64,000 nucleotides of DNA. It comes from Chryseobacterium sp. MEBOG06. Lineage in GTDB: Bacteria; Bacteroidota; Bacteroidia; Flavobacteriales; Weeksellaceae. The stretch spans positions 1,612,001 to 1,676,000 of the forward strand of contig NZ_CP084580.1 of NCBI RefSeq assembly GCF_021869765.1, in the 5' to 3' direction. The notes beneath the pieces are model-generated. The model searched no databases. It worked only from the letters and a program-made list of their open reading frames with translations, and was not told the origin of the DNA. Of the stretch, positions 1 through 64,000 are shown one piece after another. Position 1 is the stretch's first letter. Each line of letters opens with the position of its first letter. The translations under genes were made by a program, and so were the position numbers.

Positions 1-396
1 GCTTTCAAAGGAAAACAAAGTAAGGCACTGAAAAGAAAAACAAACCTCACAAGACTTGGTATAATCGGTGGTTTTATAGATTCATTCGCAGGAGGAGGAT
101 GGGGGCCTCTGGTTACCGGAACCCTGATCAAAAATGCCTTTACCCCCAGATTTGCAGTAGGAAGTTCTACCGTAGCCAAGTTTATTCTGACTGTAACTGC
201 TGCAGTTACTTTTTTCTTTACCCTTGGTATTCAGCATTGGAACATTATTCTCGGGCTTTTGATAGGAGGAATTATAACGGCTCCTTTTTCCGCTATGCTT
301 ACCGCCAGACTTCCTGTGAAGAAGATGTTTCTGATGATTGGACTTCTAGTGATTATCATGAGTTCCATAACTATTTATAAATCAGTTTTCAATTAA
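1..396 (+). CDS. TauE/SafE-family sulfite exporter-like permease, C-terminal part
   Basis: The reading frame is open from base 1 and ends at TAA 394-396, giving the last 131 residues of a polytopic membrane protein; the start lies outside the window. A glycine-rich segment (GGFIDSFAGGGWGPLVTGTL) is typical of the repeated motif of TauE/SafE (DUF81) transporters, and three hydrophobic segments follow. The family moves sulfite, sulfoacetate or other organic anions across the inner membrane; the substrate here is unknown. A frame offset from this one (99-380) is also open but has no membrane-protein character and is a shadow. Confidence 0.8.
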   Translation, partial: AFKGKQSKALKRKTNLTRLGIIGGFIDSFAGGGWGPLVTGTLIKNAFTPRFAVGSSTVAKFILTVTAAVTFFFTLGIQHWNIILGLLIGGIITAPFSAMLTARLPVKKMFLMIGLLVIIMSSITIYKSVFN

Positions 397-484
397 AAAA
401 CATGTTAAATGTTCAAAAATAAAAGCGTTAAAAATATATTTGGTTTTGAAAATATTCTACTTTTACATCACTAAATATTAGAAC

Positions 485-775
485 ATGAATTTACATATCA
501 TTGCACTCTTTAAGTTTAATGAAAACTATCTGATGGATGCGGTAGAGCTGTTTCAGAACCTTGTGAAAGAAACAAGAAAGGAAGAAGGCTGCCTGCAGTA
601 TGACCTTATTGAAGATAAAGATAATAAGGGGACTTTTTTCCTTATTGAGCTATGGGAGAGTGTAGAACACCACAACAGACATATAGGGCAAGATCATCTG
701 CTGGATTTCCGTAAAGATGCTTCCAGAATGATGGAGAGCTCGACGGAAGTTTATAAAGGATTTAAAATCTATTAA
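485..775 (+). CDS. Antibiotic biosynthesis monooxygenase (ABM/YgiN-like) domain protein
   Basis: A 96-residue protein forming one ABM-type ferredoxin-like fold. It shows the usual pattern of an N-terminal strand (NLHIIALFKF), a helix, then EEGCLQYDLIEDKD and FFLIELWES, ending after the second helix. Relatives act as small cofactor-free quinol monooxygenases or haem-degrading enzymes and normally dimerise. It stands alone between TauE/SafE and a strong hairpin at 784-815. The IsdG-type haem-degrading subgroup has the same fold, which is worth noting beside the haem locus that follows, but I see no diagnostic haem ligand. The family call is firm; the substrate is unknown. Confidence 0.8.
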   Translation: MNLHIIALFKFNENYLMDAVELFQNLVKETRKEEGCLQYDLIEDKDNKGTFFLIELWESVEHHNRHIGQDHLLDFRKDASRMMESSTEVYKGFKIY

Positions 776-783
776 ATAATATA

Positions 784-817
784 AAAGGCGGTTTCAAGAA
801 GTTGAAACCGCCTTTTT
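784..817 (+). terminator. Rho-independent terminator, probably bidirectional
   Basis: A perfect 14-bp stem (784-797 with 802-815) around a GAAG loop is followed by T residues. It lies between the convergent ends of the ABM gene and the secreted HmuY-like gene and can serve both strands. Confidence 0.9.
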
Positions 818-851
818 ATTAGAAAAAATAGAAAGTATTAAAATAAAAAAT

Positions 852-2138
852 TTATTTCACGATAAGCTTTTTCGTTTCCGAACTGCCTCCGTAAGTGATT
901 TTTACAAGGTAATTACCTGAAGTAAGATGTGATAGGTTCAGATCTTGTTTGTAGAACCCAGCCTGGTTAGACAGTTCCGCGGAATAAACCTGCTTACCGG
1001 TAAGGTCATAAACTTCCACATTACCTTTATTGCCTGCTTTTTGTTTTACATCAAACAATACGGTAACATGTTTGTCAGAAGTTGTTGGATTAGGATAGAT
1101 TCCGAAGCTTGCATTTTTACCTACCTCAGTGATACCTAATGTTTCAGTAATTTTTTTGTATTTGAAATACATATTTCCTGTAGTGGCTCCTCCGTTGGTT
1201 GTGAAGTACATTCTGTAGTAATCACTTCCTTTTTTAACGTAGTATACTACATCGTTTTTTACTGTTCCAATCCCTTTCCAGGAGTGCCCTACAGTTGTTA
1301 TAGCAGATGAGAAAGCGGTACTTGCAGGTATGCTGTACGCAGCTGTCTGCTGTGTTTCCGGCTGTACCATGGCAACTTTGATATTTGGACTTTGAATAGC
1401 TCCTGAAAGAGGATACATCTGAAGACCATTGTAAAAAGTATAATATTTTGTAAATACCAGATCCCAGGCATTTTTGGAAGGTTCCATATTAGGAACTTTT
1501 GCTCCGGTGTCGAATGAGAAATAATTAAAGAAGGCATCATCAGTTCCGTTGGTAATTGTTCTGGTCTCCGTTTGCCCCCAGGTACTTCCGTTCCATTTAG
1601 AATACTTAAATGTATAACCTGCAAATGCGTCTAAAATTGCAAATTTGATATAGGCTCCGTTTGAGTATTTTAAAACAAAAATTGCTTTTCCATCAATATG
1701 ATGATTTAATGTATTGTATACTCCCCATCCTGTTGCCGGAAGAAATGGATCAGTAATCGGTCCCTGTTCGAAGGCTCCCTGACTCAAATCTGTTGTCTGA
1801 TCCGGGTTATAAAGAGGTGCTCCCCAAGAAGATTCATTACTTATACTGATAGTATCCCAGTCTGCCAGATTGGTTGAAGCTGCATATACTTCAATATCTT
1901 TAGCATCATTAATTCTTGATCCAAATGCAAAGTTTGAATTTCTATAAAAAGCAACATCCCATGTATTAGCAGGCTGAGGAACCATATTACCATCTTCCAG
2001 ATTAACAAATACACGGTTTTGGTATCCGCTTCCCATAGACATATTTACTTGTGTATACCCTAATGCATCAGTTTGCGCTAAAACAGTCTGCTGAACCGTT
2101 AGAGCAAGCATCGAAGCCAAAAATAGTTTTGTTTTCAT
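852..2138 (-). CDS. HmuY-like secreted protein with T9SS type A sorting domain
   Basis: A 428-residue protein with a clear signal peptide (MKTKLFLASMLALTVQQTVLAQ). The middle resembles the HmuY haem-binding family: it has the recurring tryptophan-rich strands seen in that family (NTWDVAFYRN near residue 60, NAWDLVFTKYY near 225) and a late VVYYVKKGSDYYRMYFT segment. From about residue 345 it ends in a T9SS type A sorting domain (GIYPNPT, VYDLTGKQVY, GNYLVKITYGG, KKLIVK), so it should cross the outer membrane through the type IX machinery and be released or anchored at the surface. Its promoter carries the same palindromic block as the next gene and the divergent haem operon. The HmuY relationship is from pattern recognition; haem binding is inferred. 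Confidence 0.78.
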   Translation of the reverse strand: MKTKLFLASMLALTVQQTVLAQTDALGYTQVNMSMGSGYQNRVFVNLEDGNMVPQPANTWDVAFYRNSNFAFGSRINDAKDIEVYAASTNLADWDTISISNESSWGAPLYNPDQTTDLSQGAFEQGPITDPFLPATGWGVYNTLNHHIDGKAIFVLKYSNGAYIKFAILDAFAGYTFKYSKWNGSTWGQTETRTITNGTDDAFFNYFSFDTGAKVPNMEPSKNAWDLVFTKYYTFYNGLQMYPLSGAIQSPNIKVAMVQPETQQTAAYSIPASTAFSSAITTVGHSWKGIGTVKNDVVYYVKKGSDYYRMYFTTNGGATTGNMYFKYKKITETLGITEVGKNASFGIYPNPTTSDKHVTVLFDVKQKAGNKGNVEVYDLTGKQVYSAELSNQAGFYKQDLNLSHLTSGNYLVKITYGGSSETKKLIVK

Positions 2139-2161
2139 AATTTAATTTTTTTGAATCCTTA

Positions 2162-2211
2162 TTTAGAATTATTCTACAAAAGTATATAATTATTTTTAAT
2201 CAGTCTAAATA
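2162..2211 (-). promoter_or_regulatory. Promoter with candidate iron/haem operator, copy 1
   Basis: On the minus strand a perfect Bacteroidota -7 element (TACTTTTG, plus coordinates 2177-2184) is followed directly by the 13-bp palindrome TAGAATAATTCTA (2164-2176), with an upstream half site TTTAGACTG (about 2202-2209). The whole block recurs at 3223-3273. Its form, an inverted repeat around one central base, resembles Fur-type operators, but Fur control is inference. Confidence 0.6.
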
Positions 2212-2334
2212 AAAACATGATTTTTGTCGTGTTCACTTTTGATATAAAGTTTTCGGGGAGAATAAATAAGTGTTAATCATCATTCTTACCACTGGTTATT
2301 ATTATGATAGCGGCAGGACTATCTTTTCATAAAA

Positions 2335-2365
2335 AAAGCCGGCTGGAAATCTTCCAGCCGGCTTT
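2335..2365 (-). terminator. Rho-independent terminator of the T9SS jelly-roll gene
   Basis: A perfect 14-bp stem, 2335-2348 with 2352-2365, closed by a 3-base loop. Seven A residues on the plus strand (2331-2337) give the U tract of the minus-strand transcript. It sits just after the stop of the gene at 2394-3209. Confidence 0.9.
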
Positions 2366-2393
2366 ATAAAGGTATATGATTGTGTAATAAACC

Positions 2394-3209
2394 TTATTTT
2401 TTGATGAACTTAGATTGTACTACTGATCCCTCTGCAGTTTCAATAAGAACATAATAAACTCCGGTTTGAAGTGTACTGATGTCAAATCTTTGTCCATTAA
2501 GCTTCCCTTCTGTAGCTTTCTGCCCGGTAGCAGAGTAGATCTGGATATTTTTTGGCGCTTTTGCTGTAACAAATTCCAATGCCGTGTTCTCTGAATTAAC
2601 AGCAAATTGCAAAGCATTTTTCGTTTTAACATGATCAGAAACACCTAGTGTACCGCTGGCAGCAGTTAATACTACATCATCCATACGCAATGCCACGTGG
2701 ACTGTAGATGCTGTGAACTTGAATGCGATATATTGGTATGAAGACTGTTGTACATTGAAAGTTGTCGTAGCATCTGTACTTGATGTAAGGTTTACAGTAG
2801 TTCCGATAGGAGTAAAAGTAGACATATCTGAAGGGCTTGCTACAAGACCAACTTCAAGAGTACCCGTTCCTCCTGGCGTACCACCAATAAGAGCCGAAGT
2901 GAATGATAAAGTCTGAGTACCATTTGGAGCAACAATTTGTGGAGTTATCAAATAAAATGCCTTACTTCCTGCAAAAAATGAATAAGCCTGAACAAAATTG
3001 TTCCCAGTTCCCGGTTCTACTGTAAGCATTGGTACCCAGCTAGGATTAGCAGGATTAGATGAAGCAGGAATTACTGTACTCCATCCATTTTGAGGTAATG
3101 ATGCCGTACCGGTAGTGAAAGAACTGAAAGTTTCATTTATTGAAGATACTTGTGCATTTGCTGTGAAAGCCGTAAACATTAATGTTCCTAAAAGTAGTTT
3201 TAATTTCAT
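2394..3209 (-). CDS. Secreted choice-of-anchor J-like protein with T9SS type A sorting domain
   Basis: A 271-residue protein with a signal peptide ending at about ANA-QV. Residues 25-185 form one beta-rich domain of the choice-of-anchor J/cleaved-adhesin kind: INETFSS near the start, SWVPML, AFYLITPQI, and the closing MDDVVL strand. Residues from about 195 form the T9SS sorting domain (IQIYSATGQKA, LQTGVYYVLIETAEG, VQSKFIKK). Cleaved-adhesin domains of gingipains bind haemoglobin and other host proteins (family knowledge). A role in capturing haemoproteins is my inference from that and from the shared operator with the haem uptake operon. It is 256 bp upstream of the HmuY-like secreted gene, with its own promoter and terminator. 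Confidence 0.75.
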   Translation of the reverse strand: MKLKLLLGTLMFTAFTANAQVSSINETFSSFTTGTASLPQNGWSTVIPASSNPANPSWVPMLTVEPGTGNNFVQAYSFFAGSKAFYLITPQIVAPNGTQTLSFTSALIGGTPGGTGTLEVGLVASPSDMSTFTPIGTTVNLTSSTDATTTFNVQQSSYQYIAFKFTASTVHVALRMDDVVLTAASGTLGVSDHVKTKNALQFAVNSENTALEFVTAKAPKNIQIYSATGQKATEGKLNGQRFDISTLQTGVYYVLIETAEGSVVQSKFIKK

Positions 3210-3222
3210 GACATTATTTTTA

Positions 3223-3286
3223 TTTAGAATTATTCTACAAAAATAAGTATTAATTTTTAACTATTCTAAATAAAGCATTATATTTG
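3223..3286. promoter_or_regulatory. Divergent promoter region with candidate iron/haem operator, copy 2
   Basis: For the leftward gene the -7 element is TATTTTTG (plus 3238-3245), followed by the palindrome TAGAATAATTCTA (3225-3237). For the rightward receptor gene the -7 element is TATATTTG at 3279-3286, with the half site ATTCTAAAT (3263-3271) just upstream. The block copies the one at 2162-2211, so one regulator could control both arms of the locus. Confidence 0.6.
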
Positions 3287-3302
3287 CCAAAATTTTTACT
3301 CT

Positions 3303-5417
3303 ATGAAGAAGAAGGTGCTTTCCGTTCTATCATTATCCATAGTATTATGGATGAGTGCACAAGAAAAAGATTCTCTTAATCAGAAGAAAATAGAAGAAGT
3401 TGTCGTTACAGGGCAATATACCCAGCAATCTATTAATAAATCTATTTATAAAGTTGAAGTAGTTGATGCAGAACAAATTAAAAGAATGGCTGCCACCAAT
3501 GTAGCCGACGTTCTGAATCAAAGCTTAAATATTCTTATCACATCAGATCGTAACTCAGGTAATTCTACGGCAAGTCTTATGGGACTAGGTGGAGAATATA
3601 CTAAAATTCTGGTAGATAATATTCCTATCGTTGGAGATATAGGTCTAGGAAATAATATAGATCTTACAAAACTGAATGTAAATAATGTTGAACGTATTGA
3701 AATTGTAAGAGGCTCCATGGGAGTAGATTACGGAAGTAATGCAGTAGCAGGGGTTATTAATATTATTACCAAAAAGAATAGCACCAAAAAGTTGACCCTC
3801 AATGCTTCTGTACAGGAAGAAACGGTAGGTAAAGAGTATGATTTTTATAAAAAAGGAGAAGGAAGACATATACAAACATTGAACATAGGGTATAATATTG
3901 ATGAACACTGGTATGTAGGGGCAAATATTAATCATAATGATTTTCAGGGATTCAAAGGAACTCAGGAAGGATATAAATATTTTGGACAAGATAAAAAAAG
4001 AGGATATCTGTGGCAGCCTAAAGACGTATTGAATGTTGATGGTATTGTACGATACAGTAAAAATAAAACGTCCATATTCTATAAATTCGGTTTTGTCAGC
4101 GAAAAGCTGAACTATTATAATCCAATTGTTGGAGAACTTTATTTAGGCGAAGGAAACAGAACTTATGTTTCTACAGACAGAGATTACCTTACTACAAGAT
4201 ATGTGAATCAGCTTAATGTTCAGACGAAGTTAGGGGCGATCAATTATACCGGAGATTTTTCTTATCAGACTCAGGACAGAAAATACAGAGATTTCACCTA
4301 TGACGTTCCAAAACGTGAGGTAAGAGGTGATAAGAATGAGTACCAGTCATACAACAAAGCAGATATTATTTATTCAAGAGGAGTTTTCAGTAATTTCCTT
4401 GATAATGATAAAATTGATTTCCAGTTAGGATACGAATTAGATCATACTTCAGGTTATGCAGGATCTATTGCAGGAAGTTTTGCCGGAAATAATGTGACCA
4501 GAAAAATATTCAACTATGCAAATTTCATTTCTGCGGAGTGGAATGCAAACAAATGGTTATCCATTCGTCCCGGTTACCGTCTTGCACTTAGTGATAAATT
4601 TGATACCCAGCATAACTACTCCTTAACGGTGAGAGGAAAGGCTAATGAAACTACGAATATCCGTTTGGTAGTAGGAAGTGCAAACCGGTTTCCAAATTTT
4701 GACGAACTGTATACTTATTTCGTAGATAGTAATCATGATATCCGGGGAAATGAAAATTTAAAACCTGAGGAAGGATTTACAGCTTCATTAAATGCAGACA
4801 AAAGGTTTAATGCAATCTCCGGATGGAATTTCAAAGTGGGAGCGAGTGCTACTTACATGAAGCTTAAAAACAGGATTGAAGAATTAATCGTTAATCAGCA
4901 GCCATTACAATATAAATATATCAATATAGATAAGTTTAAATCTTATTTATTTGAGGCCAACTTTAGTGCTCAGAAAGATCAGTTCACTTTAGCTGCCAAT
5001 GCATCTTATTATGGAATTTCAAAAGAATTGTCTTCAGGTGCAGTAAAATCACCAACTGACTTTTTCTATACTTTTGAAGGGAAAGTTGCCGGAAGCTATA
5101 CTTTACCAAAAGTCAATACCAATTTCTCATTGTTTTACAGATATGTAGGGAAACTTCAAATGTTCGTTCTTGTTCCGGACCTTGCAAACCCTTACTATGA
5201 AGTAGGAGAAAGAGGAAACTTCAATATGATGGACTTTATTGTTTCACAACCTTTCTTCAACAGGCATCTTGAAGTAAGTGCAGGTGTTAAAAATATTTTT
5301 GATGTATCATCTGTGAGAGATAGTACAGTTGCCGGTACTGCTCACGGTGCTGCAGATCCAACTTCTAATTTATTCTATGGCAGAAGTTACTTTGCCAGAT
5401 TAAGTTATAACTTCTAA
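3303..5417 (+). CDS. TonB-dependent outer-membrane receptor, probable haem receptor (HmuR-like)
   Basis: A 704-residue protein with a signal peptide (cleavage near SAQEKD), a TonB-box-like KIEEVVVTGQYT at about 30-41, and a plug domain to about residue 160 containing VADVLNQSLNI, ILVDNIPIVGD and VERIEIVRGSMGVDYGSNAVAGVINIITKK. A 22-strand barrel follows, ending in aromatic SYFARLSYNF as expected for BAM recognition. It lacks the N-terminal CarboxypepD-like extension of SusC proteins, so it belongs with the siderophore/haem/B12 type. It is the first gene of a rightward run with HmuY, a haem ABC importer and a haem-handling protein, which is why haem is the likely ligand. The gap to the next gene is 10 bp. 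Confidence 0.88.
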   Translation: MKKKVLSVLSLSIVLWMSAQEKDSLNQKKIEEVVVTGQYTQQSINKSIYKVEVVDAEQIKRMAATNVADVLNQSLNILITSDRNSGNSTASLMGLGGEYTKILVDNIPIVGDIGLGNNIDLTKLNVNNVERIEIVRGSMGVDYGSNAVAGVINIITKKNSTKKLTLNASVQEETVGKEYDFYKKGEGRHIQTLNIGYNIDEHWYVGANINHNDFQGFKGTQEGYKYFGQDKKRGYLWQPKDVLNVDGIVRYSKNKTSIFYKFGFVSEKLNYYNPIVGELYLGEGNRTYVSTDRDYLTTRYVNQLNVQTKLGAINYTGDFSYQTQDRKYRDFTYDVPKREVRGDKNEYQSYNKADIIYSRGVFSNFLDNDKIDFQLGYELDHTSGYAGSIAGSFAGNNVTRKIFNYANFISAEWNANKWLSIRPGYRLALSDKFDTQHNYSLTVRGKANETTNIRLVVGSANRFPNFDELYTYFVDSNHDIRGNENLKPEEGFTASLNADKRFNAISGWNFKVGASATYMKLKNRIEELIVNQQPLQYKYINIDKFKSYLFEANFSAQKDQFTLAANASYYGISKELSSGAVKSPTDFFYTFEGKVAGSYTLPKVNTNFSLFYRYVGKLQMFVLVPDLANPYYEVGERGNFNMMDFIVSQPFFNRHLEVSAGVKNIFDVSSVRDSTVAGTAHGAADPTSNLFYGRSYFARLSYNF

Positions 5418-5427
5418 AATCTAAAAA

Positions 5428-6513
5428 ATGAAAAAAATACTGGTTTATCTTTTACTAGGAGCGTCATTTATTTCTCAATCTTGCATCAATGATAATGAAG
5501 ATCCGATAGCAATATCTAAGACGGATGGCTACGTTGTTGACCCTGCCGTAGGAGGACCCAGCCAGCCTAATCAGGTTTGGTTTGATTTGGGTACAAATAC
5601 TCAGATGGTTACTAAAAGAACAGACTGGGACCTTGGCTTTTATTCAGGAAGTGAATTTAAAGTTATTCTCAATCCATCAATTATGATGGGAGCTGGAAAA
5701 ATTGCCAATGCAACCAATATAGATTTAGTTAAAGAATCAGATGTTACTGCCTTAATGAACCAGGTACAGGTAGCCAATTATAATCCTGCCAATATTAGCT
5801 ATATTGATGATGTTACCGGAAATTTCCCATCTGGTTATACTGCCATAGAAGAGATTAAGGTGATCGATGCTGATAACCCTGTTTATTTAGTTAATATGGG
5901 TAAAAATATTTTTACAGGTACAGTTCCGTTAGGTACAGTTACTACAGGAGGAGACAGCAGAGGCTGGATGAAAGTACAGGTAGTAAGACAGGGAGATGCT
6001 TATAAAGTAAAATATGCAGAACTTAATTCTACAACGCATACTGAAGTGGTGATTAATAAAAACTCAGCATATAATTACAGCTTTTACAGCTTAAAAAATA
6101 AAACAACAGTTACTGTACAGCCGGAGAAGAAAAATTGGGATATTTGTTTCTCTGTATTTGTTAATTCAATCGCAGGAGCAGGTAGTTATATTTATGCAGA
6201 TTTTACAACGATTAATAACCTTGGTGGAGTTGGAGCTTATGAAGTGAAAGTAACTGCACCTACAACAGGAGCAGCTGCATTTACCAATTTTAAACTTTCA
6301 GATATTGATAAATCAAAATTTGTTTATAAAGATCAGCGGGTGATTGGTGGCAACTGGAGAGAAGTAGGACCGGATGGATATCAGGTAAAAGGTGATGTTT
6401 TCTACGTAATTAAAGATGCAGAAGGGTATTATTTCAAGTTAAGATTTACCAGATTAACCAACGAAAAGGGAGAGCGTGGATTCCCGCAGTTTGAATACAA
6501 ACCTTTATTTTAA
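5428..6513 (+). CDS. hmuY: HmuY-family haem-binding lipoprotein
   Basis: A 361-residue exported protein with a lipobox-like end to its signal sequence (FISQSC, Cys near 19), so probably an outer-membrane lipoprotein. The body carries features of the HmuY family: QVWFDLGTNTQ...RTDWDLGFYSG, repeated later as KKNWDICFSVFVNS, and the C-terminal GDVFYVIKDAEGYYFKLRFT. HmuY proteins take haem from host haemoproteins and pass it to the partner TonB receptor, which lies immediately upstream here. It is longer than Porphyromonas HmuY. The methionine and histidine haem ligands cannot be assigned by eye. The next gene, the binding protein, begins 30 bp downstream. Confidence 0.85.
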   Translation: MKKILVYLLLGASFISQSCINDNEDPIAISKTDGYVVDPAVGGPSQPNQVWFDLGTNTQMVTKRTDWDLGFYSGSEFKVILNPSIMMGAGKIANATNIDLVKESDVTALMNQVQVANYNPANISYIDDVTGNFPSGYTAIEEIKVIDADNPVYLVNMGKNIFTGTVPLGTVTTGGDSRGWMKVQVVRQGDAYKVKYAELNSTTHTEVVINKNSAYNYSFYSLKNKTTVTVQPEKKNWDICFSVFVNSIAGAGSYIYADFTTINNLGGVGAYEVKVTAPTTGAAAFTNFKLSDIDKSKFVYKDQRVIGGNWREVGPDGYQVKGDVFYVIKDAEGYYFKLRFTRLTNEKGERGFPQFEYKPLF

Positions 6514-6543
6514 TCAATTTAAGAAATCAAATAATAGTATATC

Positions 6544-7422
6544 ATGAAAAAATTCATTCTTGCAGCCTCTGTTCTTGTAGCAGTATACTCTTGCAAAAAA
6601 GCAGAAGGCACAGCAAAAGAAAATACAACAGAAGCAGCTTCGGAAGCGCCGAAAAGCAACAATAAAATTGTAACATTAAACGGTGGAATTACCGAGATCG
6701 TAAGCGCTTTGGGCCACGAAAAAGAAATCGTTGGAACAGACGTTACCAGTACTTATCCTGCCTCTTTAAAGACTACAGCAAAAGATTTGGGACACGTAAG
6801 ATCAATGACCATTGAACCTATTATGGCGGTAAGCCCTACTTTGATTCTTGCTTCTGATAAAGATATCAATCCTGAATTATTAGGTAAAATAAAGTCTTCA
6901 GGGATTAAAGTTGACGTTTTTAAACAGGAATACACTGTTGACGGGACCAAAAAATTAATCGAAGAAGTTGCGAAAGCCCTTGGAAATACTGAATATCAGA
7001 AATTAAATGATAAAATTGACGCAGACCTTAAACAGGTTCAGCCAATTGCTAAAAAGCCGAAAGTATTATTCATCTATGCCAGAGGTAATATGCTGATGGT
7101 ATCAGGTAAAAATACACCTATGGCATCATTGATCACCCTTGCAGGTGGAGAAAATGCAGTAAATGATTTCGAAGATTTCAAACCATTAACTCCTGAAGCA
7201 GTTGTAAAAGCTAATCCAGATGTATTATTCTTCTTTGAAACAGGCCTTCAGGGAGCTGGAGGAAACGAAGGCGCCCTTAAAATGCCGGGAGTTTCCCAGA
7301 CCAACGCAGGGAAAAATAAAAAGATCATCGCAATGGATGGAGGTTTAGTATCAGGTTTCGGACCTAGACTAGGAGAAGCAGCAGTAGGATTAAACAAACT
7401 TTTAATTGAAAACGCAAAGTAA
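6544..7422 (+). CDS. hmuT: Haem ABC transporter substrate-binding protein
   Basis: A 292-residue lipoprotein: the signal ends at VYSC (Cys17) and a Ser/Glu/Lys-rich linker follows. The rest is a helical-backbone periplasmic binding protein of the TroA/FhuD class: IVTLNGGITEIVSALGHEKEIVGTD, then the VSPTLILASD strand, KKPKVLFIYARGN starting the second lobe, and PEAVVKANPDVLFFFETG. This matches HmuT haem-binding proteins of ABC importers. The last 17 bases overlap the start of the permease gene, so translation is probably coupled. Confidence 0.88.
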   Translation: MKKFILAASVLVAVYSCKKAEGTAKENTTEAASEAPKSNNKIVTLNGGITEIVSALGHEKEIVGTDVTSTYPASLKTTAKDLGHVRSMTIEPIMAVSPTLILASDKDINPELLGKIKSSGIKVDVFKQEYTVDGTKKLIEEVAKALGNTEYQKLNDKIDADLKQVQPIAKKPKVLFIYARGNMLMVSGKNTPMASLITLAGGENAVNDFEDFKPLTPEAVVKANPDVLFFFETGLQGAGGNEGALKMPGVSQTNAGKNKKIIAMDGGLVSGFGPRLGEAAVGLNKLLIENAK

Positions 7423-8446
7423 ACTATACTTTTATCTTATTATAAGTGCCATATTGCTGGTTATTCTGGCAGTGGTGGCACTTTATATTGGGGTCTATGA
7501 TTTTAATGGTGTTTCGCCGTTTACGGTTTTAAGCCAGTTTATTAAAGGAGATCCCGCTCTGTCATTGAGTGATAAATATGTTATATGGGAAGTAAGAACT
7601 TCCAGAATTATTATGGCCATTCTGATAGGAAGTATGCTTGCCGTTTCCGGGACTACACTGCAGGGACTTTTTAAAAACCCACTGGCAACAGGAGAGGCAA
7701 TCGGGTTAACATCAGGAGCAACACTATTGGCTGCATTTGCTATTGTTTTGGGAGGGCATTTTAAAGAGTATCTTCCTGAAATTGTACAATTCTCATTAGT
7801 AGGTATTTCTGCTTTTATAGGAGCTTTACTGGCGATGATGCTGGTGTACAGGATCTCTACCAGTGCAGGAAAAACAAATGTTGTCATGATGCTGTTAAGT
7901 GGTGTTGCCATTACTTCTATCGGCTTCTCTATTACAGGATTTCTTATTTATATTTCAAAAGATGAACAATTGAGAGATCTTTCATTCTGGAATATGGGAA
8001 GTCTTGCAGCAGCTACCTGGACCAAAAATATCGTTTTGGCAGTAGTCATTGTCATTTCTTACACCGTCCTGCTCCCAAAAGGAAAGGCACTCAATGCAAT
8101 GATGCTGGGTGAAAAAGATGCTCAGCATTTAGGAATTAATGTAGAAAGACTGAAAAAGCAGATCGTAATTATTACCTCTTTGATGATAGGAACCTGTGTG
8201 GCATTTTCAGGAACTATTGGATTTGTGGGTCTTATTGTACCTTATATTTTAAGACTTTTATTTAAATCCAATTATGTGTTTATATTACCATTGTCAGCAG
8301 TTCTGGGCAGTATTTTACTTTTGATTGCCGACACTATCAGCAGAAGTATTGTGGCACCTTCAGAACTTCCTATTGGTATTCTGACCTCTTTGATCGGAGG
8401 ACCTATTTTTATTGCTATTTTAATTAAATTTAAAAAATCACTCTAA
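7406..8446 (+). CDS. hmuU: Haem ABC transporter permease, FecCD family (TTG start)
   Basis: A 346-residue permease with about ten membrane segments. Family motifs are WEVRTSRIIMAILIGSMLAVSGTTLQGLFKNPLA, the ATGEAIGLTSGA segment, GTIGFVGLIVPYILRLL and ELPIGILTSLIGGPIFIAIL. The start must be TTG at 7406: an in-frame TAA stands immediately before it, and the next in-frame ATG is near codon 69, which would remove the first membrane helix. The start lies inside the end of the binding-protein gene, and the stop overlaps the ATG of the ATPase gene by one base. It is the membrane channel of the haem importer. Confidence 0.9.
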   Translation: MKTQSKLYFYLIISAILLVILAVVALYIGVYDFNGVSPFTVLSQFIKGDPALSLSDKYVIWEVRTSRIIMAILIGSMLAVSGTTLQGLFKNPLATGEAIGLTSGATLLAAFAIVLGGHFKEYLPEIVQFSLVGISAFIGALLAMMLVYRISTSAGKTNVVMMLLSGVAITSIGFSITGFLIYISKDEQLRDLSFWNMGSLAAATWTKNIVLAVVIVISYTVLLPKGKALNAMMLGEKDAQHLGINVERLKKQIVIITSLMIGTCVAFSGTIGFVGLIVPYILRLLFKSNYVFILPLSAVLGSILLLIADTISRSIVAPSELPIGILTSLIGGPIFIAILIKFKKSL

Positions 8447-9219
8447 TGATTAAAGCACATCAGATCAATTACCATCACCGGAATTTTAAAATTCTGGATA
8501 GTGTTGATGTCTCTTTAGATTACGGTGAATTTTTAGCAATCGTAGGACCAAATGGAGCAGGAAAATCAAGTCTTCTGAGCATTTTGGCAAATGAGGTAAA
8601 AGATGGTAAATCTAAAATACTATTTAAAGATAAACCTATCGGAGATTGGGAAGTGAGAGAATTGTCTCAGCATAAAGCTAAGTTTTCCCAGCACAATTCC
8701 AATGAAATTCCTTTACAGGTAAAAGATGTTGTCATGATGGGAAGGTATCCGTATTTTGATGCCCAGCCCGGAAAAGAAGATCTTGAAGCCATGAACAATA
8801 TGATGTATGAAACCGATATTTTTCATTTGAAAGAAAGGGAATATAACACCCTTTCAGGAGGAGAAAAACAGCGTGTACATCTTTCAAGAGTAATGGCTCA
8901 GCTGCAGAATGAGATCACCCACAAATTAGTTTTTTTGGATGAACCTTTGAATAATCTTGATATAAAACATCAGTACAAAGCACTGGAGATCATTAAGAAC
9001 TTTACTAAAAAAGCCAACAGTGCTATTGTTGTTCTGCATGATCTGAATCTTGCCGCACAGTTTGCAGATAAGATTTTATTAATGAAATCAGGAAAAGTTT
9101 CTGCCTATGGAACCCCGGAGGAAGTGTTTACTGCAGATAATATCAGCAAAGCGTATAACTTTCCATGTACCATATGCGGACATCCTATTACTAATAACCC
9201 AATGATCATTTTTGGATAA
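8446..9219 (+). CDS. hmuV: Haem ABC transporter ATP-binding protein
   Basis: A 257-residue ABC ATPase. The Walker A is GPNGAGKSS (about residues 33-41), the Q-loop segment is KAKFSQHN, the signature is LSGGEKQRVHLSRVMAQ, the Walker B is LVFLDEPLNNLD, and the switch histidine is in VVLHDLNLAAQFADKILLM. These are the usual motifs of FepC/HmuV-type importers. Start and stop are firm: ATG overlaps the permease stop (TAATG), and the methyltransferase begins 2 bp after its own stop. It energises haem import across the inner membrane. Confidence 0.92.
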   Translation: MIKAHQINYHHRNFKILDSVDVSLDYGEFLAIVGPNGAGKSSLLSILANEVKDGKSKILFKDKPIGDWEVRELSQHKAKFSQHNSNEIPLQVKDVVMMGRYPYFDAQPGKEDLEAMNNMMYETDIFHLKEREYNTLSGGEKQRVHLSRVMAQLQNEITHKLVFLDEPLNNLDIKHQYKALEIIKNFTKKANSAIVVLHDLNLAAQFADKILLMKSGKVSAYGTPEEVFTADNISKAYNFPCTICGHPITNNPMIIFG

Positions 9220-9221
9220 CC

Positions 9222-9872
9222 ATGGAAAAAGAAGAACTAAAAATCCTTGCACAGAATCTTGCCAATCCTCAGGGTGATAAAGGTATTGAGATCGGTGAAA
9301 TGATGAATGCCACTAACATCGGAATGACGTTAGAAAGTATCAGAACACTTCTGATTGAAGACAATGAACATATTCTTGAAATAGGTCACGGAAATGCAGG
9401 CCATCTGAAAAATATTTTAAAATTAGCCGCCAATTTGAAATATACAGGAATTGATGTTTCCGAAACAATGTATAACGAAGCCAGAAAATTGAATAAGGAA
9501 TTCAGCAGCCAGGCAGACTTTATATTGTATGAAGGAACAAAACTCCCTTTTGAAAATGAAGTATTTGATAAGATATTTACAGTCAATACCGTCTATTTCT
9601 GGGAAAATCCAGTAGATTTTTTAAATGAAGTTTACAGAGTTTTGAAGGATGACGGAACTTTCGTTCTTACTTTCGGACAAAGAGAATTCATGGAGAAATT
9701 ACCATTTACAGAATACGATTTTACATTGTATCATAATAATGAAATGGAAGAGCTGGTCTCTAAAACTCATTTTAAAAGAATGAAAATCTCTGAAAAGGAA
9801 GAAAATATAAAAAGTAAAACCGGAAACGAAACAATACATAGAATTTATACAGTTTTAACCATAAAAAAATAA
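9222..9872 (+). CDS. Class I SAM-dependent methyltransferase in the haem operon
   Basis: A 216-residue Rossmann-fold methyltransferase. Motif I is ILEIGHGNAGHL (about 49-60), the acidic end of strand 2 is YTGIDVSETMYNEA, motif II is FDKIFTVNTVYFWENP, and VYRVLKDDGTFVLTFG follows. This places it in the Methyltransf_11/25 group. The substrate is not visible. It sits 2 bp after the importer ATPase and 4 bp before the HmuS-like gene, so it is translated as part of the haem operon. Modification of haem, a haem breakdown product or a metallophore are possibilities, all inferred from position alone. Confidence 0.85.
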   Translation: MEKEELKILAQNLANPQGDKGIEIGEMMNATNIGMTLESIRTLLIEDNEHILEIGHGNAGHLKNILKLAANLKYTGIDVSETMYNEARKLNKEFSSQADFILYEGTKLPFENEVFDKIFTVNTVYFWENPVDFLNEVYRVLKDDGTFVLTFGQREFMEKLPFTEYDFTLYHNNEMEELVSKTHFKRMKISEKEENIKSKTGNETIHRIYTVLTIKK

Positions 9873-9876
9873 AATA

Positions 9877-10905
9877 ATGAGCACATTAGTTAATGATTTA
9901 AAGGAGAAATGGGAAGCTCTGAAAGCAGAAAATCCACATATAAGAATAAGAAATGCTGCCGCACAGTTAGAAGTAAGTGAGGCAGAATTGTTAGCAACAA
10001 GCATAGGTGATGGAGTAATTGTCCTGAACCCGGATTTTCAAGGTATCCTTACTGAAGCCGGGCAATTAGGAAAAGTAATGGCTCTTACACGTAATGATGA
10101 ATGTGTTCATGAAAGAAAAGGAACTTACCTGAACGGAGATTTCAGCAGCCCTCATGCACAGCTTTTCGTAGGTGAAGATATCGATCTTAGAATTTTCCTT
10201 AACCACTGGAAATTTGCTTTTGCAGTAGTAGAAGGAGATAAGAAAAGTCTTCAGTTTTTCGGTAAAGACGGATTAGCTCTTCACAAAATTTACCTTACAA
10301 AAGAAAGTATCGGAGAAGTTTTTGATACCATCGTGGAAAAATTCAGGGCAGAAGATCAGAATCAGGTATTGACCTTTGAAGCTGTAGCTCCAAAGCAGGC
10401 AGAAAAAGCAGATGCTGATATTGATGTTGAAGGATTCAAAAAAGCATGGACAGAACTGAAAGATACTCACGACTTCTTTATGATGACAAGAAAATTCGGA
10501 GTAAGCAGAACTCAGGCATTAAGATTAGCTCCGGAAGGATTCGCTAAGAAAATTGATAATGCAAAAGTGGTAAACGTTCTTGAAGATGCTTCTGAAAAAA
10601 ATACACCTATCATGGTTTTTGTAGGAAACAGAGGTATTATTCAGATCCACACCGGAAATGTAAAGAAAACACTTTGGCATCAGCAGTGGTTCAATGTAAT
10701 GGATCCGGATTTCAACCTGCATTTGGATGTAACAAAGATTGCAGAAGCATGGATCGTTAAAAAACCAACTGAAGACGGTGAAGTAACAGCTATTGAAGTA
10801 TTCAATAACGAAGGTGACTTTATTGTTCAGTTTTTTGGGAAAAGAAAACCAGGAATTCCTGAACTTCAGGAATGGAAAGATCTTGTTGCTGCGTTAGAGC
10901 AATAA
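9877..10905 (+). CDS. hmuS: HmuS/HemS-family haemin-handling (haemin-degrading) protein
   Basis: A 342-residue cytoplasmic protein built from two similar halves, as in HemS/ChuS/HmuS: the first about 20-165 and the second about 185-335. It begins with VNDLKEKWEALKAENPHIRIRNAAAQLEVSEAELLAT, the standard family start, echoed by EGFKKAWTELKDTHDFFMMTRKFGVSRTQALRLA in the second half. NDECVHERKGTY holds the likely proximal histidine, and TLWHQQWFNVMDPDFNLHLD is the conserved late motif. Family members bind haem after import and either pass it on or release iron. It is the last gene of the tight run; a terminator follows at 10926. Confidence 0.9.
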   Translation: MSTLVNDLKEKWEALKAENPHIRIRNAAAQLEVSEAELLATSIGDGVIVLNPDFQGILTEAGQLGKVMALTRNDECVHERKGTYLNGDFSSPHAQLFVGEDIDLRIFLNHWKFAFAVVEGDKKSLQFFGKDGLALHKIYLTKESIGEVFDTIVEKFRAEDQNQVLTFEAVAPKQAEKADADIDVEGFKKAWTELKDTHDFFMMTRKFGVSRTQALRLAPEGFAKKIDNAKVVNVLEDASEKNTPIMVFVGNRGIIQIHTGNVKKTLWHQQWFNVMDPDFNLHLDVTKIAEAWIVKKPTEDGEVTAIEVFNNEGDFIVQFFGKRKPGIPELQEWKDLVAALEQ

Positions 10906-10925
10906 TAATTAGATGATTTGAATGG

Positions 10926-10962
10926 GGCCGTTTTGTTTGTAAAATGCAAAGCGGTCTTTTTT
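10926..10962 (+). terminator. Rho-independent terminator of the haem operon
   Basis: A 10-bp stem with two G-U pairs, 10926-10935 with 10947-10956, followed by six T residues (10957-10962). Confidence 0.8.
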
Positions 10963-11060
10963 ATTGTAAAAGGAAGAAAAAGCAAAATTGCAAACTCGCC
11001 GTTTACCGAAAAAAAATACATAATTTGTGATTAAAATTTGAACGATAAAAAAGATATAAA

Positions 11061-11933
11061 ATGAAGAATATTTTCATAATGATTCTGCTGGCAGGTTTCT
11101 GTACTTTCAATGCACAGGATTTTAAAGCTTACCAGTTTTATGATAAGAAAGGAAAGGAAGTAAAGACAGATAAACTGATTAAGGAACTGGCTGATTATGA
11201 TGTGGTCTTTTTTGGTGAAAATCATAACAGTTCTATCAATCACTGGCTGCAGCTGAAAATTACAGAGGCATTATACGAAAAGAAAAACGGTCAGCTTATT
11301 TTAGGAGCAGAAATGTTTGAAAGAGACAACCAGCCTCAGCTCAATCAGTATCTGAATGGGAAATTTGATGCTAAAACATTCAAAGATTCTGCCCGTTTAT
11401 GGAACAATTATGCTACAGACTATAAACCTCTGGTAGATTTTGCAAAAGATAAAAAGTTAAACTTTATTGCAACGAATATTCCAAGAAAATATGCTTCACA
11501 GACCTCAAAAGAAGGACTTGAATCATTAAATAAACTTACCGATAAAGAGAAAACATATATTGCACAATTGCCTATTAAAGTCACTTTAGATACCCCCGGA
11601 TATCCGGAAATGAAAAAAATGATGGACGACCATGCAGAAGGAACAAAAGTGATGAATTTTATTTCTGCACAGGCAACGAAAGATGCAACCATGGCAGAAT
11701 CTATCCTGAAAAACTTCCAGGCTGGAAAAACTTTTATCCATTATAACGGAAACTATCACAGCAAAGAATTCGGAGGAATTTACTGGTATATCAAACAGAA
11801 AAACCCAAATCTTAAAATGGCAGTAATTTCTGTTTTTGAAGCTGAAGATCCAACATTGAAAGTACCTGCAAAAGACTATATCCCGACAGATTTTAATCTG
11901 ATTATTCCAGCTGATATGACAAAGACTTTTTAA
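11061..11933 (+). CDS. ChaN-family (TIKI superfamily) iron-regulated exported protein
   Basis: A 290-residue protein with a signal sequence probably cleaved near FNAQ-DF. The ChaN/haem-uptake signature is clear: DYDVVFFGENHNSSINHWLQLKITEAL (about 48-75), EMFERDNQP, LWNNYATDYKPLVDFAKDKKLNFIATNIPRKYA, and FIHYNGNYHSKEFGGIYWYIKQ near the end. ChaN from Campylobacter binds haem as a dimer and is iron regulated; related TIKI-fold proteins are metalloproteases. The conserved E/H pairs are present. It is separated from the haem operon by a terminator but points the same way, so it probably extends the haem function from its own promoter. I saw no copy of the palindromic operator upstream. Confidence 0.82.
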   Translation: MKNIFIMILLAGFCTFNAQDFKAYQFYDKKGKEVKTDKLIKELADYDVVFFGENHNSSINHWLQLKITEALYEKKNGQLILGAEMFERDNQPQLNQYLNGKFDAKTFKDSARLWNNYATDYKPLVDFAKDKKLNFIATNIPRKYASQTSKEGLESLNKLTDKEKTYIAQLPIKVTLDTPGYPEMKKMMDDHAEGTKVMNFISAQATKDATMAESILKNFQAGKTFIHYNGNYHSKEFGGIYWYIKQKNPNLKMAVISVFEAEDPTLKVPAKDYIPTDFNLIIPADMTKTF

Positions 11934-11945
11934 TTTAAAACATGA

Positions 11946-11973
11946 ATACGGCCGGGCTAAAGCCCAGCCGTAT
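11946..11973 (+). terminator. Terminator hairpin with REP-like GGGCTAAAGCCC core
   Basis: The stem pairs ATACGGC (11946-11952) with GCCGTAT (11967-11973) and inner GGGCT with AGCCC, followed by a T-rich run. An inverted echo of the core, ggctttagcc, lies at 11990-11999. Confidence 0.7.
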
Positions 11974-12101
11974 ATTTTTAAAAAACAACGGCTTTAGCCA
12001 AAACATAAAATTCCAGAATTAGTCAAAGAATCTTAAATCTGAGCTTTAAGTATTATCATATTTGTGATACAATATTTACCTTTGTATTACATTCCATCAA
12101 C

Positions 12102-12731
12102 ATGAAGAAATTATCCGTTCTGTTCATCCTTTTTGCCGGCCTGATCAATGCTCAGAAATTAACATCAAACGAACTTGAAATTATCAATCAGGGAGATGTG
12201 AAAACCGCGTTACCCATCTATCAGACAACAGATGATCATCAGCATAGAACATTACTGAGTCTGTCTGCAGAAGCAGACCCCCTTGATGCTAATACAGCTA
12301 CTCTGGTAAAAAGAATGAAAGAATCACTGCTTTCAACAGATGGAGGAGTAGGTATTGCAGCTCCGCAGGTAGGAATCAACAGAAGAATAATCTGGGTACA
12401 GCGTTTCGATAAAGAAGGATATCCCTTAGAATATTTTATCAATCCGGTAATTGTATGGAAATCTGATCTTCAAAATCTCGGCCCGGAAGGAGATCTTTCA
12501 ATTCCTGATTTCAGAGATCAGTTTTATAGAAGTAAAGTTATTCAATTGGAATATGTGGATTTGAAAGGACAGAAATATACAGAAATAGTGGAAGGATTTA
12601 CAGCCGTTATTTTCCAGCATGAGATCGACCACCTTTTCGGAATCCTGATTTCCGATAAAAAGGAAAAAGAGAAAAACAACTCTTACAAAAAGGTAGATGC
12701 CTATCAGAAAAGCGATGTGAACAGGAGATAG
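12102..12731 (+). CDS. Exported peptide deformylase-like protein with Cys-to-Asp change
   Basis: A 209-residue protein with a signal peptide (MKKLSVLFILFAGLINAQ) ahead of a full-length deformylase fold. Motif 1 is GVGIAAPQVG (82-91). Motif 3 is HEIDH (163-167), which supplies two metal histidines and the general base. Motif 2, normally EGCLS, reads EGDLS, so the third metal ligand is Asp131 instead of Cys. Canonical deformylases are cytoplasmic and remove formyl groups from new proteins. An exported version with a changed ligand is unlikely to do that and may be an amidase or peptidase of another substrate. It stands alone; the next gene is convergent. Confidence 0.82.
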   Translation: MKKLSVLFILFAGLINAQKLTSNELEIINQGDVKTALPIYQTTDDHQHRTLLSLSAEADPLDANTATLVKRMKESLLSTDGGVGIAAPQVGINRRIIWVQRFDKEGYPLEYFINPVIVWKSDLQNLGPEGDLSIPDFRDQFYRSKVIQLEYVDLKGQKYTEIVEGFTAVIFQHEIDHLFGILISDKKEKEKNNSYKKVDAYQKSDVNRR

Positions 12732-12799
12732 ATTTTCAGATAATAATATAATAAGTTTCTAGAAAAAAGATAAGTTAAATAAAAAGCCACGGTATAGTG

Positions 12800-13693
12800 T
12801 TAATTACCAAATGGTTTTTGAGTACTGCAGGTGATGTTTTTTCCGGGATTCACTCCAAAATATTTACAAAAGTAGCGGTAGTATTCATAACGGTATTCTG
12901 TCTTGGGTTGTGTGGTAGATTGTCCGCATTCAATACCGCCATTAATGATATTTACAGTAGTGCCAAAACCAGAGGTTCTTCCACTTTCTTTATCCTTTTC
13001 AGTGGGCTGCCATTTTCCGGTCATCACATCATGGCAAGAAGGTTTAGGTAGTTGAGGCGTCATCCAGAACCAGATGGCAGAAGCAAAAGATAAAACATTG
13101 TTGTTGGCTAGAAGTCCGGGACTTTTTAAAAGTATATTTTTATCACCAAACCAGGCTTCACTAAATTGCCCGTAGTTGTAATTCCAGCTGAGTTGTTTAG
13201 GACCACGACCATAATAAGTTTGTCCTGCTACCGGAGGGTAGTTGACCTTAGAAGCATCAGAATAATTATTCTCACTCCCCTTATTATTTTCTTCGATAAA
13301 ATAAAGCCCCCATTTATAATAACCTCCTGGAGCATTATCCCAGCCACCGCTCGTTTCCTGAGCAATATTGGCCAAAAATGCAGCGAGCTCTCTCTTCTGA
13401 TCTTCCTGTGTTCCTTCATTCAGAAAAATGGGGAAGTGGGTTGTCGCTTTTATAAATGCCCGGTAAGAATAAAAGTCCTTGTGGCTGCTTTCTTTTCCCT
13501 GTATATTATTCCTGTTGGGAAATAGCAAATTCCAGGTTTTAGCATCTATAAGTCGGGTAATATGCTCAGCTATTTTAGGATCACTAATCTGTTGTAAAGA
13601 ATTATTTCCTTGGTTTTTTTGTGCATAAGACTGGTTGTAAGAAGCCAAAATAAGTCCTAAATAAACTGTCACTGTTGGTAGTGTTCTCATCAT
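12800..13693 (-). CDS. Secreted chitinase, glycoside hydrolase family 19
   Basis: A 297-residue protein with a signal peptide ending near SYAQ. GH19 motifs are in order: [16 protein letters not shown] (catalytic Glu in QETSGGW), GLYFIEEN (second acidic site), [35 protein letters not shown] and the late [15 protein letters not shown]. There is no carbohydrate-binding module and no T9SS sorting domain, so it probably reaches the periplasm or leaves by another route. A good -7 element (TATATTTG, plus 13841-13848) lies about 140 bp upstream, which would give a long leader. GH19 enzymes split chitin by inversion; some bacterial relatives act on peptidoglycan. Confidence 0.88.
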
Positions 13694-13890
13694 TTATATA
13701 TTATATATTGGATTCCTTCCTTTGTTAAAAACTTAAATAGATGGGCTGTTGTGAATAACCTGCCGATTTCTCATATAAGCTTTGACGAGGGGTTAGGACT
13801 TTTATTATTTTTTTATAGCTTTTGACAAATCTGCACAGTACAAATATATAAAATTCATATCTCTTTATTTATCAGTTGCTTCAAAAATAA

Positions 13891-13922
13891 AAAGGAGCTG
13901 TTTCCATGGAAACAGCTCCTTT
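13891..13922 (-). terminator. Rho-independent terminator of the ohr operon
   Basis: A perfect 15-bp inverted repeat, 13891-13905 with 13908-13922. The A-rich plus-strand sequence before it supplies U residues for the minus-strand transcript ending after ohr. Confidence 0.85.
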
Positions 13923-13950
13923 CATTATAACTATGCTTAAAAAAATTGGA

Positions 13951-14376
13951 TTAACCGTTGTTAGTTACTGATAACTTCACTTCTATATTATTTCTGGTAG
14001 CATTAGAATAAGGACAGATCTGGTGTGCCTTTTCTGTCAACTCCTGTGCCTCTTCAATAGAAACTCCAGGGATGTTCACATCAAGCTCTGCAGCCAGTCC
14101 GAAACCACCATTTTCAAGTTGGCCAATGCTTACCTGTGCCGTTACTGTAGTTTCTCCCGTCTTTACTTTAGAAAGACTGATTACTCTGTTCAAGGCACTA
14201 TCGAAGCATGCAGAATATCCTGCTGCAAAAAGCATTTCAGGATTAGTAAAATCATCATTTGCTCCTCCTAAACCTTTGGGCATTCTTACCTCAAGATCCA
14301 ATACTCCGTTTTCACTTTTTACATGACCGTTTCTGCCTCCTTTGGCAGTAACCTGAGTTGTATATAATGTTTTCAT
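13951..14376 (-). CDS. ohr: Organic hydroperoxide resistance protein (Ohr)
   Basis: A 141-residue OsmC/Ohr protein. The two redox cysteines are Cys57 in AAGYSACFDSAL and Cys121 in AHQICPYSNATRNN. The opening LYTTQVTAKGGRNGHVKSENGVLDLEVRMP is typical of Ohr. It reduces organic hydroperoxides to alcohols in the cytoplasm, usually with lipoylated proteins as electron donors. It begins at the base after the stop of ohrR and is the last gene of a nitroreductase-ohrR-ohr unit. Confidence 0.93.
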   Translation of the reverse strand: MKTLYTTQVTAKGGRNGHVKSENGVLDLEVRMPKGLGGANDDFTNPEMLFAAGYSACFDSALNRVISLSKVKTGETTVTAQVSIGQLENGGFGLAAELDVNIPGVSIEEAQELTEKAHQICPYSNATRNNIEVKLSVTNNG

Positions 14377-14811
14377 TTATTTTTCTATTTTGTTTAAGAT
14401 TTTTAAAACTGTTTCTTTAAGCTGTAAAAGTTCTTCCGGCTGAATATCGATTTTTTTCTGAATTTTTCCGGGAATCTCACAAGCCTTTTCACGAAGCAGA
14501 TGACCAGCTTCATTTAAAAATACTTCAACCACTCTTTCGTCTTCTTTCTTTCTTTTTCTTACAATAAGTCCTTTTGCCTCCAGTCTTTTAAGAAGAGGAG
14601 TCAAAGTACCACTGTCCAGAAACAGCTTCTCACCGATGTGTGTTACGGTAAGCCCGTCACCTTCCCATAAAACCATCATCACAAGATATTGAGGATAGGT
14701 GAGATCAAGTTCATCAAGAAAAGGACGGTAAAGCCCGGTAATCTCTTTGGCGATCACATATAAAGGAAAGCAGATCTGGTTTTCTAATTTGGGTGTTTTC
14801 GGATTTTCCAT
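14377..14811 (-). CDS. ohrR: OhrR-type MarR-family peroxide-sensing repressor
   Basis: A 144-residue winged-helix MarR protein. The N-terminal ENQICFPLYVIAKEITGLYRPFLDELDLTYPQYLVM contains Cys14, the position of the peroxide-sensing cysteine in OhrR. The recognition region is TVTHIGEKLFLDSGTLTPLLKRLEAKGLIVRKR, and the wing DERVVEVFL follows. OhrR represses ohr until its cysteine is oxidised by organic peroxides. It lies directly before ohr and 31 bp after the nitroreductase, so all three probably share the promoter at 15550-15582, which carries a palindrome suited to a MarR dimer. Confidence 0.92.
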   Translation of the reverse strand: MENPKTPKLENQICFPLYVIAKEITGLYRPFLDELDLTYPQYLVMMVLWEGDGLTVTHIGEKLFLDSGTLTPLLKRLEAKGLIVRKRKKEDERVVEVFLNEAGHLLREKACEIPGKIQKKIDIQPEELLQLKETVLKILNKIEK

Positions 14812-14842
14812 AAGTTTTAAGTACGAAGAGTTGATGAAGGTA

Positions 14843-15475
14843 TTACATTTTTATGATAAACTCATCCATTGGAACTCTGACTTTTTTCATAGAAGACAAC
14901 CAGTCGTTGGCTTCGTCACGGTATCCAAGGTATAGAAGGCTTACACTTTTTAGGCCTAATTGGTTTAATCCCAGTACTTCATCTACAACCTGGTTGCTGA
15001 ATCCTTCAGCCGGAGTACTGTCTATTTTAAGTTCTGCTGCCTGTGCAAGAGCAATTCCTAAGGCAATATAAGTCTGGCGGGCAGTGTGTGCGAAATGTTC
15101 TTCAGGAGTTTGTGCTCCGTACATCTCTTTGATTTTGTCTGTATAACTGCTGAAACGTCCTCTTGGAAGCTCTCTTACATCCGTATGATGATCGTAAACT
15201 TTGTCAATTTTTTCATTAGAATAGCTGTCCCAGGCTGCGAAAACAAGAACATGAGAAGAATCTCTCATCACTTCAGGATTCAATGCTCCTGCCACCATTT
15301 TCTCTTTCAATTCCTGATTTTCCACTACAATGATTCGGAAAGGCTGTAATCCCGATGAAGTAGGAGCAAGTCTTGCAGATTCTAAAATAGTGTTAAGATC
15401 TTCTTGTGAAACTTTTTTGGTTGGGTCATATGCTTTTACAGCGTGTCTCCAGTTTAGGTTTTCTATTAATGACAT
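14843..15475 (-). CDS. NAD(P)H-dependent nitroreductase-family flavoprotein
   Basis: A 210-residue FMN-binding nitroreductase. Characteristic parts are LNWRHAVKAYDPTKKVSQEDLNTILESARLAPTSSGLQPFRIIVVE (FMN-binding RxxxxYD and SSGLQP elements), FAHTARQTYIALGIALAQAAELKIDSTPAEGFSNQVVDEVLGL and SVSLLYLGYRDEANDWL. It should be a cytosolic homodimer that reduces quinones or nitro compounds with NAD(P)H. As the first gene of the operon with ohrR and ohr, it probably belongs to a thiol or peroxide stress response. Confidence 0.88.
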   Translation of the reverse strand: MSLIENLNWRHAVKAYDPTKKVSQEDLNTILESARLAPTSSGLQPFRIIVVENQELKEKMVAGALNPEVMRDSSHVLVFAAWDSYSNEKIDKVYDHHTDVRELPRGRFSSYTDKIKEMYGAQTPEEHFAHTARQTYIALGIALAQAAELKIDSTPAEGFSNQVVDEVLGLNQLGLKSVSLLYLGYRDEANDWLSSMKKVRVPMDEFIIKM

Positions 15476-15549
15476 TTTTTTCTTTTTTAAATTAAACTAC
15501 TTGGTGATTATTCATCTTTACATTCTAAAGTAAACATGAAATGATAATG

Positions 15550-15582
15550 CAAATATACAATTTTTTAAATTGCGTGCAATTT
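15550..15582 (-). promoter_or_regulatory. Promoter and candidate OhrR operator of the nitroreductase-ohrR-ohr operon
   Basis: On the minus strand TATATTTG (plus 15550-15557) forms the -7 element, with TTG 19 bases further upstream. A 16-base palindrome AAATTGCGTGCAATTT (15567-15582) overlaps the -33 position, and more ATTTAATTG-type sequence lies towards the divergent MFS gene. This is where a MarR-family dimer would block transcription. Confidence 0.6.
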
Positions 15583-15682
15583 AATTTTAAAAAATTTAAT
15601 TGTGCATGTTGAAAATTAATTAAACAACTTTTTTGTTGGTTAATTAATTTTTGGTTTATCTTTGCCATCAAATAAAGTTTGT

Positions 15683-16912
15683 ATGATCAATAATGAGTGG
15701 AAAAGGAGAATTACCATTTTATGGATTGGGCAGTTTTTTTCTCTGATAAGCAGTTCGGCAGTAGGCTTTGCAATTATTATATGGTTGAGTCTAAAGACAG
15801 GTTCTGCTGAAATATTGGTTTTTGCGGCAATTGCAGGTTTGCTTCCCCAGGCTTTGATAGGTCCGTTTGCCGGAGTATATGTAGACCGATGGGACCGTAA
15901 AAAAACAATGATGCTTGCTGATGGTTTTGTTGCTGCCTGTACATTGGTGATGTCTGTCAGTTTTTATATGGGGTATGAAAATATTGAATTGGTCTATATT
16001 ATATTGGGGTTGCGTTCTGCCGGTTCCGCATTTCATATGCCGGCTATGCAGGCTGCTATACCGTTACTGGTTCCCAAAAAAGAGTTGCTGCGTATTGCCG
16101 GGATAAGCCAGATTATAAAATCAGTGTCCAATATTGCCGGACCAGCGCTGGGAGCTCTGGCTGTAGGTCTTTTAACTATCGGAAATGTTCTGCTGCTGGA
16201 TATTGCAGGCGCAGTATTAGCTATAGTCTCCTTATTTTTCATTTCGGTTCCTTCACCAGGGTGGGAAAAGAAAAGTTCATCAAGTCTGAAAATGATGTGG
16301 GAAGATATGAAAGGTGGATTTCTGGTCGTTATCAGAAATAAAGGACTGAGCTTTCTATTCCTTTACTCTATTATTGCAGGATTTTGTATTATGCCAATTT
16401 CAGTACTGTTCCCTCTTATGACAATTGAAAATTTTAATGGCGGAAAATTTGAAATGAGTGTCATAGAAAGTACCTGGGGAATAGGAGCATTGATCGGAGG
16501 AGGAATACTCGGAATTTGGAAACCTTCCGTACGTAAAGTTATTATTGTGAATATATCCCATATCTTAATAGGACTTTCCTTTTTATGCTCAGGCCTGTTG
16601 TCATCGGAAAAGTTTTTGCTTTTCGTTGTTTTAACGGGGCTTGGCGGAGTTGCTGCTTCATTTTACAGCTCAGGATTTACGGCTATAGTACAGGAAGAAG
16701 TACATTCCGGGATGTTGGGGCGTGTGTTTGCGATGTATTTTAGTATAGAAGTGCTGCCCACTATGCTGGGGCTTGTTTGTACAGGCTTCATTGCAGATTT
16801 GATTGGAATTGGCTCAGTTTTCGTGATCTTGGGGTTCATTATTTTCTTAGTTGGGATTGCTTCTTTTTGTACCCCGGCCCTAATGAATTTGAACAAAGAA
16901 AAAAGCTCATAA
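15683..16912 (+). CDS. MFS exporter, DHA3/MefA-like
   Basis: A 409-residue, 12-segment major facilitator. [23 protein letters not shown] opens helix 1, [22 protein letters not shown] is the loop 2-3 signature, and [24 protein letters not shown] fits helix 5 of drug exporters of the macrolide-efflux group. An in-frame TTG at 15662 lies inside a -7 element (TATCTTTG, 15657-15664), so the ATG at 15683 is the start. It diverges from the ohr operon and may be under the same regulator. The substrate is unknown. A remnant of an SDR gene directly follows. Confidence 0.85.
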
Positions 16913-16913
16913 A

Positions 16914-17030
16914 AGACAGGACGAACCAGAAGAAATAGCGAATGCAGTTCTTTTTCTGGCCTCAGAAGAAGCTTCCTATATCCATGGAGCAGAAATAAAA
17001 GTAGATGCCGGAATTTCTGTGATAAGATAA
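16914..17030 (+). pseudogene. Remnant of a short-chain dehydrogenase/reductase gene (C-terminal end only)
   Basis: Directly at the MFS stop, the frame ending at TAA 17028-17030 encodes [20 protein letters not shown] followed by [18 protein letters not shown]. This is the end of classical SDR enzymes (PEEIA...FLAS..ASYITG..I.VDGG). No start codon, Rossmann motif or YxxxK region precedes it, so about 38 codons of a deleted gene survive. The likely history is a deletion joining the MFS gene to the tail of a neighbouring oxidoreductase. Confidence 0.75.
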
Positions 17031-17048
17031 ACCGGAATATTCCAGAGA

Positions 17049-17360
17049 TTATTTCACCTCATTAATCTGTCTGATGATGTTGGTTTTATTTTCTATCCCA
17101 ATATTAAAAGATTTACTTTTCTTAAAACTTTGGTTAGCTTTTTTCATAATGGTTTTATAATCAGTAGATTTTTTTGAAATGTAAAAAACCTGAGCACTTA
17201 TTCCAATAGAAACCCGTGCAAAATCTTCCGGTTTGTCAGGGTCTTCTATAATATTAGTGATCGTAGAATTATTATACCAGGTTAAGTTCTGTGAACTTGA
17301 ATTTCCGGAGCAGGATGCAATCATAAAAAATAGTAATAATAAGTATGATAAGGCTTTCAT
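17049..17360 (-). CDS. Small hypothetical lipoprotein
   Basis: A 103-residue protein with a short signal sequence and a clear lipobox (MIASC, Cys17), then a Ser/Asn-rich linker and a basic C-terminal half. I recognise no domain. It lies downstream of the protein-glutaminase gene on the same strand but is separated from it by a terminator hairpin at 17381-17416. Confidence 0.65.
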   Translation of the reverse strand: MKALSYLLLLFFMIASCSGNSSSQNLTWYNNSTITNIIEDPDKPEDFARVSIGISAQVFYISKKSTDYKTIMKKANQSFKKSKSFNIGIENKTNIIRQINEVK

Positions 17361-17380
17361 AAGGTAAATTATTAATTAAA

Positions 17381-17416
17381 AGCTCCTGCAACTGATCAAT
17401 AATCAATGCAGGAGCT
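17381..17416 (-). terminator. Rho-independent terminator of the protein-glutaminase gene
   Basis: A perfect 10-bp stem, AGCTCCTGCA (17381-17390) with TGCAGGAGCT (17407-17416). It lies just after the stop of the protein-glutaminase gene on the minus strand. Confidence 0.8.
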
Positions 17417-17429
17417 ATATGAAAAAGAA

Positions 17430-18407
17430 TTAAAATCCGCAATGTCCTACGCTAGGTGCAGGAGATGGTGAGCAGCCTGAAAGTGATGAGAAGGTAGTCA
17501 GAACACAATTCGTATTCACATAATTATTGTCATACAATAGAGAACCTGACGGGCTTCTGTAGTAAACATTTCCTGCTGTGTTAGCAAAGGATGAAACAGA
17601 AGTGGAACCGCAGGTAGAATTAGTACATGCACTTCTCCAAGCTGTGTCAGTCACAGGTCCGGTTGAAAATAATGAAGGATCTATTATCCTTTTTTCCACT
17701 ACTCCTGAAGCATTTTTAAAGCTTACAAGTATGGCAACGTGATATACCCATGATACACAGCAGCTACCGGTAGAAGCTCTAAGATTTCCATATACAAACT
17801 GCTTTTCACAATCATACCCTGCATTGATCAGGATTTGTCTCATTTTATGAGCCCTTGCATAGCAGCCATCTACCGGATATTTGAACGTAATACATGGTGA
17901 TGATGCTGTAGAAGTTCCGCATGACTGGTTTTTAATCTGTGCAAAAAGGCTGTTTAAAGTCGCAAGGTCCGGAATAACAGAAGCAAGTTTATTACTCTGT
18001 CCCTTCTCTGTTTTTTCCTCTTTTGTGAAAGCAGATTTGAAAAAACGGATATCTTCCTCTGTTGCTTTTTCTACTTTTGCAATTTCATTGGTATTGGATT
18101 TAAGGAAAATGTGAATTGGTGACTCATCTTTTACAGCCTGTTGAATCATGGAAATGTAGCTTTCATTTTCTTTGCTGTCCTTTATTTCATAAGGCTGTGC
18201 TGAAATAATAAATGAAACTTTGAACTTCCCGTTTTCTTTTTCTATCCCTACCGGAACAGTTCTTCCGAAGTCTTTCATGCCAATTTCAGAAGACTCCTTA
18301 GAGGTTAAATTTTGATCCTGACCAGCGCTCGAATCTGAGCAGGCATTGAATGACAGCATGGTCACGAATACCATCATGGATAAAAGGAATTTTTTCATAA
18401 TTCTCAT
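17430..18407 (-). CDS. Protein-glutamine glutaminase (protein deamidase), prepro form
   Basis: A 325-residue prepro-enzyme; the start could also be the Met three codons in (18398). A signal sequence ending near FNAC is followed by a propeptide of about 115 residues (DFGRTVPVGIEKENGKFKVSF). The mature part begins at LASVIPDLATLNSLF (residue 141) and is 185 residues, the same length as the C. proteolyticum enzyme. The Cys-His-Asp triad is visible at mature positions 42 (DGCYARAH), 83 (YHVAIL) and 103 (IIDPSL), and the many cysteines suit disulfides. It converts glutamine side chains in proteins to glutamate outside the cell. The propeptide blocks the active site until removed (family knowledge). 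Confidence 0.95.
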   Translation of the reverse strand: MRIMKKFLLSMMVFVTMLSFNACSDSSAGQDQNLTSKESSEIGMKDFGRTVPVGIEKENGKFKVSFIISAQPYEIKDSKENESYISMIQQAVKDESPIHIFLKSNTNEIAKVEKATEEDIRFFKSAFTKEEKTEKGQSNKLASVIPDLATLNSLFAQIKNQSCGTSTASSPCITFKYPVDGCYARAHKMRQILINAGYDCEKQFVYGNLRASTGSCCVSWVYHVAILVSFKNASGVVEKRIIDPSLFSTGPVTDTAWRSACTNSTCGSTSVSSFANTAGNVYYRSPSGSLLYDNNYVNTNCVLTTFSSLSGCSPSPAPSVGHCGF

Positions 18408-18766
18408 AGTTTGGTGGTTAATGGTGTTTTTAATGAACTTAAAAATTTAATAATAGTTCACTATTTTGTGATAATAAAAGTAGCAAAAATTAGAACACAC
18501 GCAAATATTTTTTCATAAAATTTTAAATATCATTATTAAATTGGTAATAAAATGAAATTTTAAGGTAATGTCTTTAATTTTAAGATAAAAATATTTCTAC
18601 GAATGTGGGAAGAAAAAAAGGTAAACATCAGATTAAAAGACTAATCCAAAGAAATAGAAGAAGAATGCCAGAGTGTATATAATTCTGATAGGCTGTCTGA
18701 CATTCGTAAAAAGCTGAAATCAATGTGATATTGATTTTTTTTAGAATACGGTTAATAAATAAAAAA
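18408..18766. other. AT-rich intergenic region upstream of the protein-glutaminase gene
   Basis: About 360 bp without a convincing gene. A near-consensus minus-strand -7 element (TACTTTTA) lies near 18473-18481 and could drive the protein-glutaminase gene. The rest is AT-rich sequence in which I see no RNA or repeat. Confidence 0.5.
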
Positions 18767-18801
18767 TTCCCTATACATCAATAACAGGAATGTATAGGGA
18801 A
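18767..18801 (-). terminator. Rho-independent terminator after lipB
   Basis: A 12-bp stem, 18767-18778 with 18790-18801, with six A residues (18761-18766) on the plus strand giving the U tract of the minus-strand transcript. It ends the trp-lipB run. Confidence 0.88.
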
Positions 18802-18808
18802 AAGTTTT

Positions 18809-19543
18809 TTATATTGATTTGTAGATTAACTCAGCCTGAAAAACATCTGCAAAATGCTTTCTTATTTTCGCTTTAATATCTTCCATTTCTTCTGGTGCCA
18901 GCTCTCTTTCAAGCTCTCTCTTCAAAGAAGTTACCTGCTTATCTTTGATACCACATGGAATAATGTATTCGAAATACCTCATATCTGTATTTACATTCAA
19001 AGCAAAACCGTGTAGTGTCACCCATCGGGAAGCTTTTACACCCATTGCGCAGATCTTTCTGGCATAAGGCTTTCCTGGATCCAGCCAAACCCCGGTTTCT
19101 CCCTGTGAGCGCTCTCCTTTGAGGCCATATTCAGCAATTGTTCTGATAATCACTTCCTCCAGATTCCTCATATACAGATGGATATCGGTAAAGAAGTTTT
19201 CAAGATCAAGAACAGGATAACCCACAATCTGCCCGTAACCGTGGTACGTAATATCTCCGCCGCGATTGGTTTTTACATAGGTAGCTTCAAGCTCTTTCAG
19301 CTTATCAATACCGGCAAGCATATTTTCTTCATGTCCGCTTTTTCCTAAGGTATAAACATGTGGATGTTCCACCAAAAGAAAATGATTAGAAGTGGTAATG
19401 TGCTGCTCAGCAGGTAAATCCCTGTTTTTAATTTTAGTATCAATAATATTTTTCATCAGCATTTCCTGATATTCCCAGGCAGGCTGATATTCTTTGATTC
19501 CTAAATCTTCAAATTCTACGGCTTTATTCTGATTTGTATTCAT
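18809..19543 (-). CDS. lipB: Octanoyltransferase (lipoate biosynthesis)
   Basis: A 244-residue LipB. Conserved parts are NHFLLVEHPHVYTLGKSG, TNRGGDITYHGYGQIVGYPVLDL, then GVWLDPGKPYARKICAMGVKASRWVTLHGFALNVNTD with the catalytic lysine in RKICAMGV, and FEYIIPCGI with the acyl-cysteine. It moves octanoyl groups from ACP to the lipoyl domains of dehydrogenases. It is 31 bp downstream of trpA and could be co-transcribed, but it also has its own -7 element (TAAATTTG, plus 19560-19567), so independent expression is likely. Confidence 0.95.
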   Translation of the reverse strand: MNTNQNKAVEFEDLGIKEYQPAWEYQEMLMKNIIDTKIKNRDLPAEQHITTSNHFLLVEHPHVYTLGKSGHEENMLAGIDKLKELEATYVKTNRGGDITYHGYGQIVGYPVLDLENFFTDIHLYMRNLEEVIIRTIAEYGLKGERSQGETGVWLDPGKPYARKICAMGVKASRWVTLHGFALNVNTDMRYFEYIIPCGIKDKQVTSLKRELERELAPEEMEDIKAKIRKHFADVFQAELIYKSI

Positions 19544-19574
19544 TTCAATTTTTGATATACAAATTTAGTGAATT

Positions 19575-20309
19575 TTACCCTTTTATGGAATGGATAAAAT
19601 CTATAGCAGTCTTCTTCCAGTCTTTATCCTGTAATAATATATTGACAAAAGCTGTTCCGATAATTCCTCCATCGGCTTTTTCGGTTACATTTTCAAAATC
19701 TTCTCTTGACTTGATTCCAAAGCCAATCATCACAGGGTTTTTAAGAGGAAGAGCAGCTAATCTGTTCAGGTAATTTTCATTTTTCAAAACAGCATTTTCA
19801 TTTCCTGTAGTAGAGGAAGAGCTTACAGCATACAAAAACCCCGAACTTAAAGAATCAAGATACAAAATTCTTTCATCAGAGGTTTCCGGAGTAATAAGAA
19901 ACGTAAAATTAAGATTATACTTTTTTAAAACCTGCTGGTAATTTTTTTCAAATTCAATTGGAGGAAGATCAGGAAGGATCAATCCTGAAACACCGCTTTC
20001 GGAACAGGCTTTACAAAATTTTTCAAATCCAAAGCTTAGAACAGGATTGATATAGCCCATTAAAATGATGGGAATTTTTATTTTGTCTTTAATTGTTTTT
20101 AACTGAGAAAGAAGCTTTTCTATTGTCATTCCGTTCTGCAAAGCCAGCTCGTGCGCTTTCTGAATAACAGGTCCGTCCGCTACCGGATCAGAATAAGGCA
20201 TTCCAATCTCAATCATATCTGCTCCGGAATCCTGAATAAGCTCTATAATATCAGCCGTATTATCCAATTGCGGAACACCTGCTGTAAAGTATATGTTTAG
20301 TTTTTTCAT
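19575..20309 (-). CDS. trpA: Tryptophan synthase alpha subunit
   Basis: A 244-residue TIM-barrel protein. LNIYFTAGVPQL opens the barrel. The catalytic acids are the Glu in GADMIEIGMPYSDPVADGPVIQ and the Asp in GLILPDLPPIEFE. FLYAVSSSSTTG and PVMIGFGIKSREDFENV build the phosphate-binding end. It splits indole-3-glycerol phosphate and hands indole to TrpB. It is the last trp gene. A 98-bp spacer with imperfect inverted repeats separates it from trpB. Confidence 0.96.
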   Translation of the reverse strand: MKKLNIYFTAGVPQLDNTADIIELIQDSGADMIEIGMPYSDPVADGPVIQKAHELALQNGMTIEKLLSQLKTIKDKIKIPIILMGYINPVLSFGFEKFCKACSESGVSGLILPDLPPIEFEKNYQQVLKKYNLNFTFLITPETSDERILYLDSLSSGFLYAVSSSSTTGNENAVLKNENYLNRLAALPLKNPVMIGFGIKSREDFENVTEKADGGIIGTAFVNILLQDKDWKKTAIDFIHSIKG

Positions 20310-20407
20310 GTTTTTTTCTTTTATTGTATTAAAGTATCATGTACTGTGTAAAATGTAAAAAGTATAATGATAAATTAGAAATACATAGTACATTTACATC
20401 CGACATT

Positions 20408-21586
20408 TTACAGATTTTTCAAATACGTCTCCATATCCTTATCACCTCGTCCGCTCAGGCAAATGACTATAATATCATTTTCACTGAATTTCTTTTTATC
20501 CAGAACCGCGAGTGCATGAGAGCTTTCCAATGCAGGAATAATCCCTTCCAGTTTTGTCAGTTCGAATGCACATTTTAAAGCTTCATCATCATTGATACTG
20601 AAAAATTCTGCACGGTTTTCTTTGAATAGATGTGCATGAAAAGGCCCGATTCCAGGATAATCCAGTCCTGCTGAAATAGAATGGGGCTCAATAACTTGCC
20701 CGTCCGCTGTTTGCATCACAAGGCTTTTGCTTCCGTGAAGCACTCCCAGAGTGCCCAGAAATGTGGTGGCAGCAGATTTTCCTGAATGTACTCCCAAGCC
20801 ACCGGCTTCAGCGGCAATGATCTTCACTTCTTTTTCATCCACAAAATGATAAAAAGTTCCTGCAGCATTACTTCCTCCGCCTACACAAGCGATCACATAG
20901 TCAGGATTTTCCCTTCCTATCTTTTCTTTTAGCTGTTCTTTGATCTCCTTTGAAATAATACTTTGAAATCTTGCTACAAGATCAGGGAACGGGTGAGGGC
21001 CTACCACACTTCCGATCACATAATGAGTGGTCACAGGATTATTAATCCAGTCTCTTAACGCTTCATTCACAGCATCTTTTAATGTTTTAGAGCCTGAGGT
21101 GGCTGCAATAACTTCTGCTCCCAGCATTTTCATTCTGGCAACATTAGGAGCCTGTCTCTGAATGTCTACTTCTCCCATATAGACAATACATTCAAGACCA
21201 AGCAGGGCACATGCTGTAGCGGTAGCAACCCCATGCTGTCCTGCTCCGGTTTCTGCAATAATCCTGGTTTTGCCAAGACGCTTTGCCAACAGAACCTGCC
21301 CCAAAGCATTATTGATTTTATGAGCTCCCGTATGATTGAGGTCTTCTCTTTTTAAATAAATTTGAGTGTTGTATTTCTTACTTAGATTTTTAGCAAAATA
21401 AAGAGGAGTGGCCCTTCCCACATAATTGGTAAGCAAATCCTGGTATTCATTCTGAAAATCTTGAGACTCTATGATGTCAAGGTAGTTTTTTTGAAGTTCT
21501 TCTACATTCGGATACAGCATTTCGGGGATGAAAGCTCCTCCAAATTCTCCATAATATCCATTTTCATCGGGGTTTTTATAATTCAT
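20408..21586 (-). CDS. trpB: Tryptophan synthase beta subunit
   Basis: A 392-residue PLP enzyme. The PLP lysine is in [46 protein letters not shown], and the cofactor-binding [12 protein letters not shown] and [16 protein letters not shown] segments are intact. The start [21 protein letters not shown] is typical of the TrpB1 class that works with TrpA. It condenses indole with serine. The gene starts 4 bp after the end of trpF. Confidence 0.97.
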
Positions 21587-21590
21587 TTCT

Positions 21591-22847
21591 TTATTCTTTA
21601 GTGATTAAATAAGCATTGTTTTGATCGCTCAGCTGACTGAGCAGTTCTTTTCTTTTTTCTGAAACATGAAAAATTAAAATATCATCATCTTCAGAATTGA
21701 TCCATTCAGAATCTATACTTTCTTTGATGGCTTTAGCCTTGTCATATAAGAGTTCAATACTGCATTTTTCATAAAACGGGCGGAGTTCCTTATGACAGAA
21801 CCCTAAAGTTTCAATATTTTCCCGGACCACATGCTGCCGGAACAGCTCAACAAGTTTTGCTCCGTATCCTTTTTTCTTATATGCAGAAACAAGTCCTACA
21901 GCTTCTGCAAACGATAGTTTTTCTCCTGATATTTCCAGGGCAAAATCAAAATTAAGACGGATAAGTGCCAGTATATTTTCATGAAGATCCAGCAGTAAGT
22001 GAAACTCAGATTTGTTGAAAAACATACGGAAATAATCTGGCTTCATGGTGTCCCAGGAAGAGATATTCCATAACTTTAAGATATGCTCTGTCTCGATTTC
22101 CGTTAAGTCTTTTGCCTGTTTGATCTGATATTTCACAGTAGAGGATGTGGGAGTCTTTATGGGGAATGAAGCTATGAGTTTTTCTATTCTGCTGGTATCT
22201 TTATTACCAGGTTCTGTTTCAAATTTTGAATTGATATCCAGAGCAAATGGTTTCTGCTTGAGATGTTCAATATTTCCAATGTTTTCTTCTGAAATACCGC
22301 CGCTCAGGAAATAGGGAAGTGGGATTTCAAAATCATTTAACAAGGTCCAGTCGAATTGCTTTCCCGTTCCTCCGAAGGCTTTGCTGTCTGTGTCGAAAAG
22401 GTAGTAGCTGATAGGCTGAGGATGGTCAGTTTCTGATTGATTTTTAAAAATCTGTATTATTCTATTTTTGCCCTCTGCAGTATTACTGCCGATTCTTATG
22501 ACTTTAATGATTTTAATTTCAGGCTTTAATTTTTCTCTTAATTCAATAATAAAATCATTACTTTCATCACCATGAAGCTGAATAAAATGGAGTTCGGCTT
22601 TTTCAGCGATCTCTACTATTTTATTAATTTCTTCATTTACAAAAACACCTGTTTTCCCATGATGGTCGATCTTTGAAATGTCTTCTAAAGTCAAATGATT
22701 CAGAACATATCTCGGAGATTTTTCATAGAAAATAAAACCAAGAAAGCTGACTTTCATTGCGATAAGATCCTCAATCTGGTTCAGTTTCGTTAAACCACAT
22801 ACTTTGAGATGATAAGGGAGGCTTCGGTTGGCAGGTTGTGCGTTCAT
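21591..22847 (-). CDS. trpF: Phosphoribosylanthranilate isomerase fused to a GNAT-like domain
   Basis: At 418 residues this is twice the usual TrpF length. Residues 10-215 are a full TrpF barrel: KVCGLT with catalytic Cys17, [55 protein letters not shown] and [16 protein letters not shown] with the catalytic Asp. After a PIKTPTSS linker, residues 230-418 look like a GNAT acetyltransferase: [23 protein letters not shown] carries the acetyl-CoA loop pattern, and [12 protein letters not shown] matches the usual late FYEKxGF. The frame is continuous with no stop or shift. The second domain's substrate is unknown. It sits inside the trp operon between trpC and trpB. Confidence 0.88.
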
Positions 22848-22929
22848 ATTGTGTGAAAGTTAAACGTTCTGTAACATTTTGAAAGATTGATCATTCATTC
22901 TCAATTTTAATTTTCAGATTAGCACATTT

Positions 22930-23703
22930 TCAGATTTGTTTGGTAAACTCTTCAAATGCTTTGGCAGGATCTGTGTTTTTCATGAAATATTCTCCCATCA
23001 GGAAGCTGTCGAATCCCTGTTCTTTTAAATAATTAAAATCCTCAAGGTTATAAATACCACTTTCAGCAACTGACAGAATATCTTTTGGAAGAAGATTTTT
23101 TAGTCTGACAGAATGCTGAAGATCTACTTTGAAATCTTTTAGATTCCTGTTGTTAATTCCGACAAGATCTACGTTTGAATTGCAGTGTTTCAGTTCCTCT
23201 TCAGTATGGATTTCCAATAAAACCTCCATATTAAGCTCATGGGCCAGATCCGTAAATTCCTGAACCTGATTGACCGAAAGACAGGAAGCAATAAGTAAAA
23301 CAACATCAGCTCCGATACTTTTTGCCTCATAAAACTGATATTCATCAATCATAAAATCTTTTCGCAAAACCGGAATGTTGATCTGATTTCTTACACTCAG
23401 AATATCATCAAATTTTCCTCCAAAGAAATCCTTATCCGTTAAAATGGAAATTCCGCTGGCACCAGACTTTTCATAAGCTGAAACGACCTCTAATGGCTGT
23501 GCATTGTTATTGATGATGCCTTTAGATGGTGACTGCCTTTTAAACTCAGCAATAATTCCATTTTTATTCTTAACCGATTCTTTCAGGGAATAGGTTTTTC
23601 TTTCAAAAAACTCAGCGTCCTTTAACTGCTCAATGGAAGAAATGATTTTTGCCGCAGCTACTTCTTCTTTTTTTCGTTCAATAATTTTATCCAGTATAGT
23701 CAT
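22930..23703 (-). CDS. trpC: Indole-3-glycerol-phosphate synthase
   Basis: A 257-residue TIM barrel. MTILDKIIERKKEEV is the typical start. GIIAEFKRQSPSKGIIN contains the catalytic lysine and SPS motif, and VLRKDFMIDEYQFYEAKSIGADVVLLIAS, VDLVGINNRNLKDFKVDL and SVAESGI follow in order. It closes the indole ring from the isomerised anthranilate derivative. Spacers of 82 bp to trpF and 137 bp to trpD are unusually long for this operon and contain simple repeats. Confidence 0.96.
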   Translation of the reverse strand: MTILDKIIERKKEEVAAAKIISSIEQLKDAEFFERKTYSLKESVKNKNGIIAEFKRQSPSKGIINNNAQPLEVVSAYEKSGASGISILTDKDFFGGKFDDILSVRNQINIPVLRKDFMIDEYQFYEAKSIGADVVLLIASCLSVNQVQEFTDLAHELNMEVLLEIHTEEELKHCNSNVDLVGINNRNLKDFKVDLQHSVRLKNLLPKDILSVAESGIYNLEDFNYLKEQGFDSFLMGEYFMKNTDPAKAFEEFTKQI

Positions 23704-23723
23704 TTGTTTGTGTTAAGGTTTTT

Positions 23724-23836
23724 GAGTTGAAAATTGAAAGTTGAGAATTGAGAGTTACTAAAGCCCGTAAGCTATCTAAGTTTTCCATTTTCATTTTCAA
23801 TTTTCAATTTTCAATTTCTCATTGTTCGTTTTCAAC
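23724..23836. repeat. TTGAAAATTGA-type imperfect inverted repeat in the trpD-trpC spacer
   Basis: A run of ttgaaaattgaaagttgag units on one arm faces cattttcaattttcaatttt units on the other, so the RNA can fold into a long AT-rich hairpin. A similar pair of arms occurs at 50507-50680, and shorter related arms lie near 25520 and 61500. Confidence 0.55.
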
Positions 23837-23840
23837 TTTC

Positions 23841-24869
23841 TTAGTTAATCAAAAGTTCAAAACTGTTCAGTGCTTTTCCGCTTTTCAGACTTTCCTTAGC
23901 TAATAGAAGACAGTTTTCATAAGTCCCGAATTTTTGGGTGTGGTGAAGTGCTACAGAAGCGTTGGCCAAAACCACAGAATTTTGCTGTTCGGTACCATTG
24001 CCTTCAAGAATATTTCTAAATATTTTCGCAGTTTCCTGGATGCTATTTCCTGCTTTAATATCTTCCAATGTCACCGGATTGAAACCCAGATCTTCGGCAG
24101 AATAAATTTCCTCACCGCTCTTGGTAATTACCTTACTGTCATGGGTCAGACTTATTTCATCATAACCATCCAGACCATGTACAAGAATAAATTCGGGATC
24201 CTCTTTTTGCAGGAGATACTGATAGATTCTTGCAATTTCCAGATTGTAAACTCCTATCATGGAAAATTGAGGTTTTACAGGATTTACCAATGGACCTAAG
24301 AGATTGAAAAACGTTCTTAATCCCAGTGATTTTCTCAACACTCCAACCGATTGTAAGGCAGGGTGGAAGTAAGGAGCGTGCAAAAAGCAGATGTTAGCCC
24401 TCTCAAGGTCTTCATTAAGCTGATCAGAATTATTTTTGAACTCATAGCCCAGCTCTTCCAGAACGTTGGACGAACCTGTGGTGGTGGAAGCCCCGTAATT
24501 GCCATGTTTTGTTACCTTCTGTCCTGCTCCGGCCACCACAAAGCTGGCCAATGTAGAGATATTGATTGTATTTTTTCCGTCACCTCCCGTTCCTACAATA
24601 TCCATTGCATCCCGGGCATCAATATCAACAGAAACAGCCATCTGCAGTAATGCTTCTCTAAAGCCTTCCAGCTCTTTCAGGGTGATATTCCGCATCAGGA
24701 AAACGCTGATAAAAGCGGTTACTTCTGCAGCATTGAATTTATTCTGTGCAATTTCAATCATCATCGCTTTTGCTTCGGGTTTTGACAAAGTATGATGGTT
24801 GAAAAGGTATTGTAATATTTCTTTCATTTGGGGAACTTTTATTGATGATGGGATTTCTGTTGTTTTCAT
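23841..24869 (-). CDS. trpD: Anthranilate phosphoribosyltransferase
   Basis: A 342-residue enzyme with the phosphoribosyl-binding DIVGTGGDGKNTINISTLAS segment, KHGNYGASTTTGSSNVLEELG, HAPYFHPALQSVGVLRKSLGLRTFFNLLGPLVNP and HGLDGYDEISL, all matching TrpD. It joins anthranilate to PRPP. The start overlaps the stop of trpG by 4 bp, so translation is coupled. Methionine at codon 14 is an alternative start but would break that coupling. Confidence 0.96.
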   Translation of the reverse strand: MKTTEIPSSIKVPQMKEILQYLFNHHTLSKPEAKAMMIEIAQNKFNAAEVTAFISVFLMRNITLKELEGFREALLQMAVSVDIDARDAMDIVGTGGDGKNTINISTLASFVVAGAGQKVTKHGNYGASTTTGSSNVLEELGYEFKNNSDQLNEDLERANICFLHAPYFHPALQSVGVLRKSLGLRTFFNLLGPLVNPVKPQFSMIGVYNLEIARIYQYLLQKEDPEFILVHGLDGYDEISLTHDSKVITKSGEEIYSAEDLGFNPVTLEDIKAGNSIQETAKIFRNILEGNGTEQQNSVVLANASVALHHTQKFGTYENCLLLAKESLKSGKALNSFELLIN

Positions 24870-25468
24870 TGTAGAAGAAAGTTTTTAATAATGACTTCTC
24901 CTTCAGGGGTCAAGATACTTTCGGGATGAAACTGTACGCCATGTACATCGTAGGTTTTATGCTGTAAAGCCATAATCATTCCGTCTTTATCTATGGCTGT
25001 GATCTCGAGTTCTTCAGGGAAATCTGCTGTATTGACGGCCCAGCTGTGGTATCTTCCCACCTCAAGGCCTGACCTTAGATCTCTGAAAAGTTTTGTATTT
25101 TCTTTTACCAGCTCTGTGGTAGTAGCTACCCCATGAAAAATCTCCGACAGGTTGATAAGGCTGCCTCCAAAGGCTTCCGCAATAGCCTGCTGTCCAAGGC
25201 ATACTCCAAGAATACTTTTTGTAGGTGCATATTTTTTGATTAAATCTAATAATATTCCTGCTTCTTCAGGAATTCCGGGGCCGGGAGATAAGATTATTTT
25301 GTCATACTGATCTACTTCTTCCAGAGTTATTTTATCATTTCTCACCACATCTACTTTCTGATTCAGAATCCTTTCAATGATCTGAACAAGATTATAGGTA
25401 AAGCTGTCATAATTATCAAAAACAAGAACTTTAGGCTGTGCTGGCTGAGTGTTTATAGTGTTGTCCAT
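24866..25468 (-). CDS. trpG: Anthranilate synthase glutamine amidotransferase subunit
   Basis: A 200-residue class I glutaminase. VLVFDNYDSFTYNLVQ begins the domain, and ILSPGPGIPEEAG forms the oxyanion region. The triad is Cys in ILGVCLGQQAIAEAFGG, then His and Glu in VHGVQFHPESILTPEG. It supplies ammonia to TrpE. Such proteins can also serve para-aminobenzoate synthesis, but the position between trpE and trpD fixes the main role. Confidence 0.95.
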   Translation of the reverse strand: MDNTINTQPAQPKVLVFDNYDSFTYNLVQIIERILNQKVDVVRNDKITLEEVDQYDKIILSPGPGIPEEAGILLDLIKKYAPTKSILGVCLGQQAIAEAFGGSLINLSEIFHGVATTTELVKENTKLFRDLRSGLEVGRYHSWAVNTADFPEELEITAIDKDGMIMALQHKTYDVHGVQFHPESILTPEGEVIIKNFLLQ

Positions 25469-25529
25469 TTTTTATTTTTTTATTTGTTGGTGTTGGTTTG
25501 TAAAATTGTATGTTTCCTGTTTGAAATTT

Positions 25530-26954
25530 TCAATTCTCAACTAACTTCTCCGCTTTTTCTACCGCTTTTTTCAGCGCATTCAATTTATTATTCACTTCCT
25601 GTAATTCACTTTCAGGAACAGATTTTGCAACAAGGCCTGCTCCTGCCTGATAATAGAGGGTATTGTTCTTGCTTAAAAAAGTTCTGATCATAATGGCTTG
25701 ATTACAAGTTCCGTTTAACCCTATCATTCCTATGCAGCCTCCATAATATCCGCGGGAATCTTTTTCATACTGGTTAATTAATTGAAGAGCTTTATGTTTA
25801 GGGGCTCCGCTTAAAGTACCCTGAGGGAAAGTTGCAGACACCATTTCCAGAGGGTTGATTTCTTCCGGCAGTTCTGCTGTTACTTCACTTACCATATGGA
25901 TGACATGGGAGAAAAGCTGTATTTCTTTAAGCTTCGTAACCGTTACATTTTTTCCAAGCTTTCCAAGATCATTTCTTGCAAGGTCTACAAGCATAGTATG
26001 TTCCGCATTTTCTTTGGGATCAGCTTTTAAAGCTTCAATTGACTCCAGGTCGGTTTCAAAATTTCCGGTTCTTTTCGCTGTTCCCGCAATCGGATGGATT
26101 GTGGCTTTGTTGTCTTTGATAATCAATTGGCTCTCAGGACTTGATCCGAATAGTTTATAACTTCCGTAATCAAAATAAAAAAGATAAGGTGAAGGGTTGA
26201 TGTTCCTTAACGCACGGTATACATTAAACTCGTCTCCTTTGAATTTCTGCTCAAACCTTCTGCTTAGCACCAGTTGAAATACGTCCCCACGCATACAGTG
26301 TTTCTGAGCTGTTTTTACAAGTTCAATATACTCTTCACTGGTAATATTTGAAGTTTCCTGGCCGTTTTTTTCAAAAGGGTAGACTGGTGTATTTTGATTT
26401 TTGATGAGGTTTTCCAGCAGATGAAGTTCAGATTTTATTCCGTGAATCTGATTTTCAATAATATGCATTTCATCATTAAAATGATTGATGGCAATCACAT
26501 ATTGATATAATCTATATCTTAATATAGGAATCTCCACTTCCGGGCTTTGGGTTTTAAATTCCACATTTTCGAAGAACTGTACAGCTTCAAAACTGGTATA
26601 ACCAAAAAGACTTTGAGCAGTTTGTTCTATAGGATCATTGGTCTTCTCACATTCAAAGGTTTTGCGGAACTCTTCAAATATATCAATGATATCACGTTCT
26701 ATAATAAACTGCTTTACCGGGGCAGAATGCGGCATTTTTACTTCAAATTCAGTAAGGCTTTTTACTTCAATTCCGGCAATAGCATTGATGGCGATAAAGG
26801 AAAAGTTGTTGTCAATACTCTTTGAATCAGAGCTTTCCAGGAGAATTGTGTCACGGAATTTATCTCGGATTTTAAGATAGATATTCATGGGAGTATGAAG
26901 ATCACCCAGTGTTTTTTTTGAAACGGTTTTTATTTTGATTGTATCAGTAAACAT
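25530..26954 (-). CDS. trpE: Anthranilate synthase component I
   Basis: A 474-residue chorismate-utilising enzyme. The C-terminal half has the expected KTAQKHCMRGDVFQLVLSRRFEQKF, NPSPYLFYFDYGSYKLFGSSPE, HPIAGTAKRTGNFETDLESIEALKADPKENAEHTMLVDLARNDLG and FPQGTLSGAPKHKALQLI...RGYYGGCIGMIG motifs. The N-terminal LLESSDSKSIDNNFSFIA contains the LLES tryptophan-feedback element. It makes anthranilate from chorismate. It is the first structural gene of the operon, preceded by an attenuator. Confidence 0.96.
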   Translation of the reverse strand: MFTDTIKIKTVSKKTLGDLHTPMNIYLKIRDKFRDTILLESSDSKSIDNNFSFIAINAIAGIEVKSLTEFEVKMPHSAPVKQFIIERDIIDIFEEFRKTFECEKTNDPIEQTAQSLFGYTSFEAVQFFENVEFKTQSPEVEIPILRYRLYQYVIAINHFNDEMHIIENQIHGIKSELHLLENLIKNQNTPVYPFEKNGQETSNITSEEYIELVKTAQKHCMRGDVFQLVLSRRFEQKFKGDEFNVYRALRNINPSPYLFYFDYGSYKLFGSSPESQLIIKDNKATIHPIAGTAKRTGNFETDLESIEALKADPKENAEHTMLVDLARNDLGKLGKNVTVTKLKEIQLFSHVIHMVSEVTAELPEEINPLEMVSATFPQGTLSGAPKHKALQLINQYEKDSRGYYGGCIGMIGLNGTCNQAIMIRTFLSKNNTLYYQAGAGLVAKSVPESELQEVNNKLNALKKAVEKAEKLVEN

Positions 26955-26983
26955 CTGCTGTTTTATTTTTTAAGATTAAGGAA

Positions 26984-27018
26984 TAAAAAAAAGACTTCAA
27001 CGGAATCCGTCAAAGTCT
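26984..27018 (-). terminator. trp attenuator terminator
   Basis: AGACTT (26992-26997) pairs with AAGTCT (27013-27018), and inner ACGG (27000-27003) pairs with CCGT (27007-27010). Eight A residues on the plus strand (26985-26992) give the U run. It lies between the leader peptide and trpE. AGACCC (27076-27081) in the leader, read on the minus strand, could pair with the terminator's 5' arm as an antiterminator. Confidence 0.85.
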
Positions 27019-27053
27019 ATATATTGTTTATTTTAATTATTTCTGCTGTACAG

Positions 27054-27122
27054 TTAACAACATGACAATACTTCCAGACCCGACGAAGAGTTTGAAAGCC
27101 ACCACCAAATATTGTTGCTCAT
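27054..27122 (-). CDS. trpL: trp operon leader peptide with three tandem Trp codons
   Basis: A 22-codon reading frame, beginning MSNNIWWWLSNSSS and ending at TAA 27054-27056, lies 99 bp upstream of trpE on the same strand. Three consecutive TGG codons occupy 27099-27107. A terminator follows at 26984-27018 and a perfect -7 element (TACTTTTG, plus 27136-27143) precedes it. An in-frame ATG at 27131 would add three residues, but it falls almost on the expected transcription start, so 27122 is preferred. Ribosome stalling at the Trp codons when Trp-tRNA is scarce should prevent terminator formation, as in enterobacterial trpL. The peptide itself needs no other function. Confidence 0.88.
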   Translation of the reverse strand: MSNNIWWWLSNSSSGLEVLSCC

Positions 27123-27135
27123 GTTAAACATGTTA

Positions 27136-27143
27136 CAAAAGTA
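27136..27143 (-). promoter_or_regulatory. trp operon -7 promoter element
   Basis: TACTTTTG on the minus strand matches TAnnTTTG exactly. It lies 14 bp before the leader ATG, with TTTG further upstream. Confidence 0.7.
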
Positions 27144-27208
27144 GAAATTTTTTTAATACAAAGAATAAAAAAAATCAGAAAATAAAGAAAACTTAATATA
27201 AGAGCTTG

Positions 27209-27850
27209 TTATTTAAGCTGTTTGAGCTCATGTTTCAATTCTTTGATTTTTTCTTTGTAAGTTTCATTATCATATTCTTTTACATACTCTTCCAATGCGG
27301 CTATATATTCTTCAATGAATTCCTTATTCGTTTTGTCTGCCTCATACTTGGTTTTTGCGGAATTAACGGGAGCTAGTTTTTCATATTCTAATAAAATTTT
27401 TCCTTCTGTGGACTGATCATAAAGAATGACAATGTTTTTTTCATACCCTGGAATATATTTTATGGGAAGATCCTTTTGACTGGGGATTCTGATTGAATTT
27501 CTGATAGGATAAATAGAGGCAGTTGTAGTGGAAAAAAAGGTCGTCGTGTATTTTCCGTCCTGTTTCTTTACAATAGCTTCATAATCATGAATATATGATT
27601 CGTTCAACGTGGAGTTGGTTTCAATATCTGAGGTGATAATAGCAGTACTTTCAACACCATAGGTGTTAAGAAACCAGGCGTTTAAAAACTGTCCGCAAAA
27701 TCCATTCAAAACTGCCAAAGGAATGATAGGAATCAGAAATAATGCTTTTTTGGTAACATAAGAGAGTAATCCAAAGAATAAAAAGAGCAGTATCAAAGTA
27801 TAAAAACCATGATGACTCGTAAAAAACAGAATTTTTGAAAGTAAAATCAT
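27209..27850 (-). CDS. Hypothetical membrane protein with charged C-terminal coil
   Basis: A 213-residue protein with two hydrophobic segments in the first 65 residues. A beta-rich region follows (ESTAIITSDIETN, YEAIVKKQDGKYTTTF, LPIKYIPGYEKNIVILYD), and then a lysine/glutamate-rich tail that should form a helix or coil. The middle resembles DUF3592-like domains in layout, but the match is loose. No neighbour suggests a role. Confidence 0.6.
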   Translation of the reverse strand: MILLSKILFFTSHHGFYTLILLFLFFGLLSYVTKKALFLIPIIPLAVLNGFCGQFLNAWFLNTYGVESTAIITSDIETNSTLNESYIHDYEAIVKKQDGKYTTTFFSTTTASIYPIRNSIRIPSQKDLPIKYIPGYEKNIVILYDQSTEGKILLEYEKLAPVNSAKTKYEADKTNKEFIEEYIAALEEYVKEYDNETYKEKIKELKHELKQLK

Positions 27851-27947
27851 CTTTAAATTTACTATTATCTTTTAATATGATGTTGTTTTAATCGCTTAGT
27901 TGACAAAAGAATTTAATGTCTTTGCGAACTTAGCATTAAAAAATAGA

Positions 27948-28400
27948 TCAGTGTATCGGTTCTGATAGTGGGATATCAGGAGATCCACAATAGAAGACAA
28001 TCAGGGTGGCTCCTTTCTCTCCCGTTTTACCTCTATGAGCCGTATTAACCATCTCGGGAAGCACCTGTCCTTTTTTTATCAATTGTGTTTTACCATCTTC
28101 TTTTCTTTCGATCTGAATTTCACCTTTTTCTACATAAGCTGCGTTGATAACAGGGTGCTTGTGCCAGTCCAAAGCCGTATTGGGGGGAATAGCAATTTTA
28201 AGCACTGAAATCTCTGGCTGTCCGGTGGGATAGCTTTCATAAAGACTTCCGTCCCATGATTTTGTGGTTTTCAGTAATATTGCAGATTCTACTTTATCAG
28301 AATAGGAGGATGTTTGAGGATCTGATGAATCCTCGCAGGATAGAATGAGGGATACAAAAGAACCAATTAAGGCCATTTTTAATAAATTTTTTGTGATCAT
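27948..28400 (-). CDS. Cupin-domain lipoprotein
   Basis: A 150-residue protein with a signal ending in the lipobox LILSC, then a single cupin barrel. The first cupin motif is LDWHKHPVINAAYVEKGEIQIE, with the His-X-His pair and Glu that hold a metal; the second half is GQVLPEMVNTAHRGKTGEKGATLIVFYCG with the further His. Such proteins bind small ligands or act as dioxygenases or isomerases; nothing here selects a substrate. It is transcribed leftwards, divergent from the cytochrome c operon. Confidence 0.75.
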   Translation of the reverse strand: MITKNLLKMALIGSFVSLILSCEDSSDPQTSSYSDKVESAILLKTTKSWDGSLYESYPTGQPEISVLKIAIPPNTALDWHKHPVINAAYVEKGEIQIERKEDGKTQLIKKGQVLPEMVNTAHRGKTGEKGATLIVFYCGSPDIPLSEPIH

Positions 28401-28578
28401 AAGTTTTTAATTAAGAATACTATTTTTTTTGTTTGGATGATTGGTAACACAAAAGTAATAAGCTTATTTAAAATTCCCTATATTTTGAATTAATTTTTTT
28501 ATAACAATCAATTTAGCCTGATTATTAAAATTTCTTTCAAAGAAAACATTTGTCATAAGTTTAAAACTTTATTTTTTA

Positions 28579-28586
28579 TATTTTTG
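28579..28586 (+). promoter_or_regulatory. -7 promoter element of the cytochrome c-rlmF run
   Basis: TATTTTTG matches TAnnTTTG, 18 bp before the start of the first small lipoprotein gene. Confidence 0.6.
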
Positions 28587-28604
28587 CTTCCAAATTAGAA
28601 AACA

Positions 28605-28826
28605 ATGAAAAAAGTATTAGCAATTGCATTTATCGGAGGTTTATTAGTCGTAAACTGTTCTAAAAAAGTAGATCACTCTTTACAAGACAGCAACACAATG
28701 CTTGAAGAGCCAACAACAGCTACTGTTGCAGACTCTACAGCTAAACCTGCTGCTGCTCCAGCTGCTGCAACTCCGGCTACCCCTGCTCCTGAAGCTGCTA
28801 AAACAGATTCTACAGCAAAAAAATAA
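28605..28826 (+). CDS. Small Ala/Pro/Thr-rich lipoprotein
   Basis: A 73-residue protein with a lipobox (LLVVNC, Cys18), a short linker, then a low-complexity region of Ala, Pro, Thr and Lys (KPAAAPAAATPATPAPEAAK). Such tails act as flexible spacers at the cell envelope. Its stop overlaps the start of the cytochrome c gene (TAATG), so the two are translated together. Confidence 0.7.
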   Translation: MKKVLAIAFIGGLLVVNCSKKVDHSLQDSNTMLEEPTTATVADSTAKPAAAPAAATPATPAPEAAKTDSTAKK

Positions 28827-29200
28827 TGAAAAAAATATTTTTGGCAGGTGCATTGGGCTTTCTGATGTTTTCCTGTTCTAAAAAAGAAAATACAGCAGAA
28901 GTGGCTGTATCCTCTGAAAATGCTACCGTTTCAGAGCCGGCAAAATCTAATCTTTCAGGTGACCAGATCATGGAAACATTAGACTGCTCCGGATGCCACT
29001 CTCTGAATGAGAGAATGATAGGACCTTCTTACAAAGAAATAGCAGGCAAATATTCTGAAAAAGATACAGAACTGCTGGCTTCCAAGATTATAGAAGGCGG
29101 AAGTGGAGTTTGGGGAGGTGTCCCAATGGCTGCCCATCCACAGGTATCTAAAGAAGATGCTAAAAAAATGGTAGAATATATTTTAAGCCAGAAGAAATAA
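28826..29200 (+). CDS. Class I c-type cytochrome lipoprotein
   Basis: A 124-residue protein with a lipobox-like FMFSC, a spacer, and one haem c domain. CSGCH (in ETLDCSGCHSLNERMIGPSYKEIAGKY) binds the haem, and the Met in GGVPMAAHPQVSKEDAKKMVEYIL is the likely sixth ligand. It is anchored in the periplasm and should carry electrons, perhaps to a terminal oxidase. The rlmF gene begins 3 bp downstream. Confidence 0.88.
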   Translation: MKKIFLAGALGFLMFSCSKKENTAEVAVSSENATVSEPAKSNLSGDQIMETLDCSGCHSLNERMIGPSYKEIAGKYSEKDTELLASKIIEGGSGVWGGVPMAAHPQVSKEDAKKMVEYILSQKK

Positions 29201-29203
29201 AAT

Positions 29204-30133
29204 ATGTCTGCTGAAAAATCCAGTCTGCACACAAGAAATCTGCATCGTAATCCCTATGATTTTGATCAGCTTATTTCTTGTGTGCCGGAACTGAAACACT
29301 ATGTCTTTGTGAATGCGTATCAGACGCGGACCATTAATTTCAGTATTCCTCAGGCTGTTAAGCTGCTTAACAAAGCCTTACTCTTACATTTCTACAATAT
29401 TAAAAATTGGGATATTCCTGATGCCAACCTTTGTCCTCCCATTCCGGGAAGGGCAGATTACGTACATTATATTGCCGATCTTTTAGCAGAATCCTTTGGT
29501 GAAATTCCTTCAGGGTCTTCAGTAAAAGGCTTAGATATTGGGGTAGGGGCGAATCTTGTTTATCCTTTGATCGCACACCGTTCTTATGGATGGAAGATGA
29601 CAGGAACTGATGTTAATGAAGATTCTTTGAAAAATGCACAGCACATTTTAGATCAGAATCCAGACTTAGAGCCGGTTATCCAATTAAAATATCAGCCTGA
29701 CTCAGGTCACCTATTCAAAAATATAATGGGTGCTGATGATCGGTTTACATTTTCCATGTGTAATCCTCCCTTTCATGATTCTGAAGAATCAGCCGTAAAA
29801 GGAAATATCAGAAAAACGAAGAATCTCAAAAAATCAAAATCCAGACAACCGCTCCTTAATTTTGGGGGACAACAGTCAGAATTGTGGTGTGATGGTGGTG
29901 AAATCGCATTTATTACAAAAATGATCCACGAAAGTTCTCTATACTCATCACAGGTTCTTTGGTTTACCTGTCTGGTTTCTAAAAAAGATAACCTACCCAA
30001 GCTAACAGCGCTGATAAAGAAACTAAAAGCTGATTTCAAAATTATTGATATGGTGCAGGGGCAAAAAGTAAGCAGAATACTTGTGTGGACGTTTATCCCT
30101 CAACAGAACCGAAGGGGTTGGGTATCCAAGTAA
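29204..30133 (+). CDS. rlmF: 23S rRNA (adenine-1618-N6)-methyltransferase
   Basis: A 309-residue methyltransferase. HRNPYDFDQLISCVPELKHYVFVNAYQTRTINFS is the family start. LDIGVGANLVYPLIAHRSYGWKMTGTDVNEDSL is the SAM site, and MCNPPFHDSEESA is the NPPF catalytic motif of N6-adenine methylation. It modifies A1618 of 23S rRNA. The function is unrelated to the cytochrome before it, although spacing suggests co-transcription. Confidence 0.93.
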   Translation: MSAEKSSLHTRNLHRNPYDFDQLISCVPELKHYVFVNAYQTRTINFSIPQAVKLLNKALLLHFYNIKNWDIPDANLCPPIPGRADYVHYIADLLAESFGEIPSGSSVKGLDIGVGANLVYPLIAHRSYGWKMTGTDVNEDSLKNAQHILDQNPDLEPVIQLKYQPDSGHLFKNIMGADDRFTFSMCNPPFHDSEESAVKGNIRKTKNLKKSKSRQPLLNFGGQQSELWCDGGEIAFITKMIHESSLYSSQVLWFTCLVSKKDNLPKLTALIKKLKADFKIIDMVQGQKVSRILVWTFIPQQNRRGWVSK

Positions 30134-30522
30134 TAATTTCTATTCCTTTTTAGCAGCTTATCCCGCTATTCACTCATACTCCTCACGCCTAAGCCAAACG
30201 CCAGAGGGTGTTGCGGGGTAACCGTTGCTATCGGGGCTAGGATTATAATAGATACTAGATATTGCTATTAAATATCCCTATTTGTTTTATCTGAAAGTAG
30301 AGTAGGCCTTAATGCGTACCAATATATCAGTAAATCTATCAGCTTTAGCTTACACCTTATTATCTTTGATAATTATTACTGTTTTCTGAAATCGTATCCA
30401 TTCCTCACTTATGAAATCATCTGCTGAACTTAATTTTTCGGAAATAATTTAGATTTCTGAAAAAAGCCATTGATGGTCAACTCAAAAATGCCTAAATTTG
30501 TACGCTTTTAGAAAAATAAGAA
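30134..30522. other. Intergenic region between rlmF and lysS
   Basis: 389 bp. It contains the dispersed repeat at 30164-30240 and the lysS promoter: TAAATTTG at about 30493-30500 is an exact -7 element. The rest is AT-rich with no gene that I can support. Confidence 0.6.
30164..30240 (+). repeat. Copy of a dispersed flavobacterial intergenic repeat (tatcccgct ... gctatcggggctagg)
   Basis: GC-rich compared with its surroundings. It begins tatcccgctattcac and ends accgttgctatcggggctag, a pair of ends I recall flanking variable stem sequences in many intergenic regions of flavobacterial genomes. The inner part (cgccagagggtg) is the variable stem. Only one copy occurs in this window, so the repeat identity rests on memory. 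Confidence 0.5.
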
Positions 30523-32220
30523 ATGCAATTATCAGAACAAGAAATCATTAGAAGAGAAAAGCTGAATAAGCTTACTGAAATGGGGATTAATGCGTTCCCT
30601 GCGGATGAGTATACAATTACAGATACTACAGAATCTATAAAACAGGACTTTTCTGAAAATAAACAGGTTAAGATCGCTGGTAGATTGATGTCCCGCAGAA
30701 TTCAAGGGAAGGCTTCTTTCGCAGAATTGCAGGATTCTAAAGGAAAAATCCAGGTTTACTTCAACAGAGACGAGATCTGTCCGGGTGACGATAAAGAATT
30801 ATATAACGAAGTGTACAAACACCTTTTGGATATCGGAGATATTATCGGTATCGAAGGAGAATTGTTTACCACTCAGGTAGGAGAGAAGACTGTTTTAGTG
30901 AAAAACTTTACCCTTCTTACAAAAGCTTTACGCCCTCTGCCTCAGCCGAGAACAGATGAAAATGGAGTTGTGCACGACGGATTCACAGATCCGGAATTAA
31001 GATACAGACAACGTTATGTAGATTTAACAGTAAATCCACAGGTGAAAGAAATTTTCGTGAAGAGAACAAAATTGTTCAATGCCATGAGAACTTTCTTCAA
31101 TGATGCAGGATATTTTGAAGTTGAGACACCTATCTTACAGTCGATCCCCGGAGGAGCTGCTGCAAAACCGTTTATCACGCACCACAATGCTTTGGATATT
31201 CCATTATATTTAAGAATTGCCAATGAACTATATCTGAAAAGACTGATCGTAGGTGGTTTTGACGGAGTATATGAGTTCTCTAAAAACTTCAGAAATGAAG
31301 GAATGGACAGAACCCACAACCCGGAATTTACTGCAATGGAAATTTATGTAGCTTATAAGGATTACAACTGGATGATGGATTTCACTGAGAAATTATTGGA
31401 ATTTTGTGCTATTCAGGTAAATGGTGCTACAACCGCTACATTTGGAGAACACCAGGTTGATTTCAAAGCTCCTTATCCAAGAGTTTCCATGACAGAAGCG
31501 ATCCTGAAATTCACAGGTTTTGATATCACCGGAAAAACTGAGAAGGAATTATACGATTTCGCTAAGTCTATCGGAATTGAGGTGAATGAAACAATGGGGA
31601 AAGGGAAATTAATTGATGAAATATTTGGTGAAAAATGTGAAGGAAACTTCATCCAGCCAACTTTCATTACAGATTATCCGGTTGAAATGTCTCCATTGAC
31701 TAAAAAACACAGAAGCAAAGAGGGCCTTACGGAACGTTTCGAATTAATGGTTTGCGGTAAAGAAATTGCAAATGCTTATTCAGAGCTTAATGATCCAATT
31801 GATCAGAGAGAACGTTTTGAATCTCAAATGGCTTTATCAGAAAGAGGAGATGATGAAGCAATGTTCATCGATCAGGATTTCTTAAGAGCTCTTGAGTATG
31901 GTATGCCGCCAACTTCAGGACTAGGAATCGGTATGGACAGATTAATCATGTTCTTAACGAACAATGCATCCATTCAGGAAGTGTTATTCTTCCCTCAGAT
32001 GAGACCTGAAAAAGCAGTTCCGCAAATTGAGCTCGGAGAGGATGAGAAAGTAATCCTTGAAATCCTTAACTCTCAGGAAGAGCCAATGGCTTTATCTGAA
32101 GTGAAAGAGAGAAGTAAATTATCCGGTAAAAAATGGGATAAAGCTTCTAAGACTTTGACTAAAAATAACTTAGTGAAAGTAGAGAAGATTGACGAAAATG
32201 TTTTGATGAAACTGGCATAA
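30523..32220 (+). CDS. lysS: Lysyl-tRNA synthetase, class II
   Basis: A 565-residue enzyme. The N-terminal OB-fold anticodon-binding domain covers about 50-150 (VKIAGRLMSRRIQGKASFAELQDSKGKIQVYF). Class II motif 2 is FRNEGMDRTHNPEFTAMEIY, and motif 3 is GLGIGMDRLIMFL. The C-terminal 60 residues after FFPQMRPEK (ILEILNSQEEPMALSEVKERSKLSGKKWDKASKTLTKNNLVKVEKI) are an extra winged-helix-like tail often seen in Bacteroidota LysRS. A terminator follows. Confidence 0.96.
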   Translation: MQLSEQEIIRREKLNKLTEMGINAFPADEYTITDTTESIKQDFSENKQVKIAGRLMSRRIQGKASFAELQDSKGKIQVYFNRDEICPGDDKELYNEVYKHLLDIGDIIGIEGELFTTQVGEKTVLVKNFTLLTKALRPLPQPRTDENGVVHDGFTDPELRYRQRYVDLTVNPQVKEIFVKRTKLFNAMRTFFNDAGYFEVETPILQSIPGGAAAKPFITHHNALDIPLYLRIANELYLKRLIVGGFDGVYEFSKNFRNEGMDRTHNPEFTAMEIYVAYKDYNWMMDFTEKLLEFCAIQVNGATTATFGEHQVDFKAPYPRVSMTEAILKFTGFDITGKTEKELYDFAKSIGIEVNETMGKGKLIDEIFGEKCEGNFIQPTFITDYPVEMSPLTKKHRSKEGLTERFELMVCGKEIANAYSELNDPIDQRERFESQMALSERGDDEAMFIDQDFLRALEYGMPPTSGLGIGMDRLIMFLTNNASIQEVLFFPQMRPEKAVPQIELGEDEKVILEILNSQEEPMALSEVKERSKLSGKKWDKASKTLTKNNLVKVEKIDENVLMKLA

Positions 32221-32243
32221 TATCATCAGATTAACGATATTCT

Positions 32244-32280
32244 AAGAGGTTGTTCCATTTTTGAGACAACCTCTTTTTTA
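32244..32280 (+). terminator. Rho-independent terminator of lysS
   Basis: Stem AAGAGGTTGT (32244-32253) with ACAACCTCTT (32266-32275), followed by T residues. Confidence 0.88.
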
Positions 32281-32344
32281 TTTTGGAAAATAATATATGC
32301 GCCTTTTTTATAAGTGTATTCGCAATTGAAATATTTAAAAATAA

Positions 32345-32375
32345 AAACCGGTGCAGAATTATTCTGTACCGGTTT
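32345..32375 (-). terminator. Hairpin terminator overlapping the end of the ClbS/DfsB gene
   Basis: AAACCGGT (32345-32352) pairs with ACCGGTTT (32368-32375), with inner CAGAA/TTCTG pairs. The right arm lies inside the last codons of the minus-strand gene, so stop codon and terminator share sequence. Confidence 0.7.
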
Positions 32376-32874
32376 CTTTGTTCCATTTTCGCAGCTGCGT
32401 TCTGAAATTTTTAAACGGGGCTACTGTATTGATGTGTATCCATTTCCATATGGGCCATTTTGCAGGAGTGGTTGCCCACTTTCTTTGTTCCGGTAAAAAC
32501 AATGTTTCATGACCCAGAGATTCTATCCATTCTATAATTTCATTGATCTGCTTTTTCAGTAGGGCTCTTTGCTGTACCAGTGTAAAAACACCATATTGAT
32601 TATAAAAAGATTCATATAAACCTTTTAAATTATTCCATTTATAATCAGCAGTCGGGGTTTTCACATCAATCCCTTTCTTTTCATCATATTCCCATTGCAG
32701 AAGCAAATGGGTCCATCCGAGCTGATAAGAGAGATTCTGTGATGGTGTTTTATCTACTCCGGCTTTTAGTAAATCTTTATCAGCTTCTTTGATATCATCA
32801 AATTCCTTATCATACAACAGATATCTGTTCTTTATCTCTTCAATCAGTTCTGTTTTATCCTTATAACTCTGCAT
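32359..32874 (-). CDS. ClbS/DfsB-family four-helix protein
   Basis: A 171-residue alpha-helical protein. YKDKTELIEEIKNRYLLYDKEFDDI is the typical start; PSQNLSYQLGWTHLLLQWE and ESLGHETLFLPEQRKWATTPAKWPIWKWIHINTVAPFKNFRTQLRKW match the family's tryptophan-rich end. ClbS of Escherichia coli protects against colibactin by opening its cyclopropane; most relatives, as here, have no colibactin genes nearby and an unknown role. The gene is 6 bp downstream of cydB and should be in the cyd operon. Confidence 0.82.
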   Translation of the reverse strand: MQSYKDKTELIEEIKNRYLLYDKEFDDIKEADKDLLKAGVDKTPSQNLSYQLGWTHLLLQWEYDEKKGIDVKTPTADYKWNNLKGLYESFYNQYGVFTLVQQRALLKKQINEIIEWIESLGHETLFLPEQRKWATTPAKWPIWKWIHINTVAPFKNFRTQLRKWNKETGTE

Positions 32875-32880
32875 AGGGTA

Positions 32881-33885
32881 CTATTTTCTCAGTTTACTGA
32901 AGGAAGCCATCAGATAGAATAAGAATGGGAGGATAAATAATGAACCCAACATTAAAGCCCACGCCAAAACAGAAATAGTCTTTTCAGGAGCCATATGTTC
33001 CAACAGGGAAAGATGCTGCCCATTTCCTAATAAAATAATATTAGGATTGTGCTGATACGTGGCTGCTACCAATATCATTACGATTTGAAAACCTGCCAAG
33101 GCTCTTACCGGTAACAGTTTTTGACGGTTCAGTGCTCTAAGAATCAATAAAAGGGCGATGGTGGCAAAAGCAATAGCCATAATACCCAAAGGCTTGGAAA
33201 ATACCCACTTTAAAAGAGGAATATCAGAAATATAAGCCGTAGCAAATACAAGAATTCCAGTAATAACAACAAATATCATGGTTTGTTTAGACTTTCTGAT
33301 CATCAGCAACAGTTCTGCTTTATCTTTTGTTTCTCTTAACGAAAAAATAGAAGCAAGATAAGCACAAAGTGCTACCGTAAATAAACCTACAGAAACACCA
33401 AACCAATTCAGCCAGCTGTAAATATACAGATCCACAAACCCTACAGCATCAGGATTAATAGAATGTGAAACAGTAGCTGCAGCTATTAGCCCCAGGAAGA
33501 AAGGGGTGAGAAGACTTGCGTAATAAAAAATATGAGTATACAGCACCTGCCAGTTGTCTTTTACAGCATCATAATGCCTGAATGTAAACGCTGTTCCTCT
33601 GGCAATAATACCTACGAGCATCAGAACCAGCGGTATGTGGAGATAGGTAGACATTGTGGTATAGATTTCAGGAAACCCTACAAAAAGGATTACAATAGCG
33701 ATAATCAGCCACATATGGTTCGCTTCCCAGACAGGAGCGATAGATTCATACATGATCTCCTGGGTTTTATGACGGGATTTTTTATTGGTGAAAAGCTCCA
33801 CAATACCTGCTCCAAAGTCAGCGCCTCCCAGAATAATATAAAGACAGATGGAAAGCCAGAGAAAGCCTATAACAATGTAAATCAT
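32881..33885 (-). CDS. cydB: Cytochrome bd ubiquinol oxidase subunit II
   Basis: A 334-residue membrane protein with about eight segments. It opens with IYIVIGFLWLSICLYIILGGADFGAGIVELFT, the conserved CydB start. YESIAPVWEANHMWLIIAIVILFVGFPEIY and RGTAFTFRHYDAVKDNWQVLY are family blocks. It pairs with CydA to reduce oxygen with menaquinol at low oxygen. The start overlaps the cydA stop by 4 bp. Confidence 0.95.
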   Translation of the reverse strand: MIYIVIGFLWLSICLYIILGGADFGAGIVELFTNKKSRHKTQEIMYESIAPVWEANHMWLIIAIVILFVGFPEIYTTMSTYLHIPLVLMLVGIIARGTAFTFRHYDAVKDNWQVLYTHIFYYASLLTPFFLGLIAAATVSHSINPDAVGFVDLYIYSWLNWFGVSVGLFTVALCAYLASIFSLRETKDKAELLLMIRKSKQTMIFVVITGILVFATAYISDIPLLKWVFSKPLGIMAIAFATIALLLILRALNRQKLLPVRALAGFQIVMILVAATYQHNPNIILLGNGQHLSLLEHMAPEKTISVLAWALMLGSLFILPFLFYLMASFSKLRK

Positions 33886-35225
33886 GATTTTTTGTTTTTA
33901 TCGTTAAACTGAGCGTCGGTAGGGTCGTAAAGTTTGGGAACCATTTGAATCTGTCTCTTTAAAAGGAAAACCAGGATCAATGATAATGAGATGAAAATAG
34001 CCGTAAAAAAGTAGAATGAATACTGTATTCCCGGCATGGGAGTCACGGCATCTATTGTTCTCATAATTCCGTAGATAATCCATGGTTGTCTCCCCACTTC
34101 AGTAACTGTCCATCCGGCTTCCAGTGCAATATACCCAAAAGGAGTTGCTATCAAGAATGTTTTTAATAACCATTTTTTAGTAAGCCATTCTTTTTTGAAA
34201 AAGAAAGCATATAAGTAAACCACGCCAATAAATATCATCACCATTCCAAAGAAGATCATTATCTGAAAAGCATAATGGGTAACGGCAATAGGAGGCCATT
34301 CATCTTTTGGAAAGTCCTTGAGTCCCTTTACTTCAGCATTAAAATCATTGCTCACTAAAAAGCTTAATACTTTTGGAATTTTAATGGCATATTTGATCTC
34401 CTCTTTTTCCTCATCAGGAATTCCGCCAATCACAAATGCAGCCCCTTTTTCCGTCTCGAAATGAGCCTCCATTGCGGCAAGCTTAATAGGTTGTCTTTCT
34501 GCTACTGATTTGGCAGCAATATCACCGCTTAAAGGGGCTCCAAATGCTCCGATAAGGGCAAATCCAACGGCAATTCTAAAAGCTTTGGTATGAAATTCAA
34601 CATTTCTTTTTCGCATAATCATAAAAGCATGAACTCCGGCCACTGCAAATCCGGTCGCACAGAAGGCTGCCACAGTCATATGAAGAGCCTGAGGAAACCA
34701 TGCATCATTGAGCATTGCTTTTATAGGGTCTATATTAAGGTATTGTCCATTGATATAATCAAATCCGGTAGGTGAGTTCATCCAGGAATTGGCAGCCACC
34801 ACCAGAATTCCTGATGCCAGGCCGCTTACTCCAACCAGGAAGCCGCAAAACCAGTGGAACCATTTATTAAATTTTTCCCATCCATATAAAAAGAATCCGA
34901 TAGCAATTGCCTCAATGAAAAAGGCTGTCCCTTCTAAGGAAAACGGCATCCCGAATATAGGACCGGCATGTTTCATAAAACCGGGCCATAGCAGTCCCAA
35001 TTCAAATGAAAGCATTGTTCCGGAAACAGCCCCTGTTGCAAATAGAATGGCTACCCCTTTGCTCCAGGCTTTTGTAAGTCCTTTATATACTTCGTTGTTG
35101 GTTTTTAAGTATTTCCAATGGGCAAAAGCCATTAGAAAAGGCATCACCATTCCCACACAGGAGAATATGATATGGAAGCCCAGAGAAAGCGCCATCTGGG
35201 CGCGGGCAGCTATAAAATCATCCAT
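33882..35225 (-). CDS. cydA: Cytochrome bd ubiquinol oxidase subunit I
   Basis: A 447-residue protein. The start FIAARAQMALSLGFHIIFSCVGMVMPFLM carries the haem-ligand histidine. The GRQPWIIYGIMRT block near residue 380 is diagnostic of CydA, and GTMLSFELGLLWPGFMKHAGPIFGMPFSLEGTAFFIEAIAIGFFLYGWEKF supplies the family core. The length indicates the short Q-loop class rather than the long E. coli type. No small CydX-like subunit is visible nearby. It probably shares a promoter with cydB and the ClbS-like gene. Confidence 0.95.
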   Translation of the reverse strand: MDDFIAARAQMALSLGFHIIFSCVGMVMPFLMAFAHWKYLKTNNEVYKGLTKAWSKGVAILFATGAVSGTMLSFELGLLWPGFMKHAGPIFGMPFSLEGTAFFIEAIAIGFFLYGWEKFNKWFHWFCGFLVGVSGLASGILVVAANSWMNSPTGFDYINGQYLNIDPIKAMLNDAWFPQALHMTVAAFCATGFAVAGVHAFMIMRKRNVEFHTKAFRIAVGFALIGAFGAPLSGDIAAKSVAERQPIKLAAMEAHFETEKGAAFVIGGIPDEEKEEIKYAIKIPKVLSFLVSNDFNAEVKGLKDFPKDEWPPIAVTHYAFQIMIFFGMVMIFIGVVYLYAFFFKKEWLTKKWLLKTFLIATPFGYIALEAGWTVTEVGRQPWIIYGIMRTIDAVTPMPGIQYSFYFFTAIFISLSLILVFLLKRQIQMVPKLYDPTDAQFNDKNKKS

Positions 35226-35365
35226 AATATCAACTTTTCAGTAAATAAATTTACGCATAAATTATTGATGTTGGGTATGATTTAAAACAGTTGTTATTTC
35301 AGCAATACATTTTAATTTTGAATCTTTTATTGGTTACCTACTCCTTATGTTTTCCTAAACAAAAG

Positions 35366-35413
35366 CTCTACATTTTTTTCACTTTTATACCCCGAAAAAA
35401 AATATCATCTTTG
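35366..35413 (+). promoter_or_regulatory. Promoter block similar to the one before gyrB
   Basis: The stretch ctctacatttttttcac...taccccgaaaaaaa ends in CATCTTTG (35406-35413), one base from the -7 consensus. A close copy of the same blocks lies at 36690-36748 before gyrB. Confidence 0.5.
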
Positions 35414-35439
35414 CAGGAATTTTGATTAAATTATCAACC

Positions 35440-36627
35440 ATGAAATTTTTAAATAAGGGCGTTTTTATTATTTTTTTTCTATTTTACTCGTATTCTTTTA
35501 CTCAGTATAGAAACGGATTGAAGGGAATTTATATGCCCCAGGGAGAACAAGTCAATCTTCCGGCAGAATATAACTTTTTTATAGATGAAGGACGCAGAAT
35601 CGCGGGTGAGGTATTTTACCAGAATCTTCAACGTTCCAGTGGAAGAGACAGTAGTTTTAATTCATTGGAACTTATTTTTTTTGAAAACAGAAAATATGAT
35701 TTTCTGAATACTGGATTTGTGCTGGTTCCACAAATGAACAGCAAGCTGATGGGAAAGAATATTTCCACGGTTACGGTCCGAAATAACAATACATGGAAAA
35801 TGGCTTTTGGAACAGTAGACTTTGCTACTTACAATCCCCGAAATAATGTTGCCAATTTCCTGTACATGGTTATTTGTTGGAACATGACGAACGAACAGGT
35901 TCTTGCTCATTTTTTAAATAGGATGGATACTCCAGCAAACAGTAGGATTTCAAAATATGTTCAGTTGATCAGGGATATTAACAAGGCGAACAAAATTAAT
36001 GTAGGAGAAAAGATTGATGAATTTGCACCTGGGCTGTTAACCAGATTATGTAAAGATATTAATGCCCAGACTTTGGGTGACGAATGTACATTGGCTCTTT
36101 ATAAAGCTTATATTGAAGATAAGGATGAAAATGTAACAAGACAGAATATTGACCGTTTCTTTAGATCATTGGGTAACCTATCTCTGCAGAATATGACCAA
36201 TGATTATGTTCTTCCAAGAGGAGATCTGAATATGATGAATAAAGACATAAAACTGGTCTTGCCTAATGAATTTTTTTATGCAAAAAAGAAGAACGACCAA
36301 TCTGATGTTTCTTTTTTTATCGAAAAAATTGAACAGAACTTAACTTATGATTTTGATGGGAAAACCTATGTTCTTATATTTAAAGTAACGCCCCATATTG
36401 ACAGCATGTCTTCAGACTTTAATTTTTTAGGAGAATATTATAATACGCTTAAAGGAAAACAGCAAGTTGAAAATATCGAGGTGAAAAAAAATGAAATTAA
36501 TTATTTTGAATTTTTTCTATATCCGGATAGGATGGAAGTACAGGTAAATCTTACCAAGAAAGAAAATAGATTCAGCTATGGTTATAAATTGAAAAATATA
36601 TTTAAAATTAAAAAGAATAATCCATAG
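35440..36627 (+). CDS. Hypothetical exported protein
   Basis: A 395-residue protein with a signal sequence (FIIFFLFYSYSFTQ). The start is the ATG at 35440; an in-frame TTG at 35422 falls within nine bases of the putative -7 element. The body is mixed alpha/beta without a motif I recognise. One stretch (LLTRLCKDINAQTLGDECTLALYKAYIEDKDENVTRQNIDRFFRSLGNL) is helical, and the C-terminal part is strand-rich with many lysines. It is a single gene between promoter and terminator, and unknown in function. Confidence 0.7.
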   Translation: MKFLNKGVFIIFFLFYSYSFTQYRNGLKGIYMPQGEQVNLPAEYNFFIDEGRRIAGEVFYQNLQRSSGRDSSFNSLELIFFENRKYDFLNTGFVLVPQMNSKLMGKNISTVTVRNNNTWKMAFGTVDFATYNPRNNVANFLYMVICWNMTNEQVLAHFLNRMDTPANSRISKYVQLIRDINKANKINVGEKIDEFAPGLLTRLCKDINAQTLGDECTLALYKAYIEDKDENVTRQNIDRFFRSLGNLSLQNMTNDYVLPRGDLNMMNKDIKLVLPNEFFYAKKKNDQSDVSFFIEKIEQNLTYDFDGKTYVLIFKVTPHIDSMSSDFNFLGEYYNTLKGKQQVENIEVKKNEINYFEFFLYPDRMEVQVNLTKKENRFSYGYKLKNIFKIKKNNP

Positions 36628-36640
36628 ATCTATAGATATG

Positions 36641-36689
36641 AGTTAAAAAGAAAAACGAGCAGAAAAAGTCTGCTCGTTTTTCTTTTTAA

Positions 36690-36691
<2 letters not shown>
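36641..36691 (+). terminator. Long rho-independent terminator before gyrB
   Basis: A 22-bp perfect stem, 36641-36662 with 36670-36691. It is A-rich on the left and T-rich on the right, so it can end transcription on either strand. Confidence 0.85.
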
Positions 36692-38719
<2,028 letters not shown>

Positions 38720-38737
38720 TCGTTTTTAAAAAATAGT

Positions 38738-38770
38738 AAAAAAGCTTCTAATTATTTAGAAGCTTTTTTT
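38738..38770 (+). terminator. Rho-independent terminator of gyrB
   Basis: A 14-bp stem, AAAAAAGCTTCTAA (38738-38751) with TTAGAAGCTTTTTT (38756-38769). Confidence 0.92.
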
Positions 38771-38797
38771 ATATTTGGATAAACTAAAATTAATAAT

Positions 38798-39220
38798 ATG
38801 TTAACTCTTTTACAAACAGCTTCTTATGAAGGAGCAGATGCAGTTTCCGGCGCAGCAGCTGCAGGATTAGGAATTGGAACAATGTTTATGGGATTGGTAT
38901 TCTATATATTCTATGGATACTGTATGTATAAAATTTTCAAAAAAGCTGGGAGGGAAGATGCCTGGGCAGCTTTTATTCCAATCTATAATACAATAGTATT
39001 GCTGGATATTGTAAAGAAGCCTCTATGGTGGATTATTTTATTCTGCATCCCTTTGGTTAATATTTATGCATGTTGGGTAGTCTATGACAGGCTTGCTAAA
39101 GGTTTTGCAAAAGAAACTCCTTTGTACACCATCCTTATACTTTTCTTTGGATTTATTTTTATTCCTGTACTTGGACTGGGGAGTGATCCTTATGACAGTA
39201 AGAGAATTCCAAATGATTAA
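38798..39220 (+). CDS. DUF5684-family membrane protein
   Basis: A 140-residue protein with three membrane segments (GIGTMFMGLVFYIFYGYCMYKIF, WWIILFCIPLVNIYACWVVY, LYTILILFFGFIFIPVLGLG). The first loop holds AGREDAWAAFIPIYNTIVLLDIV, the pattern of DUF5684 proteins, which often precede or resemble the membrane part of signal peptidase I-like genes. The function is not known. It is a single gene between two terminators. Confidence 0.75.
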   Translation: MLTLLQTASYEGADAVSGAAAAGLGIGTMFMGLVFYIFYGYCMYKIFKKAGREDAWAAFIPIYNTIVLLDIVKKPLWWIILFCIPLVNIYACWVVYDRLAKGFAKETPLYTILILFFGFIFIPVLGLGSDPYDSKRIPND

Positions 39221-39235
39221 AGAAATAGAAATGAT

Positions 39236-39267
39236 AAAAAAAGACCTCAGAGATGAGGTCTTTTTTT
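39236..39267 (+). terminator. Rho-independent terminator of the DUF5684 gene
   Basis: A perfect 14-bp stem, 39236-39249 with 39254-39267, ending in a run of T residues. Confidence 0.92.
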
Positions 39268-39384
39268 ATGCGTAAATACTTTTTTTAATAATGTATACGC
39301 TTGTTTAATAGTGTTTTGTGATATTGTTTTATATTATTTTAACAACTATTAAGATTTTCTTATGTTTGCATAATTTTAATAACC

Positions 39385-39486
39385 ATGATGAAAATACCAT
39401 TTCCAGAAGCTCTTTCTGCTTCAATTTACTTTACACCACCATATTCAATGGTTGTTATTATTCGTAACTTAAAAATAGCAAACTGA
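39385..39486 (+). CDS. Possible small peptide upstream of the DUF3857 genes
   Basis: A 33-codon frame starting MMKIPFPEALSASIYFTPPY and ending at TGA 39484-39486. An exact -7 element (TATGTTTG, 39361-39368) lies 16 bp before its ATG, and its stop is 40 bp before the next gene, so it would be the first reading frame on that transcript. It could be a regulatory upstream frame or a small membrane peptide. The evidence is position alone; codon statistics are too short to decide. Confidence 0.3.
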   Translation: MMKIPFPEALSASIYFTPPYSMVVIIRNLKIAN

Positions 39487-39526
39487 ATTTTAACAATTTA
39501 TTATTTCGTAAAAAATAACAATCAAG

Positions 39527-41416
39527 ATGAAAATTTTAATTTTAGGGGCTCTTTCAACAGCCTCGATATATTTCGCACAGATCTATCCGGCTTCTTCAAT
39601 TCCTGAAAATTTAAAGAAAAATGCTGATGTTGTCATCAGAAAAAACTTTACAACTGTTCAGATTAATAAAATTGATGAGATCAGATATCAGTATAACAGA
39701 ATAATGACGGTTATCAATAAAGATGGAGATTCAAAAGCAGCAATATATATACCTTATCAAAAAGGGGATAATATTTCAAATGTAAAAGTAACAATATACG
39801 ATGAAGCAGGGAAAAAAGTGAAGAGCTTTTCAAAGTCTGATTTTAGTGATTTTGCCAATAATCCTCAGGGAATATTTTATTCTGATAATAGGGTCTTAGC
39901 ATTACCCTATACTTCAGCATATTATCCCTATACAGTAGATTTTTCATATGAGCTTACGGATGAAAATACTGTTTTTATTCCAGATTTTATACCTTTTTCA
40001 TCTAATAATGTTTCTTTGGAAGAAAGTCAGTTGAAAATAATTAATAAATCAGGAATTGAGCTTAAAACTAAAAGCTATCCTTCAAAATATAATTATGCTT
40101 CAGTGATAGAAAGTGACAACGGAGCTGAGAAGACATATACTTTTAAAAATGTTCCGGCCATTGATGATGCACTGATGGTACCAGAGCCTGTAAAGATATT
40201 GCCTAAGATGGGCTTTTCTCTGGTACAGTTCAATCTGGCAGGAAAAAAAGGTACTTTAAATAACTGGAAAGATTTCGGGGTTTGGTATTACAATAATCTG
40301 GTAGAGCCGGTTGCTGTTTCTACACCTGCCATTAAATCTGAAATTGCTGCTTTGAAATTAGAGGGATCAACAGAAGATAAGGTGAAAAAGCTTTATCAGT
40401 ATATGCAGTCTAAAACCCGTTATATATTTGTAGGGCTGGGGATAGGCGGTTGGCTTCCTATGTTGCCGGATGAAGTGAATAAAAAAGGATATGGTGACTG
40501 CAAAGGACTTACCAATTACATGAAAACACTTTTGAATGAGGCAGGTATTCCATCTAATTATTGCATCATCAACTCCAGTTCATCACAGGTCTCTTTTGAT
40601 CCTGATTTTCCTTCGATGGGAGGGAATCACGCTATTCTGATGATCCCTACAGAAAAAGGAAACATCTGGCTTGAAAACACCTCTCAACAGATTGCTTTTA
40701 ACCATCTGAGCTACAGTACAACCGATAGAAATGTGCTTGCTGTAACCTCTAAAGGAATCGAGATTATTAATACACCAGCCTATAAGGCTGAAGAAAATAG
40801 GGAAAAGCAGGTGTTAAAGATCAACCTTAATGAAGATAACAGTATCACAGGAGAGGGGAGCTTTTTTTATACAGGAAGTCAGTATGATTATAATTTAGGA
40901 TTTGTAAATCTTAACCCTAAAGAGAAAAACGATGCCCTGAAAAGCAGGCTGAGTATCTTAAACTTTGAAAAAGTTGAAATGAAAAACTTTGTCAATGACA
41001 GAGATAAAGCAGTTATCACCTATGATATCGACTTTAAAACCAATAATTTTTCTAAAAAAGCAGGAAACAGTCTTCTGTTCAGAGCTGTTCCTATTTTTTC
41101 AGATAATGTATATAAAACTGATGAAAACCGTGAGCTTCCTTTTGAAGTAAGACAGTCTTTTGAAGATGATTATGACATCGCCTTTAGTCTTCCTAAGGGA
41201 TACCGAATAGATGAAACTCCTGCAGATTCGAATCTGACTTCTGAATTTGGGTATTATAAAATAAGTTTTGTAAAAAGTGATGATCAGGTAAAAGTGATAA
41301 GAAAAATACAGATCAATAAAGGAATTTATTCAAAAGAAAAATACAATGATTATGTAAGTTTCAGAAAGAAGATCATGAATATGGACAACTCAAAAATCTT
41401 AATTACAAAAATATGA
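39527..41416 (+). CDS. DUF3857/transglutaminase-like exported protein, catalytic residues present
   Basis: A 629-residue protein with a signal sequence ending near YFAQ. Residues 40-200 are the DUF3857 domain (VVIRKNFTTVQINKIDEIRYQYNRIMTVINKDGD). About 270-370 is a transglutaminase-like core with the nucleophile in GYGDCKGLTNYMKTLLNEAGI and the histidine in MGGNHAILMIP. A DUF3858-like beta domain ends the protein. Such proteins are common in Bacteroidota and are thought to act in the periplasm; the substrate is unknown. The stop overlaps the start of the next gene (ATGA). Confidence 0.85.
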   Translation: MKILILGALSTASIYFAQIYPASSIPENLKKNADVVIRKNFTTVQINKIDEIRYQYNRIMTVINKDGDSKAAIYIPYQKGDNISNVKVTIYDEAGKKVKSFSKSDFSDFANNPQGIFYSDNRVLALPYTSAYYPYTVDFSYELTDENTVFIPDFIPFSSNNVSLEESQLKIINKSGIELKTKSYPSKYNYASVIESDNGAEKTYTFKNVPAIDDALMVPEPVKILPKMGFSLVQFNLAGKKGTLNNWKDFGVWYYNNLVEPVAVSTPAIKSEIAALKLEGSTEDKVKKLYQYMQSKTRYIFVGLGIGGWLPMLPDEVNKKGYGDCKGLTNYMKTLLNEAGIPSNYCIINSSSSQVSFDPDFPSMGGNHAILMIPTEKGNIWLENTSQQIAFNHLSYSTTDRNVLAVTSKGIEIINTPAYKAEENREKQVLKINLNEDNSITGEGSFFYTGSQYDYNLGFVNLNPKEKNDALKSRLSILNFEKVEMKNFVNDRDKAVITYDIDFKTNNFSKKAGNSLLFRAVPIFSDNVYKTDENRELPFEVRQSFEDDYDIAFSLPKGYRIDETPADSNLTSEFGYYKISFVKSDDQVKVIRKIQINKGIYSKEKYNDYVSFRKKIMNMDNSKILITKI

Positions 41417-43350
41417 ATATGAAAAAAATAATAGTATTAGTCTTATGTTCTGCAAATGCAATACTGATTAATGCACAAAAATACCAGTTTCTAAACCCTC
41501 CAAAATTTAACGATGCAGATTTATCTAAAGTAAAATCACTTCTGGATGAAAATGCACCTGCAGAAATTCTGTATAAATCCATGTATTTTATGGTGGATAC
41601 TTCTACAGGGAACCTGAGCAAAAAATATTTTTACAGAGTAAAGATTTATGATAAAGATAAGGCAGAAGAATGGTTGAATCTTGAAATTCCTCTTTATAGC
41701 TCAAACGGCAGCAGGGAAACCTTAGGGAAATTCAAAGCTTTTACCTATAATCTGGAAAACGGAAATGTTGTTCCTGTGAAAGTGGAAAAAAGTTCGCAGT
41801 ATAAAAGTAAAGAGAGCAAATATGTTACAGTGACTAAATTTGCTTTTCCCAGTGTGAAAAACGGTTCGGTTCTGGAATATCAGTATGAAATAACATCTCC
41901 ATTTTTATTCGCTATTCCGGAAATGTTGATAGAGTCTGATACCCCTTCCCTGATTACAGAATACGTTTTGGACGCTCCCCTTAATATTGCTTATAACATA
42001 AATTACACAGGAAGTATAGCTCCAAAATACAGGGAAGTCGAAGAAAGGAACTTATATGGTACCCAGTGCAAAACGTTTAGATTTGGCTATGAAAATCTTA
42101 AAGGATTTAAAACTGAAAAGTGGGTGAGGAATGATAATAATTTCCGTACAAAAATCAGTGCTGAATTGAACTCAACCAATTTTAGAGAGCTTAAGCTATA
42201 TTCATCTTCATGGGATCAGATCAGCAAAAGACTCTATGAGAATGAAGAGTTTGGAGGAGAACTTAAAAAAACGAAACTAGCCAAAGAAAATATCCCTGCA
42301 GGAGTGTTGGACATGAAAACGGAGCTTGAAAAAGCCAATGCTATTTTTTCATTTGTTCAAAAGACATTTAAGTGGAATAAAGACAGAGGAATTTATACAG
42401 AAGACGGTATAAAAAAAATGCTGGAAACCAAAGTAGGAAATGCCGCGGAAATTAACCTATTCCTCGTAATGATGCTTCGCGAAGCAGGGATAAATGCCAA
42501 TCCGCTTATTATATCTACAGTGAACAACGGGTTGATCAATCTGATATCACCTAATGTTTCTAATATGAATTTTGTGTTGGCAGCTTTAGAAATTGAAGGA
42601 AAACAGCATATCTATGATGCAACAGTTAAGCAATCTTCTTTGGATGAAGTTCCATTGAGAAACTGGAATCAGTATGGGGTGCTGGTGACGAAAAATAAAG
42701 CAATGCCAATTGAAATGGCCAATATTAAAGTAAGTAATACTTTCCTTACTGCTGAAGCTAAGATCAATGAAGACGGAAGTGTTTCGGGAACATATTCAGA
42801 TCGTGATACCGGCGCTTTTGCAATGTATGCTAAAGATAGTTACGATGATAATCCTGAAAAGTATAAGAAAGTGTACAAGGATAATTTCGCCATAGATTTT
42901 ACAGAAATTGATTCAAAAGTTTTGGAAAATGGAGCATTTGAAAGTAAAATGAAATTTTCTTCAACGAATTTGATTGATCATGTAGGTAAAAAAATGATCA
43001 TCAATCCTATGTTGTTTTTAAATAAAAACTCCAATGAATTTGATCAGACGGAAGCAAGGAAATTTCCTATCGATTTTGGAGCGCCAACCACCAAAGTCAA
43101 AAAGGTTATTCTTGAAATTCCAGAAGGATATACCATTGAAGAAATGCCAAAAGAAAAAAAGATAGTAACCGAAGACAAAGAGATAGAATATACTTATTAC
43201 GTTGAGAAGAAAGAAAATAAACTGGAAGTCACTTCTACTATGAAAGTGGCAAGTGCAGATTATCCAAAAGAATATTACTCAGCATTTAAACAAATCTGGG
43301 GCGTTGCTTCAAAATTCGAAAACCAGGTTATCAGTTTAATCAAAAAATAA
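41413..43350 (+). CDS. DUF3857/transglutaminase-like exported protein lacking the catalytic Cys
   Basis: A 645-residue paralogue of the preceding gene with the same plan: signal sequence (cleavage near INAQK), DUF3857 domain, transglutaminase fold, beta-rich end. At the nucleophile position it reads KVGNAAEINLFLVMMLREAGI, with Ala where the active enzyme has Cys, and the later histidine segment reads NVSNMNFVLAALEI. It therefore looks like a pseudoenzyme, perhaps a partner or regulator of the first protein. The ATG at 41413 overlaps the previous stop; Met at codon 3 is an alternative start. Confidence 0.82.
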   Translation: MNMKKIIVLVLCSANAILINAQKYQFLNPPKFNDADLSKVKSLLDENAPAEILYKSMYFMVDTSTGNLSKKYFYRVKIYDKDKAEEWLNLEIPLYSSNGSRETLGKFKAFTYNLENGNVVPVKVEKSSQYKSKESKYVTVTKFAFPSVKNGSVLEYQYEITSPFLFAIPEMLIESDTPSLITEYVLDAPLNIAYNINYTGSIAPKYREVEERNLYGTQCKTFRFGYENLKGFKTEKWVRNDNNFRTKISAELNSTNFRELKLYSSSWDQISKRLYENEEFGGELKKTKLAKENIPAGVLDMKTELEKANAIFSFVQKTFKWNKDRGIYTEDGIKKMLETKVGNAAEINLFLVMMLREAGINANPLIISTVNNGLINLISPNVSNMNFVLAALEIEGKQHIYDATVKQSSLDEVPLRNWNQYGVLVTKNKAMPIEMANIKVSNTFLTAEAKINEDGSVSGTYSDRDTGAFAMYAKDSYDDNPEKYKKVYKDNFAIDFTEIDSKVLENGAFESKMKFSSTNLIDHVGKKMIINPMLFLNKNSNEFDQTEARKFPIDFGAPTTKVKKVILEIPEGYTIEEMPKEKKIVTEDKEIEYTYYVEKKENKLEVTSTMKVASADYPKEYYSAFKQIWGVASKFENQVISLIKK

Positions 43351-43390
43351 TTGATCTGCTAAAAGGATTACCCTTAAAAATATTTTTATA

Positions 43391-43417
43391 AAACCATTCA
43401 TCTTTTGAATGGTTTTT
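43391..43417 (+). terminator. Rho-independent terminator of the DUF3857 pair
   Basis: A 10-bp stem, AAACCATTCA (43391-43400) with TGAATGGTTT (43406-43415), followed by T residues. Confidence 0.88.
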
Positions 43418-43432
43418 GTATTAATATAGAAA

Positions 43433-44269
43433 ATGAGAATTATGAAAAATACTATTGCTGTCTTAGCATTGTCTTCATTCTTAGCTTTTACAGCCTGTAA
43501 AAAAGGAGAAGCGAAAGGGGAGAAAATAGAAAAAGCAGAACAGAGGCCGTCAGAAAACTTTGTGGTAGATTCCGTAAAGGTGAATGAATCCGTTAAAATT
43601 ACAGACTCATTAAAACTTTCTTATACATCAAAACTATTGGTTCTTCCTTCTTTAAAAGACAAAAAGTTATTAGACAGTATTTATTTCCAGAATGAAAAGA
43701 TTAAAGATTTTTCCAAAAGTGGACTTCAAAGCTATCTGGAAAATGAGAAAAACAGCTATTTCAAATCTATGAAAGAGGATAATAAAGACTGGTACTCAGA
43801 TATTACCTCTGCTCAGGAGTGGTATTCGAGTTCTTACATGAATCTGATATCCAATACTAACGGATATATGCATATTCGATACACAGGAAGCAGCTACGAA
43901 GGAGGCGCACATGATAATTATGGATTTTCAGAAAGGGTTTTTGACCTTAAAAACAGTAAAAAACTTGAACTCAAGGATATTACTTCAATGCCTAAAAATA
44001 AAATTGAAGCTATTCTGATGAAGAATATCAATAAGATTAACAGTGGCACAACGGATGGTGACGGAGAAGTGAAAAATTCTGAAATGCTTTTGGTAGATAA
44101 AATCCCCGCTTCTGATAATTTTTATTTTGATGAAAAGAATCTCTATTTTCATTACAGCCCCTACGAAATTGCAGCTTTTGCCGCAGGAGATATTACAATT
44201 CCGGTTTCATGGGAGGAATTAAATGGGACATTAAATGCCGAATTTAAAGAAAGAATGAAAATTAAGTAA
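43433..44269 (+). CDS. DUF3298 (RsiV-like) lipoprotein
   Basis: A 278-residue lipoprotein (lipobox FTAC; Met at codon 4 is an equally good start). After a charged linker it holds a PdaC/DUF4163-like region with NTNGYMHIRYTGSSYEGGAHDNYGFSERVFDLKNSKKLELKDI, then the DUF3298 end FYFDEKNLYFHYSPYEIAAFAAGDITIPVSWEELN. These domains occur in the lysozyme-sensing anti-sigma factor RsiV and many free-standing lipoproteins. No sigma factor is adjacent, so a signalling role is not supported. A terminator at 44273 follows. Confidence 0.82.
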   Translation: MRIMKNTIAVLALSSFLAFTACKKGEAKGEKIEKAEQRPSENFVVDSVKVNESVKITDSLKLSYTSKLLVLPSLKDKKLLDSIYFQNEKIKDFSKSGLQSYLENEKNSYFKSMKEDNKDWYSDITSAQEWYSSSYMNLISNTNGYMHIRYTGSSYEGGAHDNYGFSERVFDLKNSKKLELKDITSMPKNKIEAILMKNINKINSGTTDGDGEVKNSEMLLVDKIPASDNFYFDEKNLYFHYSPYEIAAFAAGDITIPVSWEELNGTLNAEFKERMKIK

Positions 44270-44272
44270 ATT

Positions 44273-44306
44273 AATGCTTCCAGTTCAGGAAGCATTTTCT
44301 ATTTTT
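44273..44306 (+). terminator. Rho-independent terminator of the DUF3298 gene
   Basis: AATGCTTCC (44273-44281) pairs with GGAAGCATT (44288-44296), then a T-rich run. The ATG at 44274 lies inside this hairpin, which argues against it as a start for the lipid kinase. Confidence 0.82.
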
Positions 44307-44312
44307 GCGGTG

Positions 44313-45164
44313 ATGAACAAAGTAGCTTTTATTATCAATCCTTTTTCCGCCAAAAAAAACTATCAGCCGTTTTTGAACGAGCTTATATCTAAGGTTGGAG
44401 ATCCCCTGTATTATGTCTCAGAATCTATTTTGGGAACAGATGAATTTATTCAGACTCACTTTGAGAATGTAGATATTTTTGTAGCTATAGGTGGAGATGG
44501 TACAATCTCTACTGTGGCCAAGAATCTGATTAATACAGAAAAAATTCTGGCTATTTTTCCGGCAGGTTCAGGAAATGGATTTTCTAACGAAACCCGTTTC
44601 AGTAAAAATCTTGATGAGCTTTTAGAAAAGATAAAAGCAAAGAAATCCAGAAAGATTGATACATTTACTGTCAATGACAGGCTTTCTATTAATGTATCAG
44701 GAACAGGGTTTGATGGTAAGGTAGTTAAGGAATTTGAAAAAACAACCCGTGGATTCAAAAATTATATTAAAGTTTCCCTGAAAACCTTTTTCAATTATAA
44801 ACCGATCAAGGTGAAGTTCTTTGATGAAAAATATGAACAGTATAACGGGAGATACCTTATGCTGAATATTGCCAATACCCGCCAGTTTGGTAACAATGCC
44901 TATATTGCTCCGAAAGCGAGTAAAAGTGACGGTCTTGTAGATATGGTTCTGGTAAAAAAATTCCCTTTAACCTATTCTGCACTTTTTGCTTTCAGAATGT
45001 TTACCAAAAGATTGAAAGACGATGAATATGTAACCTATCTTCCGGTTTCCGAGATTTCATTTAAAGTAAATACCAAAAACTGGCATCTTGATGGTGAATT
45101 TAATAAAATAGAATCACCTATTCATGTAAAAGTACAGCCTTCAAGTTTGAATATCCTGATTTAA
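44313..45164 (+). CDS. Diacylglycerol/lipid kinase family protein (YegS/BmrU-like)
   Basis: A 283-residue protein from ATG 44313. VAFIINPFSAKKNYQPFLNEL opens the fold, FVAIGGDGTISTVAKNLIN is the nucleotide-binding GGDGT motif, and ILAIFPAGSGNGFSNET and the late HLDGEF complete the DAGK catalytic domain. It phosphorylates a lipid alcohol, identity unknown. A -7 element (TATTTTTG, 44300-44307) stands so close to the ATG that the message may have almost no leader. An ATG at 44274 in the same frame is inside the upstream terminator. Confidence 0.9.
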   Translation: MNKVAFIINPFSAKKNYQPFLNELISKVGDPLYYVSESILGTDEFIQTHFENVDIFVAIGGDGTISTVAKNLINTEKILAIFPAGSGNGFSNETRFSKNLDELLEKIKAKKSRKIDTFTVNDRLSINVSGTGFDGKVVKEFEKTTRGFKNYIKVSLKTFFNYKPIKVKFFDEKYEQYNGRYLMLNIANTRQFGNNAYIAPKASKSDGLVDMVLVKKFPLTYSALFAFRMFTKRLKDDEYVTYLPVSEISFKVNTKNWHLDGEFNKIESPIHVKVQPSSLNILI

Positions 45165-45189
45165 ATTGGATAGGTTCTAATCCCAGCTA

Positions 45190-46470
45190 TTACCTATGTA
45201 ATTTCTTCTCCATTTCTTCCGGATGGTTCAAACAGTAATGAAGCTGGTTTTTGTCAAGCTGTTTTTCCCAATTTGCAACGACTATTGTAGCTACAGAATT
45301 GCCTATTACGTTGGTTAAGGCTCTGCATTCGCTCATAAATTTGTCAATTCCGAGAATAAGTGTCATTCCGGCAATAGGAATTTCAGGAACTACGGCCAAA
45401 GTTGCTGCCAGAGTTACGAATCCAGCACCTGTAACCCCTGCTGCACCTTTTGAGCTTAGCATAGCCACTAAAAGAAGCATCAGCTGTTTTTCAATTGGCA
45501 GATGAATGTTTAATGCCTGTGCTATGAATAGAGAGGCGAGGGTCATATAGATATTGGTGCCGTCAAGATTAAAAGAATACCCCGTGGGAACCACCAGTCC
45601 CACTATTGCACGTGAGCAACCTGCTTTTTCAAGCTTTTCCATAATTCCCGGAAGGGCAGACTCCGAAGAGCTGGTCCCTAATACCAGAAGAAGCTCTTCT
45701 TTAAGGTAGAAAAGAAGCTTGAAAATATTGAATCCATTGTACAGCGCAACTGCTCCTAATACCAAAACTACAAAAAGAATAGAGGTAATATAAAAGGTAG
45801 CCACCAGGAATATAAGATTCAGGACAGAATGAAGGCCATACTTTCCAATAGTAAATGCCATGGCTCCAAAAGCCCCTAGGGGAGCAAGCTTCATCAGCAT
45901 ATGAACAATTTTAAATACAGGTGTTGATAAATCCTGTAGAAAATCAGTCACTTTCTGACTTTTTTCTTTCGTCAGAACCAGTGCAACACCCATTAAAATA
46001 GCTACAAGAAGAACCTGAAGAATATTATCACCTACCAAAGGACTGAATAAAGTGTCCGGAATAATATTCATAATAAACCCTGTAAGTGTTGACTCATGGG
46101 CTCTTGCCTGATACTGTGATACATCCCCTGTAAGGGTAGAAGGGTCAATATTTAAACCATGACCGGGCTGTAAAATATTTCCGACAAATAAACCAATGAT
46201 CAGTGCAAGAGTGGAGAATGTGAAAAAGTAAATCATTGCCTTTACAGCAATTCTTCCCACTTTTTTCAGATCGGTCATGTGCGCAATACCCAAAGTAAGG
46301 GTAATGAAAATAACCGGAGCAATGATCATCTTTACCAATTTAATGAAGCCGTCTCCCAACGGTTTCATTTTTTCTCCCAGTTCAGGATAGAATTTTCCTA
46401 AAAGAATTCCTGCAATAATAGCAATGATTACCTGAAAATAAAGCTGCTGATAAAACTTTTTTGCTTTCAA
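45190..46470 (-). CDS. Dicarboxylate/amino acid:cation symporter (DAACS family)
   Basis: A 426-residue transporter of the GltP/DctA fold. Typical blocks are [48 protein letters not shown], the serine-rich reentrant loop [45 protein letters not shown] (NLDGT motif) and [22 protein letters not shown]. It imports C4-dicarboxylates or glutamate/aspartate with protons or sodium. The gene is convergent with the lipid kinase; the choice of substrate is not visible. Confidence 0.93.
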
Positions 46471-46604
46471 TAGATGCGGTTTTTTGAGAAGGCGAAATTA
46501 TGAATTTTTTATAAAAATATGACAAAAGTCATGAGTTTTAATATAAGCTTAAGCAATTGTATCAGGTGATGAGAATCTAATGTTTGATTTCCAGATACTA
46601 AGAA

Positions 46605-46628
46605 GGGCCGGATTTTAAAATCCGGCCC
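46605..46628 (-). terminator. Hairpin after gamma-glutamyltransferase
   Basis: A 24-base perfect palindrome with GGGCCGGATTTT as its left half lies 30 bp past the ggt stop. The U tract on the minus strand is weak. Confidence 0.6.
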
Positions 46629-46657
46629 CTGATATATTCTATTTTGAATCATTTTTA

Positions 46658-48346
46658 TTACTCTACAGCCACTGAGTCGTCTCCACGGCCATCTGCTACC
46701 GCATGAATATTTCCATTTTCATCAAGCACGATCATTTCTGTTTTTCCGATTTGCTTGGTCTTTTCAATGATATAATTTTTGTTTTTCAGCTCAGCAATAG
46801 TGCTTTCGGGAAAATTATTTTCTACAGTGATTGTTTCCGGAAGCCATTGATGATGGAACTTGGGGGTATTCACTGAAAGATTGGCATTTAATTTAAAATC
46901 TACAACATTGACAATAGACTGATATACTGAAGTCGGAATTGTAGTTCCTCCAGGTGTTCCCACTACCATATAAGGTTTTCCGTTCTTAAGAAGTATGGTA
47001 GGAGTCATAGACGAAAGCATTCTTTTATTAGGCTGAATTGAATTGGCTTCTCCGCCTACCGCTCCAAACATATTGGGAACTCCTGGTTTGATGGAGAAAT
47101 CATCCATTTCATTATTTAGAAAAAAGCCTGCTCCTGAAACCAATACTTTACTTCCGTAATAGCCGTTAAGAGTTGTGGTCACAGATGCTGCATTTCCGTC
47201 TTTGTCAAGTACAGAAATATGGGTAGTTTGCATTGACTCTTTTGGTTGTGTAATTATTTTTCCTACCTCTGAGCTTGGTGTTGCTTTGTCAAAACTGAAG
47301 CTTTTCCATCTTTTTTTCAGATATTCATCAGAAATAAGATAAGAAGTTTTGTCCTGAATAAAATCCGGATCTCCCATATATTCTGCCCTGTCTGCAAAAG
47401 CTCTTCTTTCAGCTTCAACCATGATCTGAACTGCTTTTGTAGAATTTTGCTGATATTTTTCAAGGTTTTCAAAGCTCGCCATTCTAAGCATTTGGGCCAA
47501 TAGAAGACCGCCGCTGGAAGGTAAAGGCATAGAAACAACATTGTTTCCTTTGTAATCAAACTCTAATGCTTTTCTCTCAGCTACTTTATAATTTTTAAGA
47601 TCTTCCAGAGTGATAATACCATTGCCCCTTTTCATTTCTGCAACCAAAAGTTCTGCTGTTTTTCCCTCATAGAATCCTTTTGCCCCTAGTTTTTGAATGA
47701 GTTTCAGCGTTTCAGCCAGCTCTTTTTGAACTAACAGGTCTCCTGCTTTCCATGGAGTATCCTTTACAAATAGGATTGAAGATTTATTATTCTTCTGGAA
47801 CTTTTCTTTCTGGCTATTCAGCATATCTGCTTCTTTTCCTGTAATGGTGAACCCTTGCTCTGCAAGATCAATAGCAGGCTGGATAATTTTATCCATCGGA
47901 AGTTTACAGTACTTTAATGTGGCAAAGAAACCAGCCACACTTCCCGGAATCCCTACTGCAAGCCTTCCGTTTTGAGACAGATCCGTATCCGCTTTTCCTT
48001 TTTTATCAAGGTACATATCTCTGGAAGCTTTTTTAGGAGCTGTTTCCCTGTAATCCAAAGTGAATTTTTCACCATTATTTTTCACGCCTACCAAAAATCC
48101 ACCTCCTCCAATGTTTCCGGCTTGCGGATACACAACGGCCAATGCATATTGTGTGGCAGTGACTGCATCATAAGCATTTCCTCCCATTTTTAAGATTTTT
48201 GCTCCTGCTTCACTGGCCAGAGGATGTGCTGATACCACCACGCCCTTGTTTTTTACCTGTACTTCTTTGACAATACTGATGTCTGTAAACTGTGCCCAGC
48301 TTAATTGACTGGCCAATAGTACCGAAACAATTAAAAACTTCTTCAT
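46658..48346 (-). CDS. ggt: Gamma-glutamyltransferase
   Basis: A 562-residue proenzyme with a signal peptide (ending near SWAQF). VSAHPLASEAGAKILKMGGNAYDAVTATQYALAVVYPQAGNIGGGGFLV is the conserved large-subunit start. Self-cleavage is expected before the nucleophile Thr in MQTTHISVLDKDGNAASVTTTLNGYYGSKV, near residue 375. MLSSMTPTILLKNGKPYMVVGTPGGTTIPTSV is the late glycine-rich site. In the periplasm it splits glutathione and other gamma-glutamyl compounds. A -7 element (TATTTTTG, plus 48363-48370) precedes it. Confidence 0.95.
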   Translation of the reverse strand: MKKFLIVSVLLASQLSWAQFTDISIVKEVQVKNKGVVVSAHPLASEAGAKILKMGGNAYDAVTATQYALAVVYPQAGNIGGGGFLVGVKNNGEKFTLDYRETAPKKASRDMYLDKKGKADTDLSQNGRLAVGIPGSVAGFFATLKYCKLPMDKIIQPAIDLAEQGFTITGKEADMLNSQKEKFQKNNKSSILFVKDTPWKAGDLLVQKELAETLKLIQKLGAKGFYEGKTAELLVAEMKRGNGIITLEDLKNYKVAERKALEFDYKGNNVVSMPLPSSGGLLLAQMLRMASFENLEKYQQNSTKAVQIMVEAERRAFADRAEYMGDPDFIQDKTSYLISDEYLKKRWKSFSFDKATPSSEVGKIITQPKESMQTTHISVLDKDGNAASVTTTLNGYYGSKVLVSGAGFFLNNEMDDFSIKPGVPNMFGAVGGEANSIQPNKRMLSSMTPTILLKNGKPYMVVGTPGGTTIPTSVYQSIVNVVDFKLNANLSVNTPKFHHQWLPETITVENNFPESTIAELKNKNYIIEKTKQIGKTEMIVLDENGNIHAVADGRGDDSVAVE

Positions 48347-48705
48347 ATGATTTTCTTTATAACAAAAATAGAGAATTTTTGTCTAGATGATTGTTGATGA
48401 TGGCGGAATAATTTCAGGTAACTGCTAAATAGCTAAAAGCACAAATTGCATGATTTGTTTTGGGAACCGAATAGTAAGGTAATTGGAGATTATTTGGAGC
48501 TTTGATTTTTAATACACTGTTTTTTCACTGATATATTTTACAAAAAAGGTATGAGAAAGTGTGATTTGACTGGAAATTTGAAATGAAAAACCTCAAATTC
48601 ATGATGATTTTTCGCTCTAAACTTCGGTATATTTTTAAATACACCTTTTTTATAATGGTTGACTTGTTTTTTTTACTTTTGTACAATTCTAAAAAAATCT
48701 GAAAA
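48347..48705. other. Divergent intergenic region between ggt and the threonine dehydrogenase gene
   Basis: 359 bp. Promoter elements face outwards: TATTTTTG on the minus strand (48363-48370) for ggt and TACTTTTG (48674-48681) for the rightward gene. The middle is AT-rich; I see no gene or RNA in it. Confidence 0.6.
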
Positions 48706-49671
48706 ATGGAATCCTATACGGAAAGAATACTGATTACAGGTGCCTTGGGACAAATCGGCACAGAGCTTACGAACAGACTTGTTGAAATTCACGGAGCAGA
48801 CAACGTTGTTGCTTCAGGATTGGACAGATGGCAGGAAGGAATTACTTCTGCAGGACACTATGAAAGAATGGACGTTACTAATACGCAGCTTGTGAGACAG
48901 GTGGTTAAAGACTATGATATCACGACAGTGTATCACTTAGCTTCACTTTTGTCAGGTACTTCAGAAAAGCAGCCTATTTTCGCTTGGAAATTAAATCTTG
49001 AACCCCTGCTTCATTTTTGTGAAATGGCAAAAGAAGGGCTTCTTAAAAAGATTTTCTGGCCAAGTTCAATCGCTGTGTTTGGAAAAGGAATTCCAAAGCA
49101 TGATGTAGGGCAGGAGGTAGTACTGAACCCGACAACTGTTTATGGGATTTCTAAAATGGCAGGAGAAAAATGGTGTGAGTACTATTTTGATAAATATGGA
49201 GTGGATGTAAGGAGTATCAGATATCCGGGATTGATCTCATGGAAGACTCCGGCAGGTGGCGGAACAACCGACTACGCTGTTGAGATTTTCTATAAAGCAA
49301 TAGAGGAGGGGAAATATACAAGTTTCATTTCTGAGAATACAGGAATGCCAATGTTGTATATGGATGATGCAATTAATGCAACATTAAAATTAATGGAAGC
49401 TCCAAAAGAAAGTCTGACTGTTCGTTCATCTTATAATCTTGGTGGAATGTCATTTACTCCAAAAGAACTGGCTGAAGAAATCAAGAAAGAAATTCCTGAT
49501 TTTTCGATCGATTACAATCCTGATTTCAGACAGTCCATTGCAGATTCATGGCCCGCTTCAATTGATGATTCAGTAGCGAAAAAAGACTGGGGACTGACCT
49601 ATGATTTCGGAATTTCTGAAATGACAAAAGATATGATCAAGAATCTTAAAGTAAAATTAACTAAGAATTAA
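48706..49671 (+). CDS. L-threonine 3-dehydrogenase, SDR (epimerase-like) type
   Basis: A 321-residue extended SDR. ILITGALGQIGTELTNRL is the NAD-binding GxxGxxG, YHLASLLSGTSEKQP and FWPSSIAVFG follow, and catalytic YGISKMAGEKWCEYY carries Tyr and Lys. RYPGLISWKTPAGGGTTDYAVEIFYKAIE is characteristic of the SDR-type threonine dehydrogenases of Bacteroidota and trypanosomes rather than of sugar epimerases. It oxidises threonine to 2-amino-3-ketobutyrate. No ketobutyrate ligase gene is adjacent. Confidence 0.88.
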   Translation: MESYTERILITGALGQIGTELTNRLVEIHGADNVVASGLDRWQEGITSAGHYERMDVTNTQLVRQVVKDYDITTVYHLASLLSGTSEKQPIFAWKLNLEPLLHFCEMAKEGLLKKIFWPSSIAVFGKGIPKHDVGQEVVLNPTTVYGISKMAGEKWCEYYFDKYGVDVRSIRYPGLISWKTPAGGGTTDYAVEIFYKAIEEGKYTSFISENTGMPMLYMDDAINATLKLMEAPKESLTVRSSYNLGGMSFTPKELAEEIKKEIPDFSIDYNPDFRQSIADSWPASIDDSVAKKDWGLTYDFGISEMTKDMIKNLKVKLTKN

Positions 49672-49755
49672 TTATCTAAAGTTATTGTTTAATTAACAGG
49701 TGTTTTAACATCTGATTTTTAATATTTTATAAATTTTATCTAAAACTTAATTTAA

Positions 49756-50508
49756 ATGGTATTATTGACTTTTAACATTACGAAAATGGAAGCTGAAGCA
49801 AAAAACGGGGTTCAGATTTCGGATGAAGAAAGGTTAAAGATTATAGAAAATAATACCAAAGCAATTCTTAGGATTTTAGATATTCATGATATAAAATCAA
49901 GTTTTTTTGTAGAGGTTTCTCTCACTGGAAAACTGCAGAATCTTATAAAAGCAATTTCATCCAAAGGGCATGAAATTGCTTTTTATAATAAAGATTCAAG
50001 TCCGGAAGAAATAGAAAATGCCAAGAAGAATATTCAGGAACTTCTGGAAAAACAGATCAGAGGAATTCGTCAGAAAGAGGTAAAGGTTTCTCAGGAAATC
50101 CTGAAGATGATGGAGTTCAATTATGTTTCCAATATCGATAATGCCAATATTCTTTTTCCTCTCAAACGTCTGAAAAGAGATACTGAAATTACAGAAGAGG
50201 ATGGGTTGAGTATTGTGCCGGAAAGTATCTCTCCATACAGCCAGCTGCCATACAATGATTTTGTATTTCAGATCCTGCCGATGAAGTATTACCAGAATAT
50301 GGTTCTGGAAACATTGCAGAATGAAGAATTTGTTTTGATCTATTTAAACTCCTGGCAGTTTACCGATTTTAAGAAATACCGCTTTGAGATCCCTTTTTAC
50401 AGAAGTTTATTTTCGGGCAAAAAAATGGAGGACAAATTAGATGCCCTCCTTACTTTTCTTAATGACAGGGAAATGGCTACTTCCCGTATGAAAGATTATA
50501 TATTTTGA
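49756..50508 (+). CDS. Degenerate polysaccharide deacetylase-like protein
   Basis: A 250-residue protein that begins like a NodB-type deacetylase: MVLLTFNITKMEAEAKNGVQISDEERLKIIENNTKAILRILDIHDIKSSFFVEV, then GHEIAFYNKD. The metal-binding residues are gone: the usual TFD(D/I) start reads TFNI, and the His pair after GHEIA is replaced by FYNKD. It is also short of the usual second catalytic histidine region. It is probably an inactive relative with a binding or structural role. It lies 84 bp after the threonine dehydrogenase gene on the same strand. Confidence 0.7.
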   Translation: MVLLTFNITKMEAEAKNGVQISDEERLKIIENNTKAILRILDIHDIKSSFFVEVSLTGKLQNLIKAISSKGHEIAFYNKDSSPEEIENAKKNIQELLEKQIRGIRQKEVKVSQEILKMMEFNYVSNIDNANILFPLKRLKRDTEITEEDGLSIVPESISPYSQLPYNDFVFQILPMKYYQNMVLETLQNEEFVLIYLNSWQFTDFKKYRFEIPFYRSLFSGKKMEDKLDALLTFLNDREMATSRMKDYIF

Positions 50509-50680
50509 GTTGAAAATGAAAAATGGGAAGTTGAAAATTTACAAAACTTCTCTCCAATTCTAAATTTAAAATAGAGAAAAGTAACTGTAAATATCATCAG
50601 TAAACTAAACCACCAGAAACTAAATTTCCAACAGCAAATAACCGATAACTATTAATTTTCAATTTTCCACTTTCAACTAA
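50507..50680. repeat. TTGAAAATGAAA/TTTTCAATTTTC inverted arms
   Basis: Left arm gagttgaaaatgaaaaatgg (from 50507) and right arm attttcaattttccactttc (to about 50677) flank the space between convergent genes. The arms resemble those at 23724-23836 and could fold into a terminator-like structure. Confidence 0.5.
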
Positions 50681-50683
50681 AAC

Positions 50684-51886
50684 CTAGCTCAGTTCAAAAA
50701 GAGTGATCTCTGGCAATACACCCACTCTCCCCGGATATCCCAATACTCCAAATCCTCTGTTTACATAAAGCATTTTCCCCTCACTCTCATATAGATCTGC
50801 CCATTTCGGGTAGCGGTACTGTACAGGTGACCATTTGATATTTTTAAGATCTAAACCAAATTGCATACCGTGAGTATGTCCCGAAAGGGTTAGATGAATA
50901 TTCCCAGGGTGTTTTTTTACCACATAATCAAAATGGGTAGGGTCATGGCTCATTAATATTTTTGTTGCTGATTCCGGTACGTTTTTTAACGCGTCGTCAA
51001 TTTTACCAAATTGAGGAAACGGTTTTAATCCCCAGTTTTCAACTCCCAAAATATATAGCTTCTCACCATCTTTTTCAATGACTCTGTGTTCATTTCTCAG
51101 CATATCAAAACCAGCCTGTTTTTCATAATCAATCAGTGTGTCAAGATTTTCTTTTTTAGCCTGAGGAGATTCCCAGGTTACATAATCACCGTAATCATGG
51201 TTTCCTAATACAGCAAGTTTACCGTCTTTAGCCTGTATTTTTGAAAATAAAGGAATGAAAGGTTTAAATTCATCTGCAACATTGTTCACCATGTCTCCCG
51301 TGAACAGAACCAGATCAGGTTTTTGCTCGTTGATCAGGTCGATCGCATGCTGCAATTTACCTGGATCTGAGAAGCTTCCGCTGTGAACATCCGAAATCTG
51401 TATAATTTTATACCCTTTAAAACTTTTCGGAAGATTGGCAAGCTTCACTTTTACCCTTCTCACTTTGTGACGGTATTTTCCGAAGGTAATTCCGTCTATG
51501 AATAAAGCAGAAAGAACTCCGCTCATTCCCAATCCTATCAGGCTTAAGAATTTTCTCCTTTCCGGAAAGAAGTTTTCAGTAGGTTTTGCAAAGCCGATCA
51601 GATATCCTCCGGCACGGATAATATCATCAATCAGTAAAAATAAAACTACAAAAATTTTAGGAAGAATAAAAACCAAAAATAATGAAATCATAATCTGTGC
51701 CCTTGCTGTACTCCTGTCAGATTTTTGATGAGCGATTTCGTAAGCAAAGATCCCATATACTGCTAACGATATAACCCAGTATCCGACCCTAATCCAGAAG
51801 TTATCCGTAAGTGTTTTTATGGCTTGATAAATATACACTTCCAAAAACAGGAAGATTCCGGCGATAATTAAAAAGTTTTTTTGCAT
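50684..51886 (-). CDS. Membrane-anchored metallophosphoesterase
   Basis: A 400-residue protein with about four membrane segments in the first 145 residues and a calcineurin-like phosphoesterase domain after that. The metal motifs are in order: IIQISDVHSGSF, LVFTGDMVNN, AVLGNHDYGDYV, ILMSHDPTHFD and LTLSGHTHGMQFG. This matches the YkuE/YaeI group, some of which hydrolyse UDP-diacylglucosamine-type lipids, but the catalytic domain alone does not fix the substrate. Confidence 0.9.
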   Translation of the reverse strand: MQKNFLIIAGIFLFLEVYIYQAIKTLTDNFWIRVGYWVISLAVYGIFAYEIAHQKSDRSTARAQIMISLFLVFILPKIFVVLFLLIDDIIRAGGYLIGFAKPTENFFPERRKFLSLIGLGMSGVLSALFIDGITFGKYRHKVRRVKVKLANLPKSFKGYKIIQISDVHSGSFSDPGKLQHAIDLINEQKPDLVLFTGDMVNNVADEFKPFIPLFSKIQAKDGKLAVLGNHDYGDYVTWESPQAKKENLDTLIDYEKQAGFDMLRNEHRVIEKDGEKLYILGVENWGLKPFPQFGKIDDALKNVPESATKILMSHDPTHFDYVVKKHPGNIHLTLSGHTHGMQFGLDLKNIKWSPVQYRYPKWADLYESEGKMLYVNRGFGVLGYPGRVGVLPEITLFELS

Positions 51887-51898
51887 ATTCTGGTTAAA

Positions 51899-51930
51899 AA
51901 AAGCACAAAGAATAACTTCCCTGTGCTTTT
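51899..51930 (-). terminator. Terminator after the KAS III-like gene
   Basis: AAAAGCACA (51899-51907) pairs with TGTGCTTTT (51922-51930), preceded by A residues that give the U tract on the minus strand. Confidence 0.75.
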
Positions 51931-51957
51931 ATATTTTTTTGTTTATTAAATATTTTT

Positions 51958-53025
51958 TTAAGGAAATCTGTAAACGATAGCATTGATGTTCATTCCGGCA
52001 CCTACCGAAGTCATCACAATGTTACCTTTTTCTTTAAACGTTTGACCCTCCATTTTTCCTTTAATTATTAAATCATACATTGTAGGAATAGTTGCTACAG
52101 ATGTATTTCCAAGATCCTGAATGGTCATTGGGGAAATAGAGTGGTCATACTCCTTTATATCGTAAAGTCTGTGAAGTCTTTCAATCATAGCATAATCCAT
52201 TTTGGCGTTGGCCTGGTGAATTAAGATTTTATCTATATCTTCAATAGAAAGACCTGCATCTGTAATGGTTTCTTTGATGGCTACCGGTACGTTTTTAAGA
52301 GCGTATTCGTAGATTTTTCTTCCCAGCATTCTTACATAAAGACGTTTTTGATCTACTTCTTTATTGATTGATGGAGCATTTTCAAGATAATTCAGTTCCG
52401 GACCATTGTCGCAGATTGTGTTGTGGGCAATGATTCCAACATTCTCATCATCAGTAGCTTTTACTACTACAGCACCAGCACCGTCAGCAAAGATCATCCT
52501 GTTTCTGTCGTGTGGATCTGTTACACGGCTTAATGTTTCCCCTCCAATTACTAAAACGGTTTTAGCAACCTTAGCCTTAATTAAATTATCAGCCAAAATC
52601 ATAGCTTCCACCCATCCCGGACATCCGAAAAGCATATCATACGTTACGCATTTTCTGTTTTTGATACCCAGTTTGTTCTTTACCCTTGCGGCCATTGTCG
52701 GCATAAAATCAGCGTATCCGTTTTCAGTAACTTCCCCGAAATTGCTTGCGTAAATAATATAATCTAATTCCTCACCGTCTACTTTTGCATCCTCAAGGGC
52801 AACTTTTGCGGCTTCATAACCGATTTGTGAATTGGAAAGATCTTCCTCAATGAATCTCCTGTTTTCAATTTCTGTTATTTCTACAAATTTTGCAATCGTT
52901 TCTTCCACAGGCTTTTCAATCTTTACTCCATCCTCTGTGTAGAACTCGGAATTCATGAAATAATCCCTACCAATAACTCTGTTCGGAATATAAGATCCAG
53001 AACCAATAATGATCGTATTCGGCAT
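51958..53025 (-). CDS. 3-oxoacyl-ACP synthase III-like (KAS III) protein
   Basis: A 355-residue thiolase-fold enzyme from the ATG of MPNTIIIGSGSYIPNRVIG. A longer frame to 53079 lies upstream of the -7 element at 53052-53059 and is rejected. The triad is visible: Cys in YDMLFGCPGWVEAMILAD, His in KILIHQANAKMD and Asn in DLGNTSVATIP. FADGAGAVVV and SVGAGMNINAIVYRF complete the family. The insert EFYTEDGVKIEKPVEETIAKFVEITEI suggests a secondary-metabolite or lipid-specific synthase rather than the housekeeping FabH. The product is unknown. Confidence 0.88.
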   Translation of the reverse strand: MPNTIIIGSGSYIPNRVIGRDYFMNSEFYTEDGVKIEKPVEETIAKFVEITEIENRRFIEEDLSNSQIGYEAAKVALEDAKVDGEELDYIIYASNFGEVTENGYADFMPTMAARVKNKLGIKNRKCVTYDMLFGCPGWVEAMILADNLIKAKVAKTVLVIGGETLSRVTDPHDRNRMIFADGAGAVVVKATDDENVGIIAHNTICDNGPELNYLENAPSINKEVDQKRLYVRMLGRKIYEYALKNVPVAIKETITDAGLSIEDIDKILIHQANAKMDYAMIERLHRLYDIKEYDHSISPMTIQDLGNTSVATIPTMYDLIIKGKMEGQTFKEKGNIVMTSVGAGMNINAIVYRFP

Positions 53026-53051
53026 TCGTTTATATGATTTTTTTAAAGTTG

Positions 53052-53104
53052 CAAAGTTAATAATTAATATTAATAACAAAGAATTAAAAATATTATTAAA
53101 TTTG
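53052..53104. promoter_or_regulatory. Divergent promoters for the KAS III-like gene and the 53127 gene
   Basis: Minus-strand TAACTTTG (plus 53052-53059) serves the KAS III-like gene, and plus-strand TAAATTTG (53097-53104) serves the rightward gene. Both match TAnnTTTG. The first sets the KAS III start at 53025. Confidence 0.65.
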
Positions 53105-53126
53105 CAAAAATTGTACTTTACAATCT

Positions 53127-53696
53127 ATGAAAAACAACTCGTCCTTGAAAGGCTTACTTATTGCAGCTGTGGCGTTTATCGTTGCCTTTGGGATCTACTT
53201 CCTTTTTTTAGCCAAGAAGAATTATTATGTCGTAGATAATCCTACCCCGAATACCTATTACTTTAAGATCAATAACGGATCTGAAGGAATTCTGTCTGCG
53301 GGGCAGTATGTGCATGTGGATTTGAATAAAGGGAAAAACTCTATTCAGGTCTTTGATCAGAATAAAAAAATGCTTTACGATTCTGCATTTGAAGTGAACA
53401 AACTTCGTGGTTTGATTAACATTACACACCAGGATTATTACGTTAACGATCAGTATTATGGGTATAATCTTAAAAAAGATTCCCTGCTGATGGCACTTGA
53501 TAAGACTGTTATTGACGGAAAGGATTATTTCGGAGGGGCAAAACGCTTCAACAAGCTTTACACAGAAGATTTTTACTACAATGTGGATGAAGATTATGAC
53601 AAACTGATCAAGAATATCCAGCAGGTAGAATCAAGATCAAAGATCTTCAGAAAGCAGGATTACCTAAATTATTATAAAGAATATTACAAGTTTTAA
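53127..53696 (+). CDS. Hypothetical single-pass membrane protein
   Basis: A 189-residue protein with one N-terminal membrane segment (LLIAAVAFIVAFGIYFLFLA) and the rest outside or in the periplasm. Early strands (YYFKINNGSEGILSAGQYVHVDLNKGKNSIQVFDQN) look like a small beta-sandwich; the remainder is rich in Tyr, Lys and Asp. No family recognised. The menaquinone gene menG starts 3 bp after its stop, so the two are in one operon with porT. Confidence 0.65.
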   Translation: MKNNSSLKGLLIAAVAFIVAFGIYFLFLAKKNYYVVDNPTPNTYYFKINNGSEGILSAGQYVHVDLNKGKNSIQVFDQNKKMLYDSAFEVNKLRGLINITHQDYYVNDQYYGYNLKKDSLLMALDKTVIDGKDYFGGAKRFNKLYTEDFYYNVDEDYDKLIKNIQQVESRSKIFRKQDYLNYYKEYYKF

Positions 53697-53699
53697 GTT

Positions 53700-54431
53700 T
53701 TGACAAAAGATATCACCAAAGTTACTCCCTACAATTCAGAGGCTACTAAGAAAAGCCAGGTAGAGGATATGTTCGACAATATTGCACCGAAGTATGACCT
53801 TCTGAACCATGTTTTATCCATGAAAATTGACGTTTTGTGGAGGAAAAAACTGGTAAGATGGATGAAAAATGATAATCCGCAGGAAGTGCTGGATGTGGCT
53901 ACAGGAACGGGAGATCTGGCAATTACCATTGAAAAAGGAACCGGTTCAAAAGTAGTTGGTTTAGATTTATCACAACAAATGCTGAATGTTGGCGTTATTA
54001 AAATAAAAAAACTTAAATTAGACGGCAAAATTTCAATGCAAAAAGGGGATGCCGAAAATCTTCCTTTTGAGGACAATAGATTTGATGCTGTGTCCGTTGC
54101 ATTTGGAGTGAGGAATTTTGAAAACCTTACCAAAGGTTTGGCAGAGTTAAGAAGAGTAGTTAAAGATAACAAAAGTGTTTATATACTGGAGTTTTCAAAG
54201 GTTGAGGGGTTTATGGGGCCATTTTATATGTTTTATTTCAAAAATGTATTACCTGCCATAGGCAGATTGGTTTCCAAAGATAATAGGGCGTATACATACC
54301 TTCCGGATTCTGTAAATGCTTTTCCTTTCGGGGAGAAGATGAAACAAATTCTTTTAGATACGGGATTTAAGAAAGTTGAATATAAAAAATTAAGTTTAGG
54401 TATAGCCACAATTTATAAAGCAACAAAGTAA
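53700..54431 (+). CDS. menG: Demethylmenaquinone methyltransferase (TTG start)
   Basis: A 243-residue UbiE/MenG enzyme. VEDMFDNIAPKYDLLNHVLSMKIDVLWRK is the family start, VLDVATGTGDLAITI the SAM site, GDAENLPFEDNRFDAVSVAFGVRNFENLTKGLAELRRVVKD the catalytic core. The only start giving the full N-terminal KVTPYNSE segment is TTG at 53700; the next ATG would remove the first 22 residues. It makes the last step of menaquinone synthesis. It is 3 bp from both neighbours. Confidence 0.93.
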   Translation: MTKDITKVTPYNSEATKKSQVEDMFDNIAPKYDLLNHVLSMKIDVLWRKKLVRWMKNDNPQEVLDVATGTGDLAITIEKGTGSKVVGLDLSQQMLNVGVIKIKKLKLDGKISMQKGDAENLPFEDNRFDAVSVAFGVRNFENLTKGLAELRRVVKDNKSVYILEFSKVEGFMGPFYMFYFKNVLPAIGRLVSKDNRAYTYLPDSVNAFPFGEKMKQILLDTGFKKVEYKKLSLGIATIYKATK

Positions 54432-54434
54432 CCT

Positions 54435-55217
54435 ATGAATAAATTTCTATTAAAAGCACTGGTTTTAACCTCAGTAAATGTTGCCATTCTTTCGAATGCG
54501 CAATTCAGAACCCGAAACAGAATGGATAAGTTGGAAGACTTTGACGAGCAAAAATTCAGTTGGGGGTTTTATTTGAACGGGAACAGACTGGACTATCGCA
54601 TCGTACTGCATCCGAGATATGGGATGAACGGGAATGAAAACCTTGTCACATCCAAGGAGAGTTATAGTTTCGGTGCCGGGCTGATTGCAAAATGGAGACT
54701 GAATGACTACTTAGATGTAAGAATGGAACCAGGTTTACAGTTTGCACAAAGACAGTTGACTTTTAATACCCAATCTAATGATATCTACGCGGGCGGATCT
54801 TTAACCAATCCTCCTTTTATGCCTGTTCCGCTTCAGGATAAAGATAAAGTTAGAGAAATTAAATCTACCTTGATTGATATTCCTGTTCTTTTGGAGCTTC
54901 ATGGGCAAAGATGGTATAACTCAAGACCTTACATTGCCGGTGGGGTGAACTATATTGTGAATCTTCAGTCTAACGCAACTTCTACTGATGATAACATGCA
55001 GGGAATCTTCAGATCAACAACGCATAACTTTGCTTGGTCTGCAGAAATGGGGATTCAGTTTTATTTCAACAAATTTAAATTGACCCCTGCCATCAGAGGA
55101 ACATTCTTTATGAATAACGAAAAAGTGGCTGATAACGCTACCACACCTCCATATTGGGCGGCTGCAATGTCTACATTACAGACAAGAGCAGTAATGTTCG
55201 TTCTGAAATTTGAATAA
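54435..55217 (+). CDS. porT: PorT-family outer-membrane beta-barrel protein (T9SS assembly)
   Basis: A 260-residue protein with a signal peptide (ending SNAQF) and an eight-stranded barrel. Features are FSWGFYLNGNRLDYRIVLHPRYG, SYSFGAGLIAKWRLNDYLDVRMEPGLQFAQRQLTF, LIDIPVLLELHGQRWYNSRPYIAGGVNYIVNL and the closing FVLKFE. Placement directly after menG is the usual arrangement of porT in Bacteroidota. PorT is needed for type IX secretion, which is used by at least two proteins encoded in the haem locus of this window. Confidence 0.88.
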   Translation: MNKFLLKALVLTSVNVAILSNAQFRTRNRMDKLEDFDEQKFSWGFYLNGNRLDYRIVLHPRYGMNGNENLVTSKESYSFGAGLIAKWRLNDYLDVRMEPGLQFAQRQLTFNTQSNDIYAGGSLTNPPFMPVPLQDKDKVREIKSTLIDIPVLLELHGQRWYNSRPYIAGGVNYIVNLQSNATSTDDNMQGIFRSTTHNFAWSAEMGIQFYFNKFKLTPAIRGTFFMNNEKVADNATTPPYWAAAMSTLQTRAVMFVLKFE

Positions 55218-55239
55218 TAAATTTCATATTAAAAAATAC

Positions 55240-55267
55240 AAAGGAGGTGCCTGGCGCCTCCTTTTTT
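55240..55267 (+). terminator. Rho-independent terminator of the menG-porT operon
   Basis: AAAGGAGGTGCC (55240-55251) pairs with GGCGCCTCCTTT via one G-U pair, followed by T residues. Confidence 0.85.
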
Positions 55268-55355
55268 GTTGGTATTTCAAAATATAGAGCGTTTTATTTT
55301 TGTTAGTGTTATTATTTTTTTATTTTTGCTTTCAGTTAGAATATACAAACCTGAA

Positions 55356-55658
55356 ATGCTTCAAGATTTAGAAAACAATTTTTCAGAATTAGAGAGAAAG
55401 ATTTCGACTCTGCAAAAGAACTATAAGAATCTTACGGAAAATTTAGCAGAACTGAGTGTTGAGCATGAAGAGTTGAAGAAGAAGTATGATGAGGAAAGAC
55501 GAAGAAATCAGGTATTAGCAGAAGAACAAAAAAATATAAAACTTTATTCAGCAATATCAGGGAATCCTGAACACAATAGATTAATGAAAAACCATATCAA
55601 CAGATTGGTAAAAGAGATTGATTTCTGTATTGCTCAGCTTCAAAACAGTGGACTATAA
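55356..55658 (+). CDS. Coiled-coil protein upstream of zapA
   Basis: A 100-residue protein beginning MLQDLENNFSELERKISTLQ. Residues 5-65 form a heptad-like coiled coil, followed by a helical end (NRLMKNHINRLVKEIDFCIAQL). A longer frame back to 55266 crosses a -7 element (TATTTTTG, 55321-55328), so the ATG at 55356 is preferred. The stop is shared with the start of zapA, which suggests a division-related partner (ZapB-like in role), but this is inferred from position. Confidence 0.72.
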   Translation: MLQDLENNFSELERKISTLQKNYKNLTENLAELSVEHEELKKKYDEERRRNQVLAEEQKNIKLYSAISGNPEHNRLMKNHINRLVKEIDFCIAQLQNSGL

Positions 55659-55945
55659 TGGAGGTAAGGAGAATAACCGTAAACATTGCAGGAAGGGTAT
55701 ACCCGCTGAACGTACCGGCAGCAGAGGAGGAAACTTTGCGTAAAGTAGGGAAGCAGATAGAGAATATGATTAAAGATTTTGAACAAAACTTCGATGTAAG
55801 AGATAAACAGGATGCTTTGGCTATGTGTGCCCTTAAACTGGGAACCAATGCAGAAGTAGTATCTCTTAATTACGAGAAAAATATTAATTCAACCAATGAA
55901 AGATTAACGCAGATTAATCAATCATTGAATGAAATAGGGAAATAG
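55658..55945 (+). CDS. zapA: Cell division protein ZapA
   Basis: A 95-residue protein: RRITVNIAGRVYPLNVPAAEEETLRKVGKQIENMIKDFEQNFDVRDKQDALAMCALKLG is the ZapA domain, followed by a coiled-coil dimer helix. It bundles FtsZ at the division ring. It starts one base inside the previous stop and is followed by the 6S RNA gene, a linkage also known from proteobacteria. Confidence 0.88.
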   Translation: MEVRRITVNIAGRVYPLNVPAAEEETLRKVGKQIENMIKDFEQNFDVRDKQDALAMCALKLGTNAEVVSLNYEKNINSTNERLTQINQSLNEIGK

Positions 55946-55960
55946 ATTTTTTTTCCCTTA

Positions 55961-56137
55961 AAGACCTGCCTACAATAATTCTAACACATTAAAGGTAAAC
56001 TCAACGCTAAACAATTACCGAGCAAATGTCCAGTGAATGGCGTGCCGGATTCCCGGATTACAGACAGTGGAAATCAGTTCAAATCGTGTTGATTAGGAGT
56101 TTACTCTCAATCCCTGGATTATTGTGGGCTTTTTTTA
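55961..56137 (+). ncRNA. ssrS: 6S RNA, flavobacterial type (6S-Flavo)
   Basis: The 226-bp gap between zapA and rny holds a rod-shaped RNA. The outer stem pairs 55968-55980 (GCCTACAATAATT) with 56117-56129 (GATTATTGTGGGC). A second stem pairs GGTAAACTC (55994-56002) with GAGTTTACT (56097-56105). The centre stays largely open, and a T run (56130-56136) ends it. Long closing stems around a central bulge and the zapA neighbourhood are the marks of 6S RNA, which binds housekeeping RNA polymerase. The exact 5' end is uncertain. Confidence 0.8.
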
Positions 56138-56171
56138 TTTATATGAAGACAATTAAAACTCAATATATATT

Positions 56172-57761
56172 ATGACAACAGCCATTATAGTCGGCGTTAT
56201 TTGCTTAGTTATTGGGGTAGTAATAGGGATGTTTTTCTCTAGAAGCTCTCTGAATACTAAGGCAAAATTTATCATAGATGATGCAAAGAAAAATGCCGAA
56301 AACCTTATAGAAAAAGCTAACGTACAAGCCGAATCCATAAAGAAAGAAAAGAACCTTCAGGCAAAAGAAAAATTTCTGGAGCTAAAATCACAGCATGATG
56401 CTGACATTCAGTCCCGTGAAAAGAAAATACAGGAATCTGAAAAGAGAATGCAGGAGGTTGAAAAAAGAACCAAGGACAAAGAGCATAAGCTGAATGACGA
56501 ACTTAGCAAAGTAGGAAAACTTGAAAAAGATTTGGATAAGCAGATTGCTGATTATTCCAAGAAAAATGAGATTTTAGAGAAAAAGCAGCATGAATTAGAC
56601 ACTGCTAACGCTAAAAAAGTTGAAATTCTTGAAAAAATCTCTAACTACACAGCAGATGAAGCAAAAGCAGAATTGGTAGAAACCATGAGAGCTGAAGCTA
56701 AAACAAGAGCTCAGGCACACGTTCAGAGCATCATGGAAGAAGCTCAGATGAATGCGAAGAACGAAGCAAGAAAAATCGTTATTCAAACCATTCAGAGAAT
56801 CGGAACAGAGCAGGCTATTGAAAATTCAGTATCTGTATTTAACATTGAATCTGATGAAGTAAAAGGTAGAATTATCGGTAGAGAGGGTAGAAATATCCGT
56901 GCTTTAGAAGCGATCACAGGAGTGGAAATTATCGTTGATGATACTCCGGAGGCGATTCTTCTTTCGTGCTTTGACCCGGTAAGAAGAGAAATTGCAAGAC
57001 TGTCCCTTCACAGATTGGTTACTGACGGTAGAATTCACCCGGCAAGAATCGAAGAAGTGGTAGAAAAAACAAGAAAACAAATAGAAGAGGAGATTATTGA
57101 AGTAGGGAAGAGAACGATCATTGATTTAGGAATCCACGGATTGCACCCTGAATTGATCAAAATCGTTGGTAGAATGAAGTACCGTTCTTCTTATGGACAG
57201 AACTTACTACAGCACTCAAGAGAAGTAGCTAATATTGCTGCAACAATGGCTGCTGAATTAGGATTGAACGTAAAGTTAGCTAAAAGAGCAGGTCTATTAC
57301 ACGATATTGGTAAAGTTCCTGAGCAGGAATCTGAATTACCACATGCGTTATTAGGAATGCAATGGGCTGAGAAATATGGTGAAAATCCAGAAGTCGTTAA
57401 TGCTATTGGAGCTCACCACGACGAAATTGAAATGAAGTCGTTATTATCTCCGATCATTCAGGTGGCCGATGCTATCTCAGGAGCAAGACCGGGAGCAAGA
57501 AGACAGGTGCTGGAATCTTATATTCAGAGACTGAAAGACCTTGAATCTGCTGCGCTAAGCTTCGAAGGAGTATCAAGTGCTTATGCAATCCAGGCTGGTA
57601 GAGAACTGAGAGTAATGGTAGAAAGTGGAAAAGTAAATGATGAAGTCGCTTCTCAATTATCTTACGATATTTCTGAAAAGATCCAGAACGAACTGACTTA
57701 TCCGGGACAGGTAAAAGTAACAGTAATCAGAGAAACGAGAGCTGTCAATATTGCAAGATAA
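56172..57761 (+). CDS. rny: Ribonuclease Y
   Basis: A 529-residue endoribonuclease. One N-terminal membrane helix ([18 protein letters not shown]) is followed by a coiled coil to about 210 ([31 protein letters not shown]). Then comes a KH domain with [26 protein letters not shown], and an HD domain with [15 protein letters not shown] and [13 protein letters not shown]. It begins mRNA decay at the membrane. A terminator follows. Confidence 0.96.
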
Positions 57762-57783
57762 TAATCAAATTAAGATATTTTAT

Positions 57784-57813
57784 AAAAACCTTTCAAGAAA
57801 TTGAAAGGTTTTT
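57784..57813 (+). terminator. Rho-independent terminator of rny
   Basis: A 13-bp stem, 57784-57796 with 57801-57813, ending in T residues. Confidence 0.92.
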
Positions 57814-57834
57814 TATTTTTATCAAAACTTAAAA

Positions 57835-59076
57835 ATGCAAGAACTGTCACTGTCTTCAAAACTGAAGTACATTTTTTCTATCCCCGTTGTTATTTCTGCC
57901 CTGGGCTATTTTGTAGATATATATGATCTTCTTTTATTTGGGATTGTAAGAATTCCAAGTTTAAAAGCATTAGGGCTTAATCCTGATGCGGATGGGACCT
58001 TTATTCTGAACTGTCAGATGGTAGGGCTTCTCATTGGAGGAGTCTTCTGGGGGATCTTCGGAGATAAAAAAGGAAGACTTTCCGTACTTTTTGGTTCTAT
58101 CCTCGTATATTCTTTAGCGAATATAGCCTGTGGCTTTCTGCCTTATTTTCCAAAAGAGCATTTGGTGTACCAGTATGCAGGCTTAAGATTTATAGCGGGC
58201 ATAGGGCTTGCCGGGGAGCTTGGAGCGGGAATTACACTGGTTTCTGAAAGCCTGCCGAAGAATTTAAGAGCGATCGGAACCTCGGTGGTGGCTGGTTTTG
58301 GATTAATGGGAGCCGTAGTAGCCCAGCTCACAGTAGAACTGGCCGGAGGATGGAACATCTCTTATGTCATTGGCGGAATCATGGGAATTCTGCTGCTGTT
58401 ACTCAGAATAAGTGTATCAGAATCCGGAATTTATAAAAATATTGAACATAAAAGCGTTTCCAAAGGGAACTTTCTGTCTTTTTTTACCAATAAGAACAGA
58501 TTGATAAGATATTTAAAATGTATTGCAGTGGGATTACCCACCTGGTATTGTATAGGGATTCTGGCCGTTTTAGCCAATCAATTTGCCCCTGAACTTGGAA
58601 TAAAGGATGTCAACCCCGGAAAAGCAATTATGTGGGCTTACGTGGGGATATCTGCCGGCGATTTGGCGAGTGGTTTTATTTCCCATATTTTAAAGTCCCG
58701 CAAAATGGCCATATTTTACATGCTGAGCTTTACTTTGATCGGCGTGGCTGTTATGCTCTTTGGGAACACCAATACAGAAACAAAATATTATATGTTTTGC
58801 GTATGGCTTGGCCTTGGGACAGGGTATTGGGCGATGTTTGTAACGCTGGCGGCAGAACAGTTCGGAACCAATATCAGAAATACAGCAACTACCACAGTCC
58901 CGAATATGGTAAGAGGATTGGTTCCTGTGATGATTCTGGCATTTGACACCCTAAAAGGAAATTTTTCCGTGGTAGAAAGCGCTGCGATTATTGGAGTAGT
59001 GGTATTCGGACTTGCTTTTTATTCTTCGCTTACCATTTCGGAGACTCATAATAAGGATCTTGAATTTACAGAATAA
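57835..59076 (+). CDS. MFS transporter, metabolite:proton symporter-like
   Basis: A 413-residue 12-segment transporter. The N-terminal half has GYFVDIYDLLLFGIVRIPSLKALG and GVFWGIFGDKKGRLSVLFGSILVYSLANIACGF (loop 2-3 GDKKGR motif), then LRFIAGIGLAGELGAGITLVSESLPKNLRAIGTS and SESGIYK. This is the sugar/metabolite:H+ symporter type rather than the drug exporter type. Family members import organic acids or sialic acid; the substrate cannot be named here. It is a single gene. Confidence 0.85.
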   Translation: MQELSLSSKLKYIFSIPVVISALGYFVDIYDLLLFGIVRIPSLKALGLNPDADGTFILNCQMVGLLIGGVFWGIFGDKKGRLSVLFGSILVYSLANIACGFLPYFPKEHLVYQYAGLRFIAGIGLAGELGAGITLVSESLPKNLRAIGTSVVAGFGLMGAVVAQLTVELAGGWNISYVIGGIMGILLLLLRISVSESGIYKNIEHKSVSKGNFLSFFTNKNRLIRYLKCIAVGLPTWYCIGILAVLANQFAPELGIKDVNPGKAIMWAYVGISAGDLASGFISHILKSRKMAIFYMLSFTLIGVAVMLFGNTNTETKYYMFCVWLGLGTGYWAMFVTLAAEQFGTNIRNTATTTVPNMVRGLVPVMILAFDTLKGNFSVVESAAIIGVVVFGLAFYSSLTISETHNKDLEFTE

Positions 59077-59195
59077 TTTAATTTGTTTAATAATTTTGAA
59101 CGGATTATCCTAGTTGTTTTATAGATTAATACGATTAAAATCAATATATTATTTAAATTTATATTAAATTATGTTGCGGGTGATTAATATTTGTT

Positions 59196-59203
59196 TAACT
59201 TTG
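59196..59203 (+). promoter_or_regulatory. Promoter of the double-glycine peptide gene
   Basis: TAACTTTG at 59196-59203 with TTG exactly 19 bases upstream (59174-59176) is the best two-part promoter match in the window. The peptide start is 43-52 bp downstream. Confidence 0.7.
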
Positions 59204-59246
59204 GAAGGTAAGTAAAACTATACTGTTTAATCAAAAACTAATTCAC

Positions 59247-59429
59247 ATGAACATTATGAAAAATGCTAAAAAGCTAGCAAAGCAAGATCTGAAAAATATT
59301 ACAGGAGGGATAAGCGGAACTCCGGATTTATCTCTTTGCGGGTGCAACTGTGCAGGATCTGTAGAAGGTCCTAAATATTGCGCGCAATATATCGCTTGTC
59401 CGCAAGTTTATACTTGTGGCGAGTATTAA
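59247..59429 (+). CDS. Bacteriocin-like Cys-rich peptide with double-glycine leader
   Basis: A 60-residue peptide (57 if the Met at 59256 is used). The leader KNAKKLAKQDLKNITGG has the KxLxRxxLKxIxGG pattern of peptides exported by C39-peptidase ABC transporters. The core after GG starts ISGTPDLSLCGCNC, holds six cysteines, and ends YTCGEY. Many Chryseobacterium strains carry similar short 'bacteriocin-like' genes. No transporter, immunity or modification gene is adjacent; the neighbours are an MFS symporter and YeiH. It has its own promoter and terminator. Confidence 0.78.
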   Translation: MNIMKNAKKLAKQDLKNITGGISGTPDLSLCGCNCAGSVEGPKYCAQYIACPQVYTCGEY

Positions 59430-59472
59430 GAAATTATTTCTACATGAAATAAACATTTCCACATTTAATATG

Positions 59473-59510
59473 CAGAACCCTTTTGACCTTCAAAAGGGTT
59501 CTGCTGTTTT
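59473..59510 (+). terminator. Rho-independent terminator after the peptide gene
   Basis: A 14-bp stem, CAGAACCCTTTTGA (59473-59486) with TCAAAAGGGTTCTG (59490-59503), then T residues. It sits between convergent genes. Confidence 0.92.
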
Positions 59511-60445
59511 TAATGGATAATATAAAGCAGACTGCCAACGCTTATCGTAACCCAAAGAATTACAGCGGTTAGTAGAGGCTTTAAACCTATGGTTTTCAAT
59601 GTCTGAACAGAAAGGGTAGAGCCAATGAAAAACAAGGTCAGATTTAATCCGGATTTTGCCAAAACAGTTATAGAAGCACTGAAACGGTCAAGAAACGGGA
59701 AATAGGTATTAAGGAGAATTGCCAGAATAAAATAACCGATAAACCATGGGATTTTTATTTTTGAATCTTTACTTTTAAAAACAAACATGGTGATCAGTGA
59801 AATAGGAATGATCCATAAAGCACGGGCGAGTTTAACGGTTGTTGCTATTTTCAATGCTTCATCTCCATATTTACCGGCAGCACCTACTACAGAGCTTGTA
59901 TCATGAATTCCCACGGCACACCACAAGCCAAACTGTTCCTGTGAAAGATTCAGAAGATGACCCATAGCGGGGTAAACAAACAGGGCAATAGAATTTAACG
60001 TGAAAACAATAGCCAGGGCAAGGGAAATCTGTTTAGTACTGGGTTTAATAATGGGAGATACAGCAGCAATAGCACTTCCGCCACAAATAGCAGTCCCTGC
60101 AGAAAGAAGATAAGATAAAGGTCTATCGAGTTTAAAGACCTTTCCTAATACATATCCCAGACCCATTACAACGGCAATACTTACAACAGTTAACATCAAT
60201 CCTGTTTTTCCGGCATGCAGAGCTTCATCCAGCTTCAGTCCGAATCCCAGACCTACAATCGAGATCTGCAATAGCAAATGAATGTAATGATGAAGGTTTT
60301 TTTCAAATGGATTTCCGATAAAAATGGCCAGTCCAAAGCCCAAAGCAAGAGCTATAGGTGATGATATAAAGGGAGTAAGACACAAAACAGCCAATACAAT
60401 AAAAAATACTTTCCGTGTCATTTCATTTTGAATGAAATCTTTCAT
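59510..60445 (-). CDS. YeiH-family putative sulfate/sulfite exporter
   Basis: A 311-residue, roughly ten-segment membrane protein starting MKDFIQNEMTRK; upstream in-frame starts (ATG 60469, TTG 60472) are possible. SSPIALALGFGLAIFIGNP, QISIVGLGFGLKLDEAL, SAGTAICGGSAIAAVSPII and WCAVGIHDTSSVVGAAGKYGDEAL are the YeiH/DUF340-like motifs. The family is called a putative sulfate export transporter and is often paired with a LysR regulator, as here. Confidence 0.86.
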   Translation of the reverse strand: MKDFIQNEMTRKVFFIVLAVLCLTPFISSPIALALGFGLAIFIGNPFEKNLHHYIHLLLQISIVGLGFGLKLDEALHAGKTGLMLTVVSIAVVMGLGYVLGKVFKLDRPLSYLLSAGTAICGGSAIAAVSPIIKPSTKQISLALAIVFTLNSIALFVYPAMGHLLNLSQEQFGLWCAVGIHDTSSVVGAAGKYGDEALKIATTVKLARALWIIPISLITMFVFKSKDSKIKIPWFIGYFILAILLNTYFPFLDRFSASITVLAKSGLNLTLFFIGSTLSVQTLKTIGLKPLLTAVILWVTISVGSLLYIIH

Positions 60446-60510
60446 AATGCGAACTTTTAAAATCTGCATCAAAATTGCGGAATATAGTATTACAAAGTAA
60501 ATTGTATTTT

Positions 60511-60535
60511 GTTATGTTGGATAACTAGAGGTTAT
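60511..60535. promoter_or_regulatory. Ordered pentamer array, candidate LysR-type operator
   Basis: GTTAT (60511-60515), ATAAC (60521-60525) and GTTAT (60531-60535) occur with exactly five bases between each, forming two overlapping inverted repeats. The array lies between the LysR gene and yeiH, about 66 bp before the yeiH start. It fits the two half-site binding of LysR tetramers. Confidence 0.55.
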
Positions 60536-60584
60536 AATTGTTGGGTGCCAGATAATAGATAATTGTATTAATACATTCTATTAA

Positions 60585-61460
60585 CTATTCAGCAAACCTT
60601 AGAAAAATTTCTATCAGGTCAGATTGTCCTCCTTTTGGGAGGATAAAATGAAAATCTCTTTCAATATTAAAGTTTTTGATATCAACAATAGTCAGGGTTT
60701 TGTTTTTCAGCTCATTAAGAATTGTGCTGATGGAAAGAAATGCCATCGCATCAGAATGCAGAAGATAGTTTTTGATACTTTCGCTGCTTCCCAGCTGGAT
60801 AAGAGTATTCAATTCATGGATATTGATTCCTTTCTCCTTTAAGCGGTTGTGGATGAACTCCAATGTTCCGGAACCCTGCTCGCGGAAGATCAGATCAATA
60901 TCATAGAGATCTTTAAGATTTAAAGTTTTATTGGCCAGCACATGATCAGATTTTGCAGCCAGAACAATTTCATCAGCTTTAAAAGTTTTATAATCAAAAT
61001 AAGAAGATTGGGATTCTCCTTCAATAATTCCCAAATCAATCTTTCCCTCCTTTAAAAGAGTCGAAATAGCTTCCGTATTTCCTGTAAGAAGCTCAATTTT
61101 AATATCCTTATAATAGACATTGAACTTGGCTAAGATTTCAGGTAAAATATATTGGGCAACGGTAGTACTTGCTCCGATAATAAGTTTCCCTTTATGCTGT
61201 TGATTGAGCTGACTGATTTCAAATTCAAGGTCACGATAGATATTTCTTATCTTTTCAGCATATTCATAGAGTATTTTTCCGCCTTGGGTAAGCTGAATGG
61301 AAGTTCCTTTACGGTCAAACAATTTGGAACCTAACTGAGTTTCTATTTCTTTGATATGCTTTGTGACAGCAGGCTGGGAAATATGAAGCTCTTCTGAGGC
61401 CTTCGTAAAACTGAGTCTTGAAGCTACCGTATGGAAAACTTTTAATCTGTAATCAAACAT
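60585..61460 (-). CDS. LysR-family transcriptional regulator
   Basis: A 291-residue protein. The N-terminal winged helix is MFDYRLKVFHTVASRLSFTKASEELHISQPAVTKHIKEIETQLGSKLFDR, followed by the linker helix and a two-lobed effector domain (KLIIGASTTVAQYILPEILAKF, IDLGIIEGES, RDFHFILPKGG). Such regulators bind a small ligand and act on adjacent genes. It lies on the same strand directly upstream of yeiH, and the spacer holds an ordered set of operator-like pentamers. The effector is unknown; cysteine, sulfur or nitrogen metabolites are candidates from related YeiE/CysB-type proteins. Confidence 0.9.
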   Translation of the reverse strand: MFDYRLKVFHTVASRLSFTKASEELHISQPAVTKHIKEIETQLGSKLFDRKGTSIQLTQGGKILYEYAEKIRNIYRDLEFEISQLNQQHKGKLIIGASTTVAQYILPEILAKFNVYYKDIKIELLTGNTEAISTLLKEGKIDLGIIEGESQSSYFDYKTFKADEIVLAAKSDHVLANKTLNLKDLYDIDLIFREQGSGTLEFIHNRLKEKGINIHELNTLIQLGSSESIKNYLLHSDAMAFLSISTILNELKNKTLTIVDIKNFNIERDFHFILPKGGQSDLIEIFLRFAE

Positions 61461-61698
61461 GGCGTAAAATTACGAATTATAGTTGTGATGAGTAATAGTG
61501 GGAAATTGAAAATTAAAAGTTAAGAATTTTCAGGTAATATTTAAGAGCAGGAACAGAGACTGTCAAAAGAAGAGTAGATAGAATTTAAGCTTTGGAGACT
61601 AAGTTTGATAATACAGATGAAAACTATCTTAATCAGATTATTCATAACACATGCAATATAAAGTCCTGTTGAATCTGCATATTTATAATATTTTCAAC

Positions 61699-63006
61699 TT
61701 ACAAAAAGTCCGAAACAGATTTATCCTGTTGGCTTTCATATCTTCTGTTTTTAGCTTCTCCCACTTTCTGTCTGGTATAAATGCTGTTGTGTCCTGAAAG
61801 AAGATAAGATACTACGCACGCAATAGCTACATACACACCACATTCAGCTCCGAATAATTCTATTCCCATCAGCATACAGGCCAGCGGAGTATTCGTAGCT
61901 CCTGCAAATACAGCTACAAATCCCATTCCTGCTAATAATGCGAAGGGTAAAGGAATAAACACGGATAATGCGCTCCCTAATGTTGCACCGATAAAAAATA
62001 ACGGAGTTACTTCACCTCCTTTGAATCCTGCAGATAAAGTGATGATGGTAAAGATCATTTTTAAAGCAAAATCATACAAGGGAAGCTGCTTTTCAAAAGA
62101 CTCCAGAATAATGGGAACTCCCAAGCCGATATACCGGGTTGTTCCCATGGCAAAAACGGATAAAGCAATAATAATTCCACCTGCTGCTGGGCGAAATGGA
62201 GGATATTTGATATTAGTTTTAAATACAGAACCTGCCCAATGGATGATCTTACTAAAAGCAGCAGCACAAATTCCAAAAGTAATTCCGGCTAAAATACTGT
62301 ATAAAATGGGCAAAAATTCCAGTTTTGGAATAAAATCAATATGATAATGAGTATGCTTTACATTCCATAAGGTTGTTGTCCAGTCCGCTAAAATAGCAGA
62401 AACAAAAGCCGGAAATATAGCATTATATCGGATTTTTCCGATGAGAAAGACTTCAAGCCCGAAAACAGCTCCGGCAAGGGGAGTTCCGAAAACAGAACCA
62501 AATCCGGCAGCAATGGCAGAGATAATCAGTATTTTTCTTTCACTGGTATCAAGTTTAAAAGGTTTTGTAAGCTGATCAGCAATAGCTCCCGCCATCTGAA
62601 GAGCTGTTCCTTCACGGCCTGCAGATCCGCCAAACAAATGGGTAACAAGGGTTCCGAGGTAAACAAAAGGAGCCATTTTGAAGGGAATAATTGCCTGAGG
62701 ATTATGAATAGTATCAATAAGAAGATTATTTCCTGCTTCAACATCTTTTCCCCAGTAATAATAGAGAAGCCCGATAAGAAATCCTGCCACAGGAAGAAAC
62801 GCAATCAGCCAGAGGTGGCTTTCTCTGAAATCAGTAGCCCATTCCAACGACTGAAGAAATCCCGCAGATGCTGTCCCCGTTAAGGCTCCGATAATAATGC
62901 TGATCACCAGCCACTTTAAAATATAGGGGAGGGCCGGAAATTTTCTGAAGAAAAAATGAGTGTGAAAAATCGCTTTTTTACCAATTGTTCGTTGATTTTT
63001 TGACAT
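61699..63006 (-). CDS. CLC-family antiporter, probably fluoride-specific (CLC-F)
   Basis: A 435-residue CLC protein with about ten or more membrane segments. The gate motif is GGSAGREGTALQMAGAIADQL, with gating Glu132; GREGT instead of GREGP is a mark of the fluoride-exporting CLC-F branch. FGSVFGTPLAGAVFGLEVFLIG, GGEVTPLFFIGATLGSALSVF and GAECGVYVAIACVVSYLLSG are the later anion-pathway segments. The transcript starts with a fluoride riboswitch (63045-63095), which supports fluoride over chloride. It expels fluoride using the proton gradient. Confidence 0.88.
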   Translation of the reverse strand: MSKNQRTIGKKAIFHTHFFFRKFPALPYILKWLVISIIIGALTGTASAGFLQSLEWATDFRESHLWLIAFLPVAGFLIGLLYYYWGKDVEAGNNLLIDTIHNPQAIIPFKMAPFVYLGTLVTHLFGGSAGREGTALQMAGAIADQLTKPFKLDTSERKILIISAIAAGFGSVFGTPLAGAVFGLEVFLIGKIRYNAIFPAFVSAILADWTTTLWNVKHTHYHIDFIPKLEFLPILYSILAGITFGICAAAFSKIIHWAGSVFKTNIKYPPFRPAAGGIIIALSVFAMGTTRYIGLGVPIILESFEKQLPLYDFALKMIFTIITLSAGFKGGEVTPLFFIGATLGSALSVFIPLPFALLAGMGFVAVFAGATNTPLACMLMGIELFGAECGVYVAIACVVSYLLSGHNSIYTRQKVGEAKNRRYESQQDKSVSDFL

Positions 63007-63012
63007 AATAAA

Positions 63013-63047
63013 CCTGATTAGTTATTGTTAATAATCTCTCAATCAGG
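63013..63047 (-). promoter_or_regulatory. Riboswitch expression platform hairpin
   Basis: AATCAGG (plus 63013-63019 as cctgatt) pairs with CCTGATT (plus 63041-63047 as aatcagg). The first arm ends 6 bases before the ATG and may hold the ribosome site. The second arm shares its CC with the aptamer, so folding of one competes with the other. Confidence 0.55.
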
Positions 63048-63095
63048 CGTCATCAGCTTTTGAAAAGCGGTTGGGTAAGGAAGAACACCATTTCC
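63045..63095 (-). ncRNA. Fluoride riboswitch (crcB motif)
   Basis: Read on the minus strand, the leader contains GGAAATGGTGTTCTTCC, then AACCGC, a short GCTTTT/AAAAGC hairpin, and GCTGATGACGCCT. This is the order and consensus of the crcB motif: P1 GGAA/UUCC, the GGUGU segment that pairs with ACGCC near the 3' end (one G-U pair), and the conserved CUGAUGA block. It stands about 40 bases before the CLC gene, directly after a TATATTTG -7 element (plus 63107-63114). Confidence 0.88.
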
Positions 63096-63106
63096 TTTTG
63101 ATAGCA

Positions 63107-63114
63107 CAAATATA
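63107..63114 (-). promoter_or_regulatory. -7 promoter element of the CLC gene
   Basis: TATATTTG on the minus strand with TTG 20 bases upstream. The expected transcription start is within a few bases of the riboswitch 5' end. Confidence 0.7.
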
Positions 63115-63224
63115 AAAAGAAGAATCTGTTTTTTCAAAAAAATATTACTTTGGATCATGAACATCCGTTTTTTAATCAATAAAAACATACATTTTGTTCA
63201 TAATCAATACTTTTCTCTCAGCTC

Positions 63225-63692
63225 CTATAAGAAAGGTTTCATTTCATTTTCAATCTGCGTTCTCAGTTCCATCAGGCGCTTGGCATATATTTCAAGCTGT
63301 TTTTCTTCCTCTGTTTCTGGAGTCCACTTAGGAACCGGAAGTTTTTTACCATTTTCATCTACCGCTACAAAGACTATGATACAATGTGTCTTTTTATCAA
63401 AAGTAGGCTGTTTTAAGTTTCTTGAAAAAACATTGATCGCAATATGCATACTTGAAGTTCCGGTGTAGATCACCTGTGCATCTACTTTTACCACTTCTCC
63501 TATTTTGATAGGGTCATAAAAACGGATTCCTCCTACATATACCGTTACAGAATAATTTCCGCTCCAGGTGGTAGCACAGGCATATCCCGCCTGGTCAATC
63601 CATTTCATAACACTTCCTCCATGTACATTCCCTCCATAATTAACATCTGAAGGCTCTGAAATAAACTGAAAAGTAATAGGCTTGTTCTGCAT
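63225..63692 (-). CDS. Acyl-CoA thioesterase, hotdog fold (YciA/BACH-like)
   Basis: A 155-residue protein. ITFQFISEPSDVNYGGNVHGGSVMKWIDQAGYACATTWSG contains the usual N/GNVHGG catalytic region, with VGGIRFYDPIKIGEVVKVDAQVIYTGTSSMHIAINVFS and IVFVAVDENGKKLPVP. It hydrolyses acyl-CoA esters, probably as a hexamer. Chain-length preference is not visible. It stands alone, divergent from the ArsC/Spx-like gene. Confidence 0.88.
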   Translation of the reverse strand: MQNKPITFQFISEPSDVNYGGNVHGGSVMKWIDQAGYACATTWSGNYSVTVYVGGIRFYDPIKIGEVVKVDAQVIYTGTSSMHIAINVFSRNLKQPTFDKKTHCIIVFVAVDENGKKLPVPKWTPETEEEKQLEIYAKRLMELRTQIENEMKPFL

Positions 63693-63748
63693 CTTTATAA
63701 AATTTGAATAAAGTTATTTAATAATTTCCAAAGTCATAGATTAAATCC

Positions 63749-63756
63749 TACTTTTG
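63749..63756 (+). promoter_or_regulatory. -7 promoter element of the ArsC/Spx-family gene
   Basis: TACTTTTG matches TAnnTTTG, 54 bp before the gene start. Confidence 0.55.
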
Positions 63757-63810
63757 GAGGACGAAACTTTCAATGAGAGAGAGTTTTAACAAATAACAGA
63801 TTTACAAATA

Positions 63811-64000
63811 ATGAAGAAAGTATTTTATCTCAACTCTTGTGATACGTGTCGAAAAATTTTAGCCAAGTTTAATCTTAGAGATTGGGAACTTCGTGAAATT
63901 AAGAAAGAGCCTGTCACAAAAGAAGAATTAGCGGAAATGTATGAAAAAACGAAATCATATGAGGCACTATTCAGTAAAAAGTCTACTCAGATTAAATTGA
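63811..64000 (+). CDS. ArsC/Spx-family thioredoxin-fold protein, N-terminal part
   Basis: The first 63 codons, MKKVFYLNSCDTCRKILAKF then LRDWELREIKKEPVTKEELAEMYEKT, run to the window end. CDTCRK is a CxxC at the start of a thioredoxin-like fold, and the basic linker and PVTKEEL are typical of the ArsC/Spx/YffB family. Arsenate reductase or a related thiol protein; arsenate activity cannot be judged without the missing part. Confidence 0.78.
   Translation, partial: MKKVFYLNSCDTCRKILAKFNLRDWELREIKKEPVTKEELAEMYEKTKSYEALFSKKSTQIKL

Follow-up and report, generated by a model that had tools for sequence, protein, structure and literature searches.

Within the 64,000-nucleotide window analysed from Chryseobacterium sp. 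MEBOG06 (contig NZ_CP084580.1), a protein of the HmuY family bearing a type IX secretion system (T9SS) sorting tail (P1) and a second T9SS-sorted protein (P2) are encoded beside a divergent operon for the haem receptor HmuR and a lipoprotein HmuY (Table 1). On balance, P1 is probably an iron-controlled, extracellular supplier of haem to HmuR and the lipoprotein HmuY, with the HmuR/HmuY/P2 block being exchanged while P1 is mostly kept.

Table 1. Features of the haem uptake locus, numbered from the first nucleotide of the window
Feature	Position	Strand	Remarks
P1, HmuY-family; two HmuY units likely, signal peptide (by eye), T9SS type A tail	852..2138	-	428 aa
P1 T9SS C-terminal sorting domain (residues 347-427)	858..1100	-	PF18962 E 6.5e-15; TIGR04183 58.5 bits
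P1 H146 codon	1701-1703	-	
Fur-box-like site before P1, ATTTAGAATTATTCTACAA	2161..2179	.	matches Riemerella Fur box of PMC5609570
TAnnTTTG element before P1, TACTTTTG	2177..2184	-	
Second Fur-box-like site before P1, ATTTTTAATCAGTCTAAAT	2192..2210	.	
Hairpin 3' of P2	2335..2365	-	14-bp arms, 100% complementary; T-run read in sequence
P2, jelly-roll (cleaved-adhesin/MAM/CBM4-like), T9SS type A tail	2394..3209	-	271 aa
P2 T9SS C-terminal sorting domain (residues 212-271)	2397..2576	-	TIGR04183 37.7 bits
Fur-box-like site common to P2 and hmuR, ATTTAGAATTATTCTACAA	3222..3240	.	
TAnnTTTG element before P2, TATTTTTG	3238..3245	-	
Second Fur-box-like site common to P2 and hmuR, ATTTTTAACTATTCTAAAT	3253..3271	.	
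TAnnTTTG element before hmuR, TATATTTG	3279..3286	+	
HmuR, TonB-dependent receptor; haem-receptor-like box with H478	3303..5417	+	plug PF07715
HmuY lipoprotein (Cys19); two HmuY units likely	5428..6513	+	PF14064 E 2e-24, 86.9 bits
Periplasmic binding protein (Peripla_BP_2)	6544..7422	+	PF01497
FecCD-type permease	7406..8446	+	PF01032
Haem ABC ATPase	8446..9219	+	PRK13548 276.3 bits, cut-off 261
Methyltransferase	9222..9872	+	PF08241
HemS/ChuX-type haem-degrading or carrier protein	9877..10905	+	PF05171 E 1.6e-73
ChaN-type haem-binding family protein	11061..11933	+	PF04187 E 1.1e-64

A sequence-only reading of this DNA had described two leftward T9SS-sorted genes, one of them HmuY-like, as a secreted capture module; the observation is confirmed and its interpretation partly supported. 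Both open reading frames lie on the minus strand as described, and their tails score above the curated cut-offs for TIGR04183 (58.5 bits for P1 and 37.7 bits for P2, cut-off 23) and PF18962 (55.6 and 28.5 bits, cut-off 27). The T9SS translocon component SprA is encoded in the same genome (2054 bits). The proposed check of P1 for PF14064 (HmuY) gave a match in a six-frame search (30.3 bits, cut-off 27), but the family was not listed when the whole window protein was submitted to hmmscan. In profile searches the model was reached by five of 23 aligned near relatives of P1 and by nine of the ten proteins taken from the 20 order-level P1 relatives. Profile comparisons agree, matching P1 to HmuY lipoproteins across residues 1-331 (E 7.5e-11) and, with order-wide P1 relatives, giving E 4.1e-20 over 166 columns; the order-wide P1 profile (A4) also matches two chains of solved HmuY-family structures, 8b6a (E 3.3e-6) and 3h8t (E 9.8e-5). 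The profile of near relatives alone (A1) matched none of the solved HmuY structures in the PDB, and in Foldseek and VIA-align searches with the predicted model of whole P1 the sorting domain filled the list and no chain was named HmuY, a result that excludes nothing. At the level of sequence, a relationship of P1 to HmuY is thus supported.

Among the best 80 of 210 relatives, P1 has no cysteine within its N-terminal 30 residues in any of the 80 loci and a loose lipobox pattern fits none, while the pattern fits the signal peptides of three of the 20 order-level relatives (L182, L189 and L191). A candidate haem ligand of P1 is H146, which is kept in 107 of 108 copies (68/68, 19/20 and 20/20), a count that omits the more distant T9SS-sorted HmuY of L166, which is without that histidine and lies beside a different kind of receptor. 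Chained alignments place H146 in the same loop as the HmuY ligand H166, in a different column and with uncertain register. Four further residues (H147, H285, M310 and M323) are nearly invariant within the genus, but are lost in distant relatives.

The operator described as common to the secreted genes and the receptor operon was recovered, with one copy of ATTTAGAATTATTCTACAA 5' of P1 and one inside the 93-bp gap between P2 and hmuR. With no more than one mismatch allowed, TTTAGAATNATTCTAAA matches only four sites of the 5.29-Mb genome, two of them at P1 and P2/hmuR; a scan of the same genome allowing up to three mismatches gave 266 sites against 217 in the control, which is noise. The box is kept upstream across related loci: matches of at least 15/18 within 150 nt occur before P1 in 80/80, P2 in 68/73 and hmuR in 76/80 loci (best 80 of 210 relatives), against 72 of 4000 random 150-nt pieces of those loci, true boxes included. 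Elements fitting the TAnnTTTG consensus lie before P1, P2 and hmuR. Paired Fur-box-like sites are present at all three promoters, suggesting that low iron likely induces P1, P2 and the operon together. The match of the operator to the published Riemerella Fur box is supported by sequence comparison with the box as given in the available text of PMC5609570. That box was tested by EMSA, and the available text of PMC5609570 and PMC5429918 describes low-iron induction in Riemerella, which also persists without fur. The hairpin after P2 is a likely terminator parting P2 from P1.

The divergent hmuR lies within 10 kb of P1 in 80/80 of the nearest loci (best 80 of 210 relatives), where, with the exception of L051, the interval between the two does not exceed P2 plus 0.75 kb of gaps. 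P1 is found across the order. HmuR adjoins P1 in 18 of 20 distant loci of the family, being some 8 kb off in one and absent in one, and lies within 1.5 kb of P1 in 18 of the 20 order-level loci, which were drawn from 26 genomes outside the family of the window. P2 is more restricted: it is missing in seven of the 80 near loci (best 80 of 210), where P1 stands directly beside hmuR at a spacing of only 98-391 bp, and in 40 more distant loci its outer domain had no match and its tail a single one. The two-protein capture module is therefore not a fixed arrangement, and P1 and P2 as an inseparable pair are ruled out.

P2 had been read as a cleaved-adhesin-like jelly roll. The fold stands: domains of the gingipain Kgp are the best VIA-align matches of the P2 model, which has a jelly-roll fold like that of Kgp K1-K3 (4itc, 3km5, 3m1h), with MAM and CBM4 domains almost equally close. 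The family assignment does not, as the cleaved-adhesin profile PF07675 was not listed for P2 of the window and was found in one of 24 aligned relatives (E 0.025), and P2 is accordingly not assigned to that gingipain family; PF07675 is precomputed on some longer relatives. P2 also differs from the Kgp domains in not being joined to a protease. The likely role of P2 is that of an accessory adhesin at the surface, which may bind haemoglobin, a glycan or another surface near the receptor. That it is a haemoglobin binder like the gingipain haemagglutinin domains, delivering haemoglobin to P1 and HmuR, is considered unlikely. A search of the partly accessible literature on haemoglobin binding by single gingipain domains gave no yield.

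Exchange of the receptor block was analysed in 68 loci (the window and 67 of the 80) in which all eight proteins are near full length, with one locus with a broken P1 (L106) excluded. Two close loci, L085 and L086, differ by 0.6% in their flanks and 3.9% in P1, but by 42.4% in HmuR and 51.5% in lipoprotein HmuY. Near the stop codon of hmuY, DNA identity drops from about 95% to 56-63%, and it rises again in the P2 tail; the differing tract runs from hmuY through P2. As pairs share loci, the count of close pairs was repeated with disjoint pairs. HmuR classes, defined at a chosen distance threshold of 0.35 on quick trees, recur over the tree of the flanks, where they need 23 changes (shuffled mean 28.9); on the HmuR tree itself, four classes take only three. 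HmuR, lipoprotein HmuY and often P2 are thus strongly different among close species, likely because they have been swapped, and P1 is far less changed. Rapid point change without exchange, which is frequent in surface proteins and could leave a conserved hmuR 5' end and promoter within the block through constraint, is very improbable given the near-identical flanks of L085 and L086, the abrupt drop and recovery of identity, and the recurrence of classes. A search of the partly accessible literature on haem-receptor exchange gave no yield.

The position of P2 within the differing tract would also be expected if it were an unrelated T9SS adhesin carried beside hmuR by linkage, and T9SS proteins named 'choice-of-anchor J' are common in the genus; the Fur-box-like site upstream of most P2 genes argues against this, leaving it a reasonable possibility of somewhat less than even likelihood. 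The class changes of HmuR number 20 on the P1 tree against five on the lipoprotein HmuY tree. Such loose tracking of the receptor could mean that P1 is anchored at the surface by the T9SS solely as a haem or porphyrin store or sink (for protection, or as a pigment-like deposit), with no hand-over to HmuR, and according to the available text of PMC12106395 the porphyrin ring is bound by certain HmuY proteins with the iron left uncoordinated. This is improbable, however, in view of the proximity of P1 and HmuR in the order-level loci, the Fur-box layout common to both, and a residual correlation between P1 and HmuR of 0.35. That this correlation is about equal to that of P2 slightly lowers confidence in the supplier role and in the two-carrier proposal given below. 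A supplier role of P1 is preferred.

The rightward operon had been described as receptor-HmuY-ABC-HmuS. Receptor, HmuY and ABC genes were recovered, but the supposed HmuS is a HemS/ChuX protein (PF05171) and not the CobN-like HmuS of Porphyromonas. Downstream of the receptor and HmuY genes, the operon codes for a periplasmic binding protein, FecCD permease, ATPase, methyltransferase, HemS and ChaN, with CobN-like HmuS and HmuTUV not among them. As in the HmuY-HmuR system of Porphyromonas gingivalis (available text of PMC12106395 and PMC10434189), HmuY is found beside a TonB haem receptor; in comparison with hmuSTUV as described there, a second, T9SS-sorted HmuY is present and a FecCD-type ABC transporter and HemS replace CobN-like HmuS and HmuTUV.

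Both secreted proteins indeed adjoin hmuR, as the sequence-only reading emphasised, but the arrangement has precedents. C6N29_01035 of Flavobacterium columnare, described as T9SS-secreted in the available text of PMC9618737, combines a HmuY domain with a type A sorting tail, as P1 does; it was compared at the level of the protein. The P1 locus includes a receptor, lipoprotein HmuY, ABC transporter, HemS and a second T9SS gene. In Prevotella intermedia, hmuY adjoins a T9SS type A gene, and the two are induced 116- and 104-fold in low iron (PMC10434189); unlike here, the available text does not name the T9SS protein as HmuY, and the locus as presented there comprises hmuY without the other operon genes. 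The RhuR/RhuA locus of Riemerella anatipestifer likewise has a divergent promoter with the same EMSA-tested Fur box (available text of PMC5609570, PMC5429918 and PMC10986502). The published EMSA primer is present in only one (G047) of 320 family genomes. There, unlike here, the product of the divergent gene is 298 aa long and shows no sorting tail that can be recognised, and HmuY is a protein of 210 aa. RAYM_06185/B739_1415, iron-regulated and divergent from hmuR in Riemerella, was rejected as a P1 or P2 orthologue, the 298-aa protein resembling neither by eye. In Flavobacterium psychrophilum, the TonB receptor HfpR and the HmuY-like haemophore HfpY, which binds haem 1:1, are the only hmu genes described in the available text of PMC9331221, where a T9SS HmuY is not mentioned.

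P1, which has a sorting tail and is without the lipid-anchor cysteine of the neighbouring HmuY, would capture haem outside the cell and pass it to HmuR and the lipoprotein HmuY. On the basis of their families, the TonB receptor and the binding protein-FecCD-ATPase system are predicted to import the haem, and HemS to free its iron, with low iron likely turning on P1, P2 and the operon jointly. Recombination likely transfers a block between species that consists of HmuR, lipoprotein HmuY and, in many cases, the P2 outer domain; this block varies between close relatives while P1 mostly stays, suggesting that P1 likely serves different receptor sets. More tentatively, and less probably than not, the Flavobacteriales may possess a two-carrier haem system, in which a T9SS-secreted HmuY with a near-invariant GWGxY-H motif is the common supplier to an exchangeable cassette (receptor, lipoprotein HmuY and, in Chryseobacterium, the jelly-roll adhesin), traded between species under pressure from phages or bacteriocins, or according to which haem protein is available. 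If the preferred explanation is right, a sizeable group of bacteria, both environmental and opportunistic, would take up haem with the aid of two HmuY proteins whose delivery routes differ, the lipoprotein being anchored and matched to its receptor and the T9SS-exported form less bound to receptor type. The natural receptor swaps among close species would then offer existing test cases for asking which part determines specificity and why a haem receptor is traded as a cassette.

P1, which encodes a predicted T9SS-sorted HmuY-family protein, and P2, which encodes a jelly-roll protein with a T9SS tail, are found in a one-contig genome of 5.29 Mb, its nearest named relatives being Chryseobacterium. 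The gene order and sorting domains claimed in the sequence-only reading are borne out. Both genes run leftward, both terminal sorting domains score above the TIGR04183 cut-off, and to their right follow, in rightward order, the TonB-dependent receptor gene hmuR, genes for an HmuY lipoprotein, for a PBP-FecCD-ATPase transporter and for a methyltransferase, and one gene each of the HemS/ChuX and ChaN types. The same reading had placed an HmuS in this operon; the gene found is of the HemS/ChuX kind and not the CobN-like HmuS of Porphyromonas. None of the family models searched reaches its cut-off for a haem-specific naming of HmuR. HmuR does carry a box like that of haem receptors, whose His (H478) is kept in 68 of 68 loci and in every receptor class.

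Features of the window and of related loci (L numbers) fetched for comparison
Feature	Stretch	Position	Strand	Description
P1	window	852-2138	leftward	428 aa; T9SS type A sorting domain at end (TIGR04183, 58.5 bits, cut-off 23)
P2	window	2394-3209	leftward	271 aa; T9SS type A sorting domain at end (TIGR04183, 37.7 bits, cut-off 23)
Inverted repeat	window	785-815		With T-runs, between P1 end and gene 485-775; likely a terminator common to both
Fluoride riboswitch	window	63037-63104	-	RF01734, 50.3 bits
hmuR-P2 gap	L085	8487-8982		~0.5 kb (usually ~0.1 kb), small ORFs of at most 69 aa inside; similar in L081, L084 and L086
P2-hmuR to P1 interval	L051	1112-10001		~8 kb, unlike the 79 other near loci
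P1-like gene	L145	9149-10450	+	The P1-like gene is the second copy in that genome; HmuR and lipoprotein HmuY absent from the stretch fetched; no H146
T9SS-HmuY gene	L174	6966-8270	+	With H146; HmuR relative absent from the 15-kb stretch
Broken P1	L106	10001-11292		Broken by stops; hmu genes still there
T9SS-tailed HmuY relative	L166	8563-9873	-	No H146 motif; adjoins genes for another kind of TonB receptor (930 aa) and for a lipoprotein-like product of 406 aa
Gene divergent from hmuR	L165	7073-7969	+	298-aa product, presumably DUF6607-like; genome with the Riemerella EMSA primer
Near-perfect box	L004	1501-1517		One of the genome's four; ahead of a gene for a 402-aa membrane protein, presumably PepSY-like, possibly another Fur target
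Near-perfect box	L005			The fourth; ahead of a ligase-like gene

By its sequence relations P1 is placed among the HmuY proteins. The proposed check against the HmuY model PF14064 was divided, with the first half of P1 reaching 30.3 bits in a six-frame search, whereas HmuY is absent from the hmmscan list obtained with the window P1. PF14064 is matched by five of the 23 aligned near P1 sequences and by nine of the ten order-level relatives scanned. Profile comparison lays residues 1-331 of P1 onto residues 1-362 of the lipoprotein HmuYs (probability 97.1, E 7.5e-11), and the solved HmuY-family chains 8b6a and 3h8t are reached with the order-wide P1 profile. AlphaFold gives P1 a model of moderate quality (pLDDT 70.4); in fold searches with it the lists are filled by the sorting domain, and no chain named HmuY is among those shown. 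Since the first half of P1 aligns with the second half of the lipoprotein HmuY (probability 90.6, E 1.3e-6) and the lipoprotein matches PF14064 twice, both proteins likely contain two tandem HmuY units, although the half-versus-half matches inside each protein are weak (probability 25.4 and 8.9).

P1 belongs to the hmu locus. In the near set, the best 80 of 210 relatives, all 80 loci have a divergent HmuR no more than 10 kb from P1, with space between them for P2 at most in 79, the exception being L051. Among 20 distant loci of the family, HmuR and the lipoprotein HmuY adjoin P1 in 18, lie ~8 kb off in one and are absent from the stretch fetched in one (L145). P1 relatives occur in 79 of 197 family genomes (E <=1.3e-76; a few in pieces) and in 63 of 296 order genomes (E 1e-20), 26 of the 63 being outside the family. 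An HmuR relative lies within 1.5 kb of P1 in 18 of 20 loci taken from these 26 genomes, and a T9SS-HmuY adjoining the receptor is therefore an order-wide arrangement. The lipoprotein HmuY sits between the P1 relative and HmuR in L173, and a 1.4-kb gap separates the two in L182. The two exceptions among the 20 are L174, whose 15 kb hold no HmuR relative, and L191, where the P1 relative reaches the contig end. P2 is a local addition, present in 73 of the 80 near loci (Chryseobacterium, Epilithonimonas and one Weeksellaceae MAG); when sought in 40 more distant loci, its sole match was the tail of one protein. A six-frame search of genome G128 gave two TGA and one TAA codons within a match like the broken P1 of L106. 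L166 comes from another genome in the genus group to which the Riemerella-like G047 belongs.

Residue H146 of P1, within the motif GWGxY....H..G..IFVLK ahead of a strand, is a candidate ligand that is kept in 68/68 near, 19/20 distant and 20/20 order-level copies. The sole distant copy without it is that of L145, which has no hmu neighbours, although H146 is retained in L174, where HmuR is also absent. The more distant T9SS-HmuY copy of L166, with another receptor kind as neighbour and no H146, was left out of these counts. In the lipoprotein HmuYs of the 68 loci no His is kept at 95% or more, and M87 is invariant. Excerpts of PMC12106395 describe published HmuYs as binding preferentially in an oxidising environment where the ligands are His, and in a reducing one where they are Met; by analogy, P1 (His) and the lipoprotein (Met) may divide their labour along these lines.

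Control sequences common to the two secreted genes and the receptor operon had also been proposed, and they are present: ATTTAGAATTATTCTACAA precedes P1 and also sits between P2 and hmuR, with a second box 31 bp further at each place. Boxes matching at 15 or more of 18 positions lie upstream of P1 in 80/80, P2 in 68/73 and hmuR in 76/80 of the best 80 loci, compared to 72/4000 random pieces and 14/3200 shuffled upstreams. The TAnnTTTG consensus occurs within 100 nt upstream of P1 in 79/80, P2 in 69/73 and hmuR in 76/80, against 252/4000 random pieces. Three Fur-family matches are found in the genome of the window, and ATTTAGAATTATTCTACAA matches the Riemerella Fur box ATTTAGAATTATTCTAAAT; in Riemerella, EMSA showed binding of Fur to the hmuR promoter (excerpts of PMC5609570). 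In table 4 of that source, the Riemerella receptor, hmuY and divergent gene rise 6.7- to 7.9-fold at low iron; when iron is supplied, the fur mutant shows a rise of 2.3- to 2.6-fold, and they are still induced at low iron in this mutant; excerpts of a second study agree on the iron effect (PMC5429918). The Riemerella divergent gene was rejected as P1 or P2, its product being neither.

Over the 68 loci that have the full set of eight proteins, distances average 0.126 for the PBP, 0.140 for FecCD, 0.157 for the ATPase, 0.112 for HemS, 0.273 for P1, 0.345 for HmuR, 0.408 for HmuY and 0.434 for P2. With the flank signal removed, distances correlate at 0.88 for HmuR-HmuY, 0.35 for P1-HmuR, 0.38 for P2-HmuR and 0.16 for P1-P2, so that P1 and P2 track the receptor to a similar degree over the whole set. 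Between L085 and L086 the difference is 0.6% for the flank, 3.9% for P1, 42.4% for HmuR, 51.5% for HmuY and 44.8% for P2; close to the hmuY stop DNA identity falls from ~95% to 56-63%, and it is regained inside the P2 tail domain, the hmuR 5' end and promoter forming a conserved island within the low-identity tract. Among 69 close pairs (flank distance <0.05), the P2 jelly roll is >30% different in 21/22 pairs with different HmuR barrels versus 3/47 with the same barrel, the first P1 unit in 5/69 and the second in 0/69. In a recount on disjoint pairs (flank <0.08), P2 is >30% different in 12/16 pairs of different HmuR class versus 4/21 of the same class and P1 in none of either group, with mean P1 distance higher in the different-class pairs (0.166 versus 0.101). 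Mapped onto trees, the HmuR class needs 23 changes for the flank, compared to a mean of 28.9 when shuffled, 20 for P1, 19 for P2, five for HmuY and three for HmuR itself. From these distances, close-pair counts and tree changes, the receptor and lipoprotein HmuY appear to travel together, often with the P2 outer domain in recent exchanges and mostly without P1. HmuR, HmuY and the P2 outer domain are likely an exchanged cassette; the P2 pattern could be explained by linkage alone. Since the haem-receptor His is kept in all HmuR classes, nothing points to a change of ligand.

Like P1, an HmuY with T9SS sorting has been published in F. columnare, its deletion giving no growth defect (excerpts of PMC9618737); the P. 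intermedia hmuY adjoins a T9SS gene (excerpts of PMC10434189), and a figure legend on Hmu loci names a T9SS gene (PMC12106395). Searches of open-licence PMC papers turned up neither the pairing, across the order, of a T9SS-sorted with a lipoprotein HmuY at a single receptor, nor the H146 motif, nor the exchange of the cassette. Alongside the sequence relations, tails, boxes, synteny and cassette pattern observed at the hmu locus, a route of uptake can be proposed in which Fur would depart at low iron, P1 would be exported by the T9SS, pick up haem and hand it to the HmuY-HmuR pair, P2 may keep some target close to the receptor, and the ABC transporter and HemS would complete haem uptake.
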